A stretch of 64,000 nt of DNA from Candidatus Iainarchaeum sp. (GTDB lineage: Archaea; Iainarchaeota; Iainarchaeia; JAADDC01), in NCBI GenBank assembly GCA_030445695.1, contig JASUTF010000001.1:1-64000 (forward strand). Reading direction: 5' to 3'. Position 1 is the stretch's first letter. Every line of letters starts with the position of its first letter. The position numbers and the translations under genes were made by a program. This document shows, piece after piece, positions 1 to 64,000 of this stretch. The notes under the pieces were generated by a model. That model made no database searches. It had not been told where the DNA came from and worked only from the letters and a program-made list of their open reading frames with translations.

Positions 1-1
1 T

Positions 2-2317
2 CTCCCACCGTACGACCCAATCGCGTTCAGGGGTTTCGATCCCGTTCCGACCCAGTGGGAACTTTCCATGGAGTTTCCAGCATGGGTATACAGGGCGCTC
101 TACGGTGCTACATACGATAAGATGAAGCTGCTCACCGTTTTCAAGTGGTTACCGGCGATCTTCGGTGCCTTCGGTTCTATGATCGCTGCCCTGATCGGTG
201 TGGTCGTTGCAGGCCCGCTGGCTGGTATTCTCACCGGTGTTTTTGCTGCCACGAACCCCGGTTATGTTTACAGGACTATGGGGAGCTTCTACGAGGACGA
301 CGCCACCTCTTTCATCCTCGTGCTTGCAGTTCTTTTCTCCATGGTGGCTTACGGTGCCAGGAAGCGTGAACATTTCCTTGGCTGGCTCGCCCTGGCGGCC
401 GTGACAGCGCTCCTTGCTGCGATATCTTGGCAGGGATTTTACATCCTTCCATATACAGCCGTCGTGTTTGCCCTCCTCTGGGTCGGCTACCACATAGCCG
501 TTTTTCTCTCCCGCTACTTCAGTACGGAGTTTGTAAGGAAGTATGAGTTCTATTTGGTTCTCATTGCCGGTGCAGTTGCGGCGGTTCTTGCCGGTGCCAT
601 CGTGAAGGCCCTTGCGTTGAAGGAGGCGGCCGACGCGCTCTACCTGACTGGTACCCTTTCCATGACGACTGTTTATACGCTCGCACTGAGTTACGTTTCC
701 ATTGCTTTCTGGGGAGCCTTTGCCGCGTCTGCCGTTCTCGGGATAAGGAGGGGTGACCCGAAGTATGGATACATGGCACTGGGCCTTGCGGCACTTGCGG
801 TTCTCACCGTTCTTTCTGCGGCTAACAGGACGTATGTGCTTGAGATTACCCTTCCTGACGGGACGGATGCCACAAGGCCCTATAATCTGGGTTCCTTCGG
901 TGCTGCACTCCTTGGTTCCGCCCTTATGATCCTCGTGGCCCAGCTCGCAGGTGTGCTTGCGGCGTATCTCTTCCCTGACAGGAATGCCCATGCCGTATCG
1001 CCCGATTGGAAGATACTTGCTGTGGTATTCGTCCCCCTGCTCTTTGCTGCCCTTTCCTGTCCCATAAACGGATACTGCTGGTTCTCCAACGCCCTGAGCG
1101 TTATATATAAGATCGTTTTCCCGCCGGAGAGCGTTTCACAAAGTACGGACACGGTGATCGTGCAGCCCTATACCGGATTTATCGAACCGCTAACCGGCGG
1201 CCCGTGGTCCCGCATCATCGGGGAGGAGACCACAGGTTTCCTGAACTGGCCGGCTAAGTATGGCATACTCTTCGTTATTGTGCTCTTCTCGATCCCCTTC
1301 CTCGGGGCGAAGATCCGCGAGGACAGGCGGTACCTCTTCCTTCTTGCCTGGGTGGCGCTCACGTGGTGGGCGGCGTGGTATAAGTTAAAGTATGCGTATT
1401 ACTTCGGCGTCCCCATTGCAATTGCATCTGCCGTGCTGCTTGCTGATCTCTGGGAGTCCTCCAAGCGCTGGGGGAGGTGGTCCAGGGCCATTATGGCTGT
1501 GCTGATCGTATTCGTGTCCGTTTCCATGGCCGCGACAGGCGTCTTCCACACTGTATCAAAGGTCCCCACGCTCATAACGTCTCAGGAAGCCACCGAGATG
1601 TATATGTTTGGCGGCAAGCCCGCGGACGGATATATTGAACTCTTCCAGTGGCTGGAGGCCAACACGCCGCCGGATGCAAACCTCCTCAACTGGTGGAGCA
1701 TAGGCCACTGGCTGACCTTCTTCACGGAACGCGGTGTTATGACGGACAACACAAATGCACGGCTTGAGGCGGATTACGAGGCGGCCCGCTTCTTCCTCTT
1801 CGACGAGAACACGTCCTACGAGATCGCCAGGAAGCGCGGGATGAACTACGCCATTGTCGAATCGTCTTTACTCTGGGGCGCCCCATCCCTCGCCATATAC
1901 GCCTACGAGACGGAGAACCTTGCCGATCCACGCGTCCGGGACTACGGTGCAGCTGTTCTTTATTGTTATCAGTCCTCCAGCCCGGTATACAGGGACAAGT
2001 ACCTCTGCTTTAGCAATCAAGGGCAGCTTGTTACCGCTGTGGACAAGAACATCTATGAAAGCATACCTTCGTTTGAGCCGGGGAGCTACCAGCCGAGTGA
2101 AACCGCTTTCAAGATCCTGCTGGGAGATAAGAACTACGTGGCATACCGCGGGGGCAAAACAACCGTTGGCGGGAAGGTCATGGACGTTCTTCTTATTCTG
2201 ACGGAGAAGCTCAACGATTCAACCCTTGTGAAGATGCTCCTCCACGCACCTCTGGAACATTTCGAGTTCCAGTGGGTTAGCAGCGACGGGCAGGTGATGG
2301 TGTACAAAATAGAGTGA
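2..2317 (+). CDS. aglB: Oligosaccharyltransferase STT3/AglB, 5' end outside window
   Basis: Integral-membrane oligosaccharyltransferase that moves a lipid-linked glycan onto asparagine in exported proteins. The reading frame is open from base 2 through the ATG at 68, so the true start lies upstream and this is a partial gene. About a dozen hydrophobic segments fill the first two thirds, followed by a soluble C-terminal domain. An acidic loop (GSFYEDDA, nt ~280-305) occupies the place of the family's catalytic F-x-D-x-D element. The hallmark WWDYG acceptor motif is present as WWSIG (nt 1691-1705), losing the usual Asp. The family call is firm. Whether the altered motif is still fully active is unknown. 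Confidence 0.9.
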   Translation, partial: LPPYDPIAFRGFDPVPTQWELSMEFPAWVYRALYGATYDKMKLLTVFKWLPAIFGAFGSMIAALIGVVVAGPLAGILTGVFAATNPGYVYRTMGSFYEDDATSFILVLAVLFSMVAYGARKREHFLGWLALAAVTALLAAISWQGFYILPYTAVVFALLWVGYHIAVFLSRYFSTEFVRKYEFYLVLIAGAVAAVLAGAIVKALALKEAADALYLTGTLSMTTVYTLALSYVSIAFWGAFAASAVLGIRRGDPKYGYMALGLAALAVLTVLSAANRTYVLEITLPDGTDATRPYNLGSFGAALLGSALMILVAQLAGVLAAYLFPDRNAHAVSPDWKILAVVFVPLLFAALSCPINGYCWFSNALSVIYKIVFPPESVSQSTDTVIVQPYTGFIEPLTGGPWSRIIGEETTGFLNWPAKYGILFVIVLFSIPFLGAKIREDRRYLFLLAWVALTWWAAWYKLKYAYYFGVPIAIASAVLLADLWESSKRWGRWSRAIMAVLIVFVSVSMAATGVFHTVSKVPTLITSQEATEMYMFGGKPADGYIELFQWLEANTPPDANLLNWWSIGHWLTFFTERGVMTDNTNARLEADYEAARFFLFDENTSYEIARKRGMNYAIVESSLLWGAPSLAIYAYETENLADPRVRDYGAAVLYCYQSSSPVYRDKYLCFSNQGQLVTAVDKNIYESIPSFEPGSYQPSETAFKILLGDKNYVAYRGGKTTVGGKVMDVLLILTEKLNDSTLVKMLLHAPLEHFEFQWVSSDGQVMVYKIE

Positions 2318-2325
2318 GGGAGGGG

Positions 2326-2616
2326 TCAGGCCCTCTTCTTTTTTCTTCCGCCACGTTTCTTGCCCAGCGCGGCTTTCCTCGCCTTCTCCCTGTGCCTCTG
2401 GTCGTCGCGGACTATCTTCTTTCTCCAGTCCGCGAAGGAGATTCCCCTGTGCTTGGCGCAGGATATGCACACGTAGATCTTCTCCTGTGCTATGCCCACG
2501 TACTGTACCTCCACGTTGTCTGGCAGCCAAGAGGGCCTCTTGTAAAGGGGAACTGCCTTGTCCTTCGGCACACGCCTTCCACAGAACGCACACGTAACGT
2601 AGGTGATCTTGCTCAT
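2326..2616 (-). CDS. rps26e: Small-subunit ribosomal protein eS26
   Basis: A 96-residue basic zinc-ribbon ribosomal protein of the 30S subunit, located in eukaryotes near the mRNA exit. The N-terminal CAFCGRRVPKDKAV and the later CISCAKHRG carry the two Cys pairs and the VPKDKA motif of the eS26 family. The C terminus is a Lys/Arg tail ending GGRKKKRA. The gene converges on the STT3 gene with only 8 bases between them and faces away from the gene at 2666. eS26 is known from TACK archaea and eukaryotes and is generally absent from classical Euryarchaeota, so its presence here is phylogenetically informative. Confidence 0.88.
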   Translation of the reverse strand: MSKITYVTCAFCGRRVPKDKAVPLYKRPSWLPDNVEVQYVGIAQEKIYVCISCAKHRGISFADWRKKIVRDDQRHREKARKAALGKKRGGRKKKRA

Positions 2617-2665
2617 AAGCTACCCTCCTTGAACGAATAAAAACACCTCCACACCTTTTTTAAAC

Positions 2666-2980
2666 GTGGTATCGTGGAAGACCGTCGAGATTGTTCCGTT
2701 CCGGCGCACGGGCCGGTGGCTCATCGGTGCCGTTGTACAGGAGAGCGACGATGGTAAGCGGCGCGTGAAGGTCTTCAAAGGGCGGATAAGGGAAGATGGT
2801 AGCCATGAAGTTGTTTACAAGGGCGAGCGTCTGCGTTTTTCACTCTCTCAGCGGCTCAACATCCCTTCTTCGCGCTACTGGGAGTGGTTGAAGGGAGAAG
2901 TGGACCGAGTAGTCCGACGCTACCTCTCGGGGGAAGAGACGGATGAAGAAAAGGAGCACACGATCCTCGATTTCGTCTGA
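2666..2980 (+). CDS. Hypothetical protein upstream of Taw3
   Basis: A 104-residue soluble, charged protein with no family that I recognise. It starts at a GTG just after a T/A-rich TATA-like stretch (cttttttaaa, ~2655-2664), suggesting a leaderless transcript. The sequence alternates beta-like segments (TVEIVPFRRTGRWLIGAVV, RVKVFKGRI) with a helical, acidic C terminus (GEETDEEKEHTILDFV). Its last 38 bases overlap the start of the Taw3 gene in another frame, so the two are almost certainly co-transcribed and translationally coupled. A role in tRNA modification is only a guess from that coupling. Confidence 0.6.
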   Translation: MVSWKTVEIVPFRRTGRWLIGAVVQESDDGKRRVKVFKGRIREDGSHEVVYKGERLRFSLSQRLNIPSSRYWEWLKGEVDRVVRRYLSGEETDEEKEHTILDFV

Positions 2981-3548
2981 ATGGCAGCGTTACAGGGAAA
3001 GGAACCTGAAAAAGTACGAGCGAGCAAAGAATGAAGGGTCAGTGGACGCGCCCATTGTTCCGCTTCTCGACCTGCTGAACGCCAACACGCACTACGTTAC
3101 CACGTCCTCCTGCTCGGGAAGGGTTGTTCTGCTCGCCACCACACCGTCCGAGAAGAAAGGGGAATCCTTCTTTTACCGGAAGTGGCACCGTCCGGTCATC
3201 TTTGACGAGGTGTGGGGTGCCATATCCTCTTTTTCCGGCAGCGTTTTATGGTTCAAGGTGGATCCCTTCATCATCCACGTGGGTGCAGACAGTTTCGAGA
3301 GCGCTCTCCGTCTGGTAAACGTGGCGCACCGTGCCGGCGTAAAGATTGCCGGGATACAGGCAGCAGACAATGTGAAGTTCCACGTTGAGATAAGGGGGAT
3401 CGACTACATGGCCGTTCCAGTTTACGAGCGGGAACTTCTGGTAAACAAGGACTATGTCCGTCACCTTGTGAGAATCGCAAACAGGAAAATGGTTCGTAAC
3501 GCTCATCGTCTTGCCCGCCTCTTCAAAGCTGTATCCACTCTCCTGTAG
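2943..3548 (+). CDS. taw3: tRNA wybutosine-synthesis methyltransferase Taw3 (TYW3 family)
   Basis: AdoMet-dependent N4-methyltransferase of the wyosine pathway that modifies G37 of tRNA-Phe. The diagnostic SSCSGR motif (nt ~3107-3124) follows a helical N-terminal region typical of TYW3 (AKNEGSVDAPIVPLLDLLN), and the central domain contains FKVDPFIIHV and the later AGIQAADNVKFHVEI. Length (201 aa) is normal. The ATG at 2943 lies inside the preceding gene. The N-terminal dozen residues (Ser/Arg/Lys-rich) are not conserved, so a slightly later start is possible. The window also carries a tRNA-Phe(GAA), its expected substrate. Confidence 0.85.
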   Translation: MKKRSTRSSISSEWQRYRERNLKKYERAKNEGSVDAPIVPLLDLLNANTHYVTTSSCSGRVVLLATTPSEKKGESFFYRKWHRPVIFDEVWGAISSFSGSVLWFKVDPFIIHVGADSFESALRLVNVAHRAGVKIAGIQAADNVKFHVEIRGIDYMAVPVYERELLVNKDYVRHLVRIANRKMVRNAHRLARLFKAVSTLL

Positions 3549-3561
3549 TTCCAATTTCTCG

Positions 3562-3575
3562 CCACTTTTATATTG
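3562..3575 (+). promoter_or_regulatory. TATA-box promoter of CPA2-type antiporter gene
   Basis: The stretch ccacttttatatt contains an archaeal TATA box (ttttatatt, 3567-3575) about 20 bases upstream of the ATG at 3589. This spacing fits a leaderless or nearly leaderless transcript and argues that translation starts at 3589 rather than at an in-frame upstream start inside taw3. Confidence 0.5.
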
Positions 3576-3588
3576 TGCTTCGCCCCAG

Positions 3589-5160
3589 ATGTTTCTGATG
3601 AAAGCGGGATACGCCGCCGTGGCGCTGGGAGTTCTTGTCATTCTTGCATACTTCGTGGGCCGTCTCTTCGCCTTTGTGGGGTTCCTGCCCCACGTGGGTT
3701 ATGTACTTACCGGCTCTCTCTTCGGTGCGGGCCTGACATCGGTTGAAAGGGGCTACCTCTTTCTCTATGCGTTCGCGTTTCTCCTCGCCTATCTGGGGTA
3801 CATGGCATCCAGCCGGAGGACCTTCTCCGCACCCCTGCAGCTCTTCTTCGTGCACCCCCTGCGGCTCGTCGTGGGCTTTGCCCTGTTCTTCACGGTTCTC
3901 TACTTCGCCGGAGTGGGTATTGAGATTTCCGCAATCGCTGCTCTTCTCCTCTCGACTTCCTCTGCACTCGTGGTTCGCTGGGGCAGGGGAACCTCTTACG
4001 CGCTCATAGAACATTCCCTGCTTGCCATGGATGCCCTTATTTCCGCTCTGGTGCTCCTTTACGTTGCCGGAGAGCCGTTCCACTCCATCCTTGTCGCCGC
4101 CCTCGCATATCTCCTCCTTATGTATTCCGGCGGCCCAATTCTCAGCTCACTCGTCTTCATCGCTGTGGCTGCACTGGCCACCGGAGGGCATGTCGGGTAC
4201 CTCGCACTTGCCTTCGTCTTTGGCGTGGTTTTCCACCATCTCGTGTACGATCTGAAGCTCCACTGGGCTGAAGGGGCAATACAGGACGTTCTGCCCATTG
4301 TGTTTCTCGTGGGCATCGGTGCGTGGGCAGGGACAACGTTCCCTCCGGCTGCGGGCATTCTCTTCGTGGTTATAGCGTTTCTTAGCCTCCTCCAGAACTT
4401 CATATCCCTCGTGGTGCTCGGTTCTGTCTTCGGTGTGTCCCCCAAGACAGGCGCCCATATTCTGGCAAGGACTTTCGGGCCATCTGAGGCATCGCTGTTT
4501 GCACTTGCTCTGCTCGCAGGACAGTCACCGCTGTTCTCTTCAGTGTTCTGGTTCTACGTGGTCTCGCTGGCGTTTTCATCCTTCGTTAGGACAGAGAAGG
4601 ACGCAGAACACCTGCTTTCCGTGCTCCTGCCGAAGGGCCTTTTCCAGACCATTGAACGGCTGGAGGCCGCTTACGCATCGCTCTACGTCAGGCACCACGT
4701 CGTGTTTTCGAGCGCTTATCGGCACCGCTTCCTGCCCCTTGCAAGGAAGATGCTCGGGGCTATAATAGTGCTTGTGCTTGCCGCGTCGTCTCTGGGGTAC
4801 TTAATGTTCGATAATTCGATCCCATACCGCGCGGCCCTCATCTTCCTTGCCGTTTCGGCCTTCGTGATCGCCCTGCTCAGGGTCATCGTTTGGTATATGC
4901 AGTTCTACTTTGATACCCTGCTCTTCCTGTCGGATCACGCATACGGAGGGAAACTGCGCCCCGGAAACAGCCCGTATTACTTTGTGGCAGGGTTCTTACT
5001 CACAATTGCCGGTTTTGCGACACTCCCTATCTCCGTTCCTTTCCTGAACCTTGTGCTCCTTTTCTTCTCCTTGATACTGCTCAATGCGGGCCTTTACATG
5101 TTGCTAACGTCATACACCCGGCTCTACAACGAGTTCGTCAGAAAGAGGGAGTATGGCTGA
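3589..5160 (+). CDS. CPA2/Kef-like monovalent cation:proton antiporter
   Basis: A 523-residue polytopic membrane protein with about 13 hydrophobic segments. The internal order (a dense helical bundle with LLLSTSSALVVRWG, then DVLPIVFLVGIGAWAG and GPSEASLFALALL) resembles the Na+/H+ exchanger domain of Kef-type CPA2 transporters, and a C-terminal bundle of four more helices follows. There is no recognisable TrkA-N/RCK domain. It is divergent from the second Kef-like gene at 58289. I chose ATG 3589 because a TATA box sits ~20 bases upstream; ATG 3598 is an alternative. Substrate (K+ or Na+) cannot be told from sequence. Confidence 0.68.
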   Translation: MFLMKAGYAAVALGVLVILAYFVGRLFAFVGFLPHVGYVLTGSLFGAGLTSVERGYLFLYAFAFLLAYLGYMASSRRTFSAPLQLFFVHPLRLVVGFALFFTVLYFAGVGIEISAIAALLLSTSSALVVRWGRGTSYALIEHSLLAMDALISALVLLYVAGEPFHSILVAALAYLLLMYSGGPILSSLVFIAVAALATGGHVGYLALAFVFGVVFHHLVYDLKLHWAEGAIQDVLPIVFLVGIGAWAGTTFPPAAGILFVVIAFLSLLQNFISLVVLGSVFGVSPKTGAHILARTFGPSEASLFALALLAGQSPLFSSVFWFYVVSLAFSSFVRTEKDAEHLLSVLLPKGLFQTIERLEAAYASLYVRHHVVFSSAYRHRFLPLARKMLGAIIVLVLAASSLGYLMFDNSIPYRAALIFLAVSAFVIALLRVIVWYMQFYFDTLLFLSDHAYGGKLRPGNSPYYFVAGFLLTIAGFATLPISVPFLNLVLLFFSLILLNAGLYMLLTSYTRLYNEFVRKREYG

Positions 5161-5194
5161 TCTCATTTAAACCATTCGCTGCTTCTTTTTCTGC

Positions 5195-5289
5195 GGGTCC
5201 GTAGCCTAGCCCGGCACCGAGTGCTTCGGTGGGGCGCCCGCGGGTGGGGTCTGCGACCCCACGCACATCCGGCCATAGAACGTTACCGT
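5195..5289 (+). repeat. Partial tRNA-Arg 5' copy plus hairpin-rich spacer
   Basis: Bases 5195-5209 (GGGTCCGTAGCCTAG) exactly repeat the first 15 bases of the tRNA-Arg gene at 5290-5304. After the copy the sequence departs and can form two hairpins: CACCGA/TCGGTG around a 5-base loop, and GTGGGGT/ACCCCAC around CTGCG. No T-arm and no matching 3' acceptor strand follow before the intact tRNA. It is therefore a tRNA fragment or an unknown structured RNA rather than a second complete tRNA. Confidence 0.55.
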
Positions 5290-5364
5290 GGGTCCGTAGC
5301 CTAGTCTGGATATGGCGGCGGCCTTCTAAGCCGCAGGTCCCGGGTTCGAATCCCGGCGGACCCA
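5290..5364 (+). tRNA. tRNA-Arg (TCT anticodon)
   Basis: A complete 75-base cloverleaf can be drawn by hand: acceptor GGGTCCG/CGGACCC with discriminator A, D-arm GCC/GGC, anticodon stem GCGGC/GCCGC around CTTCTAA (anticodon TCT, reading AGA), and T-arm CCGGG TTCGAAT CCCGG. No intron is present and CCA is not encoded. It lies between the antiporter gene and the 3' end of kae1. A 15-base copy of its 5' end precedes it at 5195. Confidence 0.95.
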
Positions 5365-5370
5365 CTTGCA

Positions 5371-6348
5371 CTATTTCATCCAGAGCACGTCCACCTGATC
5401 CGTTCTGAACTTGGGGTTTATGGGCTCGTCAAGGCGCGTCTCCATCCCTGCCTTCAGCATGAGAACGCCGGTCCATGCGATCATTACGCCGTTGTCCGCC
5501 GCATACTTCATGGGCACCACGTGGAACGTGGCGTCGTGATCCTCCGCCATGAGACGGATGATCTCCTGCAGGCGCTTGTTGGCGGCAACGCCCCCCACCA
5601 GCAGCACTTCCTTTTTCTCCGTGTGGGCCAGTGCCCTCTCTGCCACTTCCGCCACCATGGAGAACGCAACTTCCTGCAGCGAGTATGCCACGTCCTCTAT
5701 AGAGTGTTTCTTAACTGCCCTCACCGCTGCCGTATACAGCCCGGAGAACGCCAGATCCGAACCTTTCACCGTGTAGGGTAGCGGTATGAATTTCTTCCCT
5801 CCCCTTGCCAATTCTTCTATCTTCGGGCCGGCCGGGAAGGGGATGCCCACGGCTCTCCCCCACGAGTCAAGCAGGTTGCCCAGCCCGATGTCCAACGTTT
5901 CCCCGAAGATTCTATATCGTCCGTTTGCCAGCGCGATGATCTGGGTGTTTGCACCTGATAGGTAGACCACCAGCGGATCCTCCAGCCGTTCCACGAGTTT
6001 TCCAATCTCTATATGGGCGATGCAGTGGTTTACGCCAACAAGCTTCTTGCCGAACCTCTTTGCAAGGAATCGAGCCACGATGGCCCCCGTTCTCAGACAG
6101 GGGCCGAGTCCCGGGCCTATGGAGAATGCGACGGCATCGATATCCTCCATCCCTATTCCTGCCTCGTCCAACGCTGCCTTTACTACCTCCGCTCCCCTTT
6201 CGCTCATCATCTGGGCGGCCTCTCTCGGGCGGATGCCCCCTTCCTTTGGCCTGTACTGTATCCTCTGGTCCGCGAGAATATTGCCCTCTTCGTCCACGAT
6301 GCCCACGCCAAACGTATGCGCGGTGGACTCAATGCCCAGAACGATCAC
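5371..6348 (-). CDS. kae1: tRNA N6-threonylcarbamoyladenosine synthase subunit Kae1
   Basis: Catalytic ASKHA-fold subunit of the KEOPS complex, which attaches threonylcarbamoyl to A37 of ANN-decoding tRNAs. The start GTG at 6348 gives IVLGIESTAHTFGVGIVDEE at the N terminus; longer forms would run into the eS31 gene. The metal-binding pair is H108 and H112 (NHCIAHIE), and the nucleotide-binding loops SGANTQI, GLGNLLDSWGRAVG and LLVGGVAANKRLQ are in order. Length is 325 aa, so the Bud32 kinase domain fused to Kae1 in many euryarchaea is absent. It is the last gene of a transcription/ribosome operon that begins at Rpo7. Confidence 0.95.
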   Translation of the reverse strand: MIVLGIESTAHTFGVGIVDEEGNILADQRIQYRPKEGGIRPREAAQMMSERGAEVVKAALDEAGIGMEDIDAVAFSIGPGLGPCLRTGAIVARFLAKRFGKKLVGVNHCIAHIEIGKLVERLEDPLVVYLSGANTQIIALANGRYRIFGETLDIGLGNLLDSWGRAVGIPFPAGPKIEELARGGKKFIPLPYTVKGSDLAFSGLYTAAVRAVKKHSIEDVAYSLQEVAFSMVAEVAERALAHTEKKEVLLVGGVAANKRLQEIIRLMAEDHDATFHVVPMKYAADNGVMIAWTGVLMLKAGMETRLDEPINPKFRTDQVDVLWMK

Positions 6349-6376
6349 AGAGAAATAGGGAGGGATGTGAATAAAA

Positions 6377-6565
6377 TCACTGCTTTTCTGCCTTCTTCTT
6401 GAACTCCGTGTAGCCGCAGCGACCGCAGTGCCATCTGTCCTCGTGCTCGGCCAGGAACACGCCAGGGCCACACTTGGGGCACGTGCGGCCGAGACGGACG
6501 AGCTTGCCGTCCTCTACCTTGTACTTCTTATGCTTGTGACTCGGCTTGCCCTTCGTTTTCGGCAT
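6377..6565 (-). CDS. rps27ae: Ribosomal protein eS31 (S27ae)
   Basis: A 62-residue zinc-ribbon protein of the small subunit head. The sequence has a basic N terminus ([16 protein letters not shown]) and the four-Cys ribbon [22 protein letters not shown] characteristic of archaeal S27ae, which lacks the ubiquitin fusion found in eukaryotes. Its start lies 38 bases inside the end of the eS24 gene, so translation is coupled. The order eS24-eS31-Kae1 matches the conserved archaeal cluster. Confidence 0.95.
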
Positions 6566-6845
6566 TTTCCTCCACCACCTTGTTCCGTTCGATCATGTGC
6601 TTCGGCTCGATCTTGTTCAGGTACTCCTCATCCTTGTAGACCTTCACGTAGACCTCGGAGTCGGAGGTACCGGCTATGGTCCGGATCTTGTCGATTATTA
6701 TGAGCTTCTCGTCCACGCCGAGCTCCGCGGCGAGGCGTGTCTTGAGCTCGGCACGCCTGGGGGTCTCCTTTGCCCTGACGACGACCCACATCTCCTTTCT
6801 TCCCAGCAGCGGGTTTTCCCTCTCGGATGCAATCTTGATCTCCAT
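6528..6845 (-). CDS. rps24e: Ribosomal protein eS24
   Basis: A 105-residue small-subunit protein with the family opening ([10 protein letters not shown]) and core ([22 protein letters not shown], split here into conserved pieces; then [17 protein letters not shown]). The C-terminal ~20 residues are acidic and variable. It lies 4 bases downstream of Spt4 and overlaps eS31, inside the Rpo7-Spt4-eS24-eS31-Kae1 operon. Confidence 0.95.
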
Positions 6846-6849
6846 GCGA

Positions 6850-7053
6850 TCACCTTGCCACCTTTATGGCGTAGGGTCCGGGTATTTTCGCGTCTATTTT
6901 CTTGGCGATCTGAGAGCGGTCGGGATCCACGACTATGATGTATCCGCGCCAGAGCTTCGTGAAGTCCTCAGATCCGCAGTTAGGGCACTTATCCGCCTTC
7001 ACTTCCACCAGATAGCGGCAGTTCCTGCACGCCTTGTATACGATCTTCGCCAT
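6850..7053 (-). CDS. spt4: Transcription elongation factor Spt4 (RpoE'')
   Basis: A 67-residue zinc protein that binds Spt5 to make the processivity clamp of archaeal RNA polymerase. The zinc site is CRNC near residue 9 and CPNC near residue 23, followed by the WRGYIIVVDPDRS strand that packs on the Spt5 NGN domain. Its start codon abuts the end of the Rpo7 gene (shared base 7053). Its partner Spt5 is encoded at 22128. Confidence 0.95.
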   Translation of the reverse strand: MAKIVYKACRNCRYLVEVKADKCPNCGSEDFTKLWRGYIIVVDPDRSQIAKKIDAKIPGPYAIKVAR

Positions 7054-7616
7054 TACTTACCCTCCTGTGCCGCTTTCTTCTTTTCCGCTTCGATCCACTC
7101 CCATTTGCCCAGTCCCGGCTGGCGCATCGTCATGCCTATCTTTGTGTCCGCTATGGAGTTCCTGATGGCCACCGTGACGATGCGCGCTCGAACGTTGTCC
7201 CCGATCTTCAGTATCCTTTCTGACTCCTTGCCGATGAACGCGGGAACAGACGGATCATAACGGACGAAGTCGTCCATGATCTGAGACACGTGAACGAGCC
7301 CGTCCATGGGCCCGATGCGGACGAACGCGCCGAACTCCGTGATGTCCGTCACGTAGCCGTCCACAACTTCCTGGACGAGGGGCTTGTATGCCAGCACCTC
7401 GAACACGGTGTCCACGTAGACGCCGCCATCTCCCCAGATGACCTTGCCCTCTCCCGTCTCCTTGACCTCCGTAACGGCTATTATCACTCCCAGATCCTCG
7501 TCCACTATGCCCTCATACGTCTCCTTCAGTTCTGCGAGCACTTCCTTCTTCAGATCTCCCTTCAGACGGTTTGGCGGCACGCGAACCGTGTCCCGGATCA
7601 CGTACTTGTAAAACAT
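7053..7616 (-). CDS. rpo7: RNA polymerase subunit Rpo7 (RpoE', Rpb7 homologue)
   Basis: Stalk subunit of archaeal RNA polymerase that pairs with Rpo4 and binds exiting RNA. N-terminal MFYKYVIRDTVRVPPNRL is the Rpb7 tip domain, and the S1/OB domain follows from about residue 80 (VVDGYVTDITEFGAFVRIG, DGLVHVSQIMDD). I start at ATG 7616; a GTG three codons upstream (7625) is an alternative, with a TATA-like gtataattt at about 7631-7639. It is the first gene of the five-gene operon ending in kae1. Confidence 0.93.
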   Translation of the reverse strand: MFYKYVIRDTVRVPPNRLKGDLKKEVLAELKETYEGIVDEDLGVIIAVTEVKETGEGKVIWGDGGVYVDTVFEVLAYKPLVQEVVDGYVTDITEFGAFVRIGPMDGLVHVSQIMDDFVRYDPSVPAFIGKESERILKIGDNVRARIVTVAIRNSIADTKIGMTMRQPGLGKWEWIEAEKKKAAQEGK

Positions 7617-7678
7617 GGCGATCACGCTTCAAAATTATACAGAATAAATGAGGGCGAAAGGTTTAAGATTGTGCCACG

Positions 7679-8053
7679 TTAGAACAGTTCCAGTCGGTTC
7701 TTTTCACGGAGGGCGATGACCCTGCCGCCCGCTTCCCAAACACGCCTCTTCAGCTCGCGGTCGTTTGTCGCCACGATGGCACCTTCCTTTGCGAGGCGCA
7801 CCAGCTCCGTGTCCACCGGTCCCTCCCTGTCAATGATCTCCACACGGTTTATGGATATGAGCTTCTTGGCAAGCGTTACGTATTTCCTCTCCTTCACGCC
7901 CTGCTGTGCGATCTTATCGAGTTCTCTTATGCTGCCCTTGAGAACGACGATCCGGGCGTTGGGCACGAGCCGTCGGATCTCCTCGAACACGTCCACGCCG
8001 AACTGGAAGGGAACGAGAAGCATGTTCGTGTCCACAACGACGATCGGTCTCAC
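7679..8053 (-). CDS. PIN-domain nuclease, Fcf1/Utp24-like
   Basis: A 124-residue single PIN domain with the acidic residues expected for Mg2+-dependent RNA cleavage: VVVDTNMLL near the N terminus, SIRELDKIA, and VATNDRELKRRV. In archaea the PIN protein next to aIF2-gamma is related to eukaryotic Fcf1/Utp24, which acts in 18S rRNA processing, so rRNA maturation is the likely role rather than a toxin. The GTG start (8053) overlaps the aIF2-gamma stop as GTGA, showing tight coupling, and no antitoxin gene is adjacent. Confidence 0.85.
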   Translation of the reverse strand: MRPIVVVDTNMLLVPFQFGVDVFEEIRRLVPNARIVVLKGSIRELDKIAQQGVKERKYVTLAKKLISINRVEIIDREGPVDTELVRLAKEGAIVATNDRELKRRVWEAGGRVIALREKNRLELF

Positions 8054-9243
8054 TTCACAACACCGTAGCCCACAAGACGCCATCTATTCCCTATCTTCCT
8101 GCTGACTGCTATGGTCGTGCCCTCGGGCACCGTTACCGGCTTCTTCGTTCTTATCGTGAGCTCGTCGCTCTTTGCGGACATGACGATGCCCGCCGCCGGC
8201 ATGGTTCCTATGGCCAGTGCGAGCATCTCCTGGTACTTGAAGGGCTGGTGCTCGACCTTCTGCACCTTGCGCTCCAGCACGTGGTATTCCATGGTGAACT
8301 CCGTGGTGGGCTCTGGCAGGGTACCGGGTTTGGCCACGATCTGACCCTTCATCTTGTCTCCCTTTGCATATGCGGGGTCTATCTCCGTCCCTATCGCTAT
8401 CAGCCCACCGGGTCGCGCCTCTTCCAGCGTGTCTGATCCGGAGGAGAGTGATACGACCTCCGTTATGATGGGCTCGCCTTCCGGTCCCGGGGAGATCTCG
8501 ATCTCCTCCCCCACGCGCACGACACCCTGCTCTATGGATCCGCCGAGGACACCGCCCTTTATCTCTTCCGGCGGGGTCCCGGGCTTGTTCACGTCGAAGG
8601 ACCGGGCCACCCACATGCGGAACGGCTTTGACTCGTCACGCTTCGGCGTGGGTATGAATATCTCCATGGCCTCGATCAGGGCATCTACGTTGATTTTGTG
8701 GTGGGCGGACGTGGGTATGATTGGAACATCTTCGTAGCCGTATTTGGCAAGGAATTCGCGTATCTGCTCCGCATTCTTCTTTGCTTCTTCCTTTGAGACG
8801 AGGTCAACCTTGTTCTGTGCCACCACGATGTTCTTCCTTCCCGTGGCGGTCAGTGCGAGGAGATGCTCTTCCGTCTGCGGTTGCGGGCACGGCTCGTTTG
8901 CTGCGATGACGAGGACGGCACCGTCCATGATAGCGGCGCCGGAGAGCATCACGGCCAGGAGCGTTTCGTGCCCGGGAGCATCAACGAAGGAGACACGTCT
9001 CAGAACCTCCCATTCTGGGTTGTAACCCGTGGTGTATGCCTCGGGCGGTTCCTTTCCGGGTATTTTGGAGAAAATTGCGTCGGCGTAGCCCAGGCGGATG
9101 GAAATACCCCTCTTCAGCTCCTCAGAGTGCGTGTCCGTCCACTGCCCGGTGAGGGCATAGGTCAGAGTGGTCTTTCCGTGGTCCACGTGCCCTATCATGC
9201 CGATGTTGACTTCAGCTTGCCTGGGCTTCTCCTTCGCCGCCAC
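8050..9243 (-). CDS. eif2g: Translation initiation factor aIF2 subunit gamma
   Basis: The GTPase subunit of aIF2 that carries Met-tRNAi to the ribosome. It shows G1 GHVDHGKTTL, G3 DAPGHE, G4 NKVD and two C-terminal beta-barrel domains, ending in SRKIGNRWRLVGYG. The protein is about 397 aa, normal for the family. The start is either GTG 9243 or TTG 9246; both follow a good Shine-Dalgarno (ggaggaga) that lies inside the end of the eS6 gene. No intein is present in the G1 region. Confidence 0.95.
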   Translation of the reverse strand: MAAKEKPRQAEVNIGMIGHVDHGKTTLTYALTGQWTDTHSEELKRGISIRLGYADAIFSKIPGKEPPEAYTTGYNPEWEVLRRVSFVDAPGHETLLAVMLSGAAIMDGAVLVIAANEPCPQPQTEEHLLALTATGRKNIVVAQNKVDLVSKEEAKKNAEQIREFLAKYGYEDVPIIPTSAHHKINVDALIEAMEIFIPTPKRDESKPFRMWVARSFDVNKPGTPPEEIKGGVLGGSIEQGVVRVGEEIEISPGPEGEPIITEVVSLSSGSDTLEEARPGGLIAIGTEIDPAYAKGDKMKGQIVAKPGTLPEPTTEFTMEYHVLERKVQKVEHQPFKYQEMLALAIGTMPAAGIVMSAKSDELTIRTKKPVTVPEGTTIAVSRKIGNRWRLVGYGVVK

Positions 9244-9616
9244 CAAATATCTCCTCCAGCTTCTGCTTACCTTCCTTCACGATCTTCAGGTTGAGCTGTG
9301 CAATATCGAGATCCACGGTGTTCCCGCGGACCGTTTTTCTTCTCCTCTCCCCCTTATACTTCAGCTGCTTCTTGCGGATCCCCGGTCCGGAGCCGATGAG
9401 CACGCTCTTCCTGCCCGTGCCGTGGACGTCGGGGCGCATAGGGAAACCGTCCTTGTCCGTGCCGCCGCGGATGACAGCCACGTATCCCGAGAGCCCTATT
9501 GGGGAGAGGTCCACTTCGTCCCCAATCTTCTTGCCGACGAATATCTGTGCCTCCTCGTCGCTAATCTCCTTCTGGTATGCCTTGCCGGTCTTTGGGTCGG
9601 ATATGACGAGTTTCAT
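9212..9616 (-). CDS. rps6e: Ribosomal protein eS6
   Basis: A 134-residue small-subunit protein. The conserved core includes GFPMRPDVHGTGRKSVLI and RRRKTVRGNTVD. A short C-terminal extension is acidic/glycine-rich (GGGEGEAQAS). It is the first gene of the eS6-aIF2g-PIN operon, and its end overlaps the aIF2-gamma start by about 30 bases. The 45 bases upstream include a TTTTAAA-like TATA element on the minus strand. Confidence 0.95.
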   Translation of the reverse strand: MKLVISDPKTGKAYQKEISDEEAQIFVGKKIGDEVDLSPIGLSGYVAVIRGGTDKDGFPMRPDVHGTGRKSVLIGSGPGIRKKQLKYKGERRRKTVRGNTVDLDIAQLNLKIVKEGKQKLEEIFGGGEGEAQAS

Positions 9617-9661
9617 GGCTATCCCTCCTACCTACGAATGATGTGGGAACGTTTTAAAGGG

Positions 9662-11437
9662 TCATTCCTCCTCCTCGCCGCGTTTCTTCTTCACCTCGAT
9701 GATCTCCTGCAGTAGTTCCACATAGGAGTCCGGGATGAGGTGCCTGTTCTTCAGCAGTTCCCTTATGTGGTCGTTGGGCACGTCCGTATACAGGATATCA
9801 CCCTCGAAGATGTGGCGTCCCACGAGGGGCCCCTGTATTGCCACTGCAAGTTCTTCCCCTTCATATGCCTCGTCGACGCTTCTCTTGTCCTTCTGCATGC
9901 CCTTTATTGTGCCCACAGGTCTGCCATCTGCCCTCATGACCGGATACTTCGGCTTTATGACCCCCGCGAGCACACGAACGCCAACGATTGCCGGATCGCT
10001 CCTGCGGAAGACGTAGCCGTCCAGTATCTTGAACTTGCCCGGAAGTATGAGCTTCGACAGCTTCTCGCGTTTCTCACGTTCCCTTTCTTCCTCTCTCCAC
10101 TGCTCGTATCGCTCCATTATACGGTATACGACGTTCTCCCTGATTATGGGTACGTTCAGCCGGAACGCCTCCTCCTCGACGCCCGGCTCAAGGCCCACGT
10201 TGAACGCGATGATAACGCCGAGGTAGCGGTCCTTCTGCCGAACCACGTGTGCTTCCATCACGTCGTGCTTGCTCACGTTACCTATCTCTGCCTTCTTGAC
10301 GGGGTATCCGTGTTCCCGCAGTATCCTAACGAGTGCCTCTAGCGATCCCAGCGTGTCCGCCTTCACGATAAGCCCTATCTCGTCCGTCTCAAACGATATG
10401 CTCTCCAGCTCCTTTCTCACCTTCTCCATGGCTGCCCTCTTCTCTTCCTCGCTCCTGACCACCAGTATGGGAGACCCCGGCAGGGCATCCTCGATGTCAG
10501 GTGCCGCGATCTTGAGACCCGCCGCCGCGTGGACTTCCTCCACGGACATGAACTTATCCCTCGGGTCGCGTATCTCATCCAGCGGCTTCGGTTTGAGCAA
10601 CGCGCGTATTCTCGTTTCTTTCGGTCCGTTCTTCGTGCCGAATACGATGTGGTCCCCCCTGCGTATGACCCCGTCGTAGAGGATCGTCGTCAGCGTCGTC
10701 CCTATGCCTGTCTCTTCCTTTACTTCGAGAACGACTCCCTTTCCAGGGGCGTTCTCGTCGATCTCCAACCTCTTTTCAAGGTATTTCTGGGCAAGGCCCG
10801 CAATGTAGAGGAGCAGTTCTGGAATGCCTTCTCCCGTCTTTCCGGAGGTTGGTATGATTACGATCTGCCTTGTAAAGTCGGTTACTCTATCGTAGCGTTC
10901 CGAATCGAAGCCATACTCCGCCAAGGATGCCACGATCTGGTATATCTTCATGTCGAGTTCTTGCAGAACGTCCTGCCTCTGCCTTTTGAGTGCAAGCGTT
11001 ATGGGCTCGTCTTCCTTGCTCTGCCAGCCCGTTATTGCGTCTACCTTGTTCGCGGCCACGATGAACGGGACCTTATACGTCTTGAGGATCTCGATGGCCT
11101 CGTGCGTCTGCGGCTGGAACCCCTGATTGATATCCACCACGAGAACCGCGATGTCTGCAATGCTCCCGCCACGCTTTCGTAGATTCGTGAACGCCTCGTG
11201 TCCCGGTGTGTCGATGAACAGAAGTCCAGGGATCTTGAACTGAACGGGGAACATCTTCGCGAGCGGTTCAGAAATCTTCTGGATCACGTCAATGGGAACC
11301 TCCGTTGCGCCTATGTGCTGCGTAATTCCGCCTGCTTCCTTCTTCTGGACGCTCGTTCGCCGGATTCTGTCAAGAATCGTTGTCTTTCCGTGGTCCACGT
11401 GCCCCAGAACCGTGACTATGGGCTGGCGTATCTTCAT
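9662..11437 (-). CDS. infB: Translation initiation factor aIF5B (IF2-like)
   Basis: GTPase that promotes ribosomal subunit joining. From ATG 11437 it begins KIRQPIVTVLGHVDHGKTT (G1), followed by DTPGHEAFTNLRKRGG (G3) and NKVD (G4), an EF-Tu-like domain 2, the domain-3 alpha/beta/alpha segment (KADTLGSLEALVRIL) and a C-terminal barrel (VGVRVLAGVIKPKYPVM). At about 591 aa it is the short archaeal form with no N-terminal extension and no intein. A minus-strand TATA (ttttataat, ~11473-11481) overlaps the end of the VapC gene. Confidence 0.96.
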   Translation of the reverse strand: MKIRQPIVTVLGHVDHGKTTILDRIRRTSVQKKEAGGITQHIGATEVPIDVIQKISEPLAKMFPVQFKIPGLLFIDTPGHEAFTNLRKRGGSIADIAVLVVDINQGFQPQTHEAIEILKTYKVPFIVAANKVDAITGWQSKEDEPITLALKRQRQDVLQELDMKIYQIVASLAEYGFDSERYDRVTDFTRQIVIIPTSGKTGEGIPELLLYIAGLAQKYLEKRLEIDENAPGKGVVLEVKEETGIGTTLTTILYDGVIRRGDHIVFGTKNGPKETRIRALLKPKPLDEIRDPRDKFMSVEEVHAAAGLKIAAPDIEDALPGSPILVVRSEEEKRAAMEKVRKELESISFETDEIGLIVKADTLGSLEALVRILREHGYPVKKAEIGNVSKHDVMEAHVVRQKDRYLGVIIAFNVGLEPGVEEEAFRLNVPIIRENVVYRIMERYEQWREEEREREKREKLSKLILPGKFKILDGYVFRRSDPAIVGVRVLAGVIKPKYPVMRADGRPVGTIKGMQKDKRSVDEAYEGEELAVAIQGPLVGRHIFEGDILYTDVPNDHIRELLKNRHLIPDSYVELLQEIIEVKKKRGEEEE

Positions 11438-11476
11438 GAGAATCACCCCGGAATAAGAAGAATTGGTGCGATTGTT

Positions 11477-11845
11477 TTATAATCGGCGTGTGGGGTCGTA
11501 GAGTTTCAGCCCGTATCGTTCGAACTGCTGGAAGTGCTTTCTATTGTTGGTCCAGATGGGTACTTTGTTAGCTATGGATATTCCAGCAATTATGATATCT
11601 GCATCTGCCACGATGTTCCCCTCTTTCTTTAAATCCTGCCAAATCCTCGCGGATATTCGTATGGATTGCGGTGTTTCCTGCAGTATTACGAAATCTCTTT
11701 CTAAAATCTCTGCAGCAGCACCCACATCTTTTGCACCGCGCAGGAATTCGTAGAGTGTGATTGTGGTTATGGCTAACGGCTCTCTTGGTGGTTCGACATG
11801 CCCCTTTATCATCTCGATGAGCACGTCTGTGTCTATTAGAATCAT
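11477..11845 (-). CDS. vapC: VapC-type PIN-domain toxin
   Basis: A 122-residue type II toxin ribonuclease. It has the PIN acidic set: LIDTDVLIEMI at the N terminus, TTITLYEFLRG, and ADADIIIAGISIA before a C-terminal TNNRKHF. Its ATG overlaps the stop of the upstream antitoxin gene as ATGA, the classical vapBC arrangement. Codon and base composition are more AT-rich than the neighbouring aIF5B and NDK genes, which suggests lateral gain. Confidence 0.9.
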   Translation of the reverse strand: MILIDTDVLIEMIKGHVEPPREPLAITTITLYEFLRGAKDVGAAAEILERDFVILQETPQSIRISARIWQDLKKEGNIVADADIIIAGISIANKVPIWTNNRKHFQQFERYGLKLYDPTRRL

Positions 11846-12039
11846 CGCGCCCACGTCTCCGCTCTTTCTATTTTATCTGTATCCACGAGTTCTCTCAGCA
11901 GTTTCAAATCCTTTTTCAGCTCTTTTCGCTTCAGTTCCGCCAGCTCCAGAAGGAATTCGTCCCAAGTCCTGTTTCCCTTGAGCGGTTCCAGAATTTTTCG
12001 TGTTTCTTTCCGAATGGGTATTGTGGTAATTGTTGCCAT
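11842..12039 (-). CDS. vapB: VapB-type antitoxin
   Basis: A 65-residue protein expected to bind and inhibit the adjacent VapC and to repress the operon. It starts TTIPIRKETRKILEPLK, an AbrB/RHH-like N terminus common in archaeal VapB (arCOG-type) antitoxins, followed by a charged helix rich in Lys/Glu (LAELKRKELKKDLKLLREL). I use ATG 12039; an earlier ATG at 12060 would add seven residues that include no conserved feature. A TATA-like tataatta lies immediately upstream. Confidence 0.8.
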   Translation of the reverse strand: MATITTIPIRKETRKILEPLKGNRTWDEFLLELAELKRKELKKDLKLLRELVDTDKIERAETWAR

Positions 12040-12081
12040 GGTATAATTATGCAATTGCAAAATTAAAAAATTGTGGGGGGA

Positions 12082-12879
12082 TCAGAACTCCCCCAGCATC
12101 TCCTCGTAGAGCGTTGTGTATTCGGGGTATAACTCGTCCTCGCTGAAGAGTTCCTTGATCTCCCTCTCAGCGCCCTCGCTGTCGGAGGCGTGGACCACGT
12201 TGTATATGCTTCTCGTCTGCAGGTTTGCCAGTTCGTAGTCGTCGCAGGCGAAGTCGCCGCGTATGGTCCCCGGGGCTGCCCTTGACGGCGCTGTATCCCC
12301 TACGATGGCACGGACCTTCCCTATGGCCCTCGGGCCTTCGATGACCATGGCGACGATGGGCGCGCTGGTCACGTATCGCCTCAGCGCCTCCAGGATGGCC
12401 TTACCGTACTCCTCCTCCTTCCACGGGAACTCCTGACCGCGCTCAAGGAACGCCTTCTTCGCCTTCTCACCGATCTTTACTGCCATCTCGTCGGGGTAGT
12501 GCTTCTTTGCCCACTCCTCGTCGAGCCAGACCATTTTAAGCCCTATGATCTTCAGACCCGCCTTCTCTATGCGCGAGATCACCTCTCCAATCAGGCCCCT
12601 GCGAACGCCGTCCGGCTTGACGAAGAGCAGCGTCCTCTCAACGCCGGGCTTCTTCTTTTTTCTCTTTGACCGCTTCTTCTTTGCGGGCTTCTGTGCCTCC
12701 ATCTCTGCCCTCGTGAGCTCGTAGAGCGCCTTCATGATCCCGTAGAGCGCCTCCACTTCGTCCTCCGCGTTCCGAGAGAAGCGTATGTCATACTTCTCCC
12801 TCAGTTCCTTCGCCATCCGCAGAAGTTCAAGGTACATCTCCCTTCTGTCCATCTCCTTGGGGAGGAAGACCGTGGGCAT
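12082..12879 (-). CDS. ndk: Nucleoside diphosphate kinase with N-terminal extension
   Basis: Transfers gamma-phosphate between NTPs and NDPs through a phosphohistidine. The catalytic domain (from about residue 82) has FVKPDGVRRGLIGE, and the active-site H230 in NVVHASDSEG. Two features are unusual: an ~80-residue N-terminal helical, charged region ending in a Lys/Arg cluster (KKKRSKRKKKK), and an insertion of about 20 residues between HYPDE and the RRYVTSAPIVAMVIEG strand. Total length is 265 aa versus ~150 for typical NDK. A Shine-Dalgarno GGTGA sits five bases before ATG 12879 and decides that start. Confidence 0.9.
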   Translation of the reverse strand: MPTVFLPKEMDRREMYLELLRMAKELREKYDIRFSRNAEDEVEALYGIMKALYELTRAEMEAQKPAKKKRSKRKKKKPGVERTLLFVKPDGVRRGLIGEVISRIEKAGLKIIGLKMVWLDEEWAKKHYPDEMAVKIGEKAKKAFLERGQEFPWKEEEYGKAILEALRRYVTSAPIVAMVIEGPRAIGKVRAIVGDTAPSRAAPGTIRGDFACDDYELANLQTRSIYNVVHASDSEGAEREIKELFSEDELYPEYTTLYEEMLGEF

Positions 12880-12890
12880 GACCATCACCT

Positions 12891-12912
12891 GTAACTACTG
12901 AGAAATAGTTAC
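12891..12912 (-). promoter_or_regulatory. Perfect inverted repeat in ndk leader
   Basis: GTAACTA and TAGTTAC flank an 8-base loop immediately upstream of the ndk Shine-Dalgarno. On the minus strand it is followed upstream by a T-rich run (CTCTTTTTTATTA) just after the eL24 stop, which could be the eL24 terminator or the ndk TATA region. The hairpin could act as an operator or as an mRNA leader structure. Confidence 0.45.
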
Positions 12913-12939
12913 GGAACAAGGGTAATAAAAAAGAGGGGG

Positions 12940-13137
12940 TTATGCACTGCTCTTCTGGCGCTCCGCCTTGGCGAGGCGGTATGCCTTCGTCCACTTCACC
13001 TTTCTGGGGTTTCTGCCGAGGCGGTAGTTCGCCAGGCACTTGTGGGAACAGAAGTGCAGGACTTTCCCGTCGTTCAGGACGAGCATGATGCCCGTCCCCG
13101 GCTCGATCTCCCTTCCGCAGAACGAACACTCTGTCAT
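12940..13137 (-). CDS. rpl24e: Ribosomal protein eL24
   Basis: A 65-residue large-subunit zinc protein: [15 protein letters not shown] at the start, and [11 protein letters not shown] completing the Cys4 site, followed by the basic [13 protein letters not shown] start at ATG 13137, which has GGTGA five bases upstream; a GTG at 13146 overlapping the eS28 stop is possible. It is the third gene of the eL8-eS28-eL24 operon. Confidence 0.95.
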
Positions 13138-13142
13138 TGTCC

Positions 13143-13361
13143 TCACCGTGCCTTGATCTCCCTCGCCTCGTGGCGTGTGGACAGCAGGATTACGATATCC
13201 CCTACCTTTACAGGCCCGAGGACGTTTCTGCGCAGCACTCTGCCCTTCTGCGGGCCCTCTAGTATCTTTACCATGACCTGTGTTACCTCTCCGTGGACTC
13301 CCGTGCGGCCGACGATCTCAACGACCTGCGCGGGAGTCCCCCTGGACTCTTCCTCTGCCAT
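13143..13361 (-). CDS. rps28e: Ribosomal protein eS28
   Basis: A 72-residue OB-fold protein of the small subunit. The conserved core is [17 protein letters not shown] and [17 protein letters not shown], ending with the family's EAREIKAR tail. It lies 6 bases downstream of eL8 and overlaps eL24's alternative start, as in most archaea. Confidence 0.97.
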
Positions 13362-13367
13362 GGCTCA

Positions 13368-13736
13368 TCACTTCTTTATGCTCTCGATCTGCTTCACGAT
13401 GTCCGCCACGAGATCCTTCGCCTGACCCAGGTCCACGATGGCCACCGCGGCAGCGGATACCTCAATGCCTGCGGCGGATCCGAGCTCCTTCTTGGAGGGC
13501 ACGTATGCGTAGGGGATCCCCTTCTCCTCACAGAGGATGGGCAGGTGCATAACGATCTCTTCAGGATCCACATCCTCTGCGATGACTACGAGCTTTGCCT
13601 GGCCGCGCTCAACGGCCTTCGTCGTCTCGTTTGTGCCGATTCTTACCCTCCCGGTATCGCGGGCAACCCTAACTGCCTCAAGAACCTTGTCTGCAAGTTC
13701 CTTTGGCATTTCAAACCTCACGTAACTCTTTGCCAT
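13368..13736 (-). CDS. rpl7ae: Ribosomal/K-turn-binding protein eL8 (L7Ae)
   Basis: A 122-residue RNA-binding protein that recognises kink-turns in 23S rRNA, box C/D and H/ACA guide RNAs and RNase P RNA. It shows the family stretch [33 protein letters not shown] and the C-terminal [11 protein letters not shown] strong Shine-Dalgarno (GGAGGTG) precedes ATG 13736 by six bases. Its leader carries a short CCCG/CGGG hairpin just upstream (13741-13765). Confidence 0.97.
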
Positions 13737-13740
13737 AAAA

Positions 13741-13794
13741 GCACCTCCACCCGGTCATCGGGCTAAGAAGTTTGGATCGGGAGATTTTAAAAAG
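13741..13794 (-). promoter_or_regulatory. eL8 promoter and leader hairpin
   Basis: The minus strand carries a TATA box (tttttaaaat, ~13784-13793), then about 26-45 bases of leader with CCCG-ATGAC-CGGG directly before the GGAGGTG ribosome-binding site. Known archaeal L7Ae genes can autoregulate through leader kink-turns. Here I see no complete kink-turn (no CUGA partner), so this is only a candidate site. Confidence 0.35.
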
Positions 13795-13848
13795 GTAGTG
13801 AGGGCGTTCTGATCTTCCTTTTTATTGTTTGCCTCCTTTTTCTTTGAG

Positions 13849-16800
13849 ATGCCGGCACGCCTAAAGCGACTCACACTAAAGAACTTCAAGTCATTCCGCA
13901 CCGCGAACATCCCATTCGCCCCTGGCTTCACCGGCATCATGGGGCCCAACGGGTCGGGGAAGAGCAACATAATCGATGCCATCGTCTTCGTTCTGGGTGA
14001 GGGCCGGCTCAAGTCGATTCGTGCGTCCCGCCTCACAGACCTTGTATACCACAAAGCGAGGGACGGGCGTGCCATTGTCTCCATGGATATCGAGGGGCCG
14101 GACGGAAAGGAGTACCAGATCACAAGGGAGATAGACCGGAAGGGCCACTCCGTCTACCGGCTCAATGGAAAAAGAACCACAAGGAGCAATGTTCTCTCCC
14201 TCCTCGCGTCCTTTAACATTTCACCCAACGGTTACAACATCGTCCTGCAGGGGGACATAACGAAGGTCGTCAAGATGACACCGAAGGAGAGGAGGACCAT
14301 CATCGATGATGTTGCCGGCGTTTCTGAATACGAGGAACGCAAGCAGGAGGCAGTGAAGGAACTTGAGGCGGTCGAGGAGAAGATAAAGGATGCAGAGCTG
14401 ATACTCGGTGAGAGAAAGGCGATTCTGGAACAGTTGAAGGCAGACCGCGATGCTGCCCTCCGGTATCAGGCACTCAGAGAGGAATTGAGACGTTTGCGCA
14501 AGACAATCCTGCTCGCGAGGCGTGACGAGCTGAACAAGTCCGCGGAACGGATCCGTTCCCGCCTTGAGGCGGTTGACAGGGAGCTGGAGTCCGTCCAGAA
14601 CACGCTGAACGATCTTGAAGAGAGGAGAAAGGGGACGGAAGAAGAACTGGAGCGGCTGAACGCCGAGATACGTGAGATCTACTCGAAGATGGGCGCCGGC
14701 TTTTTGGAGTCCGTCCGGGAAGAACTGCTGAAGAAGCAGGCGCTGAAGGAGTCGCTGGAACAGGATCTTGAGCGGGTCCGCAGGGAGATCATAGACCTTA
14801 CCACGAAGCGTGATCGCCTGCAGTCCGAGAAGGAGTTCATAGAGCAGGAGTATGCAAGCATCCGCGCCCGTCTGGAGGAGAAGAGAACCGCACTGGAAAG
14901 CGTGGATGCCCGCATCGCGGAGATCGAGAAGAAGATATCTGAACTTGAATCGGAGAAGAGGGCTGCCGAGTCGGAACTCCTCGAAGTGGAGCGCCAGATA
15001 GACGAGAGGCAGAAACGCTTCATGGAGATTCGCGAGGAACACAGCCGCATAATGGGTGAGCTCAACACCCGAAAGGAACTCGGCAGGAAGCAGGCAGAAC
15101 TGATGGAGAAGGTAAAGAGGGCGAGGGATGAGCTCCAGAAGATAGAGGCGGAGATACGGGAGCTAGAGAGAACGAAGAAAGAGGTTTTTGAGCTTGAGAA
15201 ATCGCTGAATCAGCAGTACCTGGCGCTTCAGGAGGAGATCAAGGCGTTACGCGAGGAGCTCGGCTCCTACAGGGGTGCGGCAAGTGCCCTGAAATCACTG
15301 GGCGTTGACGTGGAAGTCCTCGAGGCGTTGAAGAGGGCCCAGAGCAGGGGTGAGCTTTTTGGCATTCACGATTACGTTTTCCGGCTCATAAAGTATGACA
15401 AGAAGTATGAGGCGGCAATAGAGACGGCAGCAGGCCGTCGCCTGTTCTACATCGTAGTGGATACCGCAGATGCTGCCGCCGATGCGATAAAGTATCTGAA
15501 GAAGCACAACCTCGGCCGTGCCACTTTCCTTCCCATGGATCGCGTCTCCTACCGCCTGACTGACGTGCCTCACAGCCCTGGCGTTCTCGGAAGGGTGCTG
15601 GACTTCGTGAAGTACGACGAGAAGTATGCAAGGGCCATGGCATTCGTCTTCGGCGACACCCTTGTGGTCGATACCGTGGACGACGCAAAGCAGCTGGCAG
15701 GGAAGTACCGTGCCGTGACCCTTGACGGGGATATCGTGGAACGCTCAGGTGTTATGAGCGGTGGTTCCCGCCGCTCCGGTGCCTCCGTTCTGCAGCTGCT
15801 CTCCGTGGAGGCAAAAAGGCAGGAACTCTCTTCAAAGGAGGCGGAGGCGAAGTCCATTCTTTCCCGCCTGCAGGAGATACGCGAGCGTGTCAGGTCCGTT
15901 TCCTCCCGGCTTTCGGAGCTGAATGCACGGAAGCAGGAGCTCCAGAGGTTCATCGAGTCGGCACCGCTGGGTGCAGAGGACGAGGTCTCCCGTCTTGAGG
16001 CACGCCTCGAGGAGCTTTCGAGGGAGATGGAACGGCTTGCCAACGAGATATCCGATCTGGAGATGAGGAAGGCAGAGTTGCGTCGCACTGTCAAGAAGGA
16101 GGCGGGTTCCGAGGGTGTTTCGCTGTTCGAGGCGCTCTCTTCCCTGCGCCAGGAGCGGGACGTGGTATCCCGCGAACTCCACGAGGTGGAACTGGTTGCC
16201 AAGGAGAAGGAGGAACGGTTAAAATACATCACCGAGAAGCTGGAGGAGATCGCGAGGAAGCTGAATGAACTCGCGGAGAGGCGGGATACCCTTTCCGTAC
16301 AGCTCTCGGAGGTCAGCGAGGAGCTTCAGCAACTGGAAGGAAAGCTTGTTGAGGCGGAGAAGAGGTCAGCTGAAGTAAAGGAGAAGCTGGAGAAGTTGAA
16401 TGATCGCCGTGATGCCCTTGAAACCACCCTCAAGGAGATCCTCAACAGTATCGGCCAGAAGAGTGCGGAGCGTGACCGCCTCTACCGTGAACGCCTGCAA
16501 CTCGAAACGAAGCTTGACTCCATACTCAACAACATCGCCGAGCTCGACTCCGACCTCCGCGAGTATGACGGTGTCGAGCCGCTTGAGGAACTGCCCGAGA
16601 ACCCGGAGGGCCGCGTCGCCGAGATCCTCGAAGAGATGCGCGCCCTTGAGCCGGTGAACATGCGTGCCATCACGGAGTACGAAGAGATGAAGGCGAGGAT
16701 TCAGGAGATTGAGGAGCGGATATCCAAGCTCCGCGAGGAGAAGAGGGCAATACTGAACATGATGGACGAGATTGAGCGCAAGAAGGAGAAGGCGTTCATG

Positions 16801-17241
16801 GACGCGTTCCTCGCCATCCGTAAGAGGTTCAAAGAGGTGTACCGCGAGCTGGAGAACGGATCTGCGGACCTGCGCCTGACCGACGAGGACGACATATTCA
16901 ACGCAGGCCTTATCATAGAGGCACAGCCGAAGGGCAAGACGTTGAAGAACATAGACGCGATGTCCGGTGGAGAGAAGGCGATGGTGGCCATCGCGTTTAT
17001 ACTGGCCATTGCCCTCTACCAGCCGGCGGCGTTCTACATACTGGACGAGCCCGATCAGGCGCTGGACAAGCACAACGCCGAGAAGGTGGCCAAGTATATC
17101 AAGCGGCTCTCAAGAACCACGCAGTTTATCGTGGTCTCTCACCGCGATGCCATGCTGAAGGAGGCGGACCAGATTATTGGTGTGTATATGAAGGAAGATG
17201 GGAGCTCCGCGGTGGAGCTCAAGCTCCCTTCCTCTCCCTGA
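13849..17241 (+). CDS. smc: Chromosome segregation ATPase SMC
   Basis: Structural maintenance of chromosomes protein, 1130 aa. The N-terminal head has Walker A GPNGSGKSNIID, two long coiled coils surround a hinge at about residues 477-647, and the C-terminal head carries the signature MSGGEKAMVAIAF and Walker B FYILDEPDQALD (most homologues have DEVDAALD). ATG 13849 follows a TATA-like tttttattg ~22 bases upstream, consistent with leaderless translation. No ScpA/ScpB gene is adjacent in this window. The last 23 bases overlap the convergent Lon-like gene. Confidence 0.96.
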   Translation: MPARLKRLTLKNFKSFRTANIPFAPGFTGIMGPNGSGKSNIIDAIVFVLGEGRLKSIRASRLTDLVYHKARDGRAIVSMDIEGPDGKEYQITREIDRKGHSVYRLNGKRTTRSNVLSLLASFNISPNGYNIVLQGDITKVVKMTPKERRTIIDDVAGVSEYEERKQEAVKELEAVEEKIKDAELILGERKAILEQLKADRDAALRYQALREELRRLRKTILLARRDELNKSAERIRSRLEAVDRELESVQNTLNDLEERRKGTEEELERLNAEIREIYSKMGAGFLESVREELLKKQALKESLEQDLERVRREIIDLTTKRDRLQSEKEFIEQEYASIRARLEEKRTALESVDARIAEIEKKISELESEKRAAESELLEVERQIDERQKRFMEIREEHSRIMGELNTRKELGRKQAELMEKVKRARDELQKIEAEIRELERTKKEVFELEKSLNQQYLALQEEIKALREELGSYRGAASALKSLGVDVEVLEALKRAQSRGELFGIHDYVFRLIKYDKKYEAAIETAAGRRLFYIVVDTADAAADAIKYLKKHNLGRATFLPMDRVSYRLTDVPHSPGVLGRVLDFVKYDEKYARAMAFVFGDTLVVDTVDDAKQLAGKYRAVTLDGDIVERSGVMSGGSRRSGASVLQLLSVEAKRQELSSKEAEAKSILSRLQEIRERVRSVSSRLSELNARKQELQRFIESAPLGAEDEVSRLEARLEELSREMERLANEISDLEMRKAELRRTVKKEAGSEGVSLFEALSSLRQERDVVSRELHEVELVAKEKEERLKYITEKLEEIARKLNELAERRDTLSVQLSEVSEELQQLEGKLVEAEKRSAEVKEKLEKLNDRRDALETTLKEILNSIGQKSAERDRLYRERLQLETKLDSILNNIAELDSDLREYDGVEPLEELPENPEGRVAEILEEMRALEPVNMRAITEYEEMKARIQEIEERISKLREEKRAILNMMDEIERKKEKAFMDAFLAIRKRFKEVYRELENGSADLRLTDEDDIFNAGLIIEAQPKGKTLKNIDAMSGGEKAMVAIAFILAIALYQPAAFYILDEPDQALDKHNAEKVAKYIKRLSRTTQFIVVSHRDAMLKEADQIIGVYMKEDGSSAVELKLPSSP

Positions 17242-19273
17242 TTCTCTCGAGGGATTTCCTGTACCTGCCGAGCAGCCGCTTGAGCTTTGCTAGCTCCGCC
17301 TTCAGTTCCTTATCCTCCGGGCTCTTCTTCAGGCGTTTCTCCAGTTCACGTATCTGGTGCTCCACTTCCATGATCTTTCTCCTGTACCTGTGCTCCTTCA
17401 GAAGTTCCTCGTGGTGTTTCCTCCTGCCCTCCCTTCTCCCGGACGCTAGCAGGAGGATTAACAGCACTGTGCTGACAATCAGCACGGCCAGGGCCACCCA
17501 CGCCGTCGTTTTATTGTCCAGCTCTATCTTCGTTGTTTTCTCCACGCTCACAACGACGGAGGGCGCCGAATAGATACTCCTGTGTATTTTCTGAATCTCC
17601 CCTGCCATGTGGTAGAGCTGCAGTCCTGTCCTTGCCATATCCTTTGCCTTTTCATTCTTCCCCTCTCTCTTGTAGTACTTGGCCGCCTCGTAGTAGTATG
17701 CGGCGTGGTTCAGGTAAAGTTCATCCCATATTCCTGCCGGCTCGAATCGGTGGCTCATGCTCTCTGCCAGCGCGGATAGCGGGTCCTTCCTATCTGCGAT
17801 GACGTTGCCCATGGCCAGGCCGCTGGCACTCGCTGCCTCGAGGGCAGCAGTGTAATACCAGCCGTGTTCGTAGGCGGTCTTTGCCCACGCGATACGCTCC
17901 TGTATGGACTGATCGCTGATGTCCACCATCTGGGACACGTCTTCCACGGATATGATTGCCTGCTTTGCAAGTTCTTCGAGATCGCCGATCTGCGGTCCCT
18001 CTATGTCCTTTCCCATGTTATACATCTCTTCAGCGCTGTCCAGCCACTCCCTCACGGACATGAGCTGTCTCAGGTAGAGGGGGCTCGGCTCGGTGTAGCC
18101 CGTAAGCTTCAGATTCTCGAAGTTATATTTTGCCCGTATGAAGCGATCCCTTGCGGCCCCTATCCACTCGAAGTTGTTCCTGTTCATGTTCACGTCGTTC
18201 AGGCGGTTGAAGAGCGTGTTGATCCTGTTTTCCGTGTCGTTGAGCAGGTCCTGGAAGGCGACACTACCGGGGTTAAGTAGCGAGGGATGTTCGCAGATGT
18301 TTGCATACGTTTCCGCATCGATCTTTGCCAGGAACGCGTAGTTGGCGGCGGTGTAGTAGTATCCCTTGTCCAGCAGGAGGGCAGCGCGCGTGGCCATGCT
18401 GTCCGACGTCTTCAGGGAATCCCTCAGCGCCTGCTCGATGCTTGGGTCCTTGAGTGTCAGGGAGCAGGACTGGGCGTCCGTTACCGCTTTTCTTGCATCC
18501 CTGACGAGCTTCTCTGCCAGATCCTTGAACGGGGCGGAACGGTTCACTTCTGCCTCCGGTGGGACGAAGTTCTCCAGTTCCTCTGGCTGGGTAGTGGAGA
18601 CGTTCGTCTCGGGACGCTCCCCCTCGAACACGATCTTTACCGCCTGCTCAAGGTCCTGAACTTCGTATACGTCCATTCCCCATGTCTGCTTCGCGTAGGT
18701 TACAAGGTCTATGTTCTTAACAACCGTTTCAACGATGCCCGGCTCCAATTCCTCCTCTATCTCCGCCGTTGTGTTCCTCTCACCGGCGGGTATTAAAAAT
18801 ATCTTTACGCCGACGTCGTGGGCCGCCTTTGCCTTCTCATAGACGCCGCCCACTGGGTATACGGTCCCGTCGGCGTCGATCTGGCCCGTGGCACTTATGT
18901 AGTCCGGGACGTCTTCCCCCTTCAGTGCGCCGTAAACCGCTAAAGCGATTGCAAGGCCGGCCGACGGGCCGTCTATCTTCTCGGCGGGGGATTCGATCTT
19001 CACGAAGAAGTCATAGCGGTCTTTGTTAACATCCAGGAGGTTTGTTGCCGCCGTTATGGCATCCCTTACCGACTCCTGGGTGGACTCACCCACTATGGAC
19101 TTCCCGAGATCTATGGCTATGTTGCCGTTCCCCGGGTTCACGTCCACCGTGAGCGTTGCGGGGACACCCTCCCCCGTTTCCGTGACAGCGAAGACATACA
19201 TGTTCGCCTCAAAGGCGTGTGCAATTCCCGCTATAATGATCAGTATTCCGAGAACCGTGGCGATTCGCTTCAT
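17219..19273 (-). CDS. Membrane-anchored Lon-like (S16) serine protease without AAA domain
   Basis: A 684-residue exported protease. An N-terminal signal sequence (~residues 1-21) is followed directly by an S16 domain whose Ser-Lys dyad is S104 (DGPSAGLAIA) and K147 (GGVYEKAKA). A long helical middle region (about 230-580) with repeated Tyr/Ala-rich helices follows, then a transmembrane helix near residues 590-612, and a very basic cytoplasmic coiled-coil tail. There is no ATPase domain, unlike archaeal LonB, so proteolysis is probably ATP-independent and outside the membrane. A two-helix membrane gene lies 15 bases upstream. Confidence 0.85.
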   Translation of the reverse strand: MKRIATVLGILIIIAGIAHAFEANMYVFAVTETGEGVPATLTVDVNPGNGNIAIDLGKSIVGESTQESVRDAITAATNLLDVNKDRYDFFVKIESPAEKIDGPSAGLAIALAVYGALKGEDVPDYISATGQIDADGTVYPVGGVYEKAKAAHDVGVKIFLIPAGERNTTAEIEEELEPGIVETVVKNIDLVTYAKQTWGMDVYEVQDLEQAVKIVFEGERPETNVSTTQPEELENFVPPEAEVNRSAPFKDLAEKLVRDARKAVTDAQSCSLTLKDPSIEQALRDSLKTSDSMATRAALLLDKGYYYTAANYAFLAKIDAETYANICEHPSLLNPGSVAFQDLLNDTENRINTLFNRLNDVNMNRNNFEWIGAARDRFIRAKYNFENLKLTGYTEPSPLYLRQLMSVREWLDSAEEMYNMGKDIEGPQIGDLEELAKQAIISVEDVSQMVDISDQSIQERIAWAKTAYEHGWYYTAALEAASASGLAMGNVIADRKDPLSALAESMSHRFEPAGIWDELYLNHAAYYYEAAKYYKREGKNEKAKDMARTGLQLYHMAGEIQKIHRSIYSAPSVVVSVEKTTKIELDNKTTAWVALAVLIVSTVLLILLLASGRREGRRKHHEELLKEHRYRRKIMEVEHQIRELEKRLKKSPEDKELKAELAKLKRLLGRYRKSLERIRERKGA

Positions 19274-19288
19274 GCTATGATGACTGTT

Positions 19289-19561
19289 TTAATCTTTATA
19301 ACGCCTTCGGAGAATTTCTCGAAGGTACTGTTCCAACTGTTCCCTGCGATACTGTGCCCAGACGAACACGAGGAACGCGAGCACGAGGATTGCCAGCATA
19401 ACGTGCAGGAGCAGTATTTCCACGTTACCTACCCTGAAGAGCACGTAGTTCTCCTGTCCGCTTACGGCGTAGACGGCCGCTACAGTAAGAAAAGTGATGA
19501 GGAAGAGGAGGTAAACGAGCTCTGTGTTCCAGTGCGCTATATACTCCAGGACCAGGGGTAT
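19289..19561 (-). CDS. Small two-helix membrane protein with non-standard start
   Basis: An open frame between P1 and the Lon-like protease encodes ~90 residues with two clear transmembrane helices (LVYLLFLITFLTVAAVYAVS and ILLLHVMLAILVLAFLVFVW) and a basic tail ending LREILRRRYKD. It has no ATG, GTG or TTG before the first helix. A strong Shine-Dalgarno (AAGGAGGAAA, ~19573-19582) is followed by ATA at 19561 and CTG at 19555 as possible starts; ACG 19570 is closer. The stop is TAA at 19289-19291. The hydrophobic pattern and the RBS argue for a real gene that automatic callers miss. Confidence 0.6.
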   Translation of the reverse strand: MPLVLEYIAHWNTELVYLLFLITFLTVAAVYAVSGQENYVLFRVGNVEILLLHVMLAILVLAFLVFVWAQYRREQLEQYLREILRRRYKD

Positions 19562-19596
19562 GAGCTCCGTTTCCTCCTTTTTCCGGGCCGTTTACA

Positions 19597-19908
19597 TCAC
19601 CCGAACAGGGAGGCCAGACCTGCAGCTGCCTCCTCTTCCTTCTTTTCCTCCTCTTCCTCCTTCTTCTCTTCCTTCTTCTCCTCTGCTGCGGGTGCAGCAG
19701 CAGGTGCCGCTGCCGGCGCAGCAGCCACTGGCACGGCTGCCTGGGAGATGGCCTCGTCTATGTCCACACCCTCAAGTGCGCTGACGAGGGCCTTGATACG
19801 TGCCTCATCCGGCTGGATGCCGGCTGCCTCGATAACCTTCTTTATGTTCTCTTCGTTAATCTCCTTCCCCGCTGCGTGCAGGAGCAGGGCAGCGTAGACG
19901 TACTCCAT
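19597..19908 (-). CDS. rpl12: Ribosomal stalk protein P1 (L12)
   Basis: A 103-residue acidic stalk protein that recruits translation GTPases. N-terminal dimerisation helices ([15 protein letters not shown]) lead to an Ala-rich hinge and a Glu/Lys-rich linker, and the conserved C terminus [10 protein letters not shown] recurs exactly at the end of P0. It follows P0 by 13 bases, as in other archaea. Confidence 0.97.
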
Positions 19909-19921
19909 TTCCTTTCACCTC

Positions 19922-20923
19922 CTAACCGAAGAGGGATGCGAGTCCAGCAGCAGCATCCTCCTCAGATTTTTCCTCTTCCTCCTGCTCCTCTTCCTTCTTT
20001 TCCTCTACGGGAGCAGGGGTGGGCGTAGCCGCCGATGTGGCGGACACGAGGGCCCTTGTGGACTCATCAAGGGCCTCAGGCGGGAGTTTGGATGCAAGGG
20101 CAAGGGCCTGCGCCCTCGCCTTTGCGAGGATCTGCGGTGCAGTATCCTTCGTAACGTACCCTGCGTTGATGGACAGGTTCCTTGCCTCCGCCGCTGCCTT
20201 CGCTATGAGTATCTTGATGCTCTCCGCTGTCGGATATCCGACGTTCACTGCGAGGTTCAGGGCCTGTGCTGCGGCAGTGCGTAGGTCCTCCAGCACCTTC
20301 TCCACTGAGACGTCGAGCACGTCGCGGAGGAACACGATGCCGTCGTGCCATGCGGCGTTTATGCGCACCATTACCTCTATGGGCCGCACATCAAGCTTCA
20401 TGAGGGCATCCGCAATGGTGTGTGGCACGACCTCCCCCGCCCTCACGGCCACGTAGTCCTCCGTTACCTCCACGAACCCCTTCGTTACCTTCGAGGGGAT
20501 ACCGGCCGCCTTTATCTCGGCTATCATGGGTGCCGGAACGGGGGTGATGCCCTTGGGTACGACGATGTCCACGGGTGCTACCTGTCCTGCCTTGACCGGT
20601 GCGTACTGGCGGAACTCCTTGAGCGTCTTGAAGAGCTTGAACGGGTCCATATCCGTTACTATGACCGCTGTCTGGCCGTTTATGTGCTCCTCCAGCCCCT
20701 CAATGTTGGGGATCTTGCCCTTGACCTTTTCCAGTGCGCGGAGGAGCAGGCGGTTCTTGACCACGCGGATCTTTGCCTTGCCGGAGAGCTCGCGGCGCAC
20801 CTTCTGCATCATGTCTGCGGGGACGCGGTCGATGGACGCCACTGCCACCGTCTTGGCACCGGTGATCATCTCCGCGAGCTCCTCGACGATCTTCTGCTTC
20901 TTGAGTATGTTCTCGCGCACCAT
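19922..20923 (-). CDS. rpl10: Ribosomal stalk protein P0 (uL10)
   Basis: A 333-residue protein that anchors P1 dimers to the 23S rRNA. It has the N-terminal rRNA-binding domain (VASIDRVPADMMQKVRREL), the archaeal/eukaryotic insertion, helical spines binding P1 (AAAQALNLAVNVGYPT and ARNLSINAGYVT), and an acidic tail ending [10 protein letters not shown] shared with P1. It lies one base downstream of uL1. Confidence 0.97.
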   Translation of the reverse strand: MVRENILKKQKIVEELAEMITGAKTVAVASIDRVPADMMQKVRRELSGKAKIRVVKNRLLLRALEKVKGKIPNIEGLEEHINGQTAVIVTDMDPFKLFKTLKEFRQYAPVKAGQVAPVDIVVPKGITPVPAPMIAEIKAAGIPSKVTKGFVEVTEDYVAVRAGEVVPHTIADALMKLDVRPIEVMVRINAAWHDGIVFLRDVLDVSVEKVLEDLRTAAAQALNLAVNVGYPTAESIKILIAKAAAEARNLSINAGYVTKDTAPQILAKARAQALALASKLPPEALDESTRALVSATSAATPTPAPVEEKKEEEQEEEEKSEEDAAAGLASLFG

Positions 20924-20924
20924 G

Positions 20925-21581
20925 TTATATCACCCTTACGGACGGCCCCATGGTCGTCTTGACGTATATGGAGCGTATGTTCTGTTCGCTGGGGATCTTC
21001 TTAAGCACGGCGTTGTAAACGGCCATTGCGTTCTCCGCTAGGTCATCCTCAGACATTTCGACCGTCCCGATGGGTGCGTGGACCACCGGGAGGTATTTAC
21101 CCTTCTTGTTGGACACGATGACTGTGTTCCGAAGTGCCTTGACCATGGCCTCGATTGCCTTTAGGTTGGGCGGTGCGGGGCGGGGCATCTTCTTTCGCGG
21201 ACCGAGGACAGAACCGATCTGCCTTGCAATGTCCTTCATGAGGGACGGTTCTGCCAGGAAGAAGTCGATCTCCTTTGCCAGCTTCTTGGCCGCCTTCTTG
21301 TCCATCTGGAGGAGTTCCTCCTTCGTTATAATGCGGTCAACGATGTTTGCCTTTTTGAGCTCGGCGGCCAGTGCCTTGTCCGCGAAGAAGCCGATTTTGA
21401 CCGGTTTGCCCCTCCCCTTCGGAAGGGTAACCTGTACCTCTATCCTGTTCTCCGGCTTTTTGAAATCGATATTCCGGAAGTTGATGGCCATTTCCACGGT
21501 CTCCACGAATTTCCGTGGCTTGGCCCTCTCCTTTGCCTCCTTTATAGCTGCCTTGAACTTTTCCTTGTCTATCAGAGCCAT
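20925..21581 (-). CDS. rpl1: Ribosomal protein uL1
   Basis: A 218-residue protein of the L1 stalk that moves deacylated tRNA. Conserved segments include GRGKPVKIGFFADKALA, SVLGPRKKMPRPAPPNL and the C-terminal IRSIYVKTTMGPSVRV. It heads the uL1-P0-P1 operon. In methanogens L1 represses its own operon through an mRNA mimic of its rRNA site; here the 66-base leader contains a GC-rich hairpin that could serve. Confidence 0.97.
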   Translation of the reverse strand: MALIDKEKFKAAIKEAKERAKPRKFVETVEMAINFRNIDFKKPENRIEVQVTLPKGRGKPVKIGFFADKALAAELKKANIVDRIITKEELLQMDKKAAKKLAKEIDFFLAEPSLMKDIARQIGSVLGPRKKMPRPAPPNLKAIEAMVKALRNTVIVSNKKGKYLPVVHAPIGTVEMSEDDLAENAMAVYNAVLKKIPSEQNIRSIYVKTTMGPSVRVI

Positions 21582-21657
21582 GATGCATCAACCCCTCCCG
21601 CCTCAGGCGGTGCCGGCGGGGCCCAACGTTGGAATGAGTGGGGAAGGGTTTAAAACA
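21582..21657 (-). promoter_or_regulatory. uL1 operon promoter and structured leader
   Basis: The minus strand shows a TATA box (gttttaaacc, ~21645-21655) and a leader carrying the hairpin CCGCC-TGA-GGCGG (~21598-21610). This could be the L1 autoregulatory site, but I could not match it base by base to a known L1-binding structure. Confidence 0.4.
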
Positions 21658-22131
21658 TCACCCTTCGATCTGGATCTCCCCGGCCTTTATGGCCCTCTGC
21701 ACCTCCTTTGGGTGCTTCCCATCCACGTTTATGCCTGCGGACACGAGGGTCCCGAGCACGGTGAGCACGGCGGATCTGAGGGACGTTGTGTTCATCTCCG
21801 GAAGCTTCTCCTTCGCTATCTCTATGACGTCATTCAGGGTCATGTTACCCACGACCTCGCTGCCTGGGTTGCTGGCACCCTTCTCCTTGCCGATCTTCTT
21901 CAGTGCGAGGGCGCTCGTGGGTGGTGTCCCCACCTCTATCTCGTACTCCTTTGTGGCCGGGTCGATCTTGAGTATGACGGGCACCATCATGCCCGCGAAC
22001 TTTGCCGTGGCCTTGTTTATGTCCGCCACTACCTTCCCTGCGTTCACGCCCAGTGGGCCGAGTGCTGGTCCGATGGGCGGTCCAGGGGTCGCCTTTCCTC
22101 CAGGTACGAGGAACCTCAACTCTACGGTCAT
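21658..22131 (-). CDS. rpl11: Ribosomal protein uL11
   Basis: A 157-residue protein of the GTPase centre. The family core is visible: FLVPGGKATPGPPIGPALGP near the start, KFAGMMVPV, and the C-terminal TLVSAGINVDGKHPKEV. Its start overlaps the Spt5 stop by four bases (ATGA). The SecE-Spt5-uL11 order is the conserved archaeal/bacterial arrangement. Confidence 0.97.
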   Translation of the reverse strand: MTVELRFLVPGGKATPGPPIGPALGPLGVNAGKVVADINKATAKFAGMMVPVILKIDPATKEYEIEVGTPPTSALALKKIGKEKGASNPGSEVVGNMTLNDVIEIAKEKLPEMNTTSLRSAVLTVLGTLVSAGINVDGKHPKEVQRAIKAGEIQIEG

Positions 22132-22610
22132 GCTTCTCCCTCCGATAATGCCCTAACGTTTTCTGCCTCCACGGTTATGGGGATTTTAACGGCCGTTTCG
22201 AGGAGCTCGACTGTGACCTCCTCCTTCTGCGGGTCAACACGTATGATCTTCGCCTTCGCTCCCTTGAACGGGCCGGCGATCAGCTTCACGATAGCTCCGG
22301 GCTTGAGCTCGTCGAGTATGGGCTTGGACTCCAGCATTGCGTCCAGCTCGGAGACGTCCATGCCGCCCCTTCCGATGAGCCCCTTTACGTGGGGAACGCC
22401 TGTGATGATCCTCCTGACCGTTACCTCGTCAATCGCCTCGACGAGCACGTATCCCTTCACCTGCGGGGGAACAATGATGGAGAGAAGGCCCTCCTCCCCT
22501 TCTGCCATCCTGTGCTTCGACCGCTCGTAGAGAAGAGTGGCCACTAGGTCTTCCTGGCCGGCAGTCGTCCTTACGCCCCATATCTGTGTCTTCGGGCCTT
22601 CTTCGCTCAT
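22128..22610 (-). CDS. spt5: Transcription elongation factor Spt5 (NusG homologue)
   Basis: A 160-residue elongation factor with one NGN domain (WGVRTTAGQEDLVATLLYE; ILVEAI-like strands; GVPHVKGLIG) and a C-terminal KOW domain (PGAIVKLIAGPFKGAKAKII). It pairs with Spt4 at 6850 to close the polymerase clamp. It lies 9 bases downstream of SecE and is coupled to uL11. Confidence 0.96.
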   Translation of the reverse strand: MSEEGPKTQIWGVRTTAGQEDLVATLLYERSKHRMAEGEEGLLSIIVPPQVKGYVLVEAIDEVTVRRIITGVPHVKGLIGRGGMDVSELDAMLESKPILDELKPGAIVKLIAGPFKGAKAKIIRVDPQKEEVTVELLETAVKIPITVEAENVRALSEGEA

Positions 22611-22619
22611 AAAACCACC

Positions 22620-22790
22620 TTATATTTGGGTGAGCAGGTAGTATATCCAGTGGATCACGTAGCCAATGAGCCCGAGGAGTGCAATGCCCACTCCCGTGAC
22701 CTTTGCAGTGCGTATGATCTCTTCCTTCGTTGGCTTTCTTGCGAGCTTCCACACTCGCTTCGCTTGATCAATGAACTCGCCGAGGCCCAT
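22620..22790 (-). CDS. secE: Preprotein translocase subunit SecE (Sec61-gamma)
   Basis: A 56-residue single-helix subunit that clamps SecY. The amphipathic N-terminal helix (GEFIDQAKRVWKLARKPTKE) has the SecE/Sec61-gamma pattern and is followed by one transmembrane helix (VGIALLGLIGYVIHWIYYLL). It is short for routine ORF cut-offs, but position directly upstream of Spt5 and the sequence make it certain enough. Confidence 0.93.
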   Translation of the reverse strand: MGLGEFIDQAKRVWKLARKPTKEEIIRTAKVTGVGIALLGLIGYVIHWIYYLLTQI

Positions 22791-22811
22791 GGCTACCTAC
22801 TCCTCTACACT

Positions 22812-23927
22812 TTACTCGACGAAATCTATATCAAGGTTTAGGCGTTTCTCTGCGATTTCCTGGAGTTCCTGCAGGTAGGGGATTCTCCCGCCGGATATGA
22901 CCACCATGGTCTGTATGAGGTTCTTCGGGAGTTCTGGATCTATCATTGCACCCCATATGATGTGTGCCCTCGGGTGGATCTTGGACGCCACCGCCTCTGC
23001 GATCATCTCTGCCTCCTTGAGCGTCATCTCTGCCCCGCCGACCACGTTCACCAGTGCGCGGTCGGCCTCACTTATATCAACGTCCAGGAGAGGCGATGCA
23101 AGTGCGTTCTCTACCGCCTCCAGCGCGCGGTCCTCCGGCGTTCCGTCATTCTGGGACTCTCCTATGCCGATCACCGCCGGGCCGCCCTTTGCCAGGACGG
23201 TCTTGAGGTCGTTGAAGTCTAGGTTGATGAGACCGGGCTTCGTAATCATCTCCGTTATGCCCTTTATGGCGTTGGCCAGGATCTCGTCGGACACCTTGAA
23301 CGCCGCGTTTATGGGCAGGTCCGGTGCGATCTCCAAGAGTTTATCGTTCGGAATGATGATAATCGTGTCCGCTGCCTTGAGGAGCTTTGCCAGTGCAGTT
23401 ATCGCATTCTCAAGGCGCACGCGGCCCTCTGAGGAGAATGGAAGCGTTACAACGGCCACTGTGAGCGCACCCATCTCCCTTGCCGTCTCCGCGATGATCG
23501 GTGCTGAACCAGAACCCGTTCCACCGCCGAGACCGGCCGTGACGAAAACGAGGTCAGCATCCTTCAGAGCTTCCTTTATCTCCTCAATGTCCTCCTGAGC
23601 TGCCTGTTCGCCCAGGCGGGGGTCAGAACCAGCACCAAGACCCTTGAGAAGACGCTTACCTATGAGTATCTTCCTGTCTGCAGGCGTATAAACGAGCTGT
23701 TGAGCATCCGTGTTCACGGCGATGAGCTCGGCGCCCTTTACGCCCATCTCGTGCAGGCGGGAAATCGTGTTGTTCCCTGCACCTCCTGCACCCACGACCT
23801 TTATTGTGGGAAGCGCCTCCTTCAAAAACGACTCAAGATCTTCATCCTTTCCGGTTTTCTTTTTCTCCGCCTGCTCGGCCCGAGCCCTATTAACAGCCCT
23901 TTCTATGACGGTCTTCAAGGTGATCAT
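22812..23927 (-). CDS. ftsZ: Cell division protein FtsZ
   Basis: Tubulin-like GTPase of the division ring, 371 aa. It has VVGAGGAGNNTISRL (T1), the tubulin signature AGLGGGTGSGSAPI (T4), and the T7 loop NLDFNDLKTVLAKGG. ATG 23927 is preferred; an upstream TTG exists at 23939. The C terminus ends EIAEKRLNLDIDFVE, without an obvious conserved tail peptide. It is 21 bases downstream of secE's far side, on the same strand, with its own TATA (ttttataac, ~23966-23974). Confidence 0.96.
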   Translation of the reverse strand: MITLKTVIERAVNRARAEQAEKKKTGKDEDLESFLKEALPTIKVVGAGGAGNNTISRLHEMGVKGAELIAVNTDAQQLVYTPADRKILIGKRLLKGLGAGSDPRLGEQAAQEDIEEIKEALKDADLVFVTAGLGGGTGSGSAPIIAETAREMGALTVAVVTLPFSSEGRVRLENAITALAKLLKAADTIIIIPNDKLLEIAPDLPINAAFKVSDEILANAIKGITEMITKPGLINLDFNDLKTVLAKGGPAVIGIGESQNDGTPEDRALEAVENALASPLLDVDISEADRALVNVVGGAEMTLKEAEMIAEAVASKIHPRAHIIWGAMIDPELPKNLIQTMVVISGGRIPYLQELQEIAEKRLNLDIDFVE

Positions 23928-23939
23928 CCCCTTGCCCAA

Positions 23940-24061
23940 ATTTTCTTACTGAATATTATTCCGCAGGCAAATGTTATAAAAGGCATGCTGGGAGGGGCTA
24001 TGCAATCGGGTATCTCTCCCTGTCCCGATCTCCGTTCAAAGACCGAACGATTTTTGCCGTT
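23940..24061. other. Intergenic region between surE and ftsZ
   Basis: 122 bases with a minus-strand TATA-like ttttataac near 23966 that probably serves ftsZ, and two small inverted repeats: CGTTC/GAACG (around 24032-24048, next to a T-run, a possible surE terminator on the minus strand) and ATCGGG/CCCGAT (around 24006-24030). I see no gene in it. Confidence 0.4.
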
Positions 24062-24871
24062 TCAGTGCATCTTTCTAATCACCGCTGCGACGTTTGCCCT
24101 GAGTGCTCCCATGTATTCGCGGATCCGCCCGCCCTCCCCTTCGTTCATGGGCACGTTGATGTTGAGGGAGAGGGGCGTTATGGCTATGTTGCCCTCGCGG
24201 AAGACCACATGTACATCCGTTCCCGGCTCGATTTCCGTCGGTTCTCCATAGATCCAATAGTATTTCTCACCCATTGGGTCCGTTCTCTCGTCCACCAACT
24301 CCCGCCAGCGCAGTTTAGCTGCAGGGACCACTTTCACGTCTGTTTTCTCTGTTATCTTTCCCGGCAGGTTCACGCTGATCACGTCCACGCCCTCCGGCAG
24401 TCCAAAGGTTAGGACGTGCTCCACGACGGACCTTATGACCTGTGTGACCTTCTCCGCCTGCTCCTCTATCTCCTCGCCGTCGCTCACGGCCATGGAGAAT
24501 GCGATGGCGGGAATGCCCAGCAGTGCCGCCTGTGCTGCCGCCCCGATCGTCCCCGACGAAAGAATGACCTGAATACTTGTGTTGTCCCCCACGTTAATAC
24601 CGGAGACCACGAGGTCCACAGGCCCCGTTATTACGTTTGTGGCGATGTGGATGATGTCCGACGGCGTTCCGGAGATGGCGAATGTATTCTCCTTTCCAGG
24701 AACTCTCTTTACTCGCAGGGGTTTGTGTAGCGTCATTCCGAGGCCCGTGGCGCTCTTTGGCTTTTCAGGTGCCACCACGTAGACGTCTCCGAATCCCCTG
24801 ACCGCGTCTGCCAGCACGTAGAGGCCGGGGGAGTGTATGCCGTCATCGTTGGTCACGAGAATCTTTACCAT
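24062..24871 (-). CDS. surE: 5'/3'-nucleotidase SurE
   Basis: Metal-dependent phosphatase on nucleoside monophosphates. The N terminus ILVTNDDGIHSPG supplies the DD metal ligands, and SGINVGDNTSIQVILSSGTIGAA supplies the second cluster (SGxNxG...SGTVGAA-type). Length (269 aa) is normal. It stands alone between ftsZ and the AGT-EndoV gene with its own ATG 24871. Confidence 0.95.
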   Translation of the reverse strand: MVKILVTNDDGIHSPGLYVLADAVRGFGDVYVVAPEKPKSATGLGMTLHKPLRVKRVPGKENTFAISGTPSDIIHIATNVITGPVDLVVSGINVGDNTSIQVILSSGTIGAAAQAALLGIPAIAFSMAVSDGEEIEEQAEKVTQVIRSVVEHVLTFGLPEGVDVISVNLPGKITEKTDVKVVPAAKLRWRELVDERTDPMGEKYYWIYGEPTEIEPGTDVHVVFREGNIAITPLSLNINVPMNEGEGGRIREYMGALRANVAAVIRKMH

Positions 24872-24893
24872 GTAATATATGCGGGGAGAACCG

Positions 24894-25817
24894 TTATAAC
24901 CCCTTTCGCTTCCTTTCTTCCCGCATCCTGCTCACTGCTGCCCTGTGTGCGAGCATCAGGGGGAGGGGTTGTCTTCCCCCCTTCCAGAACATGCGGGCTA
25001 TGTGCAGGGACGCACCCACAGTCATCCTGTGGCCCGGGGACACGTATGCGTCCCCCACCTTCCATCCCACGTGCTTCCCGTCCACGAACACCTTTCCTCC
25101 TTCTTCACGACCCACGAGCCGGCTCTTTGCGACCCCCACGCTTGGAACGTCAAGAACGACGCCGAAGTGCGCCGCCTCCCCCGCTCTTCTCGGGTGTATC
25201 CACCCGTGCCCGTCCACGAGCATCACGTCAAACTCCATATTTTTTGCTACGTTCCATACGAAGGGCATCTCCCGGAACGCAAGGTATGTGGGCACGTAGG
25301 GGAAGAGGACGTCCCCCACCCACGTCCTCTCCTCTATAACTTGTCCCCTCCTGTCCACAACAACGGCAGCGCCCACGCCGAAATCGTCCCAGTACGATAC
25401 GTCTACCCCAACCGCCGTTTCAACATGCCCGGGCTCTTCCACGACGATCCGTTCACGCAGGCGGTTCTGAGCGTATCTCATACGTTCAAAGATCTTCGGC
25501 GCCTTCAGCTCCTCGTGAGTGATCAGATGCTTCTTCAGGTTCACCTTCCCGTCCACGAATGTCACTCCTTCCTTCCGCAGCAGCTCTTTTTTCCTTTCGG
25601 GCCCCCCGAAGGCGTATCCACCCAGCGACCCGTCGGACATGACCACGCGGTGGCACGGTATCTCCACGGGCCGCGGGTTTTTCTTCAGGGCCTCCCCCAC
25701 TGCCCTTGCTGCTCTTATATCTCCAAGCGCCTTCGCAATCTCCCCGTAGGTTGTCACCTTCCCCTCCGGGATCTGGGACACCACGTCCAGCACGAGCCGG
25801 TCAAAGTAGTTAAGCAT
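24894..25817 (-). CDS. Fused O6-alkylguanine alkyltransferase domain and endonuclease V
   Basis: Dual DNA-repair enzyme of 307 aa. Residues ~1-88 are the alkyltransferase active-site domain with acceptor C55 (IPCHRVV) and the helix-turn-helix (TTYGEIAKAL; DIRAARAVGEAL); the N-terminal ribonuclease-like domain is missing. From ~residue 105 follows endonuclease V: VGVDVSYWDD (catalytic Asp), PYVPTYLAFREMP, MLVDGHGWIHPRRAGEAAHF and GVAKSRL. An AGT-EndoV fusion has been characterised from Ferroplasma acidarmanus and occurs in related archaea, so the fusion is known though uncommon. Confidence 0.93.
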   Translation of the reverse strand: MLNYFDRLVLDVVSQIPEGKVTTYGEIAKALGDIRAARAVGEALKKNPRPVEIPCHRVVMSDGSLGGYAFGGPERKKELLRKEGVTFVDGKVNLKKHLITHEELKAPKIFERMRYAQNRLRERIVVEEPGHVETAVGVDVSYWDDFGVGAAVVVDRRGQVIEERTWVGDVLFPYVPTYLAFREMPFVWNVAKNMEFDVMLVDGHGWIHPRRAGEAAHFGVVLDVPSVGVAKSRLVGREEGGKVFVDGKHVGWKVGDAYVSPGHRMTVGASLHIARMFWKGGRQPLPLMLAHRAAVSRMREERKRKGL

Positions 25818-25848
25818 CGTTAAAAGGACGTTGCGTTCAGTTTAAACC

Positions 25849-26553
25849 ATGCACCTCCTCATCCACCGCCCCACGGGAAAGCGTTACCTCGCCAAATCCC
25901 TGCCCCACAACACGGAACATGGCCTCGTTCGAGAGGGGGGGAGGACGGAGTCGTCCACAGGGGAACCGTTCACCGTTACCGAGCCCCGTTTTGTCGATCT
26001 CTGGCTGAAGATCCGCCGGGGCCCCCAGTGGACCCACCCCAAGGATCTTTCTCTCATTGTGGGCCTGACCGGGGTCGGGCCCGGCTGGCGTGTGGTTGAT
26101 GCGGGAACGGGCTCCGGCTTTGCGGCGAGCTTCTTTGCCTACCACGTGCGCCCTGACGGTCACGTTTACTCCTACGACGTGCGGCCCCAGAACCTGCGGA
26201 TCGGCCGGGAGAACGCAGAACTCTTCGGGCTCTCCGACTACATCACATTCAAGGAGGGTTCCGTTTACGAAGGCATTGAGGAAAGGGATGTGGATCTTGT
26301 CTTTCTCGACCTTCCAGAGCCGTGGTGGGCGTTTGAACACGCGGCAGAGGCGTTAAAGGTGGGAGGGTTCCTCGTTCTATACCTTCCGACAGTGGATCAG
26401 GTGCTCACTGCCAAGAAGGAACTGACAGACGAATTCACGCCCTTCGAGGTCTACGAGGTTCTTCTAAGGAAGTGGAAGAACACGGACATCCTCCGCCCGG
26501 AAAACACGGGGTTACTCCACACCGCTTTTATTCTGATTTCACGCCGCGTCTAA
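25849..26553 (+). CDS. trmI: tRNA (adenine-N1)-methyltransferase TrmI
   Basis: AdoMet-dependent enzyme that methylates A57/A58 in the T-loop. The N-terminal barrel is followed by a Rossmann fold with VVDAGTGSGFAASFFA (motif I), YSYDVRP (motif II) and LDLPEPWWAFEHAAEALKVG (motifs IV-V). Length is 234 aa. It begins at ATG 25849, diverging from the AGT-EndoV gene across 31 bases, so both promoters must overlap. Confidence 0.92.
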   Translation: MHLLIHRPTGKRYLAKSLPHNTEHGLVREGGRTESSTGEPFTVTEPRFVDLWLKIRRGPQWTHPKDLSLIVGLTGVGPGWRVVDAGTGSGFAASFFAYHVRPDGHVYSYDVRPQNLRIGRENAELFGLSDYITFKEGSVYEGIEERDVDLVFLDLPEPWWAFEHAAEALKVGGFLVLYLPTVDQVLTAKKELTDEFTPFEVYEVLLRKWKNTDILRPENTGLLHTAFILISRRV

Positions 26554-26578
26554 AAAACAGAAAAAGAAGGGAAGGGCT

Positions 26579-26917
26579 TCAGTAGCCCTCCTTAAAGACC
26601 TTTGCTATGTACTGGAGCATTGCTGCAGGCATATAGATCCATGCCATGAGGCCGAGGTAGGTTGCAATCCACTGCATCAGTGCGAAGCCACCGAGTACGC
26701 CGGCGATGTCAAAGAACGTCGCTATTGTGTATGCGATACCGTAGAACACTGCGCGCTCGAAGAGGCCCTTGATCTCCTCCTTGAACGCGAAGATGCCCAT
26801 GATAATACCGATCACCAGCTCTGCCAGCGCTATCCAGACAAGTGCTTCCTGGAACCAGAAGCCAATCACTGCAAGGATCCAGCCAAGCCAGACGAGGTAC
26901 TTCATCCAGTCCTCCAT
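26579..26917 (-). CDS. Small multi-spanning membrane protein
   Basis: A 112-residue hydrophobic protein with about four predicted helices (LVWLGWILAVIGFWFQEALV; LAELVIGIIMGIFAF; YGIAYTIATFFDIAGVLGGF; YLGLMAWIYMPAAMLQYI). I recognise no family. A textbook ribosome-binding site (GGAGGTG) precedes ATG 26917, and a TATA-like aatatttaaag lies further upstream, so it is a well-expressed gene with its own promoter. Confidence 0.75.
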   Translation of the reverse strand: MEDWMKYLVWLGWILAVIGFWFQEALVWIALAELVIGIIMGIFAFKEEIKGLFERAVFYGIAYTIATFFDIAGVLGGFALMQWIATYLGLMAWIYMPAAMLQYIAKVFKEGY

Positions 26918-26968
26918 GTGTTACACCTCCGTCCGTGGGTTTCGCTATTTTTCTGGTAATTTGCTTCT

Positions 26969-27289
26969 TTAAATATTGTTGCCCCCGTTCGACAATTGCC
27001 GTGATTTTGACCGCAGCCGTTTGAGCGTCCCCGACTCTCTTTCTACCCATACCGGCTTTTCGAAGGAGTATGAGGCAATTGCTGCACGCACCATCCAGTC
27101 GAAGTCCCTTGACACCCTTGCCACGGTGTAATCTTCTCCTTCTTCTATCTTTTGTAGCCCAGAAACCGCGGTATACACGTCTCCAAACTCCTTTTTCATC
27201 GCTGTGACCACTTCTTTCCACTTTGCGTTTCTGATCAGCAGATATCTCCTTTTCTCCCTCAGTGTGGGAGGTGTTGGCTTTATCCTCAT
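26969..27289 (-). CDS. rnp2: RNase P protein subunit Pop5 (Rnp2)
   Basis: A 106-residue RNA-binding subunit of RNase P that acts with Rpp30 to stabilise the catalytic domain. The opening IKPTPPTLREKRRYLLI is the Pop5 signature. Its ATG overlaps the stop of the Rpp30 gene by four bases. Together with rnp3, the exosome-type protein and eL15 it reproduces the conserved archaeal exosome/RNase P superoperon. Confidence 0.92.
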   Translation of the reverse strand: MRIKPTPPTLREKRRYLLIRNAKWKEVVTAMKKEFGDVYTAVSGLQKIEEGEDYTVARVSRDFDWMVRAAIASYSFEKPVWVERESGTLKRLRSKSRQLSNGGNNI

Positions 27290-27804
27290 ATGAACGCCTC
27301 CCAGTTGTCTGAAACGGCCGCCAGTGCCTGTGGCACCGTCAGGCCCAGCGTCCTTCCCACTGCCGCTATATCCCTTGGCGCCCGCAGATCCTCGATTCTT
27401 TTCGCGCCGCTTGCCAGGAGTATGGGCACGCGTCCCTTATGTAGAAGCGTAAGATTTCGGGCCGCGTTCTGCATGCTCCGGAAGTCGGATCGGATATAGT
27501 CAAGCGTGATGAGGGCCGCGACGTTTCTCTCCTTCATGATGTGCACCACCTGCATGTCTATGCGTGTTCTCAGCTCCATTACTGCGTTGTCCACCCACGC
27601 CCCTTCCTTTGCGTCGGTGATGCTCTCAGCCACGTATACCGGTATCTTCCCGGCGTCTCTTGCCTTTCTCGCCGCTTTTCTTGCCTCTCCCTTCTTTCCG
27701 TGAATCTCTATAAAATCATCGTTGGTGAGCACGCGGTGAAAGCCCAGAATCTCCTTCCATTCCCCCACACCGTCCATCCGCACGAGATCGTAAAAACGCC
27801 GCAC
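27286..27804 (-). CDS. rnp3: RNase P protein subunit Rpp30 (Rnp3)
   Basis: TIM-barrel-like subunit of RNase P that pairs with Pop5. At 172 aa it is shorter than many homologues (200-plus), yet the C-terminal region LLASGAKRIEDLRAPRDIAA and LGLTVPQALAAVSDNWEAF is typical. The GTG start 27804 gives RRFYDLVRMDG. It lies in the eL15-DUF54-Rpp30-Pop5 run with short gaps. Confidence 0.88.
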   Translation of the reverse strand: MRRFYDLVRMDGVGEWKEILGFHRVLTNDDFIEIHGKKGEARKAARKARDAGKIPVYVAESITDAKEGAWVDNAVMELRTRIDMQVVHIMKERNVAALITLDYIRSDFRSMQNAARNLTLLHKGRVPILLASGAKRIEDLRAPRDIAAVGRTLGLTVPQALAAVSDNWEAFI

Positions 27805-27828
27805 GTAGAAACTTATGCCTTGCTCTTC

Positions 27829-28260
27829 TTATTCCTTTTCGAAGAGTCGCTTGAACGATTTGAGATATTCTTCGGGCTTTGCCGGATACGCCTCGAGCTG
27901 GACTCGGACTTTTATGACTCCTCCACCGCCCGTGAGCACTGGTTTGCCCTTATATGCCTCCTGCTTGTCGAAACGCAGATGCACCGTCCCGTACTCGTCC
28001 AGGAAGTCGTCCGGATGGTTTAATATATACTCCACGTCCCTTTCGCTCAGCAAAGACCTTATGTGGGCCCACCACTTCCTCGCATCGCTCTTCCTCGTTG
28101 CCTTTGCCTCTACGATGATGATAGGGTTTCCGAGAACTCCTTTAACCTTTTTCTTTTGGATCTGGATCTTCATCTTCTTTCTCTCTTCCTCCGGCGGCAG
28201 AACGAGGGAAAACGCCTTCATTACCTTCTCTTCGTCTTCCGTGGCCCGTATGAACACCAT
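27829..28260 (-). CDS. RNA-binding protein of the COG1325 exosome-associated family
   Basis: A 143-residue protein of the archaeal family annotated as a predicted exosome subunit (RNA-binding, PF01877). The N-terminal RATEDEEKVMKAFSLVLPP and the later DARKWWAHIRSLL and DEYGTVHLRFDKQEAY match that family. The start at ATG 28260 places the conserved region at the N terminus. An ATG at 28290, immediately after the eL15 stop, would add ten residues. The function of the family is inferred from its constant neighbourhood with RNase P genes. Confidence 0.85.
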   Translation of the reverse strand: MVFIRATEDEEKVMKAFSLVLPPEEERKKMKIQIQKKKVKGVLGNPIIIVEAKATRKSDARKWWAHIRSLLSERDVEYILNHPDDFLDEYGTVHLRFDKQEAYKGKPVLTGGGGVIKVRVQLEAYPAKPEEYLKSFKRLFEKE

Positions 28261-28290
28261 GGCAGAAATAGAGAGGATTGGGGAAGGCAT

Positions 28291-28893
28291 TTACTTCGCC
28301 TTCCTGTTGTTCGCCTTGAGGGACGGACGGACCTTCTCGGCGCCCTTGCCCTTGTTCCTCAGGCCTCTACCCTTCTTTCCGGCGCTGGTGAGCCCGCGGA
28401 ACGCACGGCCGCGGTGCTGTGGCTCGGCTATCCAGCGGAGGTCCTTGTCCGCGAGGATTGCTGGGTTGTGCGGGTCAACGAGTATGACCTCGTACCAGTA
28501 GTGCTGTCCGTCCTCTCCCACGTAGTAGGAGTTCAGAACTTCGAGGTTCCTGTATCTCCTTGCGGCGCGCTCCTCTGCAATCCTCTGTATGGATATCCTG
28601 CGCGTGAGCTTGTTCACACCCATTCTCTTAGGTCTTCTTCCCTTGTTTGGGCGGATGTGGCGACCGGAACCCTTGCGCACGCGCACGCGGACGACGATGA
28701 TGCCCTGCTTCGCCTTGTATCCCAGTGCCTTTGCGCGCGCGAGGTTCGTGGGGCGCTCCACCTTCACAATGGCTGGCTCGCGCCTCCACTGGATGAGCTT
28801 CTCCTTCATCCTCTCGTCGTAGTCGTAAAAATCGTCCTCTTCGCCCATATACTCCTTCTGCAGTATCTTGCTTATGTACTTATACACTCCCAT
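28291..28893 (-). CDS. rpl15e: Ribosomal protein eL15
   Basis: A 200-residue basic protein of the large subunit. Diagnostic stretches: [37 protein letters not shown], and the C-terminal [19 protein letters not shown]. It begins at ATG 28893 and heads the COG1325-Rpp30-Pop5 group. Confidence 0.97.
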
Positions 28894-28969
28894 TCTTCAC
28901 ACCTCCGCGGCTCAGGGTGTCCCCATCATCCCGCCGCTCTCAGAGATGGGATAAAGAATCGTTAAAAAA

Positions 28970-29443
28970 TTACTCTCCCACCACCTCGCCGATGCCGTAG
29001 GATACCAGCACTACGAACGTAGCGAACACGATGTGTTGAAGTACCGCCTTCCACGGATTTTCACCGTGGTCTTTTGCTGACATCCACGAGAGTATCGCGA
29101 TGAGTCCGTACCCCCAGGCGACTGCTGGCAAGAAGTAGTCTGTCTTGAACACGAGGATGATGACGATGAACGACATTGCAACCAGGAATTTCGCCAGAAG
29201 GGCACCCAGCGGTACCCAGAGAGTCCTTTTACCTTCTCCGTGTTCCATCTCTTCGCTGACGTGCATCCCAAAGGCGTCAGACAGCGAGTCCGCGATCCCG
29301 ATGATTAAGACGGCCATTGTCAGTGCCCTGATGTCGTTCAAACCTGAAAATCCCGCTATGACCGCGAGTATCGTCACGATGCTCGTGGGCACACCGAAGC
29401 CCGCACCCTTTTTCAGGAGGTCTGCAACGCCCATACCTACCAT
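28970..29443 (-). CDS. VIT1/CCC1-like membrane transporter
   Basis: A 157-residue protein with about five helices. The sequence VTILAVIAGFSG and IIGIADSLSDAFGMHVSEEME resembles the first half of vacuolar iron transporter VIT1/CCC1 proteins, where the equivalent GxADxxSMAxGE region binds metal. It is shorter than VIT1, so substrate (Fe/Mn) is uncertain. It is transcribed divergently from the GNAT gene across only 31 bases. Confidence 0.65.
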   Translation of the reverse strand: MVGMGVADLLKKGAGFGVPTSIVTILAVIAGFSGLNDIRALTMAVLIIGIADSLSDAFGMHVSEEMEHGEGKRTLWVPLGALLAKFLVAMSFIVIILVFKTDYFLPAVAWGYGLIAILSWMSAKDHGENPWKAVLQHIVFATFVVLVSYGIGEVVGE

Positions 29444-29474
29444 CCCCGTTTATATTCCCCTTACGGAATTATTA

Positions 29475-30026
29475 ATGCGACAGGGCGGTATTATGAGGAG
29501 CCCAAAGAACTTTTATCTTGTCAGATGGGCAAAGCCGGAAGATTATAAACAACTCCTTGACCTTTCTGCCACAGAGGCATCTATCATATACGGCACGGAC
29601 CGGCAGATGGCCTTGGAGGAGTATCTCCGAATCTACGGGCCGGAGCCATACATGACACGCGAGGGAATCAAGAAGAGCATATCAGATTACAGAAAGCACC
29701 GCGCGAAGGACTATATCATCGTCGTGGAGAAGTATCCGGAGAGGCGGATAGTTGGCTTCGTCCACGCACGTGTCTACCGCAATACTGCATATCTGAACGA
29801 CATCGTCATCGATCTCAGCGAGTCCAAGCGAGGCCTCGGCTCGTTACTTGTTCATGCTCTTGAGGACGCCATCGCAGAGACGCATCCGGAAGTCCGAAAG
29901 ATCGTGACGGATGCACACCCGGGTTCCCGCAAGTTCTTCGAACGCTACGGCTACGAAGTGGTGGACGAGGAGGTCGGACGCGACGGCATCATCTGGTATA
30001 GAATGGAGAAGAAGATAGGGGATTGA
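29475..30026 (+). CDS. GNAT-family N-acetyltransferase
   Basis: A 183-residue acetyl-CoA-dependent acetyltransferase. The conserved acetyl-CoA motif is SESKRGLGSLLVHALEDA, followed by DAHPGSRKFFERYGYEVVDEE. The N-terminal NFYLVRWAKPEDYKQLLDLS begins the fold. A TATA-like ttatattcc (~29450-29458) supports ATG 29475, or ATG 29493 with a short leader. Substrate unknown; it could acetylate proteins or polyamine-like molecules. Confidence 0.8.
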   Translation: MRQGGIMRSPKNFYLVRWAKPEDYKQLLDLSATEASIIYGTDRQMALEEYLRIYGPEPYMTREGIKKSISDYRKHRAKDYIIVVEKYPERRIVGFVHARVYRNTAYLNDIVIDLSESKRGLGSLLVHALEDAIAETHPEVRKIVTDAHPGSRKFFERYGYEVVDEEVGRDGIIWYRMEKKIGD

Positions 30027-30031
30027 AGGGA

Positions 30032-30439
30032 TTACCCCTTCACGCGGGCGATCTTCCTGTACTCGCCCGCTTCCATGATCTCCACTTCCACGCCGGGTTC
30101 GAGCTTGGACGCGATGTCCTCCTCTTCCGGTATGGGGAGCTCATACGTTTCATACGATTCGAGGTCCATCACCTGCACCTGGTCCCCCATAACAGCAAGT
30201 ACCTGTGCATACTTCCTCTTTATGATGGGAACCTCAACGTCCGCACCAGACGGCTTGAGCATCTGGCGCTTCTGCCCGTCAAACACCCCGATTGCAGTTA
30301 TCCTCACCTTTGCAGAGCCGTGCTTGCCCGGGGACGAAACCTGAACGTCCGTAACCCTGCAGACGGCCCCATCGATGAGCACCCACTGTCCGGGCTTGAT
30401 TCTGCCCGCCTTCTCAAACTTTATCTCCATCTCGGCCAT
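30032..30439 (-). CDS. eif5a: Translation factor aIF5A
   Basis: A 135-residue factor that resolves stalled peptide-bond formation. Two beta-barrel domains are present, and the hypusination site is K39 in SSPGKHGSAKV. The modifying enzyme deoxyhypusine synthase is encoded at 47002. It converges on the GNAT gene with only five bases between stops. Confidence 0.96.
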   Translation of the reverse strand: MAEMEIKFEKAGRIKPGQWVLIDGAVCRVTDVQVSSPGKHGSAKVRITAIGVFDGQKRQMLKPSGADVEVPIIKRKYAQVLAVMGDQVQVMDLESYETYELPIPEEEDIASKLEPGVEVEIMEAGEYRKIARVKG

Positions 30440-30480
30440 GACAGTCCCTCCTTTTTAAACATCGTTTTCCCTTTCCTATT

Positions 30481-30984
30481 ATGAATCTTCCTGCGGGAGA
30501 GGTCGTAACCGACGCCGCCCCCGTCGAGCCAAAGGCCTTCTCAGACCTACTACAAGATCTGGGCAAACGATCTTTTAACGGTTATGTTGCTTGGCTCGGA
30601 AGGGGCTACGACGGGCTTGAGGAGGGCGTTGTTCTCTTCTCCGAGGGCAAGATTGTCGCAGCGTCCTATGAGCACCTCAAATACGATCATATTATCGACG
30701 GGAAGGACGCGTTGGAACCCGCGGCAAACGTGGTCATGTCCAAACATCCCGTTTATTCCGTTGTGTCTCTGACGGCCCCAAAAATAAACTTGGTCCTCGC
30801 TTTCAACGAGAGGGTGAAGCTCCCGAAGCCCATAGCACCGAAGGACTTCGTGGGGTTGATACCCAAGGCCTACTCCGATCAGTGGGTGAAGAGTGTAATA
30901 AAAACACTTTCACAGCAGGATATTGATAGAATACGCCTGCTCGCCAAGTATGGCCTCACAGGTGTGAAGGTGGGTGAAATATGA
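30481..30984 (+). CDS. DUF2226-like archaeal protein, first gene of Roadblock-MinD group
   Basis: A 167-residue soluble protein. The middle (FNGYVAWLGRG..EEGVVLFSEGKIVAASYE) resembles the DUF2226/DUF4388 (PATAN-like) fold seen in archaeal and bacterial signalling proteins. A C-terminal helical segment follows (DRIRLLAKYGLTGVKVG). It overlaps the next gene by four bases (ATGA), showing an operon. Function unknown; regulation of a MinD-driven localisation system is a reasonable guess. Confidence 0.6.
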   Translation: MNLPAGEVVTDAAPVEPKAFSDLLQDLGKRSFNGYVAWLGRGYDGLEEGVVLFSEGKIVAASYEHLKYDHIIDGKDALEPAANVVMSKHPVYSVVSLTAPKINLVLAFNERVKLPKPIAPKDFVGLIPKAYSDQWVKSVIKTLSQQDIDRIRLLAKYGLTGVKVGEI

Positions 30985-31403
30985 TCCAGCGACTGATATT
31001 CCGGCTACTGGGCCTCGAGGAGCGGCCGAACTACTCTGACGTCAAGTTCCTGTCCACTCCGAAAAAGGTGGAGCCGCCCACGGACGCCGATGTCCAAAAA
31101 CTTCTCGACTATCTGAGGAAGAAGCACATGGTGGACGCTATCTCTGTCTTCACGGACGAGGGCACACTCGTCGCTACAACGCTTCCGGAGGAGGACGCGG
31201 TTCACGAATACTCACTCTACGAGCAGCTTTCCCTCGAGCTGGACGATGTCTCCCACGTTTTCATACTCAAGGGCGACTGGATCATCGCGTTCCACCGTGG
31301 AAACCACGTATACATCGTGCATGCCCCCGCCTACGTGAACATGGTGGAGCTATCTGCCATTGCACGCGACGTGGAGGCCATGCTCTTCAGTATGGGTTGG
31401 TGA
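30981..31403 (+). CDS. Roadblock/LC7-domain protein
   Basis: A 140-residue protein with a Roadblock fold (LLDYLRKKHMVDAISVFTDE, followed by GTLVATTLPEED and HVFILKGDWIIAFHRGNHVY), a family that binds small GTPases or regulates polarity ATPases. The N-terminal helix LIFRLLGLEERPNYSDV is not part of the canonical domain. Sandwiched between the DUF2226-like gene and minD, with 4-base overlap upstream and 2 bases downstream. Confidence 0.7.
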   Translation: MIQRLIFRLLGLEERPNYSDVKFLSTPKKVEPPTDADVQKLLDYLRKKHMVDAISVFTDEGTLVATTLPEEDAVHEYSLYEQLSLELDDVSHVFILKGDWIIAFHRGNHVYIVHAPAYVNMVELSAIARDVEAMLFSMGW

Positions 31404-31405
31404 AG

Positions 31406-32185
31406 ATGGGGAGAAGGATATCCATCGTTTCGGGGAAGGGCGGCGTCGGAAAGACCACAGTTGCCGCTAACCTTTCCGTTGCCCTTGCCAAGCTCGGCGA
31501 AAAGGTGCTCGTGGTCGATGCAGACGTGGCCATGGCGAACCTTGCCCTCCTCTTCGGGCTTCAGTCCGCGCCCATCACGTTCCAGGACGTTCTCCTCGGC
31601 GAGGCGGAGATCTACGACGCCATGTACGAAGGCCCCTACGGCCTTACCGTTGTTCCGTCAGGCCTTTCCCTTCAGGCATACCGCCGCGTGAACCCCGACA
31701 AGATGAGCGAGGTCCTCCGCGGCATCGAGAACGAGTTCGACTACATCTTCCTGGACGCACCCGCGGGCATTGGGGATAACGCCATGGCAGCCATGGCGGC
31801 GACGAAGGAGGCCATCTTTGTCGTTACTCCGGACAAGGCATCCATTGCGGACGCCCTGAAGGCAAAGCTCACGGCCGAGCGCATAGGTGTCAAGCCCTAC
31901 GCAGCGATACTTAACATGGTCCGCGGTTTTCCCGAGGAGCCCACGGAGGAGGACGTAAAGAACATTTTAGAGCTTGCAGTCCTCGGATCCGTTCCTGAGG
32001 ACAAGGAGGTACGTCGTTCCCTCCTGTTGAAGAAGCCCTCTCCCGTGGTTGTGCGAAAGCCGGACAGCCCTGCCGCAAAGGCGTTCATGCAGATCGCCTC
32101 GCGCATATCCGGTATCCAGCCGAAGCAGGAAGAGAAGAAAGGCTTTTTAACGTTTATCAAGTCCTTATTCAAAAAGAAGAAGTAA
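31406..32185 (+). CDS. minD: MinD/ParA-family ATPase
   Basis: A 259-residue deviant-Walker ATPase that binds membranes or partner proteins. N-terminal SIVSGKGGVGKTTVAANLSV is the deviant Walker A, VVDADVAMANLALLFGL the switch I region, and FLDAPAGIGDNAMAAMAA the Walker B. The C-terminal tail (GFLTFIKSLFKKKK) is amphipathic and basic, as in MinD membrane-targeting sequences. ATG 31406 is 2 bases after the Roadblock stop, so translation is coupled. Confidence 0.93.
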   Translation: MGRRISIVSGKGGVGKTTVAANLSVALAKLGEKVLVVDADVAMANLALLFGLQSAPITFQDVLLGEAEIYDAMYEGPYGLTVVPSGLSLQAYRRVNPDKMSEVLRGIENEFDYIFLDAPAGIGDNAMAAMAATKEAIFVVTPDKASIADALKAKLTAERIGVKPYAAILNMVRGFPEEPTEEDVKNILELAVLGSVPEDKEVRRSLLLKKPSPVVVRKPDSPAAKAFMQIASRISGIQPKQEEKKGFLTFIKSLFKKKK

Positions 32186-32198
32186 ATAGGTGGTTTTT

Positions 32199-32423
32199 AT
32201 GGTGAGCAGACCCTTTGATTTGTTGAACGACGCCCTTGGGAAGGAGGCACTCATAATACTCAAGGCCGGGAGATCCGTTCGCGGCGTTCTCCTGGCATTC
32301 GACGTTCACATGAACCTGGTTGTGGACGACGCCGAGCTCACGGAGCAGGACGGCACAGTGAAGAAGCTCGGCCGCATTCTCATCCGCGGGGACACGGTGG
32401 TCATCGTCGCCCCGTCCCCGTGA
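32199..32423 (+). CDS. Lsm/Sm-like archaeal protein
   Basis: A 74-residue Sm-fold protein that forms rings on U-rich RNA. The Sm1 motif (IILKAGRSVRGVLLAFDVHMNLVVDDAE, in pieces) and Sm2 motif (ILIRGDTVVIVAP) are intact. It starts at ATG 32199 and is 14 bases downstream of minD. This separation from other RNA-processing genes is unusual; the position suggests coexpression with the MinD group. Confidence 0.94.
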   Translation: MVSRPFDLLNDALGKEALIILKAGRSVRGVLLAFDVHMNLVVDDAELTEQDGTVKKLGRILIRGDTVVIVAPSP

Positions 32424-32553
32424 TTTTCCCTTTATACATCTCTATTCCCTTTGAATCGCATTGGGGTCAGCCGGGAAGCAAAACTCATCACCATCAGCAC
32501 ACGTCGCTGTCATCATCCCCAAGTTTTTTAATGCTGGAAGCGTTTTTACAAAC

Positions 32554-33792
32554 ATGTATGTTACTGCCATATTCCTCATCGTCTCCGTCCTCATCTTCAT
32601 CGGTTTCCTCTCCAACTACTTCTTTGACCGCACGAAGATTCCCGACTCCCTGATACTGATAGTCCTGGGCATACTGCTGGGACCTGTGACTAACGCCCTC
32701 TTCCCCGGTAGTGTTATTGCCCAGATCTTCCGTCCCGACGTTTTTGAGGGTTTCGCAGGTCTGATGGCATCCCTCGCCATAATGGTCATCATGTTCGAGA
32801 CGGGACTGAACCTTGATATCAGGCGTGTTGTCACGGAGGCGCCCCGATCCTTCTTCTACGCCACCGCGCACTACTTTACCACTGCAATTCTTTCCGGGGT
32901 CTTTGCCGCCCTCCTGTTCGGCTGGGACTGGCCCTTTGCGTTTATGATCGGTTTTCTGCTCGGGGGGACAAGCGCAGCCATTGTCATCCCGCTGGGCAAG
33001 CGCATCGGCCTGAACAGTGAGGAGCAGACGATTCTGGAACTCGAGTCGACGATTACCAATGTTTACAACGTCATTCTCGTGGTGGCCGTTGCACAGTACG
33101 TTCTGACCGCGTCCACCGACTGGAGGTATCCAATACAGAGCATACTGGCTGCCTTTTCCATATCCATCGTCTTCGGCGCCCTGGTCGGATACTTCTGGCA
33201 GAAGGTGCTACGCCGCCTGCAGACGGCACCCTTCTCGTATATGCTTACCTTTGCCGTGCTTATGGCGTTCTACGCGATAATGAATGAGTTCGGGGGTAAC
33301 GGGCCGCTCTTCGCCCTCGTATTCGGGCTGACGTTAGCGAACGTCCACCTCATCTCCCCCCTGCGCATGGTGAACATGATCCAGCTCCACAGGGAGATAT
33401 CCTTCTTTATCCGCGTCTTCTTCTTCGTTTTCCTGGGGGTGATATTCAAGTTCAGCACAGACCCGCTCCACTGGCTCTTCGTTGGCATCCTGTCCATCAT
33501 CTCTCTGACAGCCCGTTACTTTGCGGCCCGGCTCATGAACATGCAGTCGTCCATTGAGATGGCCACGCTCATCCCCCGCGGTCTCGGAGAAGCGGTGCTT
33601 TCTGCTCTCCTCCTTCAGATGTTCGCAGGCACGGAGTACATGCCCGTTATCGCAGATATGGTCCAGATTGTATCTATCGCGATCATCATGACCAACGTGT
33701 TCACCGCTGCCATGGTCTGGTACCTGCTACGCCTCAAAGGGAGCGCTCAGACAGAACCAGAAACGAGTTCTGCCCAGACGACGAGTATGTAA
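32554..33792 (+). CDS. CPA1-type Na+/H+ exchanger (NhaP-like)
   Basis: A 412-residue membrane antiporter with ~12 helices. Family features are present: MFETGLNLDIRRV, GGTSAAIVIPLGKRIGL, GEAVLSALLLQM and the C-terminal ETSSAQTTSM. At the place where CPA1 proteins carry a conserved N-D pair for ion binding, the sequence reads LESTITNVYNVILVV, lacking the Asp. ATG 32554 is preferred; an earlier in-frame ATG (32461) lies in unconserved sequence. The 3' end overlaps the convergent CaCA gene. Confidence 0.8.
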   Translation: MYVTAIFLIVSVLIFIGFLSNYFFDRTKIPDSLILIVLGILLGPVTNALFPGSVIAQIFRPDVFEGFAGLMASLAIMVIMFETGLNLDIRRVVTEAPRSFFYATAHYFTTAILSGVFAALLFGWDWPFAFMIGFLLGGTSAAIVIPLGKRIGLNSEEQTILELESTITNVYNVILVVAVAQYVLTASTDWRYPIQSILAAFSISIVFGALVGYFWQKVLRRLQTAPFSYMLTFAVLMAFYAIMNEFGGNGPLFALVFGLTLANVHLISPLRMVNMIQLHREISFFIRVFFFVFLGVIFKFSTDPLHWLFVGILSIISLTARYFAARLMNMQSSIEMATLIPRGLGEAVLSALLLQMFAGTEYMPVIADMVQIVSIAIIMTNVFTAAMVWYLLRLKGSAQTEPETSSAQTTSM

Positions 33793-34685
33793 AGTATTAT
33801 CAGCGACAGCGCCTCCCACTTCGTTATCACTTCCTCCCTTGACAGTTTCAGCCCTACCAGTGATGCACCGAGCATCATTGCTGCAACTATTCCTGTGGTT
33901 CCGTTGAACACGATCGTGTGTCCTGATAAGGCACCCACCAACGCGGCGGTGCCCAGAACAAGCGTAAGGTCTGCCACGGCGCTCCCCAGAATGTCGCCTA
34001 TCGCTATTCCCGTTTCCCTTGCCCTTACCGCCGCTATTTCCACGCTGAGCTCCGGCATGTTCGTCCCCAGTGCCACGATGAAGAACGCTATGAAGAACTC
34101 GGGGATGCCCATTGCTCTCGCAATCCCCTCGCTCCCCCTGACCACGAGTTCTGCCCCTGCAAACACCACTGCCGTGCTTATAACGAGCAGTAGGGTCGCC
34201 ATCCATACTTTACGTCCTCCCGCTCTCCTCTTAAGCGATGAGATCCTCCCTTCCCGGACGAGGTGCATGTAGCCGACGTATAACAGCACAAGGAGTAGAC
34301 CCAGAACTGCGGGGATCTTCCTGAACAGGACAAGGAGTATGGTCACCCATGAGGTGATGATGGCTGCCCAGAGCATCTCCCTTCTTCTCTCCTTTCCGAA
34401 CCTGACCGTGGTCATAAGCCCGAGAACCCCGAACGACAGGAGGAAAAGCCCGATTACCGACCCCACAGCGGTACCTGTGGCTATCTCCGGCCGGCCGTCC
34501 ATAACTGCCATAACAGCCACGGCTAGTTCCGGCAGGCTTGTGAGCGTGGCTACGATGGTGGCGCCCACGCCGTAGCGGTCAATACCCGTGGCGTTTGCTA
34601 TGTCCACGGCGGCGGATATGGCCTTCCTTGCACCCCACACGAGAAGTGCTATGCCCGCTACGAGGATCACTGCGTCCAGCAGCAT
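33747..34685 (-). CDS. CaCA-family cation/Ca2+ exchanger
   Basis: A 312-residue exchanger with ten helices in two inverted halves. The alpha-1 repeat (GATIVATLTSLPELAVAV) and alpha-2 repeat (VALGTNMPELSVEIAA) are recognisable. In both the family's conserved GN..GSN asparagines are changed: alpha-1 has GTAVGSVIG and alpha-2 has GDILGSAVAD, suggesting altered ion preference. ATG 34685; the tRNA-Leu gene is upstream on the same strand. It overlaps the CPA1 gene end by 46 bases. Confidence 0.82.
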   Translation of the reverse strand: MLLDAVILVAGIALLVWGARKAISAAVDIANATGIDRYGVGATIVATLTSLPELAVAVMAVMDGRPEIATGTAVGSVIGLFLLSFGVLGLMTTVRFGKERRREMLWAAIITSWVTILLVLFRKIPAVLGLLLVLLYVGYMHLVREGRISSLKRRAGGRKVWMATLLLVISTAVVFAGAELVVRGSEGIARAMGIPEFFIAFFIVALGTNMPELSVEIAAVRARETGIAIGDILGSAVADLTLVLGTAALVGALSGHTIVFNGTTGIVAAMMLGASLVGLKLSREEVITKWEALSLIILYILVVWAELVSGSV

Positions 34686-34706
34686 GCTTTCACCCTGTGT
34701 TTTGAA

Positions 34707-34791
34707 TGCGGGGGGCGGGAGTCGAACCCGCGCAGGGCCTACGCCCATCGGATCTTAAGTCCGACGCCTTCGACCGCTCGGCCACCCCCGC
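34707..34791 (-). tRNA. tRNA-Leu (TAA anticodon)
   Basis: An 85-base class II tRNA. Acceptor GCGGGGG/CCCCCGC with discriminator A, anticodon stem TCGGA/TCCGA around CTTAAGA (TAA), a long variable arm (TGGGCGTAGGCCCTGC) and T-arm GCGGG TTCGACT CCCGC. No intron. Confidence 0.95.
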
Positions 34792-34833
34792 ACCGGCCGA
34801 GCAAAGAAATAGGGAGAAAGGGTATTAAACCTA

Positions 34834-35748
34834 TTACTGGAGGGTCTTTTCCAGCGGTGGGACGATCTGCTTCTTTCTGGACATCACGCCGGGTAACCAA
34901 ATGGCGTTCTCCTCTACCTTTTTGCCGAAAGCACGCTCTATGGGGGAGACGTCGTCCGCCACCACGAGCAGGGTCGTGCCCTCCTTCATGATGTCCGTGA
35001 CCATTGTGAGCACCGCGAAGAGGCCCTGCTCCTCCTTGACCTTCCGCATCTCCTCCAGTATCTCCTCCTTCCTCGCAAGAACGTCGGAGTCGTCTATGAC
35101 CTCCACCTGGTTGATGAGGAACTTCTTGTCGGCGAAGTCGTAGACCTTGTAGTCGTTCAGCACGATCTCCCTGGCGCTCTTCTCCCTGATCTTGCTCTTT
35201 GCCTTGAAGAGCTCGATACCCCACGCCTTCAGGTCGTCGATTCCCGCGATCCTTGCAAGCTTCTCTGCCATTTCCCTGTCAACGTCTGTCGTGGTGGGCG
35301 ACTTGAAGATAACTGTGTCGGAGAGGATGGCGCTCAGGAGGCAGCCCGCAATGTCCCTTGGAATCTCTATACCCTCTATCTCGAATAGTTTCGCCACGAT
35401 CGTCGATGAGGATCCCCAGGGCAGTGCAATGTAGGTGATGGGCTTGTCGTAGGAGAACTTTATCTTATGGTGGTCAATAACGCCGACGATGTTCGCTTCC
35501 TCTATGCCGTCCGCACTCTGCTCAAACTCGTTGTGGTCCATGAGCCAGACGTCCTTGCCTGCGGCACTCTCCAACATTTCGGGTACTTCCACGCCAAAAC
35601 GCTCCAGCACGAGCTTTGTCTCGGCGTTGATCTCCCCAAGCCGGAACGCCTTTGCCTCCTTACCCTTCTGGCGTAGGAGGTATGCGTAGCCGATTGCAGA
35701 GCATATGGCGTCCGTGTCCGGGTTCCTGTGGCCGAATACGTGTATCAT
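34834..35748 (-). CDS. ppaC: Family II Mn2+-dependent inorganic pyrophosphatase
   Basis: DHH-family enzyme of 304 aa that hydrolyses pyrophosphate and drives biosynthesis. The metal ligands are in IHVFGHRNPDTDAICSAIG, MDHNE and VIDHHK (DHH motif); LPWGSSSTIVAK and the C-terminal DHHA2 domain with the substrate-binding SRKKQIVPPL follow. ATG 35748 is preceded by GGTGA at five bases (a second ATG, 35754, overlaps that site). Length and order match the family. Confidence 0.94.
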   Translation of the reverse strand: MIHVFGHRNPDTDAICSAIGYAYLLRQKGKEAKAFRLGEINAETKLVLERFGVEVPEMLESAAGKDVWLMDHNEFEQSADGIEEANIVGVIDHHKIKFSYDKPITYIALPWGSSSTIVAKLFEIEGIEIPRDIAGCLLSAILSDTVIFKSPTTTDVDREMAEKLARIAGIDDLKAWGIELFKAKSKIREKSAREIVLNDYKVYDFADKKFLINQVEVIDDSDVLARKEEILEEMRKVKEEQGLFAVLTMVTDIMKEGTTLLVVADDVSPIERAFGKKVEENAIWLPGVMSRKKQIVPPLEKTLQ

Positions 35749-35811
35749 TTGCATCACCCTACTAAGATCGGGGTGAGGTGTTTTAATCGGATTCAGGTTG
35801 GAACAGGAAGG

Positions 35812-35819
35812 GTTATATA
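35812..35819 (+). promoter_or_regulatory. TATA box of cysteine-rich surface protein gene
   Basis: gttatata lies about 24 bases upstream of TTG 35840, the start I propose for the surface protein. No Shine-Dalgarno is visible, which suits a leaderless transcript starting at the TTG. Confidence 0.45.
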
Positions 35820-35839
35820 CCTTGAAGTATTTATTTTGT

Positions 35840-37642
35840 TTGATAAAAACGAAATGCATTATCGAGCGCCTCCGGTCTGGCGGCTCCGCTATCTCTGTCG
35901 TTCTCCTCATCCTCATGGCCTTCTCCCTGTCCCTCTTCTTCTGGATCTGGGCAAACTCTTTGGTATCGACCACTTCATCCTCCACGACCTTTGAGAGGCC
36001 CTATTCAATATCTCTTGTTGCCCCCTCCTATGCATACAACCCGTCTGCCGGCACGCTCAACGTGTGCGTTCTCGTTCACAACATAGACACGAGGGAGATA
36101 AACCTTGCGGGCACCACGTTGTCCCTTGAGTCCTCGCGGGGCGTTGAGTCCTACGGTTATTCCAGTTCCGGTGCTGTGGTTTCCCCCGGTGATGCGGAGA
36201 GCGTCTGCTTCTCCGGGGGCAATCCGCCGCCCGGTTACTACACCCTTTCCGTCCATACACCTGACGGAAGTACCTTCTCCACGGATGTGCGTATCGGCTC
36301 ATACTGCTCCACCGATGCGAACTGCCCCGACGTTGTGGATATCTCCGGTGACACCATATACTCCAAGGACATGTTCTGCAACGGCGGCTACTGCGATGTA
36401 AACACCTCTGAGACGTATGTGTGTTCCGAGGCCAACGCGTCCACCTGTGACTCGGTAGTGGTGGACGGCAACACGTATTACTGCGAGGTTCACGGCGACG
36501 GCTACGAGTGGACTCCCGCTCTCATCGAGTTCACGGACGATCTGAACGATAACGACTGCGACGGTGTTGTCGAGCGGGAGTGCAGCTCCTGCCAGTCGTG
36601 CACGTATGAGATGAACGTGGTTGCCATGAGCATTGTCTCTAGCGGCCAAGACGCCGTGGTTCGCCTGATGTCGGACATAAACGCGACGGATTCGGATCTC
36701 GTTTCCACTAATTACTACTGGGGGGCGTCTCGTGCTTGTGTTGCGGTGGAATACGGTGCGGACACTGCATCAAACACCATCACGTTCGACGGCGGGGACC
36801 ACACCGTTGACGTGTCCGGCGGTTCCGGGATTCAGGCATACATGACTTCCGTGCCCATCACGGTTCGCAACGTTGTGGTGCTGTCTAACGGCTATGGTCT
36901 GGTTGCCGACTCCTCGTCGCGCACGGTAACGTTTCAGGACGTGAATGTGACATCACCAGATCTTGGTATTCTTGTGAACAGCTACTGTACCGTCCGAAGG
37001 GCCAACGTACGGTGTTTGAGCGATCCATGGGCCACGGGGATCTGGATAGTTGGTGTTGGCGGCTCAATGCAGGTCTACGACACGAACGTATCCGGCGACT
37101 GCTACAAAGGGATAGACGGCATGTTTACCAACAATATCACTCTTTCCAACGTCCGCACAAACATTGCCCTTACTGGCTACGACTACGCCATCTCTCCACT
37201 TTATCACCACTTCTCTAACGTCTACTGCAGCAACGGGAAGGAGATCAACTACGCTACATACCTTTCCGATGTAAACATATACGTTGACGGAAACAAATAC
37301 TGTGGGTATATTGCCAACCGGGCAGGAATTGATGTGACGATCAGGATCTTTTTGAACGGCCAGACCGTTTCTCGCTTCCTTATCGGGAGCGACGGAGGAA
37401 ACATCATCGTTTACGGCCCGGGAACGATAACGGACGCATACACGGGGCTGTACGCGGAACGCTATGCTGACAGCTTCGTGGTGGACCTTTCCATGGGCGA
37501 CGTGAACGTGTGCGGCAACCTGACTGACCTGTACGCGTCGACGCGGATCACATGTGCGAACTGCGGCAACGGATACTATCTACGCTACGACACGAGCTCG
37601 GGGACCATTAACTGCGACGCCAACTGTCTTGCCCCGTGTTAG
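35840..37642 (+). CDS. Large exported cysteine-rich surface protein (pilin-like N terminus, beta-helix)
   Basis: A 600-residue secreted protein. The N terminus (RLRSGGSAISVVLLILMAFS) has a charged stretch followed by a hydrophobic segment like class III/type IV pilin signals. About 30 cysteines are spread in pairs (CNGGYCDV, CSSCQSC, CANCGNGYY). A DLNDNDCDGVVE segment resembles MopE-type metal-binding repeats. The central part (residues ~300-560) has regular Thr/Val/Asn-rich turns that suggest a right-handed parallel beta-helix. Several N-x-S/T sequons fit N-glycosylation by AglB. No ATG is in frame, so a TTG start is assumed. Confidence 0.6.
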   Translation: MIKTKCIIERLRSGGSAISVVLLILMAFSLSLFFWIWANSLVSTTSSSTTFERPYSISLVAPSYAYNPSAGTLNVCVLVHNIDTREINLAGTTLSLESSRGVESYGYSSSGAVVSPGDAESVCFSGGNPPPGYYTLSVHTPDGSTFSTDVRIGSYCSTDANCPDVVDISGDTIYSKDMFCNGGYCDVNTSETYVCSEANASTCDSVVVDGNTYYCEVHGDGYEWTPALIEFTDDLNDNDCDGVVERECSSCQSCTYEMNVVAMSIVSSGQDAVVRLMSDINATDSDLVSTNYYWGASRACVAVEYGADTASNTITFDGGDHTVDVSGGSGIQAYMTSVPITVRNVVVLSNGYGLVADSSSRTVTFQDVNVTSPDLGILVNSYCTVRRANVRCLSDPWATGIWIVGVGGSMQVYDTNVSGDCYKGIDGMFTNNITLSNVRTNIALTGYDYAISPLYHHFSNVYCSNGKEINYATYLSDVNIYVDGNKYCGYIANRAGIDVTIRIFLNGQTVSRFLIGSDGGNIIVYGPGTITDAYTGLYAERYADSFVVDLSMGDVNVCGNLTDLYASTRITCANCGNGYYLRYDTSSGTINCDANCLAPC

Positions 37643-38025
37643 TCCCTGAACAGCCGGTAATACACGAAACCCATGGCGACGATGAGAGCGGCCATTGCCA
37701 GCATCTCCGTCCATCCCGCCCCCTTCATTTCCAGAAGGATTGTCTGACGCAGGACGGCTATGAACGCTGCCTCCATTATGGAGTGTAGATACATCTCCTG
37801 GTTCTCCACGTATGTGAAGAGCGTCTTAGCGATTTCCAGCAGGATTATGACGAGAAGCACGTCAGATATGAGCGTTTCGAACAATTTCTCATCTCCAGAC
37901 GCCAACCCTTTGTAGACGTGTGCCGCAGAAATTATCAGGGCTATGGCTGACGCTAAAAGCAGAAACACACCCGTCGCCAGTTTCATTACTTTTACTGCTC
38001 GCTCCCACCCGCTCTTTCGCGCCAT
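37639..38025 (-). CDS. PsiE-family membrane protein
   Basis: A 128-residue protein with four helices. The pattern (LLEIAKTLFTYVENQEMYLHSIMEAAFIAVLRQTI, in pieces) matches the phosphate-starvation-inducible PsiE family (PF06146), whose function is unknown. ATG 38025; an alternative start three codons upstream exists. It converges on the surface-protein gene (4-base overlap). Confidence 0.8.
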   Translation of the reverse strand: MARKSGWERAVKVMKLATGVFLLLASAIALIISAAHVYKGLASGDEKLFETLISDVLLVIILLEIAKTLFTYVENQEMYLHSIMEAAFIAVLRQTILLEMKGAGWTEMLAMAALIVAMGFVYYRLFRD

Positions 38026-38109
38026 TTCTCTCACCAGAAAGAGTATGTTGGGGGCGCAGCCGGCCGGTCGTGGGGGTGCAGCCAGCCGCTGCCCGATCTC
38101 AGCCCAGTA

Positions 38110-38183
38110 TGGGGGCGGTGGGATTTGAACCCACGACGCACCGGTCTTCAGCCGGACGCTCTCCCAGGCTGAGCTACGCCCCC
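38110..38183 (-). tRNA. tRNA-Phe (GAA anticodon)
   Basis: A 74-base tRNA: acceptor GGGGGCG/CGCCCCC with discriminator A, D-stem GCTC/GAGC, anticodon loop CTGAAGA (GAA), and T-arm GTGGG TTCAAAT CCCAC. The outermost anticodon-stem pair is T:T, a mismatch. It is the expected substrate of Taw3 (2943). No intron. Confidence 0.93.
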
Positions 38184-38264
38184 GTTATTGATCCGCGGGG
38201 TTCTGTTTAAAAAACATCTTTTTGTCAGGGATATGAGAATGAATTGGGTTTTCAGACACATGTT

Positions 38265-38687
38265 CTAATACCTGTTTTGTTTTAGCTGCCGCGGCACTTT
38301 CCTCAGAATATCTTTATTTTTCTTGGTCGCTTTTTCTATTTCTCTTTCATACAACAACATGCGAGGGTCTTTTCCTATTCTTTTTTCTATCTCCATAAGC
38401 ATCATTTCCTGAAGTTCTCTGATAATCTCTGGTGTTAGTTCAGGACGTTGAGACCGTTGGCGTTCCAGCAAGCGCTTCTTGAACCTTGAAAACATGCTTT
38501 CTTTCGTTCTCGGAAGGTCTTGCTCCAGTTCGCGCATTATTTCACCGTAATTCATTCCAAGGGATTTCAGTTGTCTTTGGACATCTTTTTCTATGAACTC
38601 TTTGTCGTACTTTCTCATTAGATTAATTATACGTTTCTCACTGACTTGCCGTCTTGGTCTGCGTGGGCGCGGCGCCTCTTCATGCAT
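38265..38687 (-). CDS. Basic helical protein of unknown function, AT-rich gene
   Basis: A 140-residue protein with strong helical character and Arg/Lys/Glu bias (RRPRRQVSEKRIINLMRKYD; LELTPEIIRELQEMMLMEI-type pattern). I recognise no domain. The gene is clearly more AT-rich than its neighbours, sits next to tRNA-Phe and has no strong RBS, so it may be a recent acquisition. A DNA- or RNA-binding role is possible from its basic N terminus. Confidence 0.5.
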   Translation of the reverse strand: MHEEAPRPRRPRRQVSEKRIINLMRKYDKEFIEKDVQRQLKSLGMNYGEIMRELEQDLPRTKESMFSRFKKRLLERQRSQRPELTPEIIRELQEMMLMEIEKRIGKDPRMLLYEREIEKATKKNKDILRKVPRQLKQNRY

Positions 38688-38775
38688 GTGCCAATATTCT
38701 TTTCCTCATTTATAATCATTTCACTGTTCGCTGATGGCGACTTCTCCTTAAAAACACCGTGATTCCTATCCAATC

Positions 38776-39417
38776 GTGGACTGGTGGCGCCTTCTCAAAC
38801 CCGTTGTGGACCAATACTGGACGGAGGATATGCCAGAGCACGTCCAAAGGGATCCATTCAAAACACTCATCGGCTGCATTTTGTCTCAGAGGACCAGGGA
38901 CGAAACCACGGACGCCGCATTCCGCCGTCTTTTCTCCAGATATTCTGGGCCGGAAGATCTGGCCCGTGCCGACCCTGCAGACGTGGAAGAACTCATCTAT
39001 CCCGTGGGCTTCTACCGCAACAAGGCAAAGACCATTGTTAAGGCGGCTCGATACATATTATCCGAGTTCGGCGGCCGCGTACCTGACCGTTTTGAGGATC
39101 TGATAAAGATTCCCGGCATTGGGCGGAAATGTGCGAACATAGTCCTCGCCTACGCCTTTGGAAAGCCGGCCATCCCCGTGGACACCCACGTTTACCGTGT
39201 GGCCAAGCGTCTGGGCATCGTTCTCGAGAATGCGAAGCCAGAGGACGTGGAGGAAGCCCTGAAACGCATCGTGCCGAGGAGCGAGTGGATAAAGGTGAAC
39301 CACGCCCTTGTCCGGTTCGGCCGTGCCGTCTGCCGCCCGGTGGGGCCGAAGTGCGACGAGTGCCCGTTTAAAGATGTTTGCCGCTACTACAGAACGCATG
39401 TCTCTGCCAAGGGGTAA
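38776..39417 (+). CDS. nth: Endonuclease III
   Basis: Bifunctional DNA glycosylase/AP lyase for oxidised pyrimidines, 213 aa. The HhH-GPD core has FKTLIGCILSQRTRDETT, the catalytic Lys in LIKIPGIGRKCANIVLAYAF and the catalytic Asp in PVDTHVYRV. The Fe-S loop C-x6-C-x2-C-x5-C is CRPVGPKCDECPFKDVC. It begins at GTG 38776, and its end overlaps the next gene. Confidence 0.95.
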   Translation: MDWWRLLKPVVDQYWTEDMPEHVQRDPFKTLIGCILSQRTRDETTDAAFRRLFSRYSGPEDLARADPADVEELIYPVGFYRNKAKTIVKAARYILSEFGGRVPDRFEDLIKIPGIGRKCANIVLAYAFGKPAIPVDTHVYRVAKRLGIVLENAKPEDVEEALKRIVPRSEWIKVNHALVRFGRAVCRPVGPKCDECPFKDVCRYYRTHVSAKG

Positions 39418-40093
39418 AGGGGTTTTACTCGCGGTTCTTACTGTGCTGCTCGTTGCCACTGTTCTTCTTGCCCGGCGCTATCCGCTGTGTCCCTATGTTC
39501 CGATATCGCTTTCTTTGAAGTGGAAATACGCGGGGACGGCGGACGCCCTCCGTATCTACGACGTTAACGTTCCGCCATCTTCCGTCATCCAGAGTATTCT
39601 TTCGGAATACCCGTCTATTTACTACTACGCCCGTGCAGAAAATGTGGAGGATCTGAACCTCCAGCTCCCGGATCTCCCCACTAACGTCTCCTCTGTTTAC
39701 ATGGTGACCGTGAAGGACTTCTGCGGCTTTGAAACGTATGCCGTTGCGGGATCTGACAGTTATTCCCGAATCTACGTCGGTATTGTCCCCCTCTCGTCTT
39801 CTGTCGTGCCTGTGAAAGGGCTCTTCTGCGAGGGCCTTGCATCGCGTCTTGGAAACGTGCCAACCGTGTCGGAGCTCTCCGTGCTGGAGGGGAACGTTAT
39901 CCGCCACTACTGCTACCTGACCGCGGCTCTGGACGAGAACAGCATCCGTACGATTCTTCAGGAGGAAGGGAACTTTGTGGCTCGCGTTGGCAACGCTGAG
40001 GTCTACGCCCTCGACGATAACATCTTCGTGAACCTTGTGCCCGGCGAGCCAGCCGGTCTCATCGCCTACCGGGTGGATGGAAATGCGCCGTAG
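39398..40093 (+). CDS. Signal-anchored extracytoplasmic protein, unknown function
   Basis: A 231-residue protein with an N-terminal hydrophobic anchor (KGVLLAVLTVLLVATVLLAR) and a predicted beta-rich exterior domain containing several cysteines (CPYVPISLSL, FCGFETYAV, FCEGLASRLG). I see no known domain. Start ATG 39398 lies inside nth (20-base overlap); it is followed by the SNase gene with a 17-base overlap, so nth, this gene and SNase form one unit. Confidence 0.6.
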   Translation: MSLPRGKGVLLAVLTVLLVATVLLARRYPLCPYVPISLSLKWKYAGTADALRIYDVNVPPSSVIQSILSEYPSIYYYARAENVEDLNLQLPDLPTNVSSVYMVTVKDFCGFETYAVAGSDSYSRIYVGIVPLSSSVVPVKGLFCEGLASRLGNVPTVSELSVLEGNVIRHYCYLTAALDENSIRTILQEEGNFVARVGNAEVYALDDNIFVNLVPGEPAGLIAYRVDGNAP

Positions 40094-40580
40094 GTTTCTC
40101 ATCCCCCTCCTGCTGGCTCTGCTCTCTTTGCTCCTTTACTTCCTTCCCTACGGGGAAAGCGTAGCTAACGCAGACGCCATCGTTGTTCTGGATCACGTGG
40201 TGGACGGGGACACGGTCTGGGTGCGCTCTGTTTACGGGTTCAAGGCGGGCCAGACGTTCAAGGTCCGTCTTGCCGATGTTGATACTCCCGAACGCGGCGA
40301 ACCCGGTTTTGCTGAGGCAACCGAAGAAGTGAATCGCATTCTCTCGTCCTCTCCTTGCATTATCCTCGACGTGGACGATCCGCCCTACGACCGATATGGC
40401 CGCGTCGTTGCCGTCGTTTACGTCCCCGAAGGAAACGTTCTGCTAAACCTGAACGCACACCTCGCAGAGAACGGTTTCGCCCGCTACGTGGACTATTCCG
40501 GATCGTTTCACCCGGAGGACTTTCACCTCTACGTCCCGGTAACGGAAGAAATCAGGGGCCTCATCATACGCTACTGCTGA
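40077..40580 (+). CDS. Exported SNase-like nuclease (thermonuclease family)
   Basis: A 167-residue secreted nuclease. A signal peptide (RRRFLIPLLLALLSLLLYF) precedes an OB-fold with catalytic motifs: VVDGDTVWVR, VRLADVDTPERGEP (Arg35/Asp40-like), DRYGRVVAVVYV and LAENGFARY. Start ATG 40077 or 40083, both inside the previous gene. It probably degrades nucleic acids outside the cell. It converges on a small membrane gene with a 10-base overlap. Confidence 0.83.
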   Translation: MEMRRRFLIPLLLALLSLLLYFLPYGESVANADAIVVLDHVVDGDTVWVRSVYGFKAGQTFKVRLADVDTPERGEPGFAEATEEVNRILSSSPCIILDVDDPPYDRYGRVVAVVYVPEGNVLLNLNAHLAENGFARYVDYSGSFHPEDFHLYVPVTEEIRGLIIRYC

Positions 40581-40777
40581 TCTTTGTTCAGGACCTTTGC
40601 CGCTATGTAACCGTTTACCGCGTCCACGGCAATCTTTGCAAACGCCGTTGACGTGCCGAGCAGCACGAACCCCTCAAAAATGCGGAAGGACAGAACTGCA
40701 AGTACGCCGATTACCAGTGTTGCCAGCGACGCGATGAAGAGAACGAGCCCTATGATCAGAGGCGTCCTATTAGCCAT
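40571..40777 (-). CDS. Small two-helix membrane protein, last gene of MoxR unit
   Basis: A 68-residue protein with two transmembrane helices (LIIGLVLFIASLATLVIGVL and FEGFVLLGTSTAFAKIAVDA) and a basic/polar tail KVLNKDQQ. Start ATG 40777; it overlaps the end of the upstream 224-aa membrane gene by 22 bases. No known family. Confidence 0.65.
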   Translation of the reverse strand: MANRTPLIIGLVLFIASLATLVIGVLAVLSFRIFEGFVLLGTSTAFAKIAVDAVNGYIAAKVLNKDQQ

Positions 40778-41430
40778 GCGAACACCGCCCATATGATTAC
40801 GGGGGCCGTGTATATAATGGTTTCCCGGAGTATCTGCCATAATCCTTTTTTGCGGGGAATATGTTTGGCAAGGAATGCCCTTGCCTCCGCTTCTGACCTT
40901 ATCGTGTCCGAGAACGGGAATGCAACCATTTCCAGACCGTAAATTACTGCAAGGAAGAGCACCGCTATGAACGCACCGTACGCTATTTTCTCCTGTGGTT
41001 CTATCAGTATCAGTGCCCCCAGCCAGGCAGTCGCCGGCTTCGCAAAGTCCCAAATTCTATCTGCTACCCAGAGGATTGCTGCAATTATGGTTCCCGTTTC
41101 CAGGATGAATGAGAGCGCGCCCGCCGGTGTGAGAACTAATCGCTCAGTTTTTTCTGTGAGATACGTTGTTGCCAGCGAGTACGTTGTTGCGAGCAGTGCC
41201 ATGCCAACGCTTCCCGTGAAAATCCCCGCTATCCCGATATACAGCGTTACGACGGGCCAGGCACCGCCAAGACGAAGGAATATTGCCAACAGGAATATGA
41301 GGACGGCTGTGAGCGATTTGAGTTCTCCCGGCAAGGGCAGAGGGATCTTTGCCCAGAGCACGGCTGCCAGGGCTGCTTCGCCAAAGATCAGAGCTGTTTT
41401 CTTCCAGTCCTTCAAATCTCTCCCTCCCAT
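40756..41430 (-). CDS. Multi-spanning membrane protein in MoxR/DUF58 unit
   Basis: A 224-residue membrane protein with about seven helices. Sequence features: KIPLPLPGELKSLTAVLIF, GGAWPVVTLYIGIAGIFTG and the C-terminal YTAPVIIWAVFAWL. I recognise no family. Its start overlaps the DUF58 gene end (41412-41430), so it is the fourth gene of the operon DUF4129-MoxR-DUF58-this gene. Confidence 0.65.
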   Translation of the reverse strand: MGGRDLKDWKKTALIFGEAALAAVLWAKIPLPLPGELKSLTAVLIFLLAIFLRLGGAWPVVTLYIGIAGIFTGSVGMALLATTYSLATTYLTEKTERLVLTPAGALSFILETGTIIAAILWVADRIWDFAKPATAWLGALILIEPQEKIAYGAFIAVLFLAVIYGLEMVAFPFSDTIRSEAEARAFLAKHIPRKKGLWQILRETIIYTAPVIIWAVFAWLIGRL

Positions 41431-42896
41431 ATGTGTTCGGGCCTCGCCACCGCTACCGTGGAGCCCTTCTTCGCGATCTCAACAGCATAGTCGTGCAAAT
41501 ACCTGTTCCATGCGTCCCCAAGGTTTATCCTGCTCACGCTGGCACCAAAGACGGACCAGAAGATATCCGCCACGGGGAAGCTCTCCTCTACAGCCCCAAA
41601 CGCAAGATCATCCAGTATTATGGTGTGGCCCCGCATGCGCGGAAACTCTGCGGGCACTCCTACCGTATCCGTTATCACGATGGGCTTGTGACTCTGCCAC
41701 TCACCTCCCACCCTTTCTATCACCTCTTTGAGCACCCTGTTTTTCTGTCTGGACATCTCGAGCAGCTCCCGCGGGGATACAATTCCGTTGAGGTATGCGA
41801 AGAGCGCAATCGTCTCTTCCTCCGGTAGAGACGTGAGCCACGGGAGCCGGGAAGAGAGTATCTTCCCCAGTCCTTCCACCGGGACGTTCAGCCCCACATA
41901 CTTCAGGAAATCCCTCACCTTGTGCCGGGCTTCCCCCGCGGGTATCGCGTCCGTGCCAACGTCCGGAAAAACACCTGCCAGGAATTCTAAGGCCCTCCTG
42001 TATTGGAATATGCCCGTTTTTGGCTCGAGTATCCAGTAACGTCTGTGTGAATATGCAACGAGGCCCAGTGAGCCCCCGTTTTTTATCAGCGTCTCGGCGA
42101 TGCTCGCTGCAAGGGTTGTTGCGTATTCGATCTTTGCCGTTGGTGTCCCAAGGGCCATGCTTGGCGATGCATCGAGATATATGATGTAGTCCGGCGTTGC
42201 CTCGAAGTGCATCTCTTTGGTATACAGTTTTCCGGTCCTGGCCAGCGCCTTCCACTCTATGCTTTTGAAGGGGTCGCCGGGCCTGTACTCCCTGAGCTCC
42301 AGAAACTCGGTGCCCGGCCCTCTACGTTCCCTGACCGTGTGTGCACCGTAGCGCAGTGCGTAGGGCCGCATTTTCAGCCGTCTTAACACCGTCACCCGCG
42401 GGAACACGCTCACTATGTGCGGCGTCTTTACAGGGTATATCACCGCGTGGAAGGGGCCACCCACGGACGCTCCCAGCCCCGGCAGCACGTAGGGCCCCCT
42501 TTCCGGGAATGTGACCGTGTATTTGAGTTCCACCTCCTCGAGGGGGCCGAGCAGGACGGTCCACTCCGTGCTGCCCGAGTATGTTGCCCGCGGGTTCCTT
42601 ATGTCCCAGACCTTTATTGCCTGCGGGAGCACACCGTTCTTCACGCGCACCGTCACTTCCAGTGGCTTCCCGGGTATTGCGACGTCGGAAACCAGCGATC
42701 GCTCGATCTTCGGGGCGAATGGGTATATGGACTTTACGGTGACGGTGACTGTGGCAAGAAAAAGGGCTACAATGAGCGCGACGGGATATTCGGGCGGTAC
42801 ACCGATCATAAATGCAAGGATCGTCAGTATGATGGGGAGTGCAATTGTGAGGTACGTGTTGGAGGCAGGACGGTGGAATCGCTTTATCAGGAACAC
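41412..42896 (-). CDS. DUF58/von Willebrand factor A-like membrane protein
   Basis: A 494-residue protein with two N-terminal transmembrane helices, then a beta-rich domain and the DUF58 core GPGTEFLELREYRPGDPF..IEWKALARTGKL. The VWA-type MIDAS sequence DASPSMALG follows and probably binds metal. DUF58 proteins act with MoxR AAA+ ATPases in cell-envelope or substrate maturation. GTG 42896 starts 2 bases before the MoxR stop. Confidence 0.9.
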   Translation of the reverse strand: MFLIKRFHRPASNTYLTIALPIILTILAFMIGVPPEYPVALIVALFLATVTVTVKSIYPFAPKIERSLVSDVAIPGKPLEVTVRVKNGVLPQAIKVWDIRNPRATYSGSTEWTVLLGPLEEVELKYTVTFPERGPYVLPGLGASVGGPFHAVIYPVKTPHIVSVFPRVTVLRRLKMRPYALRYGAHTVRERRGPGTEFLELREYRPGDPFKSIEWKALARTGKLYTKEMHFEATPDYIIYLDASPSMALGTPTAKIEYATTLAASIAETLIKNGGSLGLVAYSHRRYWILEPKTGIFQYRRALEFLAGVFPDVGTDAIPAGEARHKVRDFLKYVGLNVPVEGLGKILSSRLPWLTSLPEEETIALFAYLNGIVSPRELLEMSRQKNRVLKEVIERVGGEWQSHKPIVITDTVGVPAEFPRMRGHTIILDDLAFGAVEESFPVADIFWSVFGASVSRINLGDAWNRYLHDYAVEIAKKGSTVAVARPEHIWEGEI

Positions 42897-42897
42897 G

Positions 42898-43839
42898 CTA
42901 TCGCCCCGGCTCCGGTATCTTGACGGATTTGAGGATCTCTTCCAGCACGTCCTGTACTTTCACGCCTGCCAGCTCGACCTCTGGTTTGAGTATTACCCGG
43001 TGGTTCGTCGCGTCCATGAATATGTACTTGACGTCGTCCGGCAACACGTGGGTGCGGCCCTCCAGGTATGCCCGTGCCTTTGCTCCGCGCAGGAGGGTGA
43101 TGGATGCCCTCGGGGACGCGCCGTACATGATTTTCGGGTGTGTTCGCGTGGCAACGACGAGGTCCCTTATGTACTCCTTAATGGCAGGGGAGGCGTAGAC
43201 CCTGTTCACCGCTTCCCGCATCTGGAGCAGATCCCCCTTTGTTATCACCGGTTCTGGGAGCGCGTCGATATTACCCGTTTCTGCCAGCTGGAGGATCTGA
43301 ATCTCTTCTTCGGGGGTTGGCAGGTCCATCAGAATGCGGAATGAGAACCGGTCGAGCTGTGCCTCCGGCAGGGGATACGTTCCTTCCTGCTCGATCGGGT
43401 TCTGCGTTGCTATAACGAAGAACGGCTCCTCGAGCGGAAATGTCTGGCCCTCGATGGTTACCTGGCGCTCCTGCATGGCTTCCAAGAGGGCTGCCTGTGT
43501 TTTAGGGGGTGCACGGTTTATTTCGTCCGCCAGGAGAACGTTCGTGAATACTGGTCCCCTGACGAGCTCGAATTTCCCAGTGTCCTGCCTGTAGATGAAT
43601 GTGCCAGTTATATCGGCTGGTAGAAGGTCAGGAACGAACTGTACTCTCCTGAACTTCAAACCAAGAGCCGCTGCGAAGACGCGGGCAATCCTCGTCTTTG
43701 CAATTCCGGGTACACCCTCAAGGAGGACGTGTCCCTTTATGAGAATTGCAATGAGCATCTTTTCCAGCACGTCCGTTTTGCCAGTTATGTACTTGGCGTA
43801 GGTTTCCCTCAGCCGCTCGATCGCATTTCCATCAACCAT
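42898..43839 (-). CDS. moxR: MoxR-family AAA+ ATPase
   Basis: Chaperone-like ATPase that inserts metal cofactors or folds partner proteins. Walker A GVPGIAKTRIA, Walker B LLADEINRAPPKTQAALLEA, sensor 1 ATQNPIEQEGTYPLPEAQLD and the C-terminal lid are all present. ATG 43839 has GGTGA just upstream; an earlier start (43887) lies in the overlapping gene. Its partner DUF58 follows immediately. Confidence 0.95.
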   Translation of the reverse strand: MVDGNAIERLRETYAKYITGKTDVLEKMLIAILIKGHVLLEGVPGIAKTRIARVFAAALGLKFRRVQFVPDLLPADITGTFIYRQDTGKFELVRGPVFTNVLLADEINRAPPKTQAALLEAMQERQVTIEGQTFPLEEPFFVIATQNPIEQEGTYPLPEAQLDRFSFRILMDLPTPEEEIQILQLAETGNIDALPEPVITKGDLLQMREAVNRVYASPAIKEYIRDLVVATRTHPKIMYGASPRASITLLRGAKARAYLEGRTHVLPDDVKYIFMDATNHRVILKPEVELAGVKVQDVLEEILKSVKIPEPGR

Positions 43840-45887
43840 ATCTTCACCCTCACGGCAAATGCCCTTATCTTGCTTATATGCTTCCAACTATTTAACCGTT
43901 CCATTAGCCGGTACTTTTCCTGTGCGGGTATCCGGGACCTGTCTACCACCTGTTTTAACAGCGATCTTCTGAGCTCTGATAGGTCTATAAATTTCCTGAT
44001 GCCCTCGGAGCGCCTGTGTTCGCGCGGCAGAAGGCCCCTGGGTAGTTCGGAACGCCTGAATTCCTGCACGGAAGTAGCAGATAGGAGCGCAGACAGGAGC
44101 GCAAGCACCATGGCGAAGATCGCTATCACCGTGGCTGCAATGGGTATGACCGTTGTGAGGATGCGGTTCATCACGGCGTTGAGGTATGCGTCTGCCAGCA
44201 GGGGGGCAATTCCGAGCGCGTACTTCATGACGGATTCTGCCAGCGCGTTGGCTGTAAAGTATCTGAGCATGTCCTCGCTGAACGCGTCTTTGTCCGGCAG
44301 GATGATCGTCCCGTCTTCCGAGGCGAAGTAGGCGATGCATTCCTGTCTTCTGCCCCCAACGCTGGCGAGGAACGTGGAGTATGTTCCCCTCAGGGTTCTT
44401 GCGGGTACGAGGCAGGTGGGTATGTTGTAGTAAAGAGAGATCGGTGGTAGCCCGTTGAAGCGAATCTCCACGGGGAAGATGGGATGGCCGTCAGGAGAAA
44501 ATGCGGGCAGTTTCGTGTTTCTTAAGCCGTACTCCCTCAGAACATACTCGTTGAGCGGTTCCTCGCTCTCCGGTTCCAGTGCTACTATGCGCGGGGGCCC
44601 CTGCTTCGCGAGTTCTGCGTAGGTGGTCACAAGGGGAACGGCCTGTGCCTGCACAGTTCCCACGATGATCAAAACAGCTATGAATGGCAGTATTCGCCGT
44701 AGCCCCTCCCGCAAACGCCCGAGGGCTGCTCTTATCCATGCAAGGATGCCCACCGGCTTTTCACGGGCATACACGTAGGCCTCAAAACCGTAGAACGCCC
44801 TTTCGACCTCCTCATCGACAACATGCCCGATACTTTCCAAATATTCCCGTATCGTCTCCCACGGCTGCATCCGGCGCCCCGTTCTGCGCTCCACCAGATG
44901 CACGAGGTCCCAGAATGCTCTCGCCACAGGATCGAGCACGCTTTCCTTGCGCCTCTTCCCGAACACCTTCGTGGAGTATATGGCCGCCCCCGCGCCCATC
45001 ACTGCGAGAACGGCAACGATCAAAACAGCGACGATCCCCATTGCTTCTGTCCCTGCGGACCCCACGTCCGGTAGGGACTGGGCACCCACGTTCACGCGGG
45101 GCAGCTCAGGGACTTTCCCAGTGAACCTCTGCGGTGGCGAGAACTTTGCAATCTTGATATCTTTGGCAAGCTCTACGGCCTTTCGCATTGCCTCCTGGGC
45201 TTCTGGCGTTGATGCGATCTCTGCTGCCCTCTTTATGACCTCTCTTGTTCGCTCGTCCTGCAGAACCTTTGCGACTGCCTCTATCTGTTCCGGGCTCGGC
45301 TCCTTCTCCGTATCTATCCTCGAAAGGAGGTCTTCCCACCGTATCACCGGTTCCACAGGACCGCTGTCTGATATTGTGAAGTTTTCCCCGATGACAACGT
45401 CTCTCATTTCCCTGATCGTGTCTATGAGCCGCGGATACTTCTGTATGATGTGGTAGAAGTTCTGCAACTCCTTTCCAACGGGTAGCTTGCTTCCCGGCGG
45501 CTTGTATATTTCTCCGCCTTTGTACAGGACGTCTTCCTTCAGGCCCATCTTAGCCAGTTCCTGCAGGACTTCAACCGGCACGTTTTCATCCGTGTGTACG
45601 TGTCTCAACACTTCCAGAACGTTTTTATCCACCAGTACGTTGTTCCCCACGTTGACATAGTCCCCGCTCTCCTGCAGCGTTTTGAGAACGTCTTCTCTGG
45701 ACGCCTCTGTGCTACCCCCGCTGTAAACGTATTTCGCCAGGTATTCCGCAGGATCTACTCTTGCTGCCAGCGCCAGGGGAAGGACCAGGACCATAATGAG
45801 TGCGAGCCGCCTCACGTTCCAGAAACGTACCCCGGAAATAAATGCCTTCCCCTTCCACCCTTTTAAACCCTTTTTTCTCTTCATCAT
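43809..45887 (-). CDS. Membrane protein with DUF4129-like region in MoxR operon
   Basis: A 692-residue protein: a signal anchor, a long exported helical region, a transmembrane helix near residue ~295, a DUF4129-like motif (TGRRMQPWETIREYLESIG..AFYGFEAYVYARE) and C-terminal helices (two or three) ending with a basic tail. DUF4129 domains are usually found beside MoxR and DUF58, so this is likely the membrane anchor of the module. Start ATG 45887; its end overlaps MoxR by 31 bases. Confidence 0.75.
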   Translation of the reverse strand: MMKRKKGLKGWKGKAFISGVRFWNVRRLALIMVLVLPLALAARVDPAEYLAKYVYSGGSTEASREDVLKTLQESGDYVNVGNNVLVDKNVLEVLRHVHTDENVPVEVLQELAKMGLKEDVLYKGGEIYKPPGSKLPVGKELQNFYHIIQKYPRLIDTIREMRDVVIGENFTISDSGPVEPVIRWEDLLSRIDTEKEPSPEQIEAVAKVLQDERTREVIKRAAEIASTPEAQEAMRKAVELAKDIKIAKFSPPQRFTGKVPELPRVNVGAQSLPDVGSAGTEAMGIVAVLIVAVLAVMGAGAAIYSTKVFGKRRKESVLDPVARAFWDLVHLVERRTGRRMQPWETIREYLESIGHVVDEEVERAFYGFEAYVYAREKPVGILAWIRAALGRLREGLRRILPFIAVLIIVGTVQAQAVPLVTTYAELAKQGPPRIVALEPESEEPLNEYVLREYGLRNTKLPAFSPDGHPIFPVEIRFNGLPPISLYYNIPTCLVPARTLRGTYSTFLASVGGRRQECIAYFASEDGTIILPDKDAFSEDMLRYFTANALAESVMKYALGIAPLLADAYLNAVMNRILTTVIPIAATVIAIFAMVLALLSALLSATSVQEFRRSELPRGLLPREHRRSEGIRKFIDLSELRRSLLKQVVDRSRIPAQEKYRLMERLNSWKHISKIRAFAVRVKIWLMEMRSSG

Positions 45888-45900
45888 ACTGCTGTTTCGT

Positions 45901-46019
45901 GCCGGGGTAGCTCAGCCTGGTTGGAGCGCCGGACTCATAATCCGCCGTGTGGCGTTCCGGTGCCTGCGCAGGCCGGATGAGAAATCCGGAGGTCGCGGGT
46001 TCAAATCCCGCCCCCGGCA
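45901..46019 (+). tRNA. Elongator tRNA-Met (CAT) with intron
   Basis: A 119-base gene giving a 75-base tRNA after removal of a 44-base intron. Acceptor GCCGGGG/CCCCGGC with discriminator A, D-stem GCTC/GAGC, anticodon stem CCGGA/TCCGG around CTCATAA, T-arm GCGGG TTCAAAT CCCGC. The sequence (GGACTCATAATCC core) matches archaeal elongator Met tRNAs rather than the initiator. Its 3' end is repeated at 46941 beyond the HicBA island. Confidence 0.93.
45940..45983 (+). other. Archaeal tRNA intron in tRNA-Met
   Basis: Canonical position between nucleotides 37 and 38. Bases CTCAT (exon) and ATGAG (intron 3' part) can pair, leaving a bulge around each splice site consistent with a bulge-helix-bulge. 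The intron also has an internal GCCTGCGCAGGC palindrome that can form a hairpin, and ends GATGAGAA. Confidence 0.75.
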
Positions 46020-46021
46020 CT
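45995..46021 (+). repeat. tRNA-Met 3' end, left direct repeat (attL-like)
   Basis: 27 bases covering the T-arm and acceptor end of tRNA-Met. The same sequence recurs at 46941-46967 with one mismatch (C to A in the T-loop). It defines the left boundary of the HicBA island. Confidence 0.8.
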
Positions 46022-46158
46022 CGCTTCTTCAACAACCCCATTATGCTTTACGGGCTCAGATGCAAGATTAACAAAGAACATATATTTTTCCTCCCAGAGT
46101 AAAAGCGTAAACCTTGGGCCACATTTCTTCCAGACAGTAGACGGTTGGCGAACAAGTT

Positions 46159-46368
46159 CTAGGTCTTGTTTAATTCTAGCTCTTGCAGGACCTTTTCTAG
46201 AGGTGTAAAATCTTCGTTCTTTAAGAGAAAGACTTGTCTGTAAAGTTCTGCATCCCAAAGGCCCATCATCAGGCGGTATATTGCTGGCTTCTTCATTCTC
46301 CAGAATGTGCTCCTAACAAAGGTGAAGGGAAGTATATGTCCGACAAAGTCGTCTGGGAAGGGCGTCAT
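46159..46368 (-). CDS. Small third gene of HicBA operon (possibly frameshifted)
   Basis: A 69-residue protein starting at an ATG that overlaps the hicA stop (ATGA). The sequence (ILPFTFVRSTFWRMKKPAIY; LKNEDFTPLEKVLQELEL) matches nothing I know. After its stop, another frame continues protein-like sequence (KKCGPRFTLLLWEEKYMFF) toward the tRNA, which suggests a single-base frameshift in a gene of ~110 residues. Decay after integration is plausible. Confidence 0.4.
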   Translation of the reverse strand: MTPFPDDFVGHILPFTFVRSTFWRMKKPAIYRLMMGLWDAELYRQVFLLKNEDFTPLEKVLQELELNKT

Positions 46369-46595
46369 ACCTCCTCTAACAGTTTAAGGAACTCCTCTCG
46401 AGTTATTCCAACTTCTTTAATTATGAGCCTCACGAGGCCCCGTTTGAGAGGCTTGCCTCTATGGATCGGTACCACAACCAGCTTTTTGTCTTTCTTCAGG
46501 ATTACGTGAGAACCTTTCTGACGAATTTGAACATAACCAAGCTTCTGTAGGACCTTTGTCATTTTCTCTGAGGATATTGGAGGGATCTTAGGCAT
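46365..46595 (-). CDS. hicA: HicA-type mRNA interferase toxin
   Basis: A 76-residue dsRBD-fold toxin. The catalytic His is in RQKGSHVILKK, preceded by SSEKMTKVLQKLGYVQI and followed by VVPIHRGKPLKRGLVRLIIK, the standard HicA layout. It starts inside the end of hicB (8-base overlap). Confidence 0.92.
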   Translation of the reverse strand: MPKIPPISSEKMTKVLQKLGYVQIRQKGSHVILKKDKKLVVVPIHRGKPLKRGLVRLIIKEVGITREEFLKLLEEV

Positions 46596-46839
46596 TTACC
46601 TCCACCTTTGTGATGAGGATCGCTTCGGGTTTTTCACTAAGTATTTCTTCCCGCTCCTCTTCAGAGAGAACTTCCAGATAAAGCTCGATGGCTTCTCTTA
46701 CGTTTTTTACTGTTTCTTCTATTGTTTCCCCCTGGGAAAAGCAGCCTGGAAGCTGGGGCACGTAGGCGTAATACCCTTCATCGGGGTCTTTTACGATTAC
46801 TACGTCGAAGTCCAGCACTTGGGTCTTGACCTTTTCCAT
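46588..46839 (-). CDS. hicB: HicB-type antitoxin
   Basis: An 83-residue partner of HicA. The RNase-H-like core is DEGYYAYVPQLPGCFSQGET followed by a helical IEETVKNVREAIELYLE. No obvious ribbon-helix-helix or HTH domain remains at the C terminus (ILITKVEVNA), so DNA binding is unproven. TATA-like catttaatac ~20 bases upstream supports leaderless ATG 46839. Confidence 0.9.
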   Translation of the reverse strand: MEKVKTQVLDFDVVIVKDPDEGYYAYVPQLPGCFSQGETIEETVKNVREAIELYLEVLSEEEREEILSEKPEAILITKVEVNA

Positions 46840-46940
46840 ATTATCATCTTGTTTCATTCCTGTATTAAATGCTATCATCGTGTGCTTACTATGTCAAAAC
46901 GGTGATTCCCTACGCCCAAAGCCCAAACTACACGAAGCTT

Positions 46941-46967
46941 GCGGGTTAAAATCCCGCCCCCGGCACT
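46941..46967 (+). repeat. tRNA-Met 3'-end copy, right direct repeat (attR-like)
   Basis: gcgggttaaaatcccgcccc followed by cggcact repeats the tRNA-Met 3' end with one base change. It has no upstream tRNA body, so it is not a functional tRNA. It closes the HicBA island 34 bases before deoxyhypusine synthase. Confidence 0.8.
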
Positions 46968-46977
46968 TCTGCTTTAA

Positions 46978-48453
<1,476 letters not shown>

Positions 48454-48461
<8 letters not shown>

Positions 48462-49887
48462 CGCCGTTCCCCTCGAGGGCATAATACTTGTTTATCGCCC
48501 TGAAAGCGCTTGTATAGTCCAGTTTTTTATCAAGAAGTGCCTCCAAATACTGCTTTCTCCGCTCTATCTCTTTCATTATTTCTTTCCTCGTGGTATTTGC
48601 CTCCTCTGCCAGCGTGTCCATGTTTTGGCCCACACTACCGGTCATCCTTAGCTCCCCGTTCACCGTTTCGAATATATTGCCGTAAGCCACCGTATTTTCT
48701 CCCCGCACAGACTCCACGATTTCCTTTACTCTTCTACTCCCGTCGGGGTATCTTTTTACCATAACGTAGAGGTTCACAAGCGGAAGCATACTCTCAGGAA
48801 CGTTCATGGGCTCGTGCGTTAGACGTTCTTTGGCATCTACGGCGTTGTTTGCGTGTAGCGTTCCCAAGACGCCCCTGTGCCCTACGTCCATCGCTTGGAA
48901 GAGCGTTACTGCTTCAGGGCCGCGCACCTCACCCACGATAATCCTGTCAGGTCTCATCCTAAGCGTGTTGATGAGGAGGTCGTTCATGGTGACTCCATCA
49001 TACGTTATCATGTGCACTCTGTTTCTGTGCGGGACGAAAACCTCCCGCGTGTCTTCCACGGTTATGATACGCTGGTCTTCAGGTATGAACGCCAAGAGCG
49101 CGTTGAGCAGGGTCGTTTTTCCAGATGCTGTCCCCCCTATGACCAAAACGTTGAGTGGATACATTCTGAGGCCCTCTATTGCCACCCATAGATACGCTGC
49201 TGCCTCCGCTGTTATTGTTCCGTTTCTGATGAGGTCAAAGATGGATAGTTTATGCCTGCTGAACTTTCTAACCGTTATTGTTGGCGATTCGGGCGTTACT
49301 GTGGGGAGCGTTGCGTTCACGCGCGAACCGTCGGGCAGAGTGGCGTCCAGGAACGGGTGCTCTTCGTCAAGGGTTTTCCCGTGTATGTGGGCAATCTGGT
49401 CGATTATTTCAAGTATGTCTGCCGCGCTGGGAAATACAAGGTCTGTCTGGACGTAGCCCTTCTTTTTGTGGTATATGAACACGCCTTTGGGCCCGTTTAC
49501 CTCCACCTCCTCGATATTATCGTCGAGCAGCAGGAACCCTATCTCTCCGTAGCCCATCAAACTCATTGCGAGCCGTATCGCTATGTTTTTGGCGTTTTCG
49601 AACCCCCGTACTTTCAACTCTTTCGTTATTATTTTTACAAACCTTTTGAACTCAGCTGGGCTTACAATCTGGTCTGAGAGTATCTCCTGGATTTCGGGAT
49701 TGGAAAACACGGATTCTGCAATCTCCTTGAACTTTGAGCGTAGCGCTTCTTTTCCTTTCCATATCTCTTTCTTGGGCGGCCGCGGCAGACGTATGGTAAA
49801 TTCTCGCTTGTTTACGACATACTCGTAGAGGTACTCCTTGAGCAGGTATTCCTCCTCGTCCAAATACGGGATTCTGACCTTGTACAT
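48454..49887 (-). CDS. Type II/IV secretion (VirB11/TadA/FlaI-like) ATPase
   Basis: A 477-residue hexameric secretion ATPase. The N-terminal domain is followed by Walker A GGTASGKTTLLNALLAF, the Asp box IITVEDTREV, and the Walker B/His box MRPDRIIVGEVRGPEA and GTLHANNAVDA. No adjacent TadC/FlaJ-type membrane partner or pilin is seen, so the ATPase is orphaned here. The surface protein at 35840 has a pilin-like N terminus and could be served by it. Confidence 0.9.
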
Positions 49888-49888
49888 C

Positions 49889-51185
49889 TTACACCCCCCA
49901 CACTTTCATCAGCACCGTTGCGATTCCCAGGAACGTGGCGAAGCCCACCACGTCCGTGAAGGTTGTGAGTATGATTGTGGACGACGACGCCGGGTCCTGC
50001 CCCAGCTCTTCAGTATTATGGGTATCGCCACGCCTATAAGCCCCGCGACGATTAGAGCAATGGGCATGGCGATTGCGAGGGCGATTGCGGCAAGAACGTT
50101 CCCCTTCCAGATAATGGCGAACGCAAGCGCTATTAACCCGATAATAAGCCCGTTCACAAGTCCAAGGACGAACTCCTTCCAGAACACCCGCCTCAGTGAC
50201 GTTTTGTCCAGCTCCCCCGTCGCTAAACCGCGAACAACAATGGCCATGGTCTGGGTCGTGGCGTTCCCTGCCTCGCCCGGGACTATGGGCATGAACACGG
50301 CCAGTAACGCAAGGTTCTGAATGGTCGACTCGAAGATGTTCACCACGCTCGCAGCTATAAAAGCGGTGAATAAGTTTATCACCAGCCACGGCGTCCTGTT
50401 CCGTATTGCTCGCCTTACGGACGTCCATACGTGTTCTACGCCCCGCATGGAGAATATCTTCGCCAGGTCCTCCTCGTGCTCCTTGCGTATCAGCGGTATT
50501 GCGTCCTCCGGCGTCACAATGCCCATCACTTTCCCGTCGTCAAGGACTACGACGATTTCCGGCGCGTACGTTTCGAACATGCGTGCCAGTTCCTCAGAAT
50601 CTGCGTCCACATCTATGGTTTCCGCACCGACCGCCAAATCCTCTGCTCTTGCTCTCCTCGGTACGTGCAACAGCATTTCAACGGGAATCACCCCGAAGAA
50701 GACGCCATCCTCCGTTTCAACAATCACGTGCTTTGCGTAGCCGTCCCACTCCCTCAGTTTTCTCTTGATTCCCGTGACGCTTTCCCCTGGTTTTACTCGT
50801 AGGACATCTGAGCGGATCCATCCCCTGCCACGTCCTTTGAGAACCGAAGGAGGAAGCCGTAGACTGTTTTCTCCCTCTTCGGCAGAGCAGCCATGATTTC
50901 TGTTCTTAGTTCCCTGGACAGCCGGCGGAGGACCTTTACTGCATCATGGTCCTTCATGTGCGCCAAGAAATCGGCGAACCTCTTCGGCCCGAGCGCCCCT
51001 GCAAGTTTCTCCACCGCTTCGTCTGAAAGATTGCGGATTACCCGCCTTGCTTTCTTGTGCTCCAGCCGAGAGAAAATTTCCGCAGCCCTTTTCTCATCAG
51101 ACCGCTCAATCTCTTGGGCAATCTCCCGCACCCCGAGACGGACGACCGTGGCTACTGGTAGCTGCACGTTCCCAAATAGTTTCAC
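49889..51185 (-). pseudogene. mgtE: Mg2+ transporter MgtE, two frameshifts
   Basis: Three overlapping reading frames together give one MgtE protein. Start GTG 51185: the N domain (helical superhelix) ends near KDVAG; after 50793 the frame is lost. Just 5' of the first frame's end, another frame continues with WIRSDVLRVKPGESV (CBS region) and then NRTPWLVINLFTAFIAASVV, PIVPGEAGNATTQTM and the helices, reaching 49909; a third frame supplies the natural end DPASSSTIILTTFTDVVGFA to 49889. Each junction (c. 50820-50826, in a G-run, and c. 50006-50012) is explained by loss of one base. Sequencing error, real decay or programmed frameshifting all remain possible. Confidence 0.85.
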
Positions 51186-51305
51186 TGGTATTTATTGATT
51201 TGCATTTTTTCGTTATGGTGGTTTTTATACAGTTGAATCTGAACAATACGGAGCGGATTGATGAATCGGCCGGGCGTGGTAGCAGTCGGGTAGTCCTCTA
51301 ACGGA

Positions 51306-52001
51306 CTAGAAGAGTATATGCGCCTTAATTTCGTACTCCCTTGCTACACGCATTATTTCCGCTTTGTCCGGCCGGAACGGTTCTATTCCGAGTTCCTTTA
51401 CGTGCCTGAGCCGGTCAAAGTAGTAGAAATCCGCATATTTGTGCGTCTGCCGTACAATCTCCTCTACGTCCGTTTCCGGGAGTATTGGCCCCACGAACAA
51501 GTACGTTCTTATTCCATTCTCTTTTAACTTTTTGAGGGCTTCAATTCTTGCCTTTGGGTGTGGTGCCCTTCTTTCCGCGTCTATTCTCCGAGTGGATACG
51601 ATTGTAAACCCGACAAGCGCGTCATACCTCTTTATTAGGTCTGCATCCCTCAGCACGAGCGGGCTCTTTGTCAGAATCTCAATGTTCGCACCTTTAGCTC
51701 CAAGTACCCCTATTAGTTGCCTTGTCAGTTTCTCCTTCGCTTCTATAGGTTGATAGGGATCGCTCATGGAACTCATCCATACTGTCATGCCCGGTTTGAC
51801 AGATTTCCTGGCCAGTTGCACGGCATTCTGCTTTACGATTACCGTGTTGTCCCAATCGTCTAGTCCGTAGTACTTTTTGCCGTAGAGCCGCGCGTAACAA
51901 TACGTGCAGGCGTGGTGGCAGCCAACGTAGTGGTTTATGGTGTATTTGCCCAGTGTACTCTTCGTTAGAATGCTCTTTGCCCGGATGTATTTGACGTTCA
52001 C
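51306..52001 (-). CDS. Radical SAM protein (SplB-like)
   Basis: A 231-residue radical-SAM enzyme. The Fe-S motif C-x3-C-x2-C is GCHHACTYCYARLYG, and the later WMSSMSDPYQPIEAK and EILTKSPLVLRD are typical of the spore photoproduct lyase-like group. Substrate unknown; DNA repair (SplB) or another modification reaction is possible. GTG 52001 is leaderless from a shared bidirectional TATA. Confidence 0.82.
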   Translation of the reverse strand: MNVKYIRAKSILTKSTLGKYTINHYVGCHHACTYCYARLYGKKYYGLDDWDNTVIVKQNAVQLARKSVKPGMTVWMSSMSDPYQPIEAKEKLTRQLIGVLGAKGANIEILTKSPLVLRDADLIKRYDALVGFTIVSTRRIDAERRAPHPKARIEALKKLKENGIRTYLFVGPILPETDVEEIVRQTHKYADFYYFDRLRHVKELGIEPFRPDKAEIMRVAREYEIKAHILF

Positions 52002-52021
52002 GCAGTATTCTATGAGTCAGC

Positions 52022-52034
52022 GATTTTATTATCT
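52022..52034. promoter_or_regulatory. Shared bidirectional TATA element
   Basis: gattttattatct reads as a TATA box on both strands (tttta plus; gataataaaatc minus). It lies ~20 bases from GTG 52001 on one side and ~20 from ATG 52052 on the other, so a single element can drive both leaderless transcripts. Confidence 0.5.
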
Positions 52035-52051
52035 TTCACTCCTTTTTGTTT

Positions 52052-52558
52052 ATGGAACTTCGAGATGCCATACTTGAGCGTCGTTCCGTTCGCTCCTTCC
52101 GCTCTGACCCCGTCTCAGAGGACCTTATAGACGAACTCCTCTCCTATGCACGGTGGGCGCCCTCCGCGGGCAACTTGCAGGACTGGTTCGTTTACGTCGT
52201 TCGCAGCGAGGGGATAAAAAGAGCGTTGGCAAACGCGGCATACGGCCAGGACTTCGTGGCGGAGGCACCTGTCGTTCTCGTCATCGCTGCGGACCTCGAG
52301 CGCGCGGCCCACTACGGCGAGAGGGGTGTGACTTTATACTCCATCCAGGACACCGCCGCGTTTACATATGCTTTCATGCTCCTTGCACACGAGAAGGGCC
52401 TTGGAACCGTCTGGGTAGGTGCGTTCGACGAGAACGCGGTTAGAACTCTTCTGGACATGCCATCGCACCACCGTCCCGTCGCCATAATACCTGTGGGCTA
52501 TCCCGCACACCCGCCAACGAACCCAGGACGGGAAAAAGTGAGGAAGAAAATAATCTGA
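52052..52558 (+). CDS. Nitroreductase-family oxidoreductase
   Basis: A 168-residue FMN-dependent protein. The N-terminal ERRSVRSFRSDPVSEDLI and APSAGNLQDWFVYVV are the FMN-binding signature, with LAHEKGLGTVWVGAF in the second half. Start ATG 52052. It converges on the CopB gene with 1 base between. Confidence 0.88.
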   Translation: MELRDAILERRSVRSFRSDPVSEDLIDELLSYARWAPSAGNLQDWFVYVVRSEGIKRALANAAYGQDFVAEAPVVLVIAADLERAAHYGERGVTLYSIQDTAAFTYAFMLLAHEKGLGTVWVGAFDENAVRTLLDMPSHHRPVAIIPVGYPAHPPTNPGREKVRKKII

Positions 52559-52559
52559 T

Positions 52560-54554
52560 TCAGAACGGCGGGCGGTATTTGCTCAGCGTTGCCGCGTTCA
52601 CTGCAACGATTACTGTGCTCAGGGACATCAGAAGGGCACCCACTGCTGGGCTGAGGACGATTCCGTAGTTGTAGAGTATACCTGCCGCCAGCGGAATGGC
52701 GACGATGTTGTACCCTGCAGCCCACCACAGGTTCTGGACCATCTTCGCGTAGGTTTTCTTCGAGAGGTCTATTATCTTCGCCACGTCCCTCGGGTCGTTT
52801 CTTACGAGGACGATGTCGGCGCTTTCTATGGCCACGTCGGTCCCCGCACCGATTGCAATGCCCACATCAGCTGTCACGAGCGCCGGTGCGTCGTTTACCC
52901 CGTCACCCACCATTGCTACCTTGTATCCTTTCTTCTGGAGTTCCTTTATCTTCTCCGCCTTCTGGTCAGGGAGCACCTCTGCGAAGTACCCGTCAATGCC
53001 CAGTTCTTTCGCCACCCACGCTGCCACGTCCTCTGCGTCGCCCGTGAGCATGTATACCTTCTTTCCCATGGACTTCAGTAGTTTCACCGCTTCCCTTGAT
53101 TCCTCGCGTACCCGGTCCGCCAGGGCGATGCTCCCCAGGTATTTCCCCTCTTCTGCCACGTGGATGACTGTCCTGCCCTTCACCCTTGCTTTTTCGGGAA
53201 TATCCACGCCGATTTCTTTCATCAGACGCTCGTTACCCACGTATATCTGTTTTCCTTTCACAACCCCTGTAATTCCCTTTCCGGGTATTGCACGGACATC
53301 CCGTGCTTCAGGGATGTTTATGCCCTGCGCACGTGCATGTTCCACCACTGCCTGTCCTATTACGTGCTCGGAACCCCTCTCAAGGGCCGCGGCGTAGCGA
53401 ATTACTTTTTCGTCCCCGAGTACGTCCACAACGCCGAACTTCCCTTCTGTGAGCGTGCCTGTTTTGTCGAACACCACTACGTCAACGTCCTTTACCGCCT
53501 CGAACGCCCTCCTGTTCCTTACCAGGACACCGTTCCTTGCGGATATCGCCGTGGATATGGCCACGACGAGGGGAATTGCCAGTCCGAGTGCGTGGGGGCA
53601 CGCTATAACGAGGACCGTCACCATTCGCTCCAGCGCGAACGCGGGCATACCCACTGCCGTCCAGTACGTGTATGTTGCTACGCCGGAGCCGAGGGCTACG
53701 TAGAACAGAAGCCCCGCCGCCCTGTTTGCAAGGTCCTGCGTTCTTGTCCTGCTCTGCTGTGCTTCCCGGACGATGCGCATCATCTGTGCAACGTAAGTGT
53801 CGTTCCCCGCCTTTGTTACCCTTACCTTGATTGCTGCGTGTCCGTTCACGGAGCCCCCGATTACTTCGTCACCATCCTTTTTGTGAACGGGTCTTGACTC
53901 GCCTGTGAGGAGCGATTCGTCAACGTGCGTCTCCCCCTCGATGATTACTCCGTCTGCAGGTATCTTCTCCCCGGGTTTTACCAGAACAACGTCCCCCGGT
54001 TTCAGTTCCGATGCGGGGACGTCCACCGTATGTTCTCCCCTCACGAGGTGTGCCGTTTTAGGTATGAGTTTCGCCAGTTCCTCCAGCGCCTTCGACGCCC
54101 CGCTTACGCTCTTCGCCTCAATCCAGTGGCCAAGGAGCATTACCACCACAAGCGTGGCCAGTTCCCAGAAGAAGTCCCTGCCCCCAAGGACAAATACGGA
54201 AAGGACAGAGTATATGAACGCCACGCTGATGGCCATAGCCACGAGCGTCATCATTCCCGGCTGTCTCTTCTTTACCTCGTCAACTGCACCGCGGAGGAAA
54301 GGCCAGCCACCGTATATGTATATCAGCGTGGCCAGTGCCGTCAGAATCTCCTTTCTAAATGCGAAATCAATGCTGAACCCGAACCACATCTGTATCATGT
54401 CAGATAGAAGCAGGACGGGTATCGTAAGGAGTAAGGACACGAAGAACCTGTCTCGGAACTCCTTCACGTGGTGAGCGTGGTCGTGCCCAGCATGAGCGTG
54501 ATGTTCGTGTATGTGCCCTTTCCCGTGCATGTGGCAGTGTTCCCTATGCTCCAT
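52560..54554 (-). CDS. copB: CopB-type heavy-metal P1B ATPase
   Basis: A 664-residue ATPase exporting copper or silver. The N terminus is histidine-rich (HGKGHIHEHHAHAGHDHAHH) with no CXXC ferredoxin domain, typical of CopB. The transmembrane metal motif is CPH (VIACPHALGLAIPLV), the actuator TGES, and the phosphorylation site DKTGTLTEGKFG. The last residues (NAATLSKYRPPF) end near nitroreductase. It heads the metal/thiol region. Confidence 0.93.
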   Translation of the reverse strand: MEHREHCHMHGKGHIHEHHAHAGHDHAHHVKEFRDRFFVSLLLTIPVLLLSDMIQMWFGFSIDFAFRKEILTALATLIYIYGGWPFLRGAVDEVKKRQPGMMTLVAMAISVAFIYSVLSVFVLGGRDFFWELATLVVVMLLGHWIEAKSVSGASKALEELAKLIPKTAHLVRGEHTVDVPASELKPGDVVLVKPGEKIPADGVIIEGETHVDESLLTGESRPVHKKDGDEVIGGSVNGHAAIKVRVTKAGNDTYVAQMMRIVREAQQSRTRTQDLANRAAGLLFYVALGSGVATYTYWTAVGMPAFALERMVTVLVIACPHALGLAIPLVVAISTAISARNGVLVRNRRAFEAVKDVDVVVFDKTGTLTEGKFGVVDVLGDEKVIRYAAALERGSEHVIGQAVVEHARAQGINIPEARDVRAIPGKGITGVVKGKQIYVGNERLMKEIGVDIPEKARVKGRTVIHVAEEGKYLGSIALADRVREESREAVKLLKSMGKKVYMLTGDAEDVAAWVAKELGIDGYFAEVLPDQKAEKIKELQKKGYKVAMVGDGVNDAPALVTADVGIAIGAGTDVAIESADIVLVRNDPRDVAKIIDLSKKTYAKMVQNLWWAAGYNIVAIPLAAGILYNYGIVLSPAVGALLMSLSTVIVAVNAATLSKYRPPF

Positions 54555-54603
54555 TCTCTCCTCACCAGTTACTATATGTTTTTCAGCAGTTTAACAATCC
54601 CCA

Positions 54604-54699
54604 CTATTGCGAGTATAAATGTCCAAGTAGCGTCAGGAGGAAAAGGGGGCCGATAATCCGGCCCCACGTGCCCGTCGGGCAGCCAAACACATCCTCCAT
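54604..54699 (-). CDS. Candidate 31-residue membrane peptide
   Basis: The frame starts at an ATG overlapping the stop of the Met-rich gene (TGATG) and reads MEDVFGCPTGTWGRIIGPLF then LLTLLGHLYSQ, a short hydrophobic peptide. A GC-rich inverted repeat (GGGGCCG/CGGCCCC, 54646-54665) lies within it, which could instead be a terminator of the Met-rich transcript. Coupling favours translation, but the evidence is thin. Confidence 0.3.
   Translation of the reverse strand: MEDVFGCPTGTWGRIIGPLFLLTLLGHLYSQ
54646..54665. terminator. GC-rich inverted repeat after Met-rich gene
   Basis: GGGGCCG and CGGCCCC flank ATAATC. It lies downstream of the Met-rich gene and upstream of copB on the minus strand. 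It has no T-run directly after, so classification as a terminator is tentative. Confidence 0.3.
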
Positions 54700-55013
54700 C
54701 ACGAGCGCTCATCCTCTATAAGCGCGTGCATCGGGCACTCGAACCCCATCGCTTTTTCCATTGCCTCCATATGTTCTTCCATTATATCTCCGTATCCAGC
54801 CCTCTCCATGGCCTCGTGCATCTCCCGCATCTCTTCAACCATTACGTTGAAATCACCTCCCATCATCAGGGGCCCCATCATCATTCCAGGGCCCACCATC
54901 ATCGTCGGTGCCTGTCCGGCAGTTGCTGTGCCCATTCCCGCCGGCACGCCTCCAGTGTGTGCGGACGCGCCACCCATCATCAACGTGACCAGTAGGGGTA
55001 TTATGTTCCACAT
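54699..55013 (-). CDS. Exported methionine-rich putative copper-binding protein
   Basis: A 104-residue protein with a signal peptide (MWNIIPLLVTLMMGGASAH) and 21 methionines, dense in PTMMVGPGMMMGPLMMGG and then MVEEMREMHEAMERAGYG. Histidine/methionine clusters of this kind bind Cu(I) in known chaperones. It is upstream of copB on the same strand, supporting copper handling outside the membrane. No homologous family is recognised. Confidence 0.65.
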   Translation of the reverse strand: MWNIIPLLVTLMMGGASAHTGGVPAGMGTATAGQAPTMMVGPGMMMGPLMMGGDFNVMVEEMREMHEAMERAGYGDIMEEHMEAMEKAMGFECPMHALIEDERS

Positions 55014-55051
55014 TTACATCACCTCGCTATTCATCGAGAATACATACGCTG

Positions 55052-55080
55052 CAACAACCTTTGTTGGTGTGTTTGCAACC
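55052..55080. promoter_or_regulatory. Candidate operator with GCAAC-type repeats
   Basis: CAACA-acctt-TGTTG (an inverted repeat) is followed closely by GTTTGCAACC. GTTTGCAAC also occurs next to the TATA box of the 234-residue protein gene at 57650-57658. Both copies lie near promoters of the metal/thiol cluster and could be bound by the winged-helix regulator at 55318. Confidence 0.35.
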
Positions 55081-55122
55081 GTTTCACACACGTTTTTATT
55101 GTGGATGAACTACATATCTCTC

Positions 55123-55317
55123 ATGAAGCAGAACGTTGGAATGGTGGACCGAGTCGTCAGGGCTGTTGTGGGGCTTGTGGCACTCTACTTTGCATACTTT
55201 GAGGCGACGGGGGCGTGGCAGATTGTTCTTTACGTTGTTGCGGCTGTGGGCATCATTACCGCGCTGACCGGCTACTGTGCACTCTACGCGGTTCTCGGGA
55301 TAAATACGAAGAAGTAG
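55123..55317 (+). CDS. DUF2892-family small membrane protein
   Basis: A 64-residue protein with two helices matching DUF2892 (KQNVGMVDRVVRAVVGLVAL; TGYCALYAVLGIN). This family often accompanies rhodanese/thiol and metal-stress genes. ATG 55123 is favoured by a TATA-like cgtttttatt at ~55091-55100; a second ATG at 55105 is in frame. It converges on the winged-helix regulator. Confidence 0.78.
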   Translation: MKQNVGMVDRVVRAVVGLVALYFAYFEATGAWQIVLYVVAAVGIITALTGYCALYAVLGINTKK

Positions 55318-55698
55318 TCACTTCAGCAGGACAACGTTCGTCATGCCCCTTCTTCTCCTCTCAACGAATCCGCGGGCCTCCAGTTTGTCCAGGATTCTGG
55401 ACACCTTGGACTTGGAGAACCCCGTTTTCTCCACTATGTCGCTCTGGAACATGACTCCCTCGTTCTCCTTGAGCAAGTCCACGATTGCCTTCTCGTCCTC
55501 CCCAAGTTTTGCACCGTCCACTGCGTAACCCTTCCCGGAGGGGCCCTTCAGGGCAAGGTACCCGCCGATACCAGCCATCAAGAGCGCCAGCGTAATTCCA
55601 ATGTATATATGAATGGGCAGCGTACCCCTGTGCGTGCAATAAACATCATGGAACTCTCCGCATGCCATCTCACAGGACTTGTTGGTTATATTGTACAC
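55318..55698 (-). CDS. Membrane-associated winged-helix transcription regulator
   Basis: A 126-residue protein with one N-terminal transmembrane helix (IYIGITLALLMAGIGGYLAL) and a C-terminal winged helix (VDLLKENEGVMFQSDIVEKT; SKVSRILDKLEARGFVERRR), as in archaeal COG2512-type membrane regulators. Several Cys residues (SCEMACGEFHDVYC) precede the helix and face outside; they may sense metal or redox state. GTG 55698 starts inside the small peptide gene upstream. Confidence 0.75.
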   Translation of the reverse strand: MYNITNKSCEMACGEFHDVYCTHRGTLPIHIYIGITLALLMAGIGGYLALKGPSGKGYAVDGAKLGEDEKAIVDLLKENEGVMFQSDIVEKTGFSKSKVSRILDKLEARGFVERRRRGMTNVVLLK

Positions 55699-55781
55699 TC
55701 CGCTGCGTATGCAGCCACGATGGTGAGGAAAATGACGCCCACGGCGGTAAGCACGTACCCCATTTCCCTGGTGAGGCGCAT
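55686..55781 (-). CDS. 31-residue membrane peptide upstream of regulator
   Basis: The minus strand from ATG 55781 reads MRLTREMGYVLTAVGVIFLT and IVAAYAAECTI, one transmembrane helix with an exterior Cys near the end. It overlaps the regulator start by 13 bases, which suggests translational coupling. Short, but its hydrophobic helix and clean ATG make a real peptide likely. Confidence 0.5.
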   Translation of the reverse strand: MRLTREMGYVLTAVGVIFLTIVAAYAAECTI

Positions 55782-55793
55782 GTATTAACGGTG

Positions 55794-56294
55794 TTACGAA
55801 CCTGTTAAAAGTATGGGTGCCCCCAACTGTGCGAGAATGCTCAGGATTATTAGTGTAAGCACGGTCAGAACTATTGTCTGACGTGGGAACAGTGCCCGCC
55901 TGTATTTCAGCAGGAGTTTCAGGCTTATTTTCGGCATTACATACGTCACAGCAGCCCCTACCACTATTCCTATTACCATTTTATCTATTCCAAATACCAT
56001 GTAACGCAGGTCCCCCAGGATGTCCGCCAGTTTAAGCCCGTAAACTGTCAGCGCTACCGCTGCTGCGGACAGAACCGCGTTCTGGTACGGGAACACCTGT
56101 TTCATCTTCCTCGCAGCTACCATTGTGGACGATACAACAACTGCTCCCACCCACAGGCCGAACACCATGTCGTCCAGTCCCAGGAACCTGCTGATTACGG
56201 CGCCCGTTCCCACGGCTGCGGTACAGAGGGGGCAGTGTGCGAGCGCACTGGGGATTGCCAGAGCCAGCACAAAAACAAGCAGGGTGCTGCGCAT
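55794..56294 (-). CDS. Membrane protein with exterior CPLC motif
   Basis: A 166-residue protein beginning with a signal-like segment (STLLVFVLALAIPSALA) followed by HCPLCTAAVGTGAVISRFLG. It then has four or five helices (FGLWVGAVVVSSTMVAARKM; VVGAAVTYVMP; IVLTVLTLIILSILAQLGA). HCPLC could be a metal or thiol-exchange site. No named family is recognised. Its ATG is 1 base after the stop of the LPGMVGGC peptide gene, so the two are coupled. Confidence 0.6.
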   Translation of the reverse strand: MRSTLLVFVLALAIPSALAHCPLCTAAVGTGAVISRFLGLDDMVFGLWVGAVVVSSTMVAARKMKQVFPYQNAVLSAAAVALTVYGLKLADILGDLRYMVFGIDKMVIGIVVGAAVTYVMPKISLKLLLKYRRALFPRQTIVLTVLTLIILSILAQLGAPILLTGS

Positions 56295-56295
56295 G

Positions 56296-56463
56296 TCAGC
56301 ACCCTCCGACCATTCCTGGAAGGTTGGTAAGCCTTTCTGCCACCGGCTGGGCAGAACTGCCCGCAACACTACTTATCCCAGTAATTGCCCAGGCCTGCAC
56401 GGCCATCAGCACCACGATTACCGCGAGCAGTCCTATAAGCACCAAGTATGTTTTGTTGTCCAT
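56296..56463 (-). CDS. Small anchored protein ending LPGMVGGC
   Basis: A 55-residue protein too short for routine callers. It starts at ATG 56463 (MDNKTYLVLIGLLAVIVVLM), crosses the membrane once and continues with a Ser/Ala linker to the C terminus LTNLPGMVGGC. The same last eight residues end the 234-residue protein encoded three genes upstream; the codons differ at five of eight positions, so the peptide is conserved at protein level. The terminal Cys should face outward. Function unknown; metal or thiol exchange is my guess. Confidence 0.65.
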   Translation of the reverse strand: MDNKTYLVLIGLLAVIVVLMAVQAWAITGISSVAGSSAQPVAERLTNLPGMVGGC

Positions 56464-56472
56464 CTTATCACC

Positions 56473-56916
56473 TCAGACACGCATGTACTCCTTTACATTC
56501 TCTCCCTTGACGGAGTATATTATGAACGGTCCAGTTTTTGGCCCTGGCATCCCGGGAGAGCCAGAGGGCATCCCCGGGAGCGCTATTACATCTACGTCTG
56601 GCATCTCTTCCAGCACCTTTTCTATCACTTCCACGGGAACGTGCCCCTCGATGATGTAGTCCCTGATTTTTGATGTGTGGCAACTCTGCAGGCCCTCTGG
56701 GATCTTCGCGGCGGTCTTCACTGACTCCATATTGGGCGTCTCTTTATACTCCACTTCGAATCCCCTCGCTTCAAGGTATTTTCCGTACTCAATGCAACAC
56801 TTGCACGTTTTTGAGTAATATAGTTCTACCACCCTTCCGCTGGCGTTCCTCGGGAACAGGAGGAGGGATATGGCGAGAATCCCCACCACCGCGAGCAGTA
56901 GTCGCCTCATCAGCAA
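56473..56916 (-). CDS. DUF411-family metal-binding protein
   Basis: A 147-residue exported protein. A signal/anchor helix (LLLAVVGILAISLLLF) precedes the DUF411 domain: VVELYYSKTCKCCIEYGKYL with a Cys-Cys pair, and the family's C-terminal LPGMPSGSPGMPGPKTGPF. DUF411 proteins are linked to copper/silver resistance loci. Start ATG 56916 overlaps the previous gene (56910) by seven bases. Confidence 0.85.
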   Translation of the reverse strand: MLMRRLLLAVVGILAISLLLFPRNASGRVVELYYSKTCKCCIEYGKYLEARGFEVEYKETPNMESVKTAAKIPEGLQSCHTSKIRDYIIEGHVPVEVIEKVLEEMPDVDVIALPGMPSGSPGMPGPKTGPFIIYSVKGENVKEYMRV

Positions 56917-57614
56917 CCACCCACCATTCCCGGCAGGGCGCTTATCTCAGAGGGGTCCTTCCCTGCCACCTGTGCAGCTAGGGCAACCATGGGCTTCGGG
57001 AAGAACAGCGCTTTCCATCTCAGGACTTCCCTGAGAATCTCTGCATCGCTGTAATCCGTGTCTTTTATGAGGGCCATTGTTAGTGCCTGGAGCGCGGGGT
57101 TGTGCTGGCACCCGCAGCGTAATTCGCCCGTCGGTGTGATGCCCACAGGCCCAACGCCACAGCAGAACTCACAACTTATTCCCACGGGCTTTGTAGCAAG
57201 GTTTAGGTATCTGTTCCACTTTTCAGGGTCTTTCTTTAGTTCTTCCTTGAGTTTGGAGTAGCTCCTGTAGAGGTAGTTGAGGGAGTTAACGGGGTCGTCG
57301 TAGGATATGGGGATTTTGTCAGCGTATTCTGGCGTCCCGCTCGGTATTATTGCGTTTGCAATCTCCAATTCGCTCCTTGCCGACTTCAGCTCAGGAAATA
57401 CGAGGAGCATGCTCATGGCCGTGGATGTTGACTTGCTCACATCCACGTTTGATATGTCCGTTTTACCCGAGAACCGCAGGATTTGGTTCCCCGTAAGCTT
57501 TGCATACGTTGTGAGGGTGACCGCCGTGCTGTATCCAGCCAGTATCGCGGCCACAGCAAGCAAACCTATAATTACCTTCTGCAAAGTGTCCCTGTCTGCC
57601 ATTGCGCCTGCCAT
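56910..57614 (-). CDS. Membrane-anchored Cys-rich protein ending LPGMVGGC
   Basis: A 234-residue protein with an N-terminal helix (LQKVIIGLLAVAAILAG), then an exterior domain with ISCEFCCGVGPVGITPTG and RCGCQHNPALQALTMAL, i.e. C-x2-CC and C-x-C followed by His, likely metal ligands. A conserved-looking DYSDAEILREVLRWKALFFP precedes the C terminus EISALPGMVGGC. ATG 57614 follows a minus-strand TATA (catatagcc, ~57637-57645). No named family. It heads an operon with DUF411, the 55-residue peptide and the CPLC membrane protein. Confidence 0.65.
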   Translation of the reverse strand: MAGAMADRDTLQKVIIGLLAVAAILAGYSTAVTLTTYAKLTGNQILRFSGKTDISNVDVSKSTSTAMSMLLVFPELKSARSELEIANAIIPSGTPEYADKIPISYDDPVNSLNYLYRSYSKLKEELKKDPEKWNRYLNLATKPVGISCEFCCGVGPVGITPTGELRCGCQHNPALQALTMALIKDTDYSDAEILREVLRWKALFFPKPMVALAAQVAGKDPSEISALPGMVGGC

Positions 57615-57687
57615 GTATACTCTCTTTCTGAAACGGGCTATATGAATGCGTTTGCAACACCTGTTCTTTGCTGTTGCAGTGATGGTT

Positions 57688-58305
57688 TCAAACGGTTTCA
57701 AACAGTTTTGCCACTCCTCTCTTGAACGTCTTTGCACCGCCGTGTGCCGGATGCCGAACGTACTTCGCTTCCACTCCAATGTCTTGCAACGCCCTCTCCG
57801 CTGTTCTCCCCACGGCGATTACTATCTCCGGCTGAAACGTGTCCAGCACCTCTTTCAGAATCGGAGCGAACGCCTGCACCTCGGAACGCTTCGGGCTTCT
57901 GTTATGGTAACCGTCCTTTTGAGTGGGCTGCACCATCACGGCGTTCCAGAGCAAGACAGGTTCACCAAGTTCGAAAATCGTATCCCAGACCATCTTTGCA
58001 GTGATTTCAGACATCGCCTTTGTCCTCGTCGCTTTCTTTAGTTCCACTTCCAAAAATTCAGATATTTTTGGCAGAAGAACCTCTGAGCTCATGGGTACTC
58101 CCGTTCTTCGCATTCCTCTGTATCCCGGCGCCTCTGCAATGAACGCGATTCGCGGGCGCAGTTTGTGCATCGCCTCAAGGTACCTTTCCAAGTTCTTTCT
58201 CCGTATTTCCGGGGCGTTGGGCAGGTCGTGCTTCTCATCCACGTCAGAAAAAGGGTTGAACGTGTTTGGGAGCCGTGTTTCAGCGATTTTATTCGCCAAC
58301 GACAC
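57688..58305 (-). CDS. Uracil-DNA glycosylase superfamily protein
   Basis: A 205-residue member of the UDG fold. Motif 1 IAFIAEAPGYRGMRRTG (GExPG-like), the middle LWNAVMVQPTQ and the C-terminal RHPAHGGAKTF correspond to catalytic and DNA-intercalation loops. No Fe-S cysteines appear. The substrate may be uracil or another damaged base. GTG 58305 overlaps the extended KefB end. Confidence 0.75.
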   Translation of the reverse strand: MSLANKIAETRLPNTFNPFSDVDEKHDLPNAPEIRRKNLERYLEAMHKLRPRIAFIAEAPGYRGMRRTGVPMSSEVLLPKISEFLEVELKKATRTKAMSEITAKMVWDTIFELGEPVLLWNAVMVQPTQKDGYHNRSPKRSEVQAFAPILKEVLDTFQPEIVIAVGRTAERALQDIGVEAKYVRHPAHGGAKTFKRGVAKLFETV

Positions 58306-60118
58306 GATTGACTTCCCCCGGGTTAGTCATGAATGTATTTATGCCGCAGCGTGTTTGGGCGCGTGCTGCTCCGTCACTTTTAACATGCTCCGTCACTTTT
58401 AACATCCTATATATTCCCACGCCCATAAGTGCGGATGCAGCCGCTAGGAACGCAGCAGATGTTACAAACAATGTTATTATTTCGAAGCCCTCCGCGAATG
58501 CCAGCATTACAAATCCCGCGGCGAAGAATACGAGAGATAGAAGCATATACCCAATGCCCCTCGCCGTGTGTTTCTGCACGTGTTTCGGGGCGTTTATCAT
58601 CGTTTCCACGTATCTGCTGATTCCTGCGTACGTTTCCCTGACGATGGAGTAGAGCGGATATATTATCACGAGCATCCCGATGACGAAGATGGTCCCCGCG
58701 CTCTCAGGATATTCTGTTGCGGCGTATCCGGTCAGGTATGCCACGGCAAAGATTACTGCGAGGTATTCCAGCAGTTTTTGGACCTTTTTCTCGAACAACG
58801 CGCCCAGCACAGGGTTCCCTAAGAGTGAATCGTGGGCTGCATGGACTTGGAGAACGCTCTGGGACACGTCTGCCACCCTTTTGATGATTTTGGGGGTGCT
58901 CTTTTTTACAATTTTCTCCAGGATTTCCAATCTGTTTGAGAAGTATGCCGCCACCACGGTTGTCGCGAAGATGATAATGTAGAAAGCCCCCAGCAACTCA
59001 GAGGAGAGGGCCGGCACAATACTTGCCTGTTCTGCGGTCATTCCGAAGTATTTCAGGACGTTGGGATTGGTGAAGTCGAGCATCTGAAGCATGGATAAGA
59101 AGAATAGTGAGAACTCACCCAGCGGCGTCATGAGAACCTGTATCTTTGCTATGGATTTTGGTTTTAGTCCCCCCAGCGTGCCTACGATGTTTACGGAGTA
59201 GACGGGCACCACAAGTAAGAAGAGCCCTATTGCAGCCACGAGGAGCGACGTTGTGGAGAACGTTACGTGGTACGCCACGCCAAGGGACGTGAAGAATATG
59301 AGTACGAACATATTCCTCAGCGAGGCGAGTTCCTGCTCAAGGCGCTTGGCGTGCACCGTTTCGGAGAGAATCATCCCAAGGAAGAACGCGGCTATGAGCG
59401 GGGACATCCCTATATAACTGGCGCTATATGCCACGATGAGTATGAGGGATGTTGCCAGCACCGCGAAGTTCTCCTTTGAGACGAACTTGTCAAAGAAGCG
59501 GAGTACGCGTTTTGACAGGCGTGGGCCAATTGCCAGGAGAATAAATGCAAAGGTTATGGAGTTGAGCACAAGCTTCCCAACGGGAACCCCCGTCGTGGCG
59601 CCCAGGAGGTATGCGATAATGAAGACAGAGTATATGTCCTCCAGTATCTGCATTCCAAGGGCAATGTGTGCCTCTTTATCCCTTTCCCAGCCCTTCTCTA
59701 TGATTAGTTGTGCCGTTATCGCCGTGGAAGACACTGCAAACGCTGCGCCAAGGGCGAAATTTACTGCAAACGGGAACCCCAGAATCTTACCCAGTGTAAA
59801 TCCGAGCAGGAACCCGATGCTGCTCTTAACGGGAGAAATCATAAGGGAGTAGATGCCTGATTTGCTGAACTTCTTGATGGACACCTCCAGACCCATGTAG
59901 AAAAGCAGGAGCACCATGCCCAGTTCCGAAAGGTACTTCTGGATTTCTGAGCTTGATACGATGCCGAACATGTTCGGACCGAGAAGCAGGCCTGCCAGCA
60001 GGTATCCGAACACCGAGGAAAGGCCCAGTTTTTTCGTAATCTTGCCGAGGATGACCGCGGAGAATAGGAGTATGCCCAGTTGCAGAAACATGCTCGTGGT
60101 CGCAGCGTCTGCAGCCAT
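58289..60118 (-). CDS. KefB-type K+/H+ antiporter, C terminus altered by duplication
   Basis: A CPA2 antiporter of 609 aa in its present form. The Na+/H+ exchanger domain (FGYLLAGLLLGP; ITAQLIIEKGWERD; GMQILEDIYSVFI) is intact and it lacks RCK domains. A perfect 19-bp tandem repeat at 58368-58405 (MLKVTE region) shifts the frame; without it the protein would end KVTEQHAPKHAAA at 58339, whereas now it runs to 58289 and overlaps the UDG gene. Start ATG 60118; a later ATG gives MFLQLGILLFSAV. Confidence 0.9.
   Translation of the reverse strand: MAADAATTSMFLQLGILLFSAVILGKITKKLGLSSVFGYLLAGLLLGPNMFGIVSSSEIQKYLSELGMVLLLFYMGLEVSIKKFSKSGIYSLMISPVKSSIGFLLGFTLGKILGFPFAVNFALGAAFAVSSTAITAQLIIEKGWERDKEAHIALGMQILEDIYSVFIIAYLLGATTGVPVGKLVLNSITFAFILLAIGPRLSKRVLRFFDKFVSKENFAVLATSLILIVAYSASYIGMSPLIAAFFLGMILSETVHAKRLEQELASLRNMFVLIFFTSLGVAYHVTFSTTSLLVAAIGLFLLVVPVYSVNIVGTLGGLKPKSIAKIQVLMTPLGEFSLFFLSMLQMLDFTNPNVLKYFGMTAEQASIVPALSSELLGAFYIIIFATTVVAAYFSNRLEILEKIVKKSTPKIIKRVADVSQSVLQVHAAHDSLLGNPVLGALFEKKVQKLLEYLAVIFAVAYLTGYAATEYPESAGTIFVIGMLVIIYPLYSIVRETYAGISRYVETMINAPKHVQKHTARGIGYMLLSLVFFAAGFVMLAFAEGFEIITLFVTSAAFLAAASALMGVGIYRMLKVTEHVKSDGAARAQTRCGINTFMTNPGEVNRVVGE
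58368..58405. repeat. 19-bp tandem duplication in KefB gene
   Basis: GCTCCGTCACTTTTAACAT occurs twice in a row (58368-58386 and 58387-58405) with no mismatch. Because 19 is not a multiple of three it changes the reading frame of the antiporter tail. Its perfection suggests a recent event, or an assembly artefact. Confidence 0.9.
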
Positions 60119-60141
60119 GGTTCAATAATCTTGACATGGCT

Positions 60142-60402
60142 TTATATATCGTGCTTGTTAGTCCTGAGCCGAATAACTGCCCAGATTGCAAAGAGCCAGA
60201 ACAGCAGTAGTTCGGCGATGCAGTTGGGGCTGTTCAAATCGCAGGAGAGGCAGGACGCCCTGAACGTTATACAGTGAATGATAAATAGCGTCACGATGCC
60301 TGCCACTGGAATGATAAGGTCCTTTTTGCCGCTCTCAATCACTGCACGAATCAGAACGTAACCGAGACCGAGCGCAATGGCCAGATGGAAGAGGAAGAGC
60401 AT
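60142..60402 (-). CDS. Small cysteine-containing membrane protein beside CcdA
   Basis: An 86-residue protein with two or three helices. Between them is HCITFRASCLSCDLNSPNC, with four cysteines in a compact loop that could be redox-active. Its ATG (60402) overlaps the CcdA stop (TGATG), so it is coupled. It may take electrons from CcdA. No known family. Confidence 0.6.
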   Translation of the reverse strand: MLFLFHLAIALGLGYVLIRAVIESGKKDLIIPVAGIVTLFIIHCITFRASCLSCDLNSPNCIAELLLFWLFAIWAVIRLRTNKHDI

Positions 60403-60950
60403 CACGGCACCCACCTCCAGGACGCTCCGGCCAAGTACGCAAGGTAATAGCTCACCAGAACGAGGAGAAATACGGACGCGTGTTCAATCCACTTGCTCTT
60501 GCTCACAACAGTATTTACGCTCTTCAGTATAAAAGCGACCACTGCTATGGGCGTTACAATGCCCAGGGCAAAGAGGAAAGCGTTCGCAATTGCCGTCACC
60601 CAGCCGAAGGATGTTGTGGCAGTGGCCACGGCAAAGCCAATGGAGCAGGGCGACAGTGCCAGCCCGTAAAGCGCGCCGGATGATGGAATTCCGAAGCTCT
60701 TGCCTGTATATATGCTGTATGCCGAGTAGAACGTCACTCCCGCTGCGATGAGTAGGAGAATGGGCTGCAACCACTCGAAATACTGGTAAACCGCGGCGAA
60801 AAAGAGGTTGAGCAGTGCGAAGAGGAGGAACTGAGCCAGGAAGAACTCAGCAACGAATCTGTATTTGTTCTTTTTGCTAACCAGAACGGCAAGCACGGGA
60901 AGAACACAGCCACTCAGACCCGCAAAGAATCCGTTTACGTAGGCGAGCAT
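60402..60950 (-). CDS. CcdA/DsbD-like thiol-transfer membrane protein
   Basis: A 182-residue six-helix protein. The two conserved cysteines are in GLSGCVLPVLAV and LALSPCSIGFAVA. It moves reducing equivalents across the membrane to exterior thioredoxin-like proteins. Its start overlaps the thioredoxin gene's end (60935-60950), so they form a functional pair. Confidence 0.88.
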   Translation of the reverse strand: MLAYVNGFFAGLSGCVLPVLAVLVSKKNKYRFVAEFFLAQFLLFALLNLFFAAVYQYFEWLQPILLLIAAGVTFYSAYSIYTGKSFGIPSSGALYGLALSPCSIGFAVATATTSFGWVTAIANAFLFALGIVTPIAVVAFILKSVNTVVSKSKWIEHASVFLLVLVSYYLAYLAGASWRWVP

Positions 60951-61387
60951 GTTCCCACCGTGTTGTCTTTGTTTACGGCACAGCCGCTACCACTTATCCC
61001 CCACAGTTCTGTTTTTTCACCTGCCAGCGCCTGCTTTATCGTCTCGTAGTCCTGCTCACCTCTTAGTACCTTTCCTGTTTTCGTTATCACTAGGGTCGGA
61101 GTTTCCGTCACGTTGTATTTCTTTGTCAGTTCAGGATACTTGAACACGTTGAACGCGGAGACGGAAATACCCTCTGAAACGAGTTTCTGTATTGTGGGAA
61201 TCTCTGCAATGCAGTGGGGGCACGTGGGTTGGTAGAACACAAGGATGTCAGCATTCTCATCCTTCGGTAGAAGTGCGTAAAACATTGTGGAGTTCGCCAG
61301 ACCCGCTGCAAAGGAGAGGATGAGTCCGACGCCGGCGAGAAGCATTATCCACCGCGGGCCCATCTCTGTGGACAGGGAGAAGTCCAT
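60935..61387 (-). CDS. Exported thioredoxin-like protein
   Basis: A 150-residue protein with an N-terminal anchor (WIMLLAGVGLILSFAAG) and a thioredoxin fold: active site FYQPTCPHCIAEIPTIQ, cis-Pro TETPTLVI. The tail GSGCAVNKDNTVGTC adds two cysteines. ATG 61387 is used; ATG 61363 is an alternative. Reduced by CcdA, it probably maintains the exterior Cys proteins of this region. Confidence 0.88.
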   Translation of the reverse strand: MDFSLSTEMGPRWIMLLAGVGLILSFAAGLANSTMFYALLPKDENADILVFYQPTCPHCIAEIPTIQKLVSEGISVSAFNVFKYPELTKKYNVTETPTLVITKTGKVLRGEQDYETIKQALAGEKTELWGISGSGCAVNKDNTVGTCSPT

Positions 61388-61410
61388 CAGAACTTTAACG
61401 GCGTTAATGG

Positions 61411-61420
61411 TTATAAAAGG
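61411..61420 (+). promoter_or_regulatory. TATA box for SfsA-like gene
   Basis: ttataaaagg lies ~25 bases upstream of GTG 61440. No Shine-Dalgarno is present, consistent with a leaderless transcript, and this decides the GTG start. Confidence 0.55.
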
Positions 61421-61439
61421 TCATCTCCTTGCTTGTTCT

Positions 61440-62417
61440 GTGGGTATCCTTCGCTTTGATGACCTTGTTCATGGCGAGTTCGTTTCCCGTCCCAATCGTT
61501 TCCTTGCAGTCGTGCGGGTGGAAGGGGAAGAGAGAAAAGCCCACGTGCATGACCCCGGCCGATTGCCCGAGTTGCTCATTCCCGGTGCTCCTGTGCTTCT
61601 TCTCCCCAAGAAAGGGCCGAAAACGGACTTTCATCTAATCGCGGTTTACAGGGAGGGCTACGGATGGGTGTTCCTTCACTCGGGATACCACTCGCTCATC
61701 GCCCAGAAGCTCATCGAGTCCCGTTTTCTTCCCGAATTCAGGGACGCGGTGGCTTATGGCAAGGAGTTCAAGATTGACAATCATCGCATCGACTTTGTCA
61801 TCTCATACCACACGGGAGACGTTCTGATGGAGGTGAAGGGCTGTACATTCTTCAAGGACCGTCTCGCCCTCTTCCCCGACGCACCGACTAAGAGAGGAGC
61901 GGGGCACGTCAAGATACTTTCTGAGTACGGCGATTCCATCCTTTTGTTCCTCAGCATGAACGATAATGTTGATTACTTCGCCCCAAACGCTGATACGGAC
62001 AAAATTTTCCACAAGGCGGTTCTCGAGGCGCTGGCAAAGGGCGTTCACGTTATTCCTGCCACTTTCTCCTTCGACGGGAGCACACTTCGTCACGTGGACA
62101 GAATCCCCTTCGTTTCAGACCCGTACGACGACGAACTGTTCTCCCTGGCAAATATCGCGTCTGAAGCGGCAGAAGAATATACAGAACGGTTCGGGCCGGA
62201 GGCCAACGCTGTTCTTGCGGGAGTTTCGCGGATAGGCGGTGTCCCGTATATCCATGTTGTTTTCTATGGGGTTTTCTGCCAATCGTGCGGGCTGTATGAC
62301 TATTTCGACGACTACGGATTAGTCCTTGGGGATTATGGTGTTCCTTCCGGGCCAGAAGACGTCAAACAGTTTGGAAATACGTACGTGGTTCGATTTAAGG
62401 TGAAAGAAGTTCAATAA
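61440..62417 (+). CDS. SfsA-family protein with C-terminal extension
   Basis: A 325-residue protein. The SfsA-like domain has FVSRPNRFLAVVRVEGEE, HVHDPGRLPELLIPG (in place of the usual NTGSM), RIDFVISYHTGDVLMEVKGC with D/E-K nuclease-like residues, and HVKILSEYGDSILLFL. SfsA is normally ~230 aa; a further ~100 residues (from VSDPYDDELF) form a second domain with two Cys (FCQSCGLYDY). Possible DNA-binding or nuclease role. Confidence 0.78.
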   Translation: MGILRFDDLVHGEFVSRPNRFLAVVRVEGEERKAHVHDPGRLPELLIPGAPVLLLPKKGPKTDFHLIAVYREGYGWVFLHSGYHSLIAQKLIESRFLPEFRDAVAYGKEFKIDNHRIDFVISYHTGDVLMEVKGCTFFKDRLALFPDAPTKRGAGHVKILSEYGDSILLFLSMNDNVDYFAPNADTDKIFHKAVLEALAKGVHVIPATFSFDGSTLRHVDRIPFVSDPYDDELFSLANIASEAAEEYTERFGPEANAVLAGVSRIGGVPYIHVVFYGVFCQSCGLYDYFDDYGLVLGDYGVPSGPEDVKQFGNTYVVRFKVKEVQ

Positions 62418-63147
62418 GTTCTTCTCCGGCATGTCCGAACGCTTTCTTTATTTTTTCATGGACTTCTGGGTTTCCGCTCAGTGCCGGCCAGAGGATGGAG
62501 TCGATGTGCAGCGGGGGCACTCCCGACTTTTTTGCCACCTCGTTCCAGAAGGGTATCGGCTTTCCTGCTCCGAGTTTCTCCGTGAACTTCTTGATTCTTG
62601 AGTCGACGGGGATTGGAATTTCAAAGGGATACGGAATGAACTTCCCATTGGCGATGCGCATGGCGTAGCCGAACATCTTGACGGCGAAAACAGTGGTTTT
62701 CGTGTTTCTCGGCGTCCCGAGTATCTGTGCAAGGTCTTTCCAGAGCTGCACCATGTTCTCGTAGTATTTTTCTGGTCGCATGGCCAGCAGGAAGTTTTCC
62801 ATCTTCTCTAACCGCTTAACCTTTATGTTCGCGAGGCGTTTGTTGGTTCTGCTCTTCGGAAGGAACTCTGCGTACGCAGCGCTTAATCTCTCTGTGACTG
62901 GGTGCTCGGAGAACCAGCGTGCGAACTCCCACCACCACTCCTCGCCCTTCCCGGATAGCTGATAGGATACTAACGCGTTTGCAGTGACGAGGGGCACGAA
63001 TGCTCTTTTGTCGTCCATCTTTTCGTAGAGAAACATCAGCGCTTGGAACTGCGGGTCGATGTGCTCTTCTATGTATCTCGCACCGTCGACACCGATCTCT
63101 CCGATCACCCTTGCTATGTGCACAATAACGCATACGTATAGAACCAT
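62395..63147 (-). CDS. Archaeal 8-oxoguanine DNA glycosylase AGOG
   Basis: A 250-residue glycosylase/lyase of the AGOG (DUF1886) family, HhH-GPD superfamily. The conserved TVFAVKMFGYAMRIANG carries the catalytic Lys and IPIPVDSRIKKFTE the catalytic Asp; LHIDSILWPALSGNP ends the fold. A TATA-like gtataaag on the minus strand ~20 bases upstream supports start 63147. Its 3' end overlaps the SfsA-like gene. Confidence 0.92.
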   Translation of the reverse strand: MVLYVCVIVHIARVIGEIGVDGARYIEEHIDPQFQALMFLYEKMDDKRAFVPLVTANALVSYQLSGKGEEWWWEFARWFSEHPVTERLSAAYAEFLPKSRTNKRLANIKVKRLEKMENFLLAMRPEKYYENMVQLWKDLAQILGTPRNTKTTVFAVKMFGYAMRIANGKFIPYPFEIPIPVDSRIKKFTEKLGAGKPIPFWNEVAKKSGVPPLHIDSILWPALSGNPEVHEKIKKAFGHAGEELIELLSP

Positions 63148-63177
63148 TTTTTATTCAGGAATCTCTACTTTATACAT

Positions 63178-63525
63178 ATGGACCGCTACCTTGTTGCTGC
63201 GGTTGCCCTTGGCGTTGCTCTTGTTCTGCTGGTTTTCACGGAGATGGCGTATCAAGTCCGCGATGCCGAAACAACGTCGTTCCAGACGCGAATGATCACG
63301 GTGCACTGCAAGACGGTCTTTGAGGCGAATGGATCACCGTTCCCTGGCGTTATGATCTACGGTGAGGGCAGCTCAATCTCTGACGGTAACGGGAACTGCA
63401 CGGTTCAGGCAGAAGGTGACGGTTTCGTCCGGCTGATCGTGTATCCGCCAAACGGTGGCCAGAAGGTGGTAACGGTCCCTGTGTCTCCGGAAGAAACAGA
63501 AGTAAACGTTGTAATCCCGATCTGA
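63178..63525 (+). CDS. Signal-anchored protein with regulatory-like beta domain
   Basis: A 115-residue protein. An N-terminal helix (LVAAVALGVALVLLVFTEMA) is followed by an exterior domain resembling a carboxypeptidase-regulatory/Ig-like fold (KTVFEANGSPFPGVMIYGEG; GDGFVRLIVYPPNGG). Function unknown. ATG 63178 is leaderless with ttttttatt ~25 bases upstream, shared with the divergent AGOG promoter region. Confidence 0.6.
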   Translation: MDRYLVAAVALGVALVLLVFTEMAYQVRDAETTSFQTRMITVHCKTVFEANGSPFPGVMIYGEGSSISDGNGNCTVQAEGDGFVRLIVYPPNGGQKVVTVPVSPEETEVNVVIPI

Positions 63526-63529
63526 CTGC

Positions 63530-63958
63530 TCATTTCAGCTCCTCCACCAGCACCGCAGGGCAGACGCGCATGACGCCCTCGATGGACTCCAACTTCCGGA
63601 CGAAGCGGACCATCTCGTCGCTGTCGTGGAACCAGCACTCGATCATGATCATGTGATCTCCCGTCGTGCTCTTCATTCTCTTGACCTCTGGCATGTTCTT
63701 GACCGTTTCTATGACCTTTACGTACTGCTCCGGCTCTATATCGAACCCGATCTCCGCCACGATCTTGTAGCCGATCCTTTTAGGATCTATTATTGCTCTG
63801 TACCCCTTGATTATGCCCTCCTCTTCCAGCTTCCTGACCCTTTTGCGCACTGCTGCCTCTGTAACGCCGAGACGGCGGGCGATCTCCGTGTATGGCATCC
63901 TTGCGTCCTGCATGAGGAACTCAATGATTGCAAGATCTTTCTCCGATATTCGAACCAT
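63530..63958 (-). CDS. Lrp/AsnC-family transcription regulator
   Basis: A 142-residue regulator: N-terminal HTH (MPYTEIARRLGVTEAAVRKR) and C-terminal RAM domain (YKIVAEIGFDIEPEQYV; TTGDHMIMIECWF) that binds amino acids or metabolites. It converges on the small anchored gene. ATG 63958 with a TATA-like ttaaa on the minus strand in the window's last bases. Confidence 0.95.
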   Translation of the reverse strand: MVRISEKDLAIIEFLMQDARMPYTEIARRLGVTEAAVRKRVRKLEEEGIIKGYRAIIDPKRIGYKIVAEIGFDIEPEQYVKVIETVKNMPEVKRMKSTTGDHMIMIECWFHDSDEMVRFVRKLESIEGVMRVCPAVLVEELK

Positions 63959-64000
63959 GTTACAATTCGCATCGAACTGAATTTAAAGGTTTTCGAACTT

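Follow-up and report, generated by a model that had tools for sequence, protein, structure and literature searches.

Thioredoxin reductase, mercuric reductase and DsrC each have a flexible C-terminal arm, the Cys of which swings into a redox or metal site that in some cases belongs to another subunit. The gene pair described here, which encodes a larger Cys-rich protein and a small anchored peptide (hereafter, the large and the small protein) that both end in MVGGC, follows the same idea of a C-terminal Cys, with the difference that the arm is duplicated on a membrane-tethered peptide; to our knowledge, the large protein is related to none of these proteins by sequence or fold. PGF-CTERM (archaeosortase), GlyGly-CTERM (rhombosortase) and MYXO-CTERM (myxosortase) proteins likewise bear a short conserved motif near the C terminus, in some of them with GG or Cys, but there a helix and basic residues follow the motif and many proteins per genome bear it, paired with one sortase-like enzyme, whereas here the Cys is the last residue of the protein and the motif is confined to one dedicated pair. 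PCYCGC proteins (PF13798) are also anchored Cys/His proteins encoded near copper and DUF1573 genes, but lack the tail and show no profile relation to the large protein. Remote membership of that family is unsupported, as 0 of 41 large proteins matched the PF13798 profile at E ≤ 0.1 and hhalign gave a probability of 0.9%.

CuA-site assembly in bacteria by PCuAC, Sco1 and TlpA likewise involves a membrane-facing copper chaperone, a thiol reductase and a tie to a CuA cupredoxin. PCuAC holds the copper that it passes on at a C-terminal extension (PMC7558416), and TlpA reduces the CuA cysteines, a precedent for thioredoxin-like reduction (PMC6696091). By contrast, the large protein is helical, has a CxxCC..CxCxH centre and matches neither PCuAC nor Sco, and a second, tethered protein bears the same tail. 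CopG (DUF411), an extracytoplasmic copper protein with a Cys cluster and Met, uses CxCC and Met to hold a tetranuclear copper cluster (PMC7558416) and has a relative in the operon; the pair itself differs from CopG in family and fold class, and only the neighbouring gene is CopG-like. A search of open-access journal papers yielded nothing relevant on MVGGC, nor any function of the PCYCGC proteins. As judged from the libraries searched, the MVGGC pair is undescribed.

Two proteins with the same C terminus in one operon

Within the window (the whole 64,000-nt stretch of DNA that was analysed), the minus strand at positions 55318-57614 encodes the large protein, a DUF411 protein, the small protein, an HCPLC membrane protein and a membrane winged-helix protein, in that order (Table 1). 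The DUF411 gene sits between the two genes of the pair; its ATG (56910) overlaps the stop codon of the large gene as TGATG, and the HCPLC gene starts 1 nt past the stop codon of the small gene, so translation is probably coupled. Repeats and terminator-like structures in the DNA near the genes did not clearly exceed chance. Based on its sequence, which includes TCKCC and matches PF04214 (E = 5e-21) and PDB entry 6wis (E = 1.4e-17), the DUF411 protein is related to CopG. Between the winged-helix and P1B-ATPase genes, positions 54699-55013 encode a 104-aa Met-rich (MMVGPGMMMGPLMMGG), secreted-looking protein that is possibly another copper ligand.

Table 1. Features of the operon and its surroundings in the window
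Feature	Positions	Strand	Remarks
Large protein, 234 aa	56910..57614	-	N-terminal membrane helix at ~residues 8-41, helical domain, C-terminal LPGMVGGC
Cys/His motif of the large protein, C-x2-C-C...C-x-C-x-H			Invariant among relatives
Codons of C148, C151, C152, C167, C169 and H171	57102..57173	-	Invariant in 41/41 full-length and 66/66 domain sequences aligned
Tail codons of the large protein, LPGMVGGC and stop	56910..56936	-	
DUF411/CopG-family protein	56473..56910	-	CxCC and LPGMPxGSPGMPG motifs
Small protein, 55 aa	56296..56463	-	N-terminal membrane helix, flexible linker, C-terminal LPGMVGGC
Tail codons of the small protein, LPGMVGGC and stop	56296..56322	-	
			
HCPLC membrane protein	55794..56294	-	No Pfam family
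Membrane-anchored winged-helix regulator (DUF7343/MarR-like)	55318..55698	-	PF24034, E = 1.5e-18
P1B-type heavy-metal ATPase, near the operon	52560..54554	-	His-rich N terminus

The preliminary description had noted that two adjacent proteins, of 234 and 55 aa, end in the same octapeptide, that five of its eight codons differ synonymously and that the tail is therefore selected at the protein level. All three points hold. The pattern ATGGTNGGNGGNTGYTRR is found at these two sites only in the 664-kb genome (0 in the reversed control), and the tail codons, CTG CCG GGA ATG GTG GGT GGT TGC TGA in the large gene and CTT CCA GGA ATG GTC GGA GGG TGC TGA in the small gene, differ synonymously at five of eight positions. 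Across loci, the two tails have 1.84 of 4 synonymous choices in common, compared to 1.36 for shuffled partners, which indicates that their identity is kept at the protein level. Chance and recent copying are ruled out by these codon differences together with the genome-wide counts given below.

Both proteins are anchored by an N-terminal helix, with the tail at the far end and no helix after it, as had been described. In the large protein, the single N-terminal helix is followed by a helical domain in which, besides the residues listed in Table 1, W200, K201 and P206 are invariant among 41 full-length sequences; in a broader alignment of 66 domain sequences, the five Cys, the His and the Pro stay invariant. 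The last 170 residues hold exactly six Cys in proteins with the tail and five in those without it. Past its membrane helix, the small protein has a Cys at the last residue only (in the window, this is its sole Cys), at the end of an S/G/A-rich linker with a median length of 43 aa. We infer from the positive-inside rule, with clear support in the large protein and weak support in the small one, that both proteins are oriented outward.

AlphaFold2 predicted the whole large protein with a mean pLDDT of 92 and its domain as all-helical (pLDDT = 94.5, pTM = 0.89), with no strands of three or more residues and with a tail that is predicted to be ordered (pLDDT ~87 for the tail block). No relative by sequence or fold was found in Pfam, NCBIfam or PDB: the best Foldseek hits against PDB had E values of 2.0 (whole protein) and 3.9 (domain), and VIA-align of the domain yielded no Z ≥ 2. 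The large protein had no Pfam match to the Sco and TlpA thioredoxin-fold chaperones, whose alpha/beta fold its helical model lacks, or to PCuAC, which has a beta-rich domain with a Met/His copper site. Among seven families compared by hhalign, its Cys region was closest to CcmH (PF03918; E = 0.0034, probability 9.5%, from four CcmH sequences only); as the large protein had no Pfam match to CcmH, which has a three-helix CxxC domain, and no fold match in PDB, this suggestive resemblance is a lead only.

Distribution and co-variation of the tail

Relatives of the large protein were identified in 13 of 55 related genomes and at 44 loci of a GTDB-wide collection that span Woesearchaeota, Aenigmatarchaeota, a Diapherotrites MAG, Micrarchaeum, Nanohaloarchaea, Patescibacteria/Peregrinibacteria and one member of the Desulfobacterales. 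By phylum, they occur in 102 of 371 genomes in a Woesearchaeota-type phylum (that of genome G087) and in 14 of 379 genomes in a CPR-type phylum (that of G098), and are essentially absent (1/247) from the phylum of the Desulfobacterales. Many of these genomes are MAGs and the bacterial assignments are based on contigs; the 14 CPR genomes make them credible, while the Desulfobacterales case is single. A viral origin was rejected, as no relative was found among IMG/VR contigs, and so was a defence system, as PADLOC gave no match to the pair.

The tail is nearly invariant across the 146 non-redundant large genes from DPANN archaea, CPR and the one Desulfobacterales contig, and is present on 122 of them. 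Next to nearly every relative lies a gene for a short protein (53-156 aa) that contains a membrane helix and ends in the same way; the 55-residue frame, the conservation of which had been in question, is real and conserved. Among 122 tailed large and 140 small sequences, the constant portion is MVGGC, with C at position -1 and G at -3 invariant and G at -2, V at -4 and M at -5 each 97-98% constant; LP, located two residues further inward, is common without being universal. A role of LP as a thioredoxin docking site is unsupported, because loci without LP, such as L220, also have thioredoxin neighbours.

The tail is also specific. In the phylum of the window, the pattern occurs in 18 of 87 genomes, and in 16 of these it is present exactly twice, at adjacent genes (0 in the reversed control). 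Among 270 genomes of the Woesearchaeota-type phylum, MVGGC followed by a stop codon occurs in 74 as 166 copies, mostly in adjacent pairs, compared to 3 copies in the reversed control. All 74 tail-bearing genomes also carry the large gene (Fisher p = 7e-65, phylogeny ignored), 194 genomes have neither and none has the tail alone. The two that have the large gene and lack the exact pattern show variant tails: the two proteins of G116 end in LPGQVGGC and LPKQVGGC, and the large protein of G181 ends in LPSIVGEC. With one to four tails per genome, on the same families each time and mostly adjacent, the tail is absent from unrelated proteins, and the random occurrence that would have spoken against the preliminary description was not found. 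These results identify a real, selected and dedicated two-protein module.

Loss of the tail from the large protein further revealed that it is interchangeable between the partners. Each of the 24 tail-less large proteins, with ends such as ..NLASNKYRGIEN and ..VKRIVQELQA, has a tailed small gene nearby, downstream in 20 cases and upstream in L188, L189, L190 and L191. On an IQ-TREE tree of 142 domains, nine changes in the presence of the tail were reconstructed, a rough count given the few alignment columns, of which at least six are forced by supported branches. In the opposite direction, L057, L167 and L183 have a tailed large protein with no small protein found in reach, so the small protein is not strictly required. 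Every examined locus with enough flank carries at least one tail, bearing in mind that small genes were partly recognised by the tail and that tail-less small proteins could escape the counts. The tails of the partners also co-vary: when the large protein has P at -7, so does the small one (80/80 pairs, compared to 14/39 when the large protein lacks P), and the residue at -5 is concordant in 120 of 120 pairs (118 M/M and 2 Q/Q), in both cases with phylogeny ignored.

Individual loci showed further variation. A tail-less large homologue at L192 (positions 1483-2211) lacks the first Cys of CGC (SGSCAH), and its small partner ends in LPKQVGGC. A second type of small protein (L135, L142-L144, L147, L169 and others) has the motif D[TM]S-x-W[TS]..EKM.YE.HG..PAR before the MVGGC tail, and the same motif was found in the large-protein linker of L010 and L011. 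On the Desulfobacterales contig (L057, 5038-6453), an FKBP-type prolyl isomerase-like part, assigned to this family by eye, is fused before a tailed large domain, and no small gene was found nearby. At L015 (3669-5027), L153, L189 (796-2196) and L235 (3757-4995), the large domain is fused behind a multi-helix membrane domain with CPxC, as if a membrane metal carrier fed it.

Copper and thiol neighbours

Using profiles built from the neighbours, we counted genes around the pair at 45 loci of at least 9 kb. A membrane winged-helix protein was found at 26 of these loci, a triple-thioredoxin membrane protein at 25 (always on the same strand and close to the pair), DsbD_TM at 25, HCPLC at 19, a CuA-type cupredoxin at 18, a P1B-ATPase at 16, DUF411 at 15, a thioredoxin-like protein (c7) at 12 and PCYCGC at 4, with true PCYCGC members adjoining the pair in L053, L219, L220 and L226. 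Nearly all of the long loci have copper or thiol genes, consistent with the metal/thiol context initially proposed for the window; the sole locus without any profiled neighbour is that of the Desulfobacterales, counted twice among the 45 (L057 and L214). Co-occurrence with DUF411 and HCPLC, which had been anticipated, proved frequent, but the only obligate partnership is that of the large and the small gene themselves. None of the 45 loci shares a constant third gene with all others, as the window and many others lack the triple thioredoxin and others lack HCPLC or DUF411. Elsewhere in the window, the neighbour profiles had no match.

The link to CuA-type cupredoxins extends to whole genomes, 55 of 102 with the large gene (54%) compared to 40 of 269 others (15%) having one at E ≤ 1e-20 (p = 1.5e-13, phylogeny ignored). 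Conversely, about half of the genomes with the large gene have no stringent match, so CuA maturation could not be the sole role of the pair. DPANN of oxygen-deficient zones have been reported to carry a 'nosZ-like' cupredoxin with CuA, the function of which is unproven (PMC10936187), and the CuA motif suggests that the pair-associated cupredoxin belongs to the same family.

Other families adjoin the pair more sporadically. One secreted family (cluster c20; L010, L011 and L013) contains a CC...C-x-HG-x-A segment and may be distantly analogous to the large domain. In L025, L031, L044, L029, L041 and L220, short lipoproteins with an internal GGCGV motif adjoin the small gene.

Possible roles of the tail

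Our tentative reading, to which we give somewhat less than an even chance, is that the pair forms a dedicated extracytoplasmic module for handling copper(I) or thiols, with MVGGC as a mobile arm acting in cis or in trans. The large protein would act as a receiver domain anchored in the membrane, in which the five Cys and the His may form a soft-metal or redox centre, and MVGGC would serve this centre as a mobile C-terminal thiol (and Met) arm that supplies a sixth Cys. The arm would be delivered in cis by the large protein's own C terminus or in trans by the small protein, which may be little more than an arm on a ~40-residue tether. It could then act as a relay for Cu(I) or for reducing equivalents that links the large protein with DUF411/CopG, the CuA cupredoxin or the triple thioredoxin/DsbD; both the docking of the tail on the Cys/His site and the direction of transfer are what we infer. 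By analogy, its mode of action probably resembles that of the C-terminal extension with which PCuAC carries copper, or that of other thiol arms at C termini. A mobile arm is in keeping with a sixth Cys that is available in cis or in trans, a small protein that resembles a tether, the co-variation of the tails and the neighbours. A docking or metal-transfer tail, one of the initial proposals, is compatible with all findings, while the other, a thiol anchor, became less likely, since an N-terminal membrane helix already anchors each protein and one dedicated pair, rather than many surface proteins, bears the tail.

A broader form of the mobile-arm reading, which we regard as possible but doubtful, is that MVGGC represents an undescribed two-protein principle, a Met-Cys arm carrying copper or electrons in cis and in trans, and a copper-site assembly pathway of DPANN and CPR. 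The large domain would then be a new fold with Cys and His, the trans arm would sit on a separate membrane-tethered peptide, and the pathway would stand in for Sco/PCuAC, maturing CuA ('nosZ-like') cupredoxins among others.

Co-variation of the two tails would also be expected if they were a docking code, that is, a ligand for a third protein common to both partners, which would bring the pair together and enter into a mixed disulfide with the Cys. Candidates for this third protein are the triple-thioredoxin protein, the HCPLC membrane protein and DUF411, and the first is encoded close to the pair on the same strand at 25 of the 45 long loci. However, no linked third gene is constant across these loci and the large gene alone accompanies the tail throughout, which makes this explanation unlikely.

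A metal-free thiol-disulfide relay, in which the tail Cys would shuttle between DsbD/triple thioredoxin and the Cys cluster of the large protein for oxidative folding or reductive repair, accounts for DsbD_TM (25/45), the triple thioredoxin (25/45) and the c7 protein (12/45) and accords with the weak CcmH resemblance (hhalign E = 0.0034, probability 9.5%, four sequences). We consider it improbable, because many loci, including the window, have copper genes with no thioredoxin or DsbD in reach and because DUF411/CopG, the P1B-ATPase and the CuA cupredoxin indicate copper.

An archaeosortase-like signal is ruled out on anatomy, as all tails end at Cys with no helix or basic residues after them. 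More generally, a processing or anchoring signal, with MVGGC read by a sortase-like enzyme that would attach a lipid to the C-terminal Cys, cross-link it or cleave it, is very improbable: a short, nearly invariant motif on otherwise unrelated proteins does resemble a sorting signal, and lipid anchoring of archaeosortase substrates has been reported in archaea (PMC7157517), but each genome has two (at most four) tailed proteins of the same, mostly adjacent families, both already have a membrane helix, several large proteins dropped the tail yet retain that helix, and no enzyme gene is constant beside the pair at the 45 long loci.

Whichever role applies, the tail, which many tiny-genome archaea and some bacteria carry, stands out in DPANN genomes as an unusually clean signal at the protein level that lacks an explanation: five C-terminal residues mark a single gene pair in two domains of life, and its proteins belong to no known family or fold. 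Its context suggests a new way of passing copper or thiols around outside the cell, and an arm that occurs both in cis and in trans makes protein logic open to a simple test. Should the copper reading be true, DPANN and CPR, the metabolism of which rests largely on guesswork, would gain a concrete pathway for copper or thiols, and the pair would provide an assembly factor for the 'nosZ-like' CuA cupredoxins, whose function is unproven (PMC10936187).

Finally, we made two observations on the PCYCGC family. In Desulfobacterota (L196, L202, L203, L206-L208, L210 and L211), PCYCGC genes contain an in-frame TGA, which in the genes inspected lies just 5' of the later CxxC position and probably encodes selenocysteine. 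In L197/L247, a CcmH-like Cys domain, DUF1573 and PCYCGC are combined in one protein, and all three families also adjoin the pair.
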